IMG/VR virus record: IMGVR_UViG_3300030114_000526
Location: 1-42,859 of that record
DNA length: 42,859 nucleotides
Strand: one strand, 5' to 3'
From: a virus
Shown: in pieces, positions 1 to 42,859 of the stretch
Layout of the letters: every line of letters starts with the position of its first letter
Position numbering within the stretch: position 1 is the stretch's first letter
Program-made: the position numbers and the translations under genes
Notes under the pieces: model-generated
What the model was told of the DNA's origin: nothing
What the model saw: the letters and a program-made list of their open reading frames with translations, nothing else
Databases searched by the model: none

Positions 1-324
1 CTAGAGATAGACTTGTTTACGTTTTTCGAATATGTTGTATGGCCTCCTACGGAGGGATAGACAGGGAGTAATAAGAGAAGATTTTAATCTATAAAATGCC
101 ACGAGAATACCTAAACCAATGGCTGATTCTGCTCCGGCTATTGCGATAATATATATCGCGAAGGTTTGGCCTAATACATCATCAAAGCTAAGCGAACTTA
201 TCAATATTAAGAATGTAATAGCTAACAACATTATTTCAATGGAGATAAGCATTAATATTATATTTTTTCGATTTAAAACAAATCCAAGGATTCCTATTAA
301 AAAAAGTATTAAGGATAAATTCAT
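1..324 (-). CDS. nad4L: NADH dehydrogenase subunit 4L (first exon or divergent C-terminus)
   Basis: Small membrane subunit of respiratory complex I in the inner mitochondrial membrane. The first 80 residues are a clear Nad4L: three hydrophobic helices, the NRKNIILMLISIE segment with its buried glutamate, and the helix-3 stretch AGAESAIGLGILVAFYRL. Fungal Nad4L usually continues RGSI-like and stops near residue 89. Here the frame instead runs into a basic tail (from KSSLITP to KQVYL) and stops at positions 1-3. The simplest reading is that a group I intron starts just after FYRL, near positions 78-80, and that the last codons lie beyond the window. A genuine variant C-terminus is possible. ATG at 322-324. 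Confidence 0.88.
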   Translation of the reverse strand: MNLSLILFLIGILGFVLNRKNIILMLISIEIMLLAITFLILISSLSFDDVLGQTFAIYIIAIAGAESAIGLGILVAFYRLKSSLITPCLSLRRRPYNIFEKRKQVYL

Positions 325-447
325 TGTATATTTTAGTTTATTTAATTAGAGTATATTATATTTTTATCTATAAAAATATTTAGTGTCTTGCATTGGTATT
401 GGCTTGTGTGCTGTGGCATACTTCTGTTGTGATCCCTACTAAAGTAG

Positions 448-544
448 GGATCACCCCTTGGCAAAAAGGGTTTTTTTATTCTTTTTTGTATTGGCTTTAT
501 CCCTAAAGTAGGGATCACTTATATTTTTTGCCAAGGGGTGATCC
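448..544. repeat. Long inverted repeat with nested palindrome
   Basis: Arms 448-467 and 525-544 are perfect reverse complements of 20 nt, separated by 57 nt. A second palindrome built on CCCTA/TAGGG lies between and beside them. Transcripts would fold into a strong stem. Confidence 0.75.
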
Positions 545-577
545 TTTTGCTTTGCTGGGCTACGCCCAACAAAGGAT
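541..577. repeat. GC-rich hairpin element, type 'GGGCtacGCCC'
   Basis: The stem is ATCCTTT..TTG.TGGGC with GCCCAACAAAGGAT around a TAC loop. Close relatives lie at 26047-26086, 34196-34240 and 40848-40886, and a degenerate one lies inside rps3 near 41840-41890. Confidence 0.65.
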
Positions 578-1140
578 ATGGATAACAACAGTTTTTTCTT
601 AAGAAAAAACAAAAGCCAGTGCTTAATTAAAAAAGAAAAAAAAACATGGCGGAGCTAGCCCATTGCTTTGTAAAGAAGGGCTTCTCATTCTTTCCCCTCC
701 TAGCTTGCGCACCCCTACTTTAGTAGGGGTAGTCTTGTATTTACCTTTAAACTAAGGTTTTCTATATATTATTAAATTTAATATCTTAACGCCTATAACA
801 TTTAATATATTAAAGATATATTAAAATCTACTACGCCTGCTAAAGTTAGGATCTATATTACTATAGGTACGAACATATCGCCTTTAAATATTTACGCAAA
901 GCGTTATATTTCCTCGCTAGGTGTGGGGGCCAAGCCATCCCTTAATTAGTTTTGTAAAACTACTCTAGGGTTCTATATACGCTATAGCTTATTCTGATCC
1001 CCTTTTTACAAAGTAATCGGAGGGATATGGGGAAGGCATACTTCTTAATGCCTTACTAGCAACCACTGATTGTTCAATCTAACAAGTCAACAAATATTTC
1101 GCTTGCTCACAAAAACAAAAAATAACTATATTCAATCTAA

Positions 1141-1260
1141 AACTCATTCTGGGCTGTGGTGTGGGAACCCATCCCAAAGCACTATTATAGCTTCTATTAA
1201 GTAATGTTTGTAATGTAATATAAATAGGATGGAACAACAGCTTAGGCCAATAAACCACAA
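1141..1260 (-). pseudogene. cox1: Displaced fragment of the cox1 3' coding end
   Basis: On the minus strand this reads ..LQTLLNRSYNSALGW.., matching ..FQTYLNRSYNSLEWA.. of the functional last exon. About 30 nt are nearly identical apart from one inserted and one deleted base. It begins about 15 nt downstream of the cox1 stop. After RSYNS the similarity fades and a GC hairpin (gggctgtggtgtggg) is embedded. I read it as a remnant of an older cox1 C-terminus displaced by arrival of the current last intron and exon. A local duplication would look similar. Confidence 0.6.
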
Positions 1261-1273
1261 CTAACTAAAGCTC

Positions 1274-20962
<19,689 letters not shown>

Positions 20963-22599
20963 ACTATTTATACTAGGTAGAGTTAGTATGCGTATGATAT
21001 ATTTGAAACTAACAAATTAATATATAAATGTTAGGTATAAAAGACCTGAGCTTATTAACTATTTAGGGGTGGCTTTGGCTTTGGCTTTGGCTTTGGCTTT
21101 GGCAGAAGGGGGATCAGGAGGGAAAGAAGCACCCCTACTAAAGTAGAGGGGGATGTGGAGGGTTTGCTTTGTAATCTTTTAGGGATCTCTATTCCTTGAT
21201 TATTACCACCCGGTTTACGTATTAATTAATGTTATTTAAAGGATACTAAAGTTCAAATTAAACCTTTCTCTGATAGTAACAGAATTTATACTATTAAACA
21301 CATTAAGAGCCTATTACTAATAAACAAAAAAATCCATGATTTATTGTGTAACACCCTTATTATAATTATATATGTAGAAACGTTTACTAAGTTTTCTATA
21401 TGTTATCGTACTATCTACAATACCAAAGTTTTTAGTGTTAAAAACCTCTAAACTTTGTTTAGAAGACTTTTTATTTGTACTAACAATTCTTAACATATAA
21501 AAAATTAATAAATTTTTGGTTATTACTTAAGTTAATATAACCATTTAAGTGGGGGCGTAGCACAAATACACTTGACCTAGGAATTCTTGTATTATTTATA
21601 AATTGTTTAGAATAGTTAATAAAACTACTACTACTACTACTATTACTACCTGTTACGGTAATATAAAAATGATATGGTATAGATTTAAGTCAGATAGAAA
21701 CTTTTTGTTTTAAATTAGTTTAAAACAATAGATCTTGAATAGTATTATTTTTAATATCATAACTTAAATCGTAATTTATTTACTTAAGTCTACATTTTTT
21801 TATTTTTGTTTTTATACTAAACTCCTCTTCTATTAATTTATTAATAAAATATATATTTAATTGATTTATAACACGGGGCTTAATATAAGTATCTACTAAA
21901 TAAAAAGAAGTAAACAGTAAAATTAAACTAAATACAGAGTACTTTATACTCGTAATACTATAGCAAGGGTAAAAAAAAAATAGACTTATCTTTTTTTGAC
22001 TTGGGGCTCCGCCCAAGAGACATTTAATCTATTCACCTATAATACGCATTATAAACAAAGTGGGGGAAAAGAGCAGTAAGGCGGATATATAATGATATAT
22101 AAAAACTATGTTCTATACTAACTATTTCAATATTGTATAATAATAAAATAGAAACTAAGAGATTATTAATACATCATGTAAAGAAAAAGGAAATAATATA
22201 ACAGAATAATTAATTTTTCTTTAGATGATAGCTTTATGAAAGCCTTATAAGTGTTCTTAATTAGTGTAACAATATTACTTTTATAGTCTGGCTTAATTGT
22301 ATGGTAAATCAAGCAAAGTATTAAAAATCAATAAAAAAAAATAATAAATAATCATAAATACTCTGGTGTGAATTATTAAAAAGGAGTACACTTGTTGGTA
22401 TGCAAATGATTAACAATAAAACAACAATTAAACCCTCCTCCTTTACAAAGTATGGGAAGGCAAAATTTATTATAAAACTCACTATACTTAGTGGGTTTTA
22501 TAGCATTAGGTAATTGTTTGTATTTAGTACTATTTAATCTTTTCTCTATATCTGGGTAGTTTAAAGTTTTATCTTTTGTTTTAATATTAAATTTTACCA
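20963..22599. other. Spacer between cox2 and cox1
   Basis: No recognised gene. It holds a hexanucleotide tandem repeat (GGCTTT, 21071-21103), an ACTaaAGT palindrome near 21128-21150, and a 62-codon minus-strand frame without homology I recognise (21341-21526). Two short hydrophobic or basic frames (21780-22016 and 22376-22618) have no motif I can name; the latter begins inside the cox2 remnant. Confidence 0.5.
21071..21103. repeat. (GGCTTT)n tandem repeat
   Basis: Five full copies of GGCTTT plus a partial one, upstream of the cox1 start. Shorter runs of the same unit occur at 33955-33985. Confidence 0.9.
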
Positions 22600-22740
22600 T
22601 TATTGTTCTTCTAATCATGTAAGGAACTTTTCTATTGAAACTGACTCTATAACCATTGGCATAGAATTGTTTCTATAATAAGGGGCCTTAGGGGAGCTAT
22701 GTAAAAAACACCATATATATCTTAACATGAAAAAGAATAA
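22600..22740 (-). pseudogene. cox2: Displaced copy of the cox2 3' coding end
   Basis: Minus strand ends NSMPMVIESVSIEKFLTW.. then TAA at 22600-22602. The last 53 nt differ from the functional exon (23107-23205) at one base. Upstream, GVFY aligns with the FYG end of exon 6, at nearly the normal distance (38 versus 39 nt) from the SMP codons. The intervening CuA-binding CSEICG segment has decayed. It probably represents the original cox2 terminus, displaced when intron 6 and its downstream exon arrived. Confidence 0.8.
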
Positions 22741-23106
22741 GCAAGGCTTATTTATAGGGGCTTTAAAACTGGGTGAAAAATCTTCTTCTCCCCTATTCGT
22801 AACAACTCACGGATAGATTCACAAGCTTAGTATTTACCTATGAATCAGTATAAATCTTAATAACCACATAAAAAATAGAGTGATAGACAAAGTGTTTTTT
22901 TTTTTTCCATATCAGGAGGGGCACATCCTGTTTTTCTTCTTTTTTTTTTGCTGTGGCTAACGTAGTATGCCAATGCTTAATTAAAAAAAAGAAGAAGTAA
23001 AAAAAAAAACACAAATGATTGGGCCTAGCGAATTGCCTAATGATATGTTAAACTGTAACATTTTTTTTAGATTTATTATAAATACAATAAAAAAAGAACA
23101 AAGGCG

Positions 23107-26100
23107 TTATTGTTCTTCTAATCATGTAAGGAATTTTTCTATTGAAACTGACTCTATAACTATTGGCATGCTTGAGTGTAAAATACCACAGATTTCTGAA
23201 CATTGCACATTATCCCTACGTAATTTTAATGTAACCAATAAGTCCATATTAGTAGGCTAAGCTAAGCTACGCTACGCTAGGCAAGAGAAAATATCTTTAA
23301 CTTTTATCTAATTATTTATAAGTAAAATAATAATCTTTATAGATTTTACCATCTTTTAAACGAATATTTAATGTTTTTCTATCTAATTTGATATTTAAAG
23401 TATCAAAGTATTTAATTGTATCCATGATACTTTCAAATTCTCTCTCAAAATCTACCGGCGAAGTAGATTGCTTAGTGGCTCCTTTTACTAATATAGGTTT
23501 ATTTTTTCTGTTGACTTTTAATGAGTCAATATCAATTTTTAATTTTTTATATTCATCAATAATTAATCCCACTGCTTCAAAATCATCTGGTAAAGTTTTA
23601 TCTGAATATTTACATAAGAAATTATGAAACACTTTTTTATTTTTTATATATCTAGTTAGAGTGTTTCTTTTTATAATTAAACCTAAACCTCTTAAATACT
23701 CAACACAAGACGTTATAGAATCAAAATTTAAAGTATAACCTACAGAATCTGTAAATCTATTTCCATCTTTAACTTCTAATTCCACTAAAATACTTCTACG
23801 AGTACCTAATGTATACGTATCTTGTCTTTGTTTTTGCATTATACCTACCAACTCTTCTACAGAAATATTGCTTATTAAAGCTGTAGAGATAGGGTAGCTT
23901 AATAACAAGAATTTATTAAGATATAGTAATTTAGAATCTACAAACTTTTTACTAGTTTCAGGGTGTATTTTTAATGCTCTTTTTAACTCAATTTTAGATT
24001 TAGCTTGATAATAAAGAGTACTACATGTTTGATCATAAACATATACAGGATCACCTTTTGAAGATCCTGCATTAACAACTCTTAATGTATTCAAGTTAAA
24101 TTCTTTATTTAACAAATAATATTGTTCTAAAATTAAAGCGTCTTGATTACTAAATTTATTACTGTCTAATTTAAAGATTCTTAATTTAAAAGCTTTTAAC
24201 CCGTCTTTGTGTAATAAAGGTAAAAATATACCAACCCTTCGGCCTTGCACAGGCGTTAGCCCTGGGTGAGAGGCCAAAGGGAAATCTCCTTTAAAATAGT
24301 AATCCAATCTACGTCTTAGTAAATTAGATGAACCTACGTATTTCTGACCTGTATTTTTATGTATAAATACGTATACACCAGAGAAACCCTTATAGTTAGA
24401 TTCACCAGCTAATTCTCCTAAGAGTTTCTTATTTTCCGGTGTAGATACAGGAAGATCCATTTCAACACCTTTAACTTTTAATAATTTTTCTAATTGCGAG
24501 TCGGTGACGGATAAGTTTTGATTTAATAATATTCTATTGATTACAAATGAAGTAGCAGGTTTTCCGCTATTGACATGTTCTAATGCTAAAGACTCAGGCT
24601 TATTTACCAAAGATCTAACTGAACTAAAAGACCTAGTTAGGGGTACAGTGGCAATATAACCTAGTCCTATACGTTTAGCTGGCACAAATATGTGCTGCGC
24701 AAGCTGTGCGTGATTATTAGAAACACTTCTATTAATTGTACAATGCAACATTACAATAGTCTTTCCTAAGAAAGACAAGTGCTTTGTGTGTTTTATTGTA
24801 CAATAAAATTAAAAATATTATTTTACATTGAAAACTAGTTTAGCAAACTATTGTAGAGTTCCCTAAATATAATTGGCCGCCTTATCCCTCCAGCGCCCCT
24901 TCGGGCGATGGATCAGGAGCCGTATAACTAATATATGTTTATTTAACAAAAGATATGAATAAATACTCATATTTTTCTGTACCTTTTCAGGAAGGGGCTG
25001 ACTATATCTTAAGCATTATTAATACTAATAATACCAACCACCGTCTAGTCGATGAACTGCATACCAAATAATTTATACTTGGTACTTGGCTGCGGATTGC
25101 CCATTGAATAATAAATCTTGATTTTACCGTACCACGAGTCACTACCTGTGCCATAAATTATGTTACCATACTTACTTGGTTAAGATTCCTTTAGGGGTTC
25201 CCCGCAATTTGATGATATTTAACCATAGGTTCACTACAGTTCAGGCCATTATTCAATAAGACCATAAAAAGACCCTTCTCTATTAATAAGAACAGAAACT
25301 TGGTTTAATCTTCCAGGATCGAGCTACAACTTCGACCTAACAATTGTCCCCGAATAAAACATCCATTGTAAAAATTTGATGTGTGCTTTGGCTGTGGCTG
25401 ATTTTCAAAAGCCTCCAGATCCGGAGGATATGGAGCCACAGCAATATAATACTTATTACAAACTGTACATTATTTATCACTTTTAACTCCTTTGTTTTGG
25501 GTGTGAAGGACCCAAACCACAGCACACCCTGGGGGAAGGAAAATTTAAAGTAGTAACGGTTTTTTGTAAGCTAAATGCCCCCTAACCCTTCTTTATCAAT
25601 TAAAGGTGTCAAGAGTCCGGTATTTATATTACCTGCGCAAGCGTGCAAACCATCTTTATTAAAATATTGTTTAAATCTTCTAGTTAAGTCGTTACTTGAA
25701 CCTACATATTTATTATTTGTAAGTTTATGAGTAAAAATATAAACACCTGTCTTACTACGTCTAGATTGTGGTTTCCCTATTAAGGCAAGTAATAATGGAT
25801 ATGTTTCATCCGTAATAGGTAAATCAAATTTTACGCTTGGAAGGTTTAAAAGTTCGTCTAGTTCTTTTTTTTTGCTTATGCGGAGCATTCGCACCAAATA
25901 TTAACTTTTTGGTTAAGTAATACACTATTTGTAATTTCAGTTAATAGGTTTACCTTTAGCCGTATATTGTTGAACTAGACTGAAGGGACGATATGTTTTG
26001 CTGTTGTGAATATGTCTAGTTTGTGTATTCCTTTCCCCCCTACTTCTCCTTTTGCTTTGCTGGGCTACGCCCTAACGAAGGATATGGGGGGATAAGAAGA

Positions 26101-29100
26101 GGCAAAGAAAATGAGCCTTTGCTTGCTTTTTTATTTTTTTTTTTTAGAAAAAAAAAATCAGAAGCCACCGCGGAGCATACACAAGCTAGATACATGATTT
26201 AAATAAAAATCGAAACACAACTTTTACCTAAAGATTGATCCTTTAGTTCGTGCATGCTTCACTAGCAAAAGCAATAAACTAATAACCAATCTTTAAATTA
26301 GCTAGGCCAAGGCTGTTGTAGTAACTTTAATCTAGATTACTTTATAGATAAAATAAGCCTATCTATTTTATTTCTTCCTAGAACCGGTTTCCCGGCGACT
26401 AGAGTACACCTTACAACTATAAAAGTTGAAGAACCATCTACTCGTTGCTCTTTTACAGACGCTGTCTGATTTAGATCCGCGATCACCCATTTCAGTTACC
26501 TTCATCTCCCACGAGCGAAAGAAGCACACGTGGGTTTTCATGGCGTAAATAATTAACCATAAAAACTAGTGATATTACCATACCCTGAGTCATTAATCAG
26601 GCCAGATAGAAAGTTTCATATCTATCTTTGGTTACTAGAGCTTTAGGGCTTCCCCGGAGTTTGGCTCTTTATTGCACAGTTAATAAGTAGCCTACACTTA
26701 TTTTTTTATGCATCACATTTAATACCTAAAGAAGGGCAAGCAAAAGACGGAGCACAAATTTAACCTATTTTTAACTCTATACCTGAAAGATCCAAAACTT
26801 TTAAACATAAATAACTGCTGTAACACTACGATTAGTCGGTTCTATAATAAAGATAACCTTTATATGGTTTATCTTTATTTAAATGTTTAGTTAGCATATT
26901 CTTTGTTTTTTTTTCTTTTTTTAATTAATTAAAAAGAAGAAAAACAGGATGTGCTCCATTCCCATACCCCTCAGGGATCAGGGACAGAAAGAAAAAAAAA
27001 GCTTTAATGTTTTTACTCTTTAAGTATCATACTGCTGCAACTATACTAGGAAATTCAAAGGTTTCCCCTGTTTCAGCATCTTTTATTGTAATAGGTGAGC
27101 TAACTTTATCTTTTAAGGTATCACTTAAAAATAGTTTTCTTTTTTCTGAAATTAGATTAGCTAATTCTGAATTATTTAAATTAGCCTTTATAGCGCCCTC
27201 AATAGGAGCATTCGTAATTCTAAACTAAACTTATCAAAACCTTCTTTTTTGATTAAAGGTAGTAATTGTCCAGAGTTCTCTACATTAAAACCTTTAAAAG
27301 TAAAATATTAATCCAGTCCGCAGAAGTATTTTGCAGCGGATAAGCCAAAGCACAACAGCACAACAGCACACAAAGGGGATTTGGAATATGGATATGGGGC
27401 CACAACATGAAAACGCTACATTTGGCTGTCTTTATAGGGCTGCGAAGCTGCCCCAGACCATCAAATTAATAGAGGCTATCCAGTTTGGATTTCAGATCTC
27501 ATATATTTTGTCACAGGAAGTTTTGGGGTTTTTTATAGATTTAATATTTAGCATAGAGCAAATTACTAATATAATAGGAAAGGCTATTGTGCTAACTTTA
27601 ATTTAGGGTTACTTAGTTTCTCCCTAAAACCGGTTTCCCGGCGACTAGAGTACACCTTACAATCATAAATACACTTACATCTATAACTGAAGAACCATCT
27701 ACTCGTTGCTCTTTTACAAACAAATACTGTTTGATTTATTTGACTTAGATCCGCGATCACCCATTTCAATTACTATAATCTCTAGTGATATTACCATACC
27801 CTGAGTCATTAATCAGGCCAGATAGAAAGTTTCATATCTATCTTTGGTTACTAGAGCTTTAGGGCTTCCCCGGAGTTTGGCTCTTTAACACGAAAGTGAG
27901 TAACCTATTCTCACTTCTTATGTATAACATCCGCAGCGGTCACAATAAATCTGACGTGTGTTAATTCTGGGACAATAACTCTGTTATCCACTTCCAGCAT
28001 TCTTAATGCTCCATTCTCTAAATCGGATTCAGGTACTAAATATGAATCAAATTCTATGAATTCATCATCTGCATTTAAGAAGTCAGGGTATTGGTAACTT
28101 CAATATCATTGGTGCCCCTCTGCTAATATAGACATAGCTGGATCACTAACTTCCATTTGTGTTAAATAAAGATTTTATTCTTTAATTCCATATCTCTCGA
28201 TAAGGATCAGACTATGTCTTCGTAATAATAAGTAGGTTTTATTCCTTGTGGGGGCATACTTCGTTAGCCCTACCCAAGAAAAGAAAACGTATTTAAACTT
28301 GCAATAAGAATAAGGAAATGTATCTAAAGCTTTACGGGCCTATTATACCTTTTTATTCTCTAATGTAGTAATAATAAGAGCAGGAGAAAGGTAAAAGCAG
28401 AGGCCTCCTGCGGAGAAAGCCGGCTTATAAAGTTTAAATTCATCAACGGAGGATATTCTAGCTACCACATACAGCTTGCTTTTTCAGAATAAATAAGAAT
28501 ATGAACATGCTGTGGCGAAAGCATAGGAAGATTATTCTTGTAGATAAGTTTTATCTTCTAGTCGTTGAACGTTCTTGTTTGTCTTCAGCATTAGCTGAAG
28601 ATCTACTTTTAATAACAAGCTTCGCTTCAAATAAACTGAATAGCTTTTCAGTCTTCCTTGAAATTAATCCTCTTTAACCACACAATTGTGAGGTTGCATG
28701 GTGGACTAAAACTCTAATCCATTAAGTATAATAATTTAAATGAAGGGAAAGCAATTAATATTAAGATTAAAGCAGGCGTGATTGTCCATATTAATTCTAT
28801 CAGAGTCACAATTACATAAGCCTAAATACAGGCATGTTTTATTTTATGAAACCCTATTCACGTACTTGCGCCTGTTCAATACAACTCAGCCATATGAATG
28901 CAAATTATACCTATTTATTTATTTTTATTATTCGCAGAGGCCCCTTCTACGTTAGAGGTGGAACTAGTAAATTTGTAACGGTCTTTATGTAAAACCCCGG
29001 AATCCAAATATTTCCGCACAGTACTATGACTAATCCCTAGGTAAGCTCCAACCCTTCGAGCGGAAGCAAAACTACCTACTAACTTGAATCCTTCGACCGT

Positions 29101-32100
29101 AGCAACCCCTTCTGTAGGTAAACACTTTTCATAGACACATATAGTAATCCCCCGCTTAGACGCCATTAATTCCTTAGTCTCGTCTGAGGCTTTTCTACCC
29201 AAAGCTTTTTGTCTCATTATCTCCTTAGTCTCTTTACTATGAGACTTTCCATATAAAGGATTTAATGCTCCCCTTTTTTTTAGACTCTGGAGTTGCTTTG
29301 TCTCTTCCTTACGATTGTAGCCTCGGGGAAGAGCTATGGCTTTTTTTAGTATATTATATACCGGGTTTAACCTATCAAAGTAGTATTGCTCTCGTAGGGT
29401 TAAATCTGACACGGGACAGTATTCCAGAATTGTAAAAGAAAAACAAGGGTAGCCATATTTTTCAAATGCTCGCCCGATTATGGAGTTTTTATTTTTATTT
29501 AGCGTCGAAATATAACCGGGACGTTTATAATCCAAATATCTTTTAGCTAAATCTCCGGCCTGTCCTACGTAGATATCGAGAGTTTGTTTATTGGTTATCA
29601 TGTAAATTCCGGATTTACCTTTATTTTCTGCGATTATTGCCCGTTTATATGAAACGAAATCATCATATACTAACATAGGTTTATCATTATTTAAAGGGTT
29701 TGCCGATTTCATACCTTGTAATTTTAGCTCTTCTGACTTCTGTTGCGTTGCCTTTGGCTGCGAAGCTGCAACAGTATCTCCTGTTACCTCTGTTGCTTCT
29801 GTTGCTTCTGTTGCTTCTGTTGTAACAGAAGCAACTGGGCCTGCGCCACGGTCGTCACTTGAAGGGGTTGATGTTGAATAGTATTTTAATAAATAAGGGT
29901 TTAATTTGAATGCAAATAGAGGATGGGATTGAGACATTAAGCAAATTGAAGAACCGTTCCGACGACCGATACAAAGTTGCGAATCTGCGGCGCAACTTGT
30001 ATGGCGACGGGTCGACGGTTGTTTGTTTTTGGATGTCGTAATTACATAAACCTATTATTGTGGGTCCCCAAAAAACATATTGGATTTATTTTTATGTAAA
30101 GTTGGATTATATTTTCACTCAGCCAAATGTACTGGGCGTTTCACGCGTAATCTCTGAGGAGCCCCACTAATTTTTTAGATTATGGTTTCCTGCTGATTAT
30201 CCATTATTGCATCCATTAGAATTTTCACTAACCCTGATTTTTTTATTATTTTTTTAATTAGGGGCTAATAATATTAAACATTGCAGTATCTAAGGCATTA
30301 GGAGTTTCCAGCATACAGTGAAATTTTATTCATAGTTATTCCAAGTTTATTTAGATGAAAATTTATATCTGTCTTTATATACCATTCCAGATCTCATATA
30401 TTTTGTCACAGTACTACCACTTATCTCTAAAAATTTAGCAGCTCTTCTGACTGAAACAAAACTACCTATTAATTTAAGTCCTTCTTTTGAAGATTTCTCA
30501 TAGATATTTACAGGATTCCTCCGTGATTTACTCATTTTTTCTTTAGTTTCACATGAATGTTTTCTATTTAAAGCTTTCTGTCTCATAAGCTCTTTAGTAT
30601 CCACATTGTGTATTTTACCATAAAAATAGTTGTTTACACCTTCTCTCATTAAACTCATTTTTTGCTTGGTTTCTACTGTATGAGTTTTCCCAAATCTAGC
30701 AGATTTAATTCCAGTGTAAACTCCTTTCAAGGCTTTACTTCTTTTAGCTTTACTTTCATCTGTATGCTTATATCCTTGAGAACTTCCTGCAATCTTTAGC
30801 ATATTATACTGTGGATCTGATCTATCGAAGTAATATTGCTCTTTTACCAGTAGGTCAGATTTGTCGCAATATTCTAATATAGAGACAGAAAAATTAGCAT
30901 ATCCGTATTTAATTAAAGCTCTACTTATTATAAACCCTCCCTTACTCTTCAAATAGCTAATGGTATAATATTTTCTAAATCTTTTGCTTAAATCCCCTGA
31001 TTGTCCTATATAAGTAAATTAGTTCACATGTAAATACCAGACTTACCTATGTTTTCATTAATGATATCCTTTTTCATAGAGTAAGCATTTGCGTAAATTT
31101 TTGTTGAAGAGCTACTAATATCTTTATCCACGTTTAATTCTTTTTCAGCGTGGTTATCATCTTTATTGTTAGTTGAGTAAGCCCGTATAGGAGTAAATAC
31201 TACATTACTTATGGGGCTCCTAACATTGGAATACTTTTGAACAGGCACATCTTTACCATGGTTAAGATATTTATGGCTTATAGGTGATTTACTGCTAATA
31301 TAGTTTCTTACTATGGATATCAATATTCAACCCACACCAAACAATATTATAACTAAATAAAACATAATATTATCCGTCCGTGCATACAGCTTTAATTAAC
31401 CAAAAACATTAAAAAAAAGAGTAAATATAATTGTAAAAACTCTAAGTATACACGGTAACTTTAATTTTGAGGAACTTGCATTCACTTTAGGTAACCGGTC
31501 TAACCTAGCGGGGCAGATTTCTACATAAAAGCTCTGTAATCCATCCCCCCCCCGTCCCGCCGCCTTAATTCAATTACCCATCATTCATTCCTGTTACATG
31601 GCGGGCTACGTGAAGTAATACAAAAGATTTCATTCTGTATTACGCGAACTTTAAACAAGCTCTGCTTGTTTAAATTAATCTAACTTTTAAGGTTAATTCT
31701 ATTTATAAAAATATTGACTATTTTTTGGGATTTTCCTCCTGATCCTGGTCCTCCTCGGAAGATGGTGTTCTCTTGAAAGATTCATTCTTGATTTTATTTT
31801 GGCTATTTCTTCCACTCCTTCTTTAGTTAGATGAGCTTTATGTGTCACTAATTTAGCTACCGCTTTGAAACCCTCGTAATCCTTAGCTTTAGACCCTATT
31901 AGAGGGTAATTATCAAAGAAAGGAATTATATTACCTGTTAGATTAGACAATTTAACAACAACAAAATTTACAGCCGACGCTCCTGAATGATTTTCTACTC
32001 TCCCACAATTAAAGAAAAGAATTAAACTGTTCATTAACGTAGTATCTCTGCTATGCTGAGTAACTTGAATACCTAATGTAACGCGAGGTTTCCTTTTATC

Positions 32101-33334
32101 CTTGTTGTATGCTATTTTTACAAAAAAACAACCTTCAGCTTCCGTAAACCCTACTACTCAGTTTGGGTCTCTTATTTCCGAAGATACAGCTAAAGGTATT
32201 GTATAGGGGGTAACATCTGAAAAAGCTATTTTTAAGGTTTCCGGTAGACCTTTATTCATAGAAGCTCTTATACTAACGATTTTACTAAACCCCTCGTTAG
32301 TTAAATGTCCTTTATTTTTAATTAGCTCTAATGCTTCTTTAAAAAGTAGGTAATCAATTTGCTTTTTAGTTATCAAAGGATAACTGTCAAAATGCTTTAT
32401 GATTACATCTAAATCTTTGATAGAAAAAACTCTAAACTGAGCAAATTTACCTTTTTTTAATCCTACTGCACCAATGCCACCAAAGTATGACTGTATTTTT
32501 ACCAATAATTCTATATCCTTTTTGTGTAAAACCATCGAAAACCCTGGATTAACGTAATAGCCATTTTTATTTTTAGAATTTTTTCCTATAGATAGATGAA
32601 AACAAGCTTCACCGTCCGAAAAGCCAGTAACAAAAAAAGGGGTTTAACTCCCCTTTGGCGGTATTTTTAACATTTTTCATATATTTATCTAATACATTAT
32701 ACTCTTATAGTACCTTTCTTAACGCCTCTTTATTAACCTTGCTGACTCAATAGAAGAGGTACATATATTAAAAAGAGTAGATATTATTAAATTGAGATAC
32801 ATAAAGCAAACTGCCCATCAACATCTCCACGTTTTTATGACATAAACAAAAAAAAAGTAATTGCTTGCCTAATTTTTTTAGGCAAAACTTATTTAAAATA
32901 AGCCAATGTTTCTCTCAAAAACAGGTTTCCCAGCGACTAGAGCACACCTTACAGAATCTAACTAAGACCCTGAAGAACCGTCTGCTCGTTGCTCTTTTAC
33001 AGACAAATATCGTCTGATTTAGATCCGCGATAACCCATTTCCATTTCTGTCATCTCCCACTTGATTCAAGTAGGTTTTCATTGTTTATGAAAACTAGTGA
33101 TCTTACCATACCCTGAGTCATTAATCAGGCCGGTTATAGCATTTCCGTTATAACTTTGGTTACCAGAGCTTTAGGGCGTCCCCGGAGTTTGGCTCTTGTA
33201 CACAATTTTTGTTAAATTTCATGTAATTCAACTAATCCTTCCATCTGTGGAGTAGCACTATCCTGAAAATAGAGACCTCAAGGTCTAGGGGTATCACAAT
33301 TGTGTATAATATTTGAAAACAAGAAATTTAACAT
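23107..33334 (-). CDS. cox2: Cytochrome c oxidase subunit 2, 7 exons / 6 introns
   Basis: Complex IV subunit that accepts electrons from cytochrome c at its CuA site in the intermembrane space. Exons 5' to 3': 33334-33221, 31374-31255, 28806-28717, 28153-27920, 26747-26708, 25319-25261, 23205-23107. Together they make 756 nt (251 aa, the usual length) with frame kept throughout. Features: two N-terminal transmembrane helices (MFYLVIILFGVGWILIS; ALILILIAFPSFKLLYLM), the electron-entry motif EGHQWYWSYQYPD, the first CuA ligand in ADVIHSFACPS (exons 4/5), and the C-E-C-H-M ligands in CSEICGILHSSM (exon 7). TGA encodes several Trp. All 5' exons end in T and all introns in G. Confidence 0.96.
23206..25260 (-). 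mobile_element. cox2 intron 6, group I, with GIY-YIG ORF
   Basis: Inserted in FYG|QCSE. Textbook core on the minus strand: P (AATTGCGGGGAACCCCTAAA, near 25195-25216), Q (GGCAATCCGCAG, near 25086-25102), R (GTTCATCGACTAGACGGTGG, near 25038-25058), S (AAGATATAGTCAGCCCC, near 24996-25013). The ORF lies downstream of S. Confidence 0.88.
23312..24751 (-). CDS. Full-length GIY-YIG homing endonuclease, cox2 intron 6
   Basis: 479 residues from ATG at 24749-24751; the frame is open a little further upstream from a TTG. An N-terminal helper region (LEKLLKVKGVEMDLPVS) precedes the nuclease: GVYVFIHKNTGQKYVGSS, LLRRRL, and the family signature LEQYYLLNKEFNLNT. Next are a NUMOD1-like unit (VYVYDQTCSTLYYQAKSK) and two repeated C-terminal binding units (ITSCVEYLRGLGLIIKRNTL; IKYFDTLNIKLDRKTLN). 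Best preserved member of a family that also occurs, shortened or broken, in cox1 intron 3 and cox2 introns 4 and 5. It probably drove the exchange of the cox2 3' end. Confidence 0.88.
   Translation of the reverse strand: MLHCTINRSVSNNHAQLAQHIFVPAKRIGLGYIATVPLTRSFSSVRSLVNKPESLALEHVNSGKPATSFVINRILLNQNLSVTDSQLEKLLKVKGVEMDLPVSTPENKKLLGELAGESNYKGFSGVYVFIHKNTGQKYVGSSNLLRRRLDYYFKGDFPLASHPGLTPVQGRRVGIFLPLLHKDGLKAFKLRIFKLDSNKFSNQDALILEQYYLLNKEFNLNTLRVVNAGSSKGDPVYVYDQTCSTLYYQAKSKIELKRALKIHPETSKKFVDSKLLYLNKFLLLSYPISTALISNISVEELVGIMQKQRQDTYTLGTRRSILVELEVKDGNRFTDSVGYTLNFDSITSCVEYLRGLGLIIKRNTLTRYIKNKKVFHNFLCKYSDKTLPDDFEAVGLIIDEYKKLKIDIDSLKVNRKNKPILVKGATKQSTSPVDFEREFESIMDTIKYFDTLNIKLDRKTLNIRLKDGKIYKDYYFTYK
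25571..25888 (-). pseudogene. N-terminal GIY-YIG fragment, cox2 intron 5
   Basis: 105 residues from ATG at 25886-25888. Leader LDELLNLPSVKFDLPI, nuclease motif GVYIFTHKLTNNKYVGSS, LTRRFKQYF, then a stop straight after PLIDKEGLGGI. Relatives continue for hundreds of residues from this point. Truncated, so it lacks the DNA-binding half and part of the nuclease fold. Confidence 0.8.
26047..26086. repeat. GC-rich hairpin element in cox2 intron 5
   Basis: TCCTTTTGCTTTGCTGGGC, tac, GCCCTAACGAAGGATATGG: same family as 541-577. Confidence 0.65.
27004..27310 (-). pseudogene. Middle and C-terminal GIY-YIG remnants, cox2 intron 4
   Basis: Reads GQLLPLIKKEGFDKFSLEL, then shifts frame to APIEGAIKANLNNSELANLI and KLFLSDTLKDKVSSPITI, ending near WYLKSKNIKA. 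The first part matches the segment after the nuclease motif and the last part matches the C-terminal unit of the cox2 intron 6 and cox1 intron 3 enzymes. The GIY-YIG motif itself is absent, so this is debris. Confidence 0.65.
27345..27472. repeat. 128-bp dispersed repeat, copy A
   Basis: Matches 34749-34876 in the same orientation with a single difference (A/G). Contains AGCACAACAGCACAACAGC and GGGCTGCGAAGCTGCCCC. Copy A lies in cox2 intron 4, copy B in a tRNA spacer. Confidence 0.9.
28154..28716 (-). other. cox2 intron 3, group I, without ORF
   Basis: 563 nt inserted in YLMD|EVSD. R (GTTCAACGACTAGAAG) near 28549-28572, S (GAAGACATAGTCTGATCC) near 28205-28222. The R/S style matches the ORF-less atp9 intron. 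No HE remnant is recognised. Confidence 0.8.
28915..29937 (-). CDS. GIY-YIG endonuclease with NUMOD3, cox2 intron 2 (3' copy)
   Basis: 340 residues from ATG 29935-29937 to the stop at 28915. N-terminal low-complexity linker with a (TEA)n repeat, encoded by a TGTTGCTTC microsatellite, and a long Ser/Thr-rich leader. Nuclease motif GIYMITNKQTLDIYVGQA, then LAKRYLDY, and signature LREQYYFDRLNPVYNIL. NUMOD3 repeats follow (NPLYGKSHSKETKEIM; RKASDETKELMASKRG), then a terminal helix-turn-helix (SARRVGAYLGISHSTV). No TGA codon is needed. Intact and probably functional. Confidence 0.87.
   Translation of the reverse strand: MSQSHPLFAFKLNPYLLKYYSTSTPSSDDRGAGPVASVTTEATEATEATEVTGDTVAASQPKATQQKSEELKLQGMKSANPLNNDKPMLVYDDFVSYKRAIIAENKGKSGIYMITNKQTLDIYVGQAGDLAKRYLDYKRPGYISTLNKNKNSIIGRAFEKYGYPCFSFTILEYCPVSDLTLREQYYFDRLNPVYNILKKAIALPRGYNRKEETKQLQSLKKRGALNPLYGKSHSKETKEIMRQKALGRKASDETKELMASKRGITICVYEKCLPTEGVATVEGFKLVGSFASARRVGAYLGISHSTVRKYLDSGVLHKDRYKFTSSTSNVEGASANNKNK
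29952..30020. repeat. GC-rich compound inverted repeat
   Basis: Arms 29952-29981 and 29991-30020 pair over AACCGT/ACGGTT and ATACAA-GTTGCG/CGCAAC-TTGTAT, with a less perfect GC middle. It is much richer in GC than the surrounding intron. Confidence 0.75.
30347..31254 (-). pseudogene. GIY-YIG endonuclease, cox2 intron 2 (5' copy), broken in the motif
   Basis: Continuous with exon 2 (LNHG|KDVPVQKYS..), reaching GKSGIYMWTN, then a short deletion and frame break at 31005-31025. The protein resumes at TYIGQSGDLSKRFRKYY and continues through ISRALIKYGYANFSVSIL, signature KEQYYFDRSDPQYNML, NUMOD3 repeats and a terminal helix-turn-helix to the stop at 30347. It is the paralogue of the intact ORF at 28915-29937. 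The break lies between the GIY and YIG blocks, so the nuclease should be dead. Confidence 0.8.
31375..33220 (-). mobile_element. cox2 intron 1, group I, with LAGLIDADG ORF
   Basis: Inserted in VELH|DNIM. The core at 32916-33197 is the same type as introns 4 and 5 but more diverged. Exon end TACAT pairs with GTGTA in AATTGTGTACAAGAGCC. The HE gene is downstream of the core. Confidence 0.85.
31699..32680 (-). pseudogene. LAGLIDADG endonuclease with a T7 frameshift, cox2 intron 1
   Basis: ATG at 32678-32680 gives MKNVKNTAKGELNPFF. The next codons are out of frame because the homopolymer has seven Ts where six would continue VTGFSDGEACFHLSIG (first motif). From there the frame is open, with TGA as Trp, through WVVGFTEAEGCFFV (second motif) to TAG at 31699-31701. 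Both motifs keep an acidic residue. A single-base slip in a T tract is either a real inactivating mutation or a sequencing error. Confidence 0.75.
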
Positions 33335-33475
33335 ATCTACAGTTTATTATTTCTTTTTTCTACTCCAAGTAAAAATAAACAAACAGTGTATAATAAGGCC
33401 ATATATGCCGACATAGCATATAAAAGAATTATAAAAGCTTTAATTAAAGTGTATTTTCTTTAATCTTCTCCTTCT

Positions 33476-33511
33476 TCTCCCTCCCCCCTCAGTAATGAGG
33501 GGGAGGGAGGA
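33476..33511. repeat. GC-rich hairpin, relative of 19463-19499
   Basis: CTCCCTCCCCCCTCA, gtaa, TGAGGGGGAGGGAG. The two hairpins share the CCCCCCTCA..TGAGGGG core with the loop in opposite orientation. Confidence 0.75.
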
Positions 33512-34195
33512 TCTTATTATGTTTGTTTTGCCTAGGTTTTTTCTTATTTATTGTATAACAACAAATAAAAAAAAAACCAAAAAATGGAAAACAAACGTAA
33601 TAAGGTTATATACACTATTAATAACTAGATTTATATATATCCCATACAAAAGCTCTCACAGGTAGAATGTCTTTAGTGTTTTTACTATCAATATAAATTA
33701 AATGATTAGTCTAGGTTGGGCGGAGCCCCAGCAGAATATAAAATATCTCGATTTGAGCATAAAAAACTCTAGGAGTTTGCCTTACATATAATACCCTACT
33801 TAAAACCTCACACATAACACGCTCTTGTGCTGTAAATTGTAAATAAGCACGGCCAAAAACCAATTCAAGACAAGGTGTAACACTAACTCTGTATTTTTGA
33901 ATGGTAACTATACCATTTGGTAAACTTACAAATCCTCTTTGGCTTTTTTTTTATGGCTTTGGTTTTGCTTGGCTTTGGCTTTGGCTGTGGTGTGGGATAA
34001 AAAGCCAATAAATGTAACTAAACCTATAAATAAAACGATATTTTTTTTTTTTTTTGCTGCCGTAGGAGGCATGATCTCTATTAAAGGGCCCGGTCCTTTT
34101 GATCCCCTATCCATATCCCCCTGTGCCATTTTTTTTTTTTTTAGCAAAGAAGGAATACTTTGTGTGCAAAGCAAGAGGGGGGGGGGATCCGGATT

Positions 34196-34240
34196 AATCC
34201 TTTGCTGGGGTGTAGCCCAGTAAAACAAAAGGGGATAAAG
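34196..34240. repeat. GC-rich hairpin element
   Basis: CCTTTGCTGGGGTGTAGCCC.. followed by AAACAAAAGGGG; an imperfect member of the CTGGGC-tac-GCCC family. Confidence 0.5.
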
Positions 34241-34337
34241 GAGATATGCGTAACAATCTATTAGAGTATAAAATACATCAAAAAAATATTGACTGTTTAT
34301 ACCTTTATTAAAAGAGTATTCTAAAAAACAGGTTCAA

Positions 34338-34484
34338 TTATAATTTACTTATAAATATACGAGTTATAAATAAACGAACAAATCTAGGTAAAATGTATTT
34401 GGATAAGACGAACACCATTATTACAAGTAAAACAAAAACAAATGTAACTTGATTTAAAAAATAAAAAGGAACTAATTGTGGCAT
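34338..34484 (-). CDS. atp8: ATP synthase subunit 8
   Basis: 48-residue subunit of the F0 peripheral stalk in the inner membrane. The sequence is diagnostic: [15 protein letters not shown] at the N-terminus, one transmembrane helix ([14 protein letters not shown]), then the basic [11 protein letters not shown] tail to TAA at 34338-34340. Normal fungal length. ATG at 34482-34484. It precedes cox2 by about 1 kb, so the two may be co-transcribed. Confidence 0.95.
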
Positions 34485-34622
34485 TACTTTTTTTCCAATA
34501 TTTTATTGAGCATCTTAATTCTAATATACAATTATTTGGAAACTATCCTTTGGATAAAGATAAAGTGGGTAAAGATTTTATTTCTATATAGCTATTTTCT
34601 AATAGTTTCTTCAATTGTTAGA

Positions 34623-34697
34623 TAGCCGGGGGAGAAATTTGAATTCTCATTATTAATGCATGAAATTAATGTTTTAACCAATTAAACTACCCTGGCT
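34623..34697 (-). tRNA. trnM: tRNA-Met (CAT)
   Basis: Cloverleaf with anticodon stem TTAAT/ATTAA and loop TTCATGC showing CAT. D-arm TAGTTTAATTGGTTAA, T-arm AGAAT TCAAATT TCTCC (imperfect stem). Acceptor AGCCAGG/CCCGGCT with one A-C mismatch. Confidence 0.87.
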
Positions 34698-34748
34698 TAT
34701 GTTATACTTTTTTTTTTCCAGTTCTTGGCTGGGGCTGGGGCGTAGCCC

Positions 34749-34876
34749 CCAAAGCACAACAGCACAACAGCACACAAAGGGGATTTGGAATATGGATATG
34801 GGGCCACAGCATGAAAACGCTACATTTGGCTGTCTTTATAGGGCTGCGAAGCTGCCCCAGACCATCAAATTAATAG
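34749..34876. repeat. 128-bp dispersed repeat, copy B
   Basis: Second copy of 27345-27472 with one base difference, in the spacer between trnH and trnM. The adjoining 200 nt (34877-35085) hold no recognised gene. Confidence 0.9.
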
Positions 34877-35091
34877 TTACTTTAACTCTATTCAATCTTG
34901 TTGCACCAGAGCTATTAATAATTTCCACACGTATGGTTATTTCCTACGCAGTTTTATCATCTGGAAATATTCCCATTGTTTCCATGGTAGCCGTCAGTAC
35001 CTTGGGAAGGTGTGACTACCTGTCCCTAATCCCTAGCTTGCGCGCCCCCCCCTCCTTTTTTTGTAAAAAAACAAAGAAATAAACTTATATA

Positions 35092-35165
35092 GGGTGAATA
35101 CCCTGATTCGAACAGGGAACATACTGTGCCACATACAGGCGCTCTACCATTGAACTATATTCACC
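35092..35165 (-). tRNA. trnH: tRNA-His (GTG)
   Basis: Acceptor GGTGAAT/ATTCACC is perfect, D-arm TAGTTCAATGGTAGAGC, anticodon loop ATGTGGC (GTG), T-arm CCCTG TTCGAAT CAGGG perfect. Discriminator C, as in many tRNA-His. Confidence 0.92.
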
Positions 35166-35340
35166 TTAAAATTTTATTAAATATAGATTAAACTCTGCAT
35201 TTTTTTTTTCTTCTTCTTTTCAATAAAAAAATAAAAAAGAAACAGTAGCCACAGCCTCTCCTCGTATTTTATAATAAAAAAAAGAAGCATGCCAGTAAAG
35301 CAAAATGAGGGGGGGGGGGAATTAAGAAATAATAATACGA

Positions 35341-35413
35341 TTATGTTGGAGTGATTCGAACACCCAATGGTAAATACCAAAAATTTATGACTTACCGATT
35401 AGTCCACAACATA
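35341..35413 (-). tRNA. trnQ: tRNA-Gln (TTG)
   Basis: Acceptor TATGTTG/CAACATA perfect. Anticodon stem TAAAT/ATTTA with loop TTTTGGT (TTG). T-arm GGGTG TTCGAAT CACTC. Confidence 0.92.
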
Positions 35414-35457
35414 TATCTAAAATTTATATGGTTAAATCTTTAACTATAAAGAGATTA

Positions 35458-35543
35458 TAAGGTAGATCCGACTTGAACGGATAAAATTAAAAAAAATCAA
35501 ATAGGCCTAAACTATTCATGTCTACCAATTCCATCACTACCTT
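35458..35543 (-). tRNA. trnL: tRNA-Leu (TAG)
   Basis: Class II tRNA with a long variable arm. Acceptor AAGGTAG/CTACCTT perfect, anticodon stem AATAG/CTATT with loop TTTAGGC (TAG, reads CUN), T-arm ATCCG TTCAAGT CGGAT. Confidence 0.93.
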
Positions 35544-35819
35544 TAAAACTATAAACAGTATTGGTTTAAATACTGTTTAATAGTTCTAATCTTAAGAAAA
35601 ACCAAATAATCAAATAAAAATTAGACAACAGCACTACAACACACAATAAGTGAAATTTACTAGCACTTTGCGGTTTAAACACTCAGGAAGGTCTAGGTCT
35701 AAACGATCTGTAGAGTACTGACTTCTAGTTTACGGCAGGGCGTAATAGAAGATAAGTCTAATAAGATTCTTTGAATCTTATTGTATACTCAAATAATAAA
35801 TATACAAATATATTATGAC
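35544..35819. other. Spacer with conserved-looking, possibly structured segment
   Basis: No tRNA or ORF found. The plus-strand stretch 35645-35765 (ACTCAGGAAGGTCTAGGTC .. GGCAGGGCGTAATAGAAG) is more GC-balanced than the spacers around it and faintly recalls the conserved ends of RNase P RNA, but the core motifs are not convincing and the strand would be opposite to every other gene. Confidence 0.25.
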
Positions 35820-35906
35820 TAGGAAGAAAAGGACTCGAGCCTTCGACAGTATATTAAACTATTGAGTTTACAGCTCAACCCGCTATACCAACTAGCGATT
35901 AAACTA
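35820..35906 (-). tRNA. trnY: tRNA-Tyr (GTA), acceptor stem unpaired
   Basis: D-arm CGCT AGTTGGTAT AGCG, anticodon stem TTGAG/CTCAA with loop CTGTAAA (GTA), long variable arm, T-arm GAAGG CTCGAGT CCTTT: clearly tRNA-Tyr. The 3' acceptor TCTTCCT would need AGGAAGA at the 5' end, but the sequence there is TAGTTTA. Either the 5' end has been replaced or editing is required, or the copy is defective. A perfect 14-bp AT-rich inverted repeat (TACAAATATATTAT / ATAATATATTTGTA) flanks the gene. Confidence 0.75.
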
Positions 35907-36474
35907 ATAATATATTTGTAAATTGGCTTTAACAAAAGCGGGCCCATGCTTTCATCTTCTCCAATATTTCCCTTTTTTTAGCGGTAAGTAAAAAAATTCT
36001 CTTATCTTTTTCTGATTGTTTCAAGTTGCCTAAGCGAAGCTAAACATGTCACGCTTGCTCCCGACCCCTAAAGGGAATATGTAAGCCAACAATAAAAAAA
36101 GGATAAAAACAAAAACAAGCAACTGAAAAGCATAAAGGCTAAAACCAGAATTAAGCCATGAGAAAAAAAAAAACAGGGGATCTACTCTATTTTATGTTAA
36201 GTAAAAAGGGAAGGTTTGCGGCAACAGTAGCGTGGTGATATTTGTAAAAAAACTAAAATTAATAAAAAAAAAGAAAGGATTTTTAATTATATAAATTTGT
36301 TTTTAGCGATATTCTTCTATATTGTTTTTGTGTATTTCCTATCGAGCTAAGTGTCGAAATAGTTATGAGGAGTCTCGCCTCTTGGTTATTATCGATTTTA
36401 TAATCAGCTAATCAAGAATAAAGACTTACTTAACTTTACTTGAAAACCAGATCTTGGTTTTATTTCATCCCTAA
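35907..36474. other. Spacer without recognised gene
   Basis: Low-complexity A/T runs and a few short inverted repeats; nothing identifiable on either strand. Confidence 0.5.
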
Positions 36475-36786
36475 TTAGGGAAAATAGGACTTTGTTCGTC
36501 CGGCTTTGAATCTTCTGGTAGGTCTAGAGTGCCCCCTTATTACCCTTCTTGTTACGGCTGATAGACCAACCTGCTGAAGCAGGTCTTCTCTGGTGACTTC
36601 CCCGGTTGTTTTATATCTACAACTGAGTTGTATATATCTCGTTGCATCCGTCCGATAGTTCTTTCGAGTTTGATTGCAGATCCTATACCGTTTTTTGGTT
36701 TTTTTATATAAAAAATAAGAAAAAACCAAAAACAATAAAAAAGCAATAATAAAAAATAGTTCTGGTTTATCTGTGTTGACATTCAA
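36475..36786 (-). CDS. Unidentified ORF, 103 aa
   Basis: I do not recognise this ORF. It starts at ATG 36784-36786, has one N-terminal hydrophobic helix (FFIIAFLLFLVFSYFLY) and then a strongly basic remainder with TGEVTREDLLQQVGLSAV and RPTRRFKAGRTKSYF. Its base composition is more GC-balanced than the spacers. It lies downstream of atp9. It could be a small membrane-anchored nucleic-acid-binding protein, a remnant of a larger gene or chance; atp8 is excluded because it is elsewhere. Confidence 0.35.
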   Translation of the reverse strand: MNVNTDKPELFFIIAFLLFLVFSYFLYKKTKKRYRICNQTRKNYRTDATRYIQLSCRYKTTGEVTREDLLQQVGLSAVTRRVIRGHSRPTRRFKAGRTKSYFP

Positions 36787-36910
36787 CCTTACTTCTTGAT
36801 GTAATAGATGGAACTCATCTTAGATACTCCTTTATCTTATTATTTAGTTTGTAGTAATTCAGGTTATATTTTACACGCTGGGCGTAAAATAAGCCTTGAT
36901 GTTAGAAAAA

Positions 36911-37588
<678 letters not shown>

Positions 37589-37794
37589 TTACCCCCTATC
37601 TTATCTATCTTTGGGGTGTTTATCTTAAGATTAATAAATAAGAAATAACAATAAATAAGAAATAAGAAATAACAATAAACAACAAAGTTAGGCTAATAAT
37701 GACATTCGTTCTTAAAAAAAAAGAACAGCGACAATGATATAGTATATAAGTAATTCTAGGGATAAGGGAAACCAAATCGCATATAAAAACTTAA

Positions 37795-37866
37795 AGAGAT
37801 ATGGAGGAATCGAACCCCTTATTTAAGATCTGCAGTCAAAACGTATAACCATCTACTTCATATCCC
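37795..37866 (-). tRNA. trnC: tRNA-Cys (GCA)
   Basis: Acceptor GGGATAT/ATATCTC, anticodon loop CTGCAGA (GCA) on an imperfect stem, T-arm AGGGG TTCGATT CCTCC. The spacer upstream (37526-37794) holds AATAAGAAATAACAATAA-type tandem repeats and no gene. Confidence 0.85.
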
Positions 37867-37979
37867 TAGTATAAGTCTTTTAACATAGTACTTATCATAC
37901 CCTGGTGTCTTTTTTTCTGAATTTATAGTATACTACTGAGGCGGAGCCTAATAAAAACAAAGAAAACATGCATTAGACC

Positions 37980-38052
37980 AATTCTTATCCAAGACTTGAA
38001 CTTGGATCAAGATATTAGAAGTATCCTGCTCTACCATTGAGCTAATAAGAGT
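37980..38052 (-). tRNA. trnR: tRNA-Arg (TCT)
   Basis: Anticodon stem GGATA/TATCT, loop CTTCTAA (TCT, reads AGR). D-arm AGCTCAATGGTAGAGC, T-arm CCAAG TTCAAGT CTTGG perfect. Acceptor ACTCTTA/TAAGAAT with one mismatch. Confidence 0.9.
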
Positions 38053-38276
38053 CTATGTTACTATATCGTATAACAACTAAGTAAGATAAAGAAAAAAAAT
38101 AAATAAACCTTCTTTTTTTTTTTTTAATTATCTCTTTTCCACGCTTTTGGCGTAGCCACAGCAGAAAAAAAAAGAAAAAGTAAATTTTGCAAATGCAAGG
38201 CTAATCCTTTGCATTGTCGTTTAGTTTATTTAAATTTAAATGCATAAAATAAATTACAGTATTAATAACAAGGGGC

Positions 38277-38349
38277 TGTCCGAAATAAGATTTGAACTTA
38301 TAACCTAAACATCTTCAGAGTTTCGCTCTACCATTTGAGCTATTCGAAC
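38277..38349 (-). tRNA. trnF: tRNA-Phe (GAA)
   Basis: Acceptor GTTCGAA/TTCGGAC, D-arm TAGCTCAAATGGTAGAGC, anticodon loop CTGAAGA (GAA), T-arm ATAAG TTCAAAT CTTAT perfect. Confidence 0.9.
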
Positions 38350-38484
38350 TTTTTATCTTTATATTACCTATACTCCTTTATAGTTTCCCACCTCTGTTGT
38401 TTTTCCTGATCCCCCCCTTTTTTCAAAGAAAACACTTCTTGCTCCGCATCCCCTTTTTTGTTTTTTTATTATTTTTTTTTTATC

Positions 38485-38522
38485 TTGTTTTCTTATTTAT
38501 TATATAATAAATAAGAAAACAA
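38485..38522. repeat. Perfect AT-rich palindrome between trnA and trnF
   Basis: Two 18-nt arms, the first beginning TTGTTTTCTTATTTATTA, separated by 2 nt. Similar hairpins lie at 39483-39525, near 36690-36735 and near 33536-33580; they may act in transcript processing. Confidence 0.8.
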
Positions 38523-38613
38523 TAGATAAGTAAGGGCAAGCGTCATACAGTCAGGAATTTATTCGACTTTTGGTTGTGCTTACACTTAAATTTCCAGATA
38601 AATATAAATACCA

Positions 38614-38685
38614 TGGAGACATCAGGACTCGATCCTGAAATAACGATATGCAAAATCGCAGTTTTACCAATTAAACTATGTCCCC
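38614..38685 (-). tRNA. trnA: tRNA-Ala (TGC)
   Basis: Acceptor GGGGACA/TGTCTCC, D-arm TAGTTTAATTGGTAAAAC, anticodon stem GCGAT/ATCGT with loop TTTGCAT (TGC), T-arm CAGGA TCGAGTC CTG-type. Confidence 0.91.
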
Positions 38686-39055
38686 TTTCGCTTATATACA
38701 AATACACTTGGTTTATAAAATTTTACATATAGCTAAATATCCTTCTTGTTATATCTAACCCGAGACTGGAAAAAAGATCTAAATATTTTTTTTTTTGTAA
38801 GTCTATAAAATAAACTTACAATTTTTCCCTTGTGTGGCTACGCCAAAAGCGGAAAAGCTGGGCCCCCATAAACTAGTTCCTCCGAAGGAGCCCTACTTTG
38901 TAGGGGGGGGAAAGAAACTAGCCTAAAAAAAGAACAAATTAAATCAGTAACATAACCTACTATCCCTATTAATGAAATTATTTTTAATTTCCCATTTTTA
39001 ATTTTATCATTAAATTATTATTAAATTAAAAAAAACGAAAGAGTTTAGAACTATT
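38686..39055. other. Spacer between trnL(TAA) and trnA
   Basis: Holds one CTACGCCAAAAGC GC element (38833-38855), a CCCTACTTTGTAGGGG palindrome (near 38891-38909) and AT-rich filler. No gene. Confidence 0.5.
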
Positions 39056-39138
39056 TATCCGAAAAACGACTTGAACGTTCACGATATTATATCACTTAAT
39101 CTTAAGTTAAGACTGTCTACCAATTCCAGCACTCGGAC
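39056..39138 (-). tRNA. trnL: tRNA-Leu (TAA)
   Basis: Class II tRNA. Acceptor GTCCGAG/TTCGGAT (two G-T pairs), anticodon stem CTTAA/TTAAG with loop CTTAAGA (TAA, reads UUR), long variable arm, T-arm with TTCAAGT. Confidence 0.9.
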
Positions 39139-39162
39139 AAAAAACATCTAAATTAAATTCGC

Positions 39163-39235
39163 TAAGGTTAGAGTGATTTGAACACACAACTCAGCTGTCA
39201 TGAGCAGCTTGCTTTACCAATTAAGCTATAACCTT
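39163..39235 (-). tRNA. trnM: tRNA-Met (CAT)
   Basis: Acceptor AAGGTTA/TAACCTT perfect, D-arm TAGCTTAATTGGTAAAGC, anticodon stem AGCTG/CAGCT with loop CTCATGA (CAT), T-loop TTCAAAT. A near copy follows directly downstream in coordinates. Confidence 0.92.
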
Positions 39236-39253
39236 AATAAGTGTATAAAATTC

Positions 39254-39325
39254 TGAGGTTAGAGTGATTGAACACGCAACTCAACTGTCCTATACAGCTT
39301 GCTTTACCAATTAAGCTACAACCTC
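39254..39325 (-). pseudogene. trnM: Degenerate tandem copy of trnM with altered anticodon loop
   Basis: Nearly identical to 39163-39235 and still folding (acceptor GAGGTTG/TAACCTC, anticodon stem AGCTG/CAGTT). The anticodon loop is TATAGGA instead of CTCATGA, which would show TAG and lacks the usual T33. The T-loop has lost one base (TTCAAT). It is either a pseudogene or a tRNA in transition to another identity. Confidence 0.75.
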
Positions 39326-39351
39326 GATAAGTGTATTAAATTTTGTTAAAC

Positions 39352-39423
39352 GTGCGGACAGAGGGTTTGCACCCCTATATACTGGACATGAGCCAATTAT
39401 GTTACTATTTACATCAGTCCGCG
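39352..39423 (-). tRNA. trnfM: Initiator tRNA-Met (CAT)
   Basis: Acceptor CGCGGAC/GTCCGCA with the C1-A72 mismatch characteristic of initiator tRNAs. Anticodon stem ATTGG/CCAGT with loop CTCATGT (CAT), D-arm GATGTAAATAGTAACAT, T-arm GGGGT GCAAACC CTCT-type. Exact 3' end uncertain by one or two bases. Confidence 0.85.
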
Positions 39424-39786
39424 ATAATATTTTAATTGTGCATTGGCTCAAGTTGTTTTTTTTTCTGGATTTTCTTATTTATGTTTTTTTCTTAATTTAT
39501 ATAAAATATAAATTAAGAAAAAAACGGGGTGCGGAGCAAGAAGTGTCCCCCTTGTCCATCGCTCCAGATCCAGATCCTGATCCTGATCCTAACCCTGATC
39601 CATATCCATATGAATATGGATATGGATATGGATATGGGTGCGGGGCTAACGAAGTAAGGAGGGAAAGTGGGAAAAAAGAATAAATAATAAAAAAAGGAAA
39701 ACAAGACACAATAAGTAGCACAACACAAAAGAAAACCCAAATCAGGGCGCCAAGGGGAAAATGATCAAGACTATTTATACAAACTA
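39424..39786. repeat. Simple-repeat-rich spacer between trnE and trnfM
   Basis: Contains a perfect hairpin with 19-nt arms (39483-39525, GTTTTTTTCTTAATTTATA and its complement), (GATCCT)n and (GGATAT)n hexamer runs (39561-39637) that are partly complementary to each other, and no gene. Confidence 0.75.
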
Positions 39787-39860
39787 TAGCCCCAGAGGGG
39801 CTCGAACCCTCGCCTATAGTGTCGAAAACACTATGTCTTAACCCACTTGACTATGGGGCC
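39787..39860 (-). tRNA. trnE: tRNA-Glu (TTC)
   Basis: Acceptor GGCCCCA/TGGGGCT, anticodon stem TAGTG/CACTA with loop TTTTCGA (TTC), T-arm GAGGG TTCGAGC CCCTC. Confidence 0.92.
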
Positions 39861-39914
39861 CCTTAATTCATAATAAATCTCTGTTGATTCCTACATAATT
39901 AACCCTATAATAGA

Positions 39915-39985
39915 AGTCCAGTGCAAGTATCGCGCTTGCTTCAGCTGGTTACAAAACAGCTGCATTACTTTTATGCTAACCAGAC
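39915..39985 (-). tRNA. trnT: tRNA-Thr (TGT)
   Basis: Acceptor GTCTGGT/ACTGGAC pairs fully with two G-T wobbles. D-arm GCAT AAAAGTA ATGC, anticodon GCTGT/CCAGC with one mismatch and loop TTTGTAA (TGT), T-arm GCAAG CGCGATA CTTGC perfect. The T-loop lacks TTC, which automated searches may penalise. Confidence 0.8.
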
Positions 39986-40039
39986 GGGACGTAATGTAGC
40001 TGTGTTTATATAATATGGAGGATTTCCATTGTTAGATAT

Positions 40040-40632
40040 CGTGATTAGGGAGTTAAATATGAAATTAGTACTTTATACCTAAAAATATTATAATTCTTTC
40101 AGCTAAAGCCTATTAATCACAATACTATCTATCACATTAAGTAAATATGTTTTTTCTTTTTTAGATGTTTTTCTTTCTTTGTTTGTGTTTTTCTTAAAGG
40201 ACAATACTATTTGCAAAATCGTAGTGTTCAACTACGTATATTTAAGAATATATAAAAGTAAGTTTCGTGCCTAGATGCTTTCAGCACTTATTTTTAACTA
40301 ACATAGCGTTCCTGCCGTGCCTATGCTATGAATTACTTAAGTGAAAGTAACATCCATCTAAATTTAATATTGGGCACATAAACAACAGGTAAACCAGAGG
40401 TTAATATACCCAGCTCCTTTCGTACGAGGGGGATATCTTTCTTTTATTCTAATTTCCTCTAGAAGATAGAAACCATACTGTCTCACGACGTATTTAACCC
40501 AGCTCGTGTAACTTATTAATCGACGAACAGTCGAACCCTTCATGATTCCTGCATTCATGTGGATAAGTTAAGCCGACATCGAGGTGCCAAACTGCGCACT
40601 CAATTTGTACTTCCTGGCGCAATTAGCCTGTT
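40040..40632 (-). rRNA. rnl: Large-subunit rRNA, 3' exon
   Basis: Reads AACAGGCTAATTGCGCC at its 5' edge, then GGCACCTCGATGTCGGCT, CGAGCTGGGTTAAATACGTC, GTGAGACAGT, the sarcin-ricin loop (TCGTACGAAAGGAGC, near 40415-40430) and GCTGAAAGCATCTAGGCACG. These are domains V-VI of 23S-like rRNA including the peptidyl-transferase region. The 3' end is set approximately at the GTACTAA motif near 40060 and is uncertain by tens of bases. Upstream exons lie beyond the window. Confidence 0.93.
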
Positions 40633-40847
40633 CAAACTTTGTTAAAAGAAAAATGTAGTTCTTTTTTTTTTCCATTATTCGCAAAATGGTTCAGACTATT
40701 TCTTCATTTCTTTTTCTTTCTTTTTATAATATGTGCAACGCGAGAGATGAAACAGCGGGTTAATTTTTTTTGGATTAGATGAAAATACGTTTATGCTTCA
40801 GAGCAAACAAGCAAAGAAGCAAACAAGAAAAATAATAAAAAAGCCTG

Positions 40848-40886
40848 ATCCTCTGTTGGGGCGTAGCCCAGCAAAGCAAGAGGGGG
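40848..40886. repeat. GC-rich hairpin element beside rps3
   Basis: CCTCTGTTGGGGCGTAGCCC then AGCAAAGCAAGAGG; same family as 541-577, in the opposite orientation. Confidence 0.6.
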
Positions 40887-40903
40887 CTAAAAAAAAAAAG
40901 AAC

Positions 40904-42859
40904 TTATTTATTAATTTTTAGCCATTGACTACCAGCGCAGCTGCTTGTCGTGCTTACTCAACCTTTAACTCCATAAGCCCCGTTCCGGTTTTTTGAGTTT
41001 ATTATTGAATATTCTACATTAGATTTAACATGACCTCTTAATAATATAGCGGGTCATCCTCTAAATGAAGAATCTGCATTTTTAAGGCCTCCTAATCATT
41101 TCATTTTATAAATAGATCTAGAAGCAGTAAATCTTCTAGTTAATCTTCCTTTAGCTTCTATTCTTATTCCTCTTAATTTCTTTTGACTTAGATTACCAAG
41201 AATATATCCTCTTAAAGACAACACAGAAAAAGTTTTAGAATAAAACTTTTTGATTACTTTTACATATAAACCAGAATTCTCTTGTCCCTCTGCGGGGGAG
41301 TGAGGGAAAAATTCTAATAATAAATCACCTAAAGGATCTTTAACTTCATCATCTGTAAACATAGAACTAATAATATTATTTCTTATTTGGTTAATATGTA
41401 ATTCTTCCTTATTACGCTTCTTGTTTTTTTCTTTTATTTTATTTATAGGTCATATTTTAATATTACGTAAAGAGGCTTTTAAAACTCTGTATACTTTATT
41501 ATCCCTATTTCTCAGCCTCAATGAAACGGCTTGTGTAAAAATATCACTATTTAAATGCATCCTATTTAAGTTAACTATATTTAGCTCGACTTTTTTATCA
41601 TACATCATTTCTATAAGCCTTATAAGCTTTTGAAGATAAAGCATTTGGATTTTTTTTTGGTTAAAAAATATTAAGTTTTTATATTTCTCTAATTTTTGGA
41701 TTTTTCTAACCCAAATCATCTTTTCAAAAGTAGAAAATCCACGTATATTCTTATTCACCCTTCTACTTTTTCTAGCCCTATCCCTTATTTTTTTAATATT
41801 AATATATCAATCAGACATCTTTTCAAAAGTAGAAATTTCTCCTTTTGCTTTGCACACGGAGGATATGGGTGAATTCTTTTGCTCCGCACACACCCTTATT
41901 TTTTTTATACTCTTATCACTAAGCTTTAATAATTCTTCCTTGATCATTCATTTTTTCTCGCTTAAGGTTAAAAGGTTTTTACGCACTAAAGAAGCTAAAA
42001 ATTTATAATACTTCTTTATTTTATCATACGGGGAAGTGTATTTTTTAACATAAGATAGAACATATTTAAGATAATCCGCATAAGTATGAGGGAAAGGTCA
42101 ATAGAAAATACCAGGTCTTATTGGCTTATAAACTACTTGCAGTTCCTTTGTTTTTTTATTCCTAATTATTTCATAGCTAAGTCTAGCTGTTACTAGTTCG
42201 CGGAATTCCTTTCTATATTTAGCCCTTAAAAGCATTCCTTCTAGATCGTACACATAAAAAGTTAAAATAGCTTTTTGACTGGTATGTTTTACATCTCCCT
42301 TCCCTATAAAGGTCCTACAAATAGATAATCTTCTATACCTAATAGGCATAGGTTTAGGTTGGTATACCTTTTTACCTTTTTTTTTATTTTTATTTACCTT
42401 AGCTTTAACTGGCTTAGGTTTTAAATGAAGATTAAAATAGCTTTTCAATAAACTGAAAAGATTTCTATCTCAAACGGGTAATGATTTGTAGTAAGTGTAG
42501 TTATAGCTACAAACACTATTATGCCATTCTTGAGCTGCAGGTGTAAAATGCTTGCTAAACCCAAACTCATCTTCTATATACTTCATGGGTTTAGCTATTA
42601 TATTCTTACTCTTTTTGTTAAATAAAATAGGGGTATTATCGCATCCTTTGGATACGGAGGAGTTACCTTGCCAGGACGCCACAGCCTTTAAATTGATTTT
42701 ATTACTTATTTTTTTATCTAAAATAAAACAAGCGTTTATTTTCTCTTTCTTATTCTCTGCTGTTTTATTTTTATTATTCTTCGTTCCCTCATACTTTGTA
42801 TGAGAGGGGGATGGAAAAGCACCAAAAACTGCTGGGCGTAAGTTATTTTTTTTCTGCAT
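40904..42859 (-). CDS. rps3: Ribosomal protein S3 (Rps3/Var1-type), intron-encoded
   Basis: Mitoribosome small-subunit protein. The frame is open, with TGA as Trp, from the window edge to TAA at 40904-40906 (up to 651 residues). ATG at 42857-42859 may be the start, but the gene could continue beyond the window. The C-terminus is diagnostic: LRGIRIEAKGRLTRRFTASR, then LKNADSSFRGWPAILLRGH, VEYSIINSKNRNGAYGVKGW. The N-terminal and middle parts are Lys/Asn-rich. It is longer than usual and carries an in-frame 99-nt duplication (20-nt repeats at 41717-41736 and 41816-41835, encoding STFEKM twice). GC-hairpin insertions in frame near 41281-41312, 41840-41890 and 42775-42815 add to its length. Confidence 0.88.

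What the first reader, a model, noticed from the sequence alone, without database searches (positions are those of the whole stretch)
25320..33220. One intron family at three cox2 sites, with guide sequences matched to each site
Introns 1, 4 and 5 share a core type (AACTCCGGGGA..CCC, GGTATGGTAATATC, AGTCGCCGGGAAACCGG); introns 4 and 5 are identical over 106 nt and lie one 40-nt exon apart. The exon ends are TACAT, ACAT and GCAT, and the guides just before AAGAGCC are GTGTA, GTGT and GTGC, so each guide pairs with its own site. This looks like recent spread to a nearby site, for example by reverse splicing, with the guide adjusted. Both introns carry only broken, complementary GIY-YIG pieces (N-terminal in 5, later parts in 4), so the spread probably did not need an intact local HE.
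Basis: partly seen in the sequence, partly recalled or inferred. Interest (0 to 1): 0.78.

Follow-up and report, generated by a model that had tools for sequence, protein, structure and literature searches.

The report
Mosaic sibling introns in fungal cox2
Three self-splicing introns in one fungal mitochondrial gene do belong to one family, but that family also sits in other genes of other fungi, and the identical stretch shared by two neighbouring introns looks like a copied patch (gene conversion) and not a whole intron that recently jumped.

Summary
cox2 introns I1 (33220-31375), I4 (27919-26748) and I5 (26707-25320) are one group IC2-like ribozyme family. I4 and I5 share 106 identical nt across a 40-nt exon, and each guide pairs with its own exon end (5, 4 and 5 bp). 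I found ten close relatives in other fungal mtDNA, at nad4, two atp6 sites and cox3; all 13 introns follow CAT and have a GTG-type guide. In the 3' half of the core they tend to group by insertion site (nad4, atp6-a), not by genome. The I4=I5 identity is a patch: 0/103 differences in P3-P5a but 17/129 in the rest of the core (p about 4e-5; 1e-4 weighted by site variability), with a roughly 58-nt P5 indel and different P1 loops. In its 3' half I5 is slightly closer to another fungus's nad4 intron than to I4. Segmental gene conversion starting at the guide explains this better than recent whole-intron spread. A clean P5-domain swap between two atp6 introns on one contig (L026) shows similar modular exchange. 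Guide matching is required for splicing, so it is not evidence of targeting. Ordinary family, somewhat unusual evolution.

The parts
31375..33220 (-). cox2 intron I1 (after GAATTACAT, VELH|DNIM), group IC2-like, with LAGLIDADG ORF
33199..33203 (-). I1 guide GTGTA (5 bp with TACAT)
31699..32643 (-). I1 LAGLIDADG ORF (314 codons open, no start codon at its head; likely 1-nt shift in a T7 run)
   Evidence: relatives include HE genes in nad4 introns of L031 and L017, 46-47%
26748..27919 (-). cox2 intron I4 (after ATACAT, ADVIH|SF)
   Evidence: Rfam Intron_gpI 33.3 bits, E 6.7e-5, below the gathering score of 50
27888..27891 (-). I4 guide GTGT (4 bp with ACAT; -5 mismatched)
27782..27887 (-). 106-nt block identical to I5: P3 5' strand to P5a 3' strand
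26925..27310 (-). I4 remnants of a GIY-YIG gene (middle and C-terminal parts)
   Evidence: 43-48% identity to the HE gene in the cox2 intron of L021
26708..26747 (-). 40-nt cox2 exon between I4 and I5 ([13 protein letters not shown] + T)
25320..26707 (-). cox2 intron I5 (after GATGCAT, DA(Y)P)
   Evidence: Rfam 31.3 bits, E 2.8e-4, below gathering
26673..26677 (-). I5 guide GTGCA (5 bp with TGCAT)
26566..26671 (-). 106-nt block identical to I4
25571..25900 (-). I5 remnant of a GIY-YIG gene (N-terminal part, Pfam E 1.6e-8)
   Evidence: 54% identity to the HE gene in the cox2 intron of L021

Best explanation
I1, I4 and I5 are members of a fungal mitochondrial group IC2-like intron family that has lodged at several sites ending in CAT| in cox2, nad4, atp6 and cox3. 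Splicing uses a guide just 5' of P3: its GTG pairs with the invariant CAT| and its fourth base co-varies with the exon. The introns at the different cox2 sites come from an older dispersal. How they first reached new sites is not shown; reverse splicing is plausible because only a few nt of exon are shared between sites. The 106-nt identity of I4 and I5 is a later local event: mtDNA recombination (gene conversion) between the two neighbouring introns copied the P3-P5a segment of one onto the other. The tract starts at the guide, so each intron kept its own P1 and still splices. Exchange is probably seeded by the conserved core sequences on either side of the variable P5 domain. Shown: family membership, guide pairing, covarying fold, patchiness of the identity, and a P5 swap in a relative. 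Inferred: recombination as the agent, its direction, selection on the guide, and splicing itself.
For: (1) Patchiness: I4/I5 differ at 0/103 sites in P3-P5a and 17/129 in the rest (Fisher 4e-5; 0/103 against 14/105 with limits taken from the fold, 7.7e-5). The 105-column run has p 1e-4 when differences are placed by site variability; the next longest run among the 36 pairs is 69. The median A/B divergence ratio for other pairs is 0.77, so the 5' half is only mildly more conserved. (2) Mosaic affinities: in the 3' half I5 is 11/105 from G1_nad4 but 14/105 from I4. Its P5 insertion is like I1 and the nad4 introns of two other records, while I4 lacks it, like atp6-b. (3) Site lineages: nad4 with nad4 100/98, atp6-a with atp6-a 95/87. 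(4) Parallel case: X_atp6b1 and X_atp6b2 on L026 differ at 1 position over the first 63 nt and at none over 42 nt after the P5 domain, but their P5 domains are about 60% alike; the b1 P5 domain is 77% like an intron of a more distant subfamily. (5) The fold is supported: 22 of 56 pairs show changes on both sides, 0/500 shuffles as high. (6) Precedent: mosaic group I introns from gene conversion in yeast mtDNA (PMC4059233).
Against: No intron at the I4 or I5 site was found in another fungus, so the older age of the two insertions rests on divergence and on the site grouping of other members. In the 3' half I4 is still I5's nearest or near-nearest relative, so a moderately old I4-I5 duplication remains possible beneath the patch. 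The sample is 13 introns, and most tree branches are weak. Direction and agent of the exchange are not shown.
Confidence: 0.74

Rival explanations
1. Recent whole-intron spread from one cox2 site to the neighbouring one by reverse splicing, followed by guide adjustment.
For: 106 identical nt one exon apart. The sites share only CAT plus 1-2 bases, which fits the short 5'-exon identity (4-8 nt) used as evidence for reverse splicing in rDNA (PMC1299323). The GTGTA guide of I1 already pairs over 5 bp with all three cox2 sites (matrix).
Against: Divergence is not uniform: 0% against 13%, a ~58-nt indel, different P1 loops, no protein-level match between the HE remnants of the two introns. In the 3' half I5 is about as close to introns in nad4 and atp6 of other fungi.
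Confidence: 0.13
2. DNA-level transposition: a GIY-YIG or LAGLIDADG endonuclease with relaxed specificity cut the new sites, and repair inserted the intron.
For: Both introns keep remnants of one GIY-YIG gene type, also found in a cox2 intron 9 nt upstream of the I4 site in another fungus (L021). I1 carries LAGLIDADG. A CAT tendency at targets of HE-bearing introns is noted in PMC7487136.
Against: The exons flanking the three sites share little beyond CAT, too little for ordinary homing. It does not explain a patch of identity that ends at the guide.
Confidence: 0.09
3. No special event: I4 and I5 are moderately old sister introns and the P3-P5 half is identical by constraint or chance, or through assembly consensus.
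For: The 5' half is mildly more conserved than the 3' half in the family (ratio 0.77). No reads are at hand for this contig.
Against: Every other pair has at least 10 differences in that segment; the variability-weighted test gives 1e-4. The variable P5b stem is identical too. The flanks of the two copies are different and unique, so the order of the path is unambiguous.
Confidence: 0.04

Closest known systems
Group IC2 introns of fungal mtDNA at nad4P505, atp6P572 and cox3P333 (e.g. Purpureocillium atypicola, PMC11509744; atp6 intron 2 of Hypomyces aurantius, IC2, PMC4964425)
   Same: The relatives found here sit at what appear to be these sites (nad4 ACA T|, atp6 LAANI|, cox3 FFH|S; numbering inferred) and have an IC-type core with an extended P5.
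   Different: The window carries the family at three cox2 sites (about 108, 552 and 592 in the Tolypocladium numbering, my estimate). None of these three names, or of the +3 variants tried, was found in the paper library.
Mosaic omega introns by gene conversion in yeast mt LSU rRNA (Wu and Hao 2014, PMC4059233)
   Same: Segments of one group I intron have different histories; explained by gene conversion.
   Different: There the exchange is between introns at one site in different strains or species; here it is between two introns at different sites of one gene in one molecule, with guides kept apart.
Reverse-splicing spread of group I introns in fungal rDNA (PMC1299323)
   Same: Related introns at heterologous sites that share only a few 5'-exon bases.
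   Different: mtDNA protein genes; HE genes or remnants present; the I4/I5 identity is segmental, which reverse splicing does not predict.
HE/intron co-evolution, 'aenaon' model (PMC7487136)
   Same: CAT tendency at the exon side of targets; recombination and transposition invoked.
   Different: Based on HE trees; guides and intra-genome segment exchange are not analysed in the passages read.

Membership tests
Group I intron (IC2-like) | P3-P9 core with a P7 and P3 pseudoknot, supported by covariation | tested here: met
   95.2% of cells paired, 22 pairs with both-side changes, 0/500 shuffles as high
Group I intron (IC2-like) | U at the end of the 5' exon pairing G in the guide; G at the intron end | tested here: met
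   exon ends in T opposite guide G in all 13; I1, I4 and I5 can be cut so that they end in G
Group I intron (IC2-like) | Rfam Intron_gpI score above gathering (50) | tested here: not met
   I4 33.3 bits (6.7e-5), I5 31.3 bits (2.8e-4), I1 not listed at E 0.1. This is one general model for a very diverse class and not a defining feature; the covariation test carries the assignment
Group I intron (IC2-like) | extended P5 domain (IC subgroup); exact subtype IC2 | tested here: inconclusive
   P5a/P5b/P5c found; subtype label from literature at equivalent sites, no subtype model run
Group I intron (IC2-like) | self-splicing | not testable with these tools
   needs RNA
Gene conversion between paralogous introns | identity confined to a tract, flanks diverged | tested here: met
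Gene conversion between paralogous introns | donor and recipient alleles without the tract in relatives | not tested
   no other fungus with introns at both sites in the collections
Recent reverse-splicing transposition | near-uniform identity over the whole intron | tested here: not met
Recent reverse-splicing transposition | target shares the 4-6 nt guide complement only | tested here: met
   (not specific: required for splicing in any case)

The most novel reading that the evidence does not exclude
Group I ribozymes in fungal mtDNA evolve by domain shuffling: conserved core blocks on either side of the P5 domain act as recombination handles, so introns at different sites and even of different subfamilies trade P5 (or P3-P5) modules while selection on P1 keeps each guide private. 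I4/I5 in the window and the two atp6 introns of L026 would be two snapshots of this.
Probability: 0.4. Interest if true: 0.6.

Novelty: new variant of a known kind. Interest (0 to 1): 0.42.

Why it matters
Identity between introns at neighbouring sites is easily read as fresh transposition. Here a family comparison shows that it is patchy and begins at the guide, so segment exchange must be ruled out before reverse splicing is invoked. If module exchange is general, single-tree histories of mitochondrial introns mix several histories, and P5 domains could be tested as interchangeable parts.

Tried and rejected
Phage collection: no match for the I4 core or for COX2. E. coli genomes: no match for the I5 core. 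A 24-nt exact core pattern gave nothing in viral contigs; looser patterns gave G001, L026, L028, L030 and L029 (in G002). A survey of cox2 sites in other fungi was limited: only G002 carried a usable cox2, with a different, distant intron 9 nt upstream of the I4 site. RNAalifold alone mispaired P3/P4 because of the pseudoknot; the fold was written by hand and counted. A tree on segment A alone is unresolved. A twintron or exon-skipping reading of I4-exon-I5 was rejected because the 40-nt exon codes for conserved COX2 residues. No literature was found naming introns at the three estimated cox2 positions (open-access papers only).

Full report
What the window is. All genes identified are on the minus strand and read with code 4: cox1, cox2, atp9, tRNAs and part of the rRNA large subunit. 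The record is a fungal mitochondrial fragment in IMG/VR, not a virus (inference from gene content). cox2 has seven exons.

Observation. Splice sites were set by aligning exons to COX2 and by translating the spliced sequence. I1 is 33220-31375, I4 27919-26748, the exon between I4 and I5 is 40 nt (26747-26708), and I5 is 26707-25320. The 106-nt identical block is exact (27887-27782 = 26671-26566). The guides and exon ends are as reported: I1 GTGTA/TACAT, I4 GTGT/ACAT (the fifth position is T against T, a mismatch), I5 GTGCA/TGCAT.

The family elsewhere. nhmmer with the three cores found ten further close members. G001 (IMGVR_UViG_3300023063_000046): nad4, atp6 at ...IEF| (atp6-a) and atp6 at ...LAANI| (atp6-b). 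NZ_CP110133/NZ_CP110134, filed as Peribacillus plasmids but carrying cox1, cob, cox3 and atp6 with introns, hence fungal mtDNA: nad4, cox3, atp6-b. L026 (IMGVR_UViG_3300031938_000405): atp6-b twice and atp6-a. L031 (contig NZ_BMMB01000029.1 of a Paenibacillus assembly): nad4. Every one lies after CAT| and has a GTG-type guide. Exon base -4 is A, G or T and guide base 4 is T, C or A to match in 13 of 13; base -5 matches in 8 of 13. Shuffling guides among members gives as much pairing in 0.6% of cases (members are related, so this is not a strict p value). Because P1 pairing is needed for splicing, this is what any set of working introns at these sites must show.

Fold. A hand-written P3-P9 fold with P3 and P7 as a pseudoknot pairs 95.2% of cells on nine members, 22 pairs change on both sides, and no shuffle of 500 reaches this. 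P3 begins directly after the guide (AAGAGCC with GGTTCTT). The identical block of I4 and I5 runs from the P3 5' strand, through the P4 and P5 5' strands, to the P5a 3' strand.

Patchy identity. In P3-P5a I4 and I5 differ at 0 of 103 sites, in the rest of the core at 17 of 129 (Fisher 4e-5), or 14 of 105 with limits taken from the fold (7.7e-5). I5 also has about 58 nt of extra P5 sequence that resembles I1 and the nad4 introns of L023 and L031, while I4 resembles atp6-b there. Weighting by how variable each site is among other members, a run this long has p 1e-4. For the other pairs the two halves diverge at similar rates (median ratio 0.77). In the 3' half I5 is closer to the nad4 intron of G001 (11/105) than to I4 (14/105). 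The block starts directly after the four paired guide bases in I4 and after GTGCAA in I5. Pairing counts show that I5's guide would give only 3 bp at I4's site, so a tract that ran further from I5 into I4 would weaken P1; this is an inference about why the tract stops where it does.

Site lineages. In trees of the 3' core the nad4 introns of L023 and L031 group (100/98), as do the atp6-a introns of G001 and L026 (95/87); most other branches are weak. Holding I1+I4+I5 together costs 8.8-9.1 lnL units (AU p 0.05-0.07); I4+I5 together is neither supported nor rejected. I1 carries a LAGLIDADG gene whose better matches include the genes in the nad4 introns of L031 and L017 (46-47% identity), and its guide GTGTA is the nad4 guide. 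So I1 looks nearer to the nad4 lineage, though the branch is weak. I4's guide GTGTT is identical to that of atp6-b in G001.

A parallel case. On L026 two atp6-b introns differ at one of their first 63 positions and at none of 42 positions after P5, but their P5 domains are about 60% alike. The b1 P5 domain is 77% identical to that of a more distant intron on L028, and 79% to atp6-b of NZ_CP110134. This is a clean exchange of one structural domain, and it was not in the finding.

HE remnants. I5 keeps the N-terminal and I4 the middle and C-terminal parts of one GIY-YIG gene type. Both match the gene in a cox2 intron of G002 that sits 9 nt upstream of the I4 site (positions 821-1093 of that stretch for I5; 1025-1117 and 1379-1667 for I4). 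They overlap over PLI(K)KEG but show no protein-level match to each other in that test. In I4 a 128-nt dispersed repeat (27345-27472, 99.2% identical to 34749-34876) stands where the N-terminal part would be.

Mechanism. I commit to an older dispersal of the family to CAT| sites (route not shown; reverse splicing plausible) plus a later segmental exchange between I4 and I5 by mtDNA recombination. Gene conversion that makes mosaic group I introns is documented in yeast mtDNA (PMC4059233). The reverse-splicing criteria of PMC1299323 fit the dispersal but not the patch.

Known or new. The sites nad4P505, atp6P572 and cox3P333 are recorded as IC2 sites in Purpureocillium atypicola (PMC11509744), and a CAT tendency is noted in PMC7487136. 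What I did not find described in the open-access papers searched is an exchange tract between two introns of one gene that begins at the guide, nor the P5 swap at atp6. The paper search was limited, so absence there is weak evidence.

Noticed in passing
L026:1335-1619 and L026:9846-10172: Two atp6-b introns on one contig, nearly identical outside the P5 domain but with P5 domains of two different subfamilies; the contig also carries two atp6 copies with different intron content.
   Followed up: yes
window 27345-27472 and 34749-34876: 128-nt direct repeat at 99.2% identity, one copy inside I4 next to its broken HE gene, the other between tRNA genes.
   Followed up: partly
window 22600-22662 and 23107-23169: Duplicate of 63 nt of the cox2 3' end (97% identity) about 500 nt downstream of the gene end, as left by intron or HE-borne replacement of a 3' exon.
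   Followed up: no
window 27493-27516 and 30388-30411: 24 identical nt shared between I4 and the HE ORF of intron 2.
   Followed up: no
L022 (NZ_CP110134.1), L023 (NZ_CP110133.1), L031 (NZ_BMMB01000029.1): Public records labelled Peribacillus plasmids and a Paenibacillus contig that carry intron-bearing fungal mitochondrial genes; probably contamination. NZ_CP053901.1 (filed as Proteus mirabilis) holds a COX2 74% identical to the window's and may be another case, not examined.
   Followed up: partly
L017:10235-10396 and L017:19396-19518: Two degenerate copies of the cox2 N-terminal exon in G001 away from any intact cox2.
   Followed up: no
window 32643 (minus strand): The I1 LAGLIDADG frame shifts by one base at a T7 run (ELNPFF then VTGFSDGEA), either a recent lesion or a sequencing error.
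   Followed up: no
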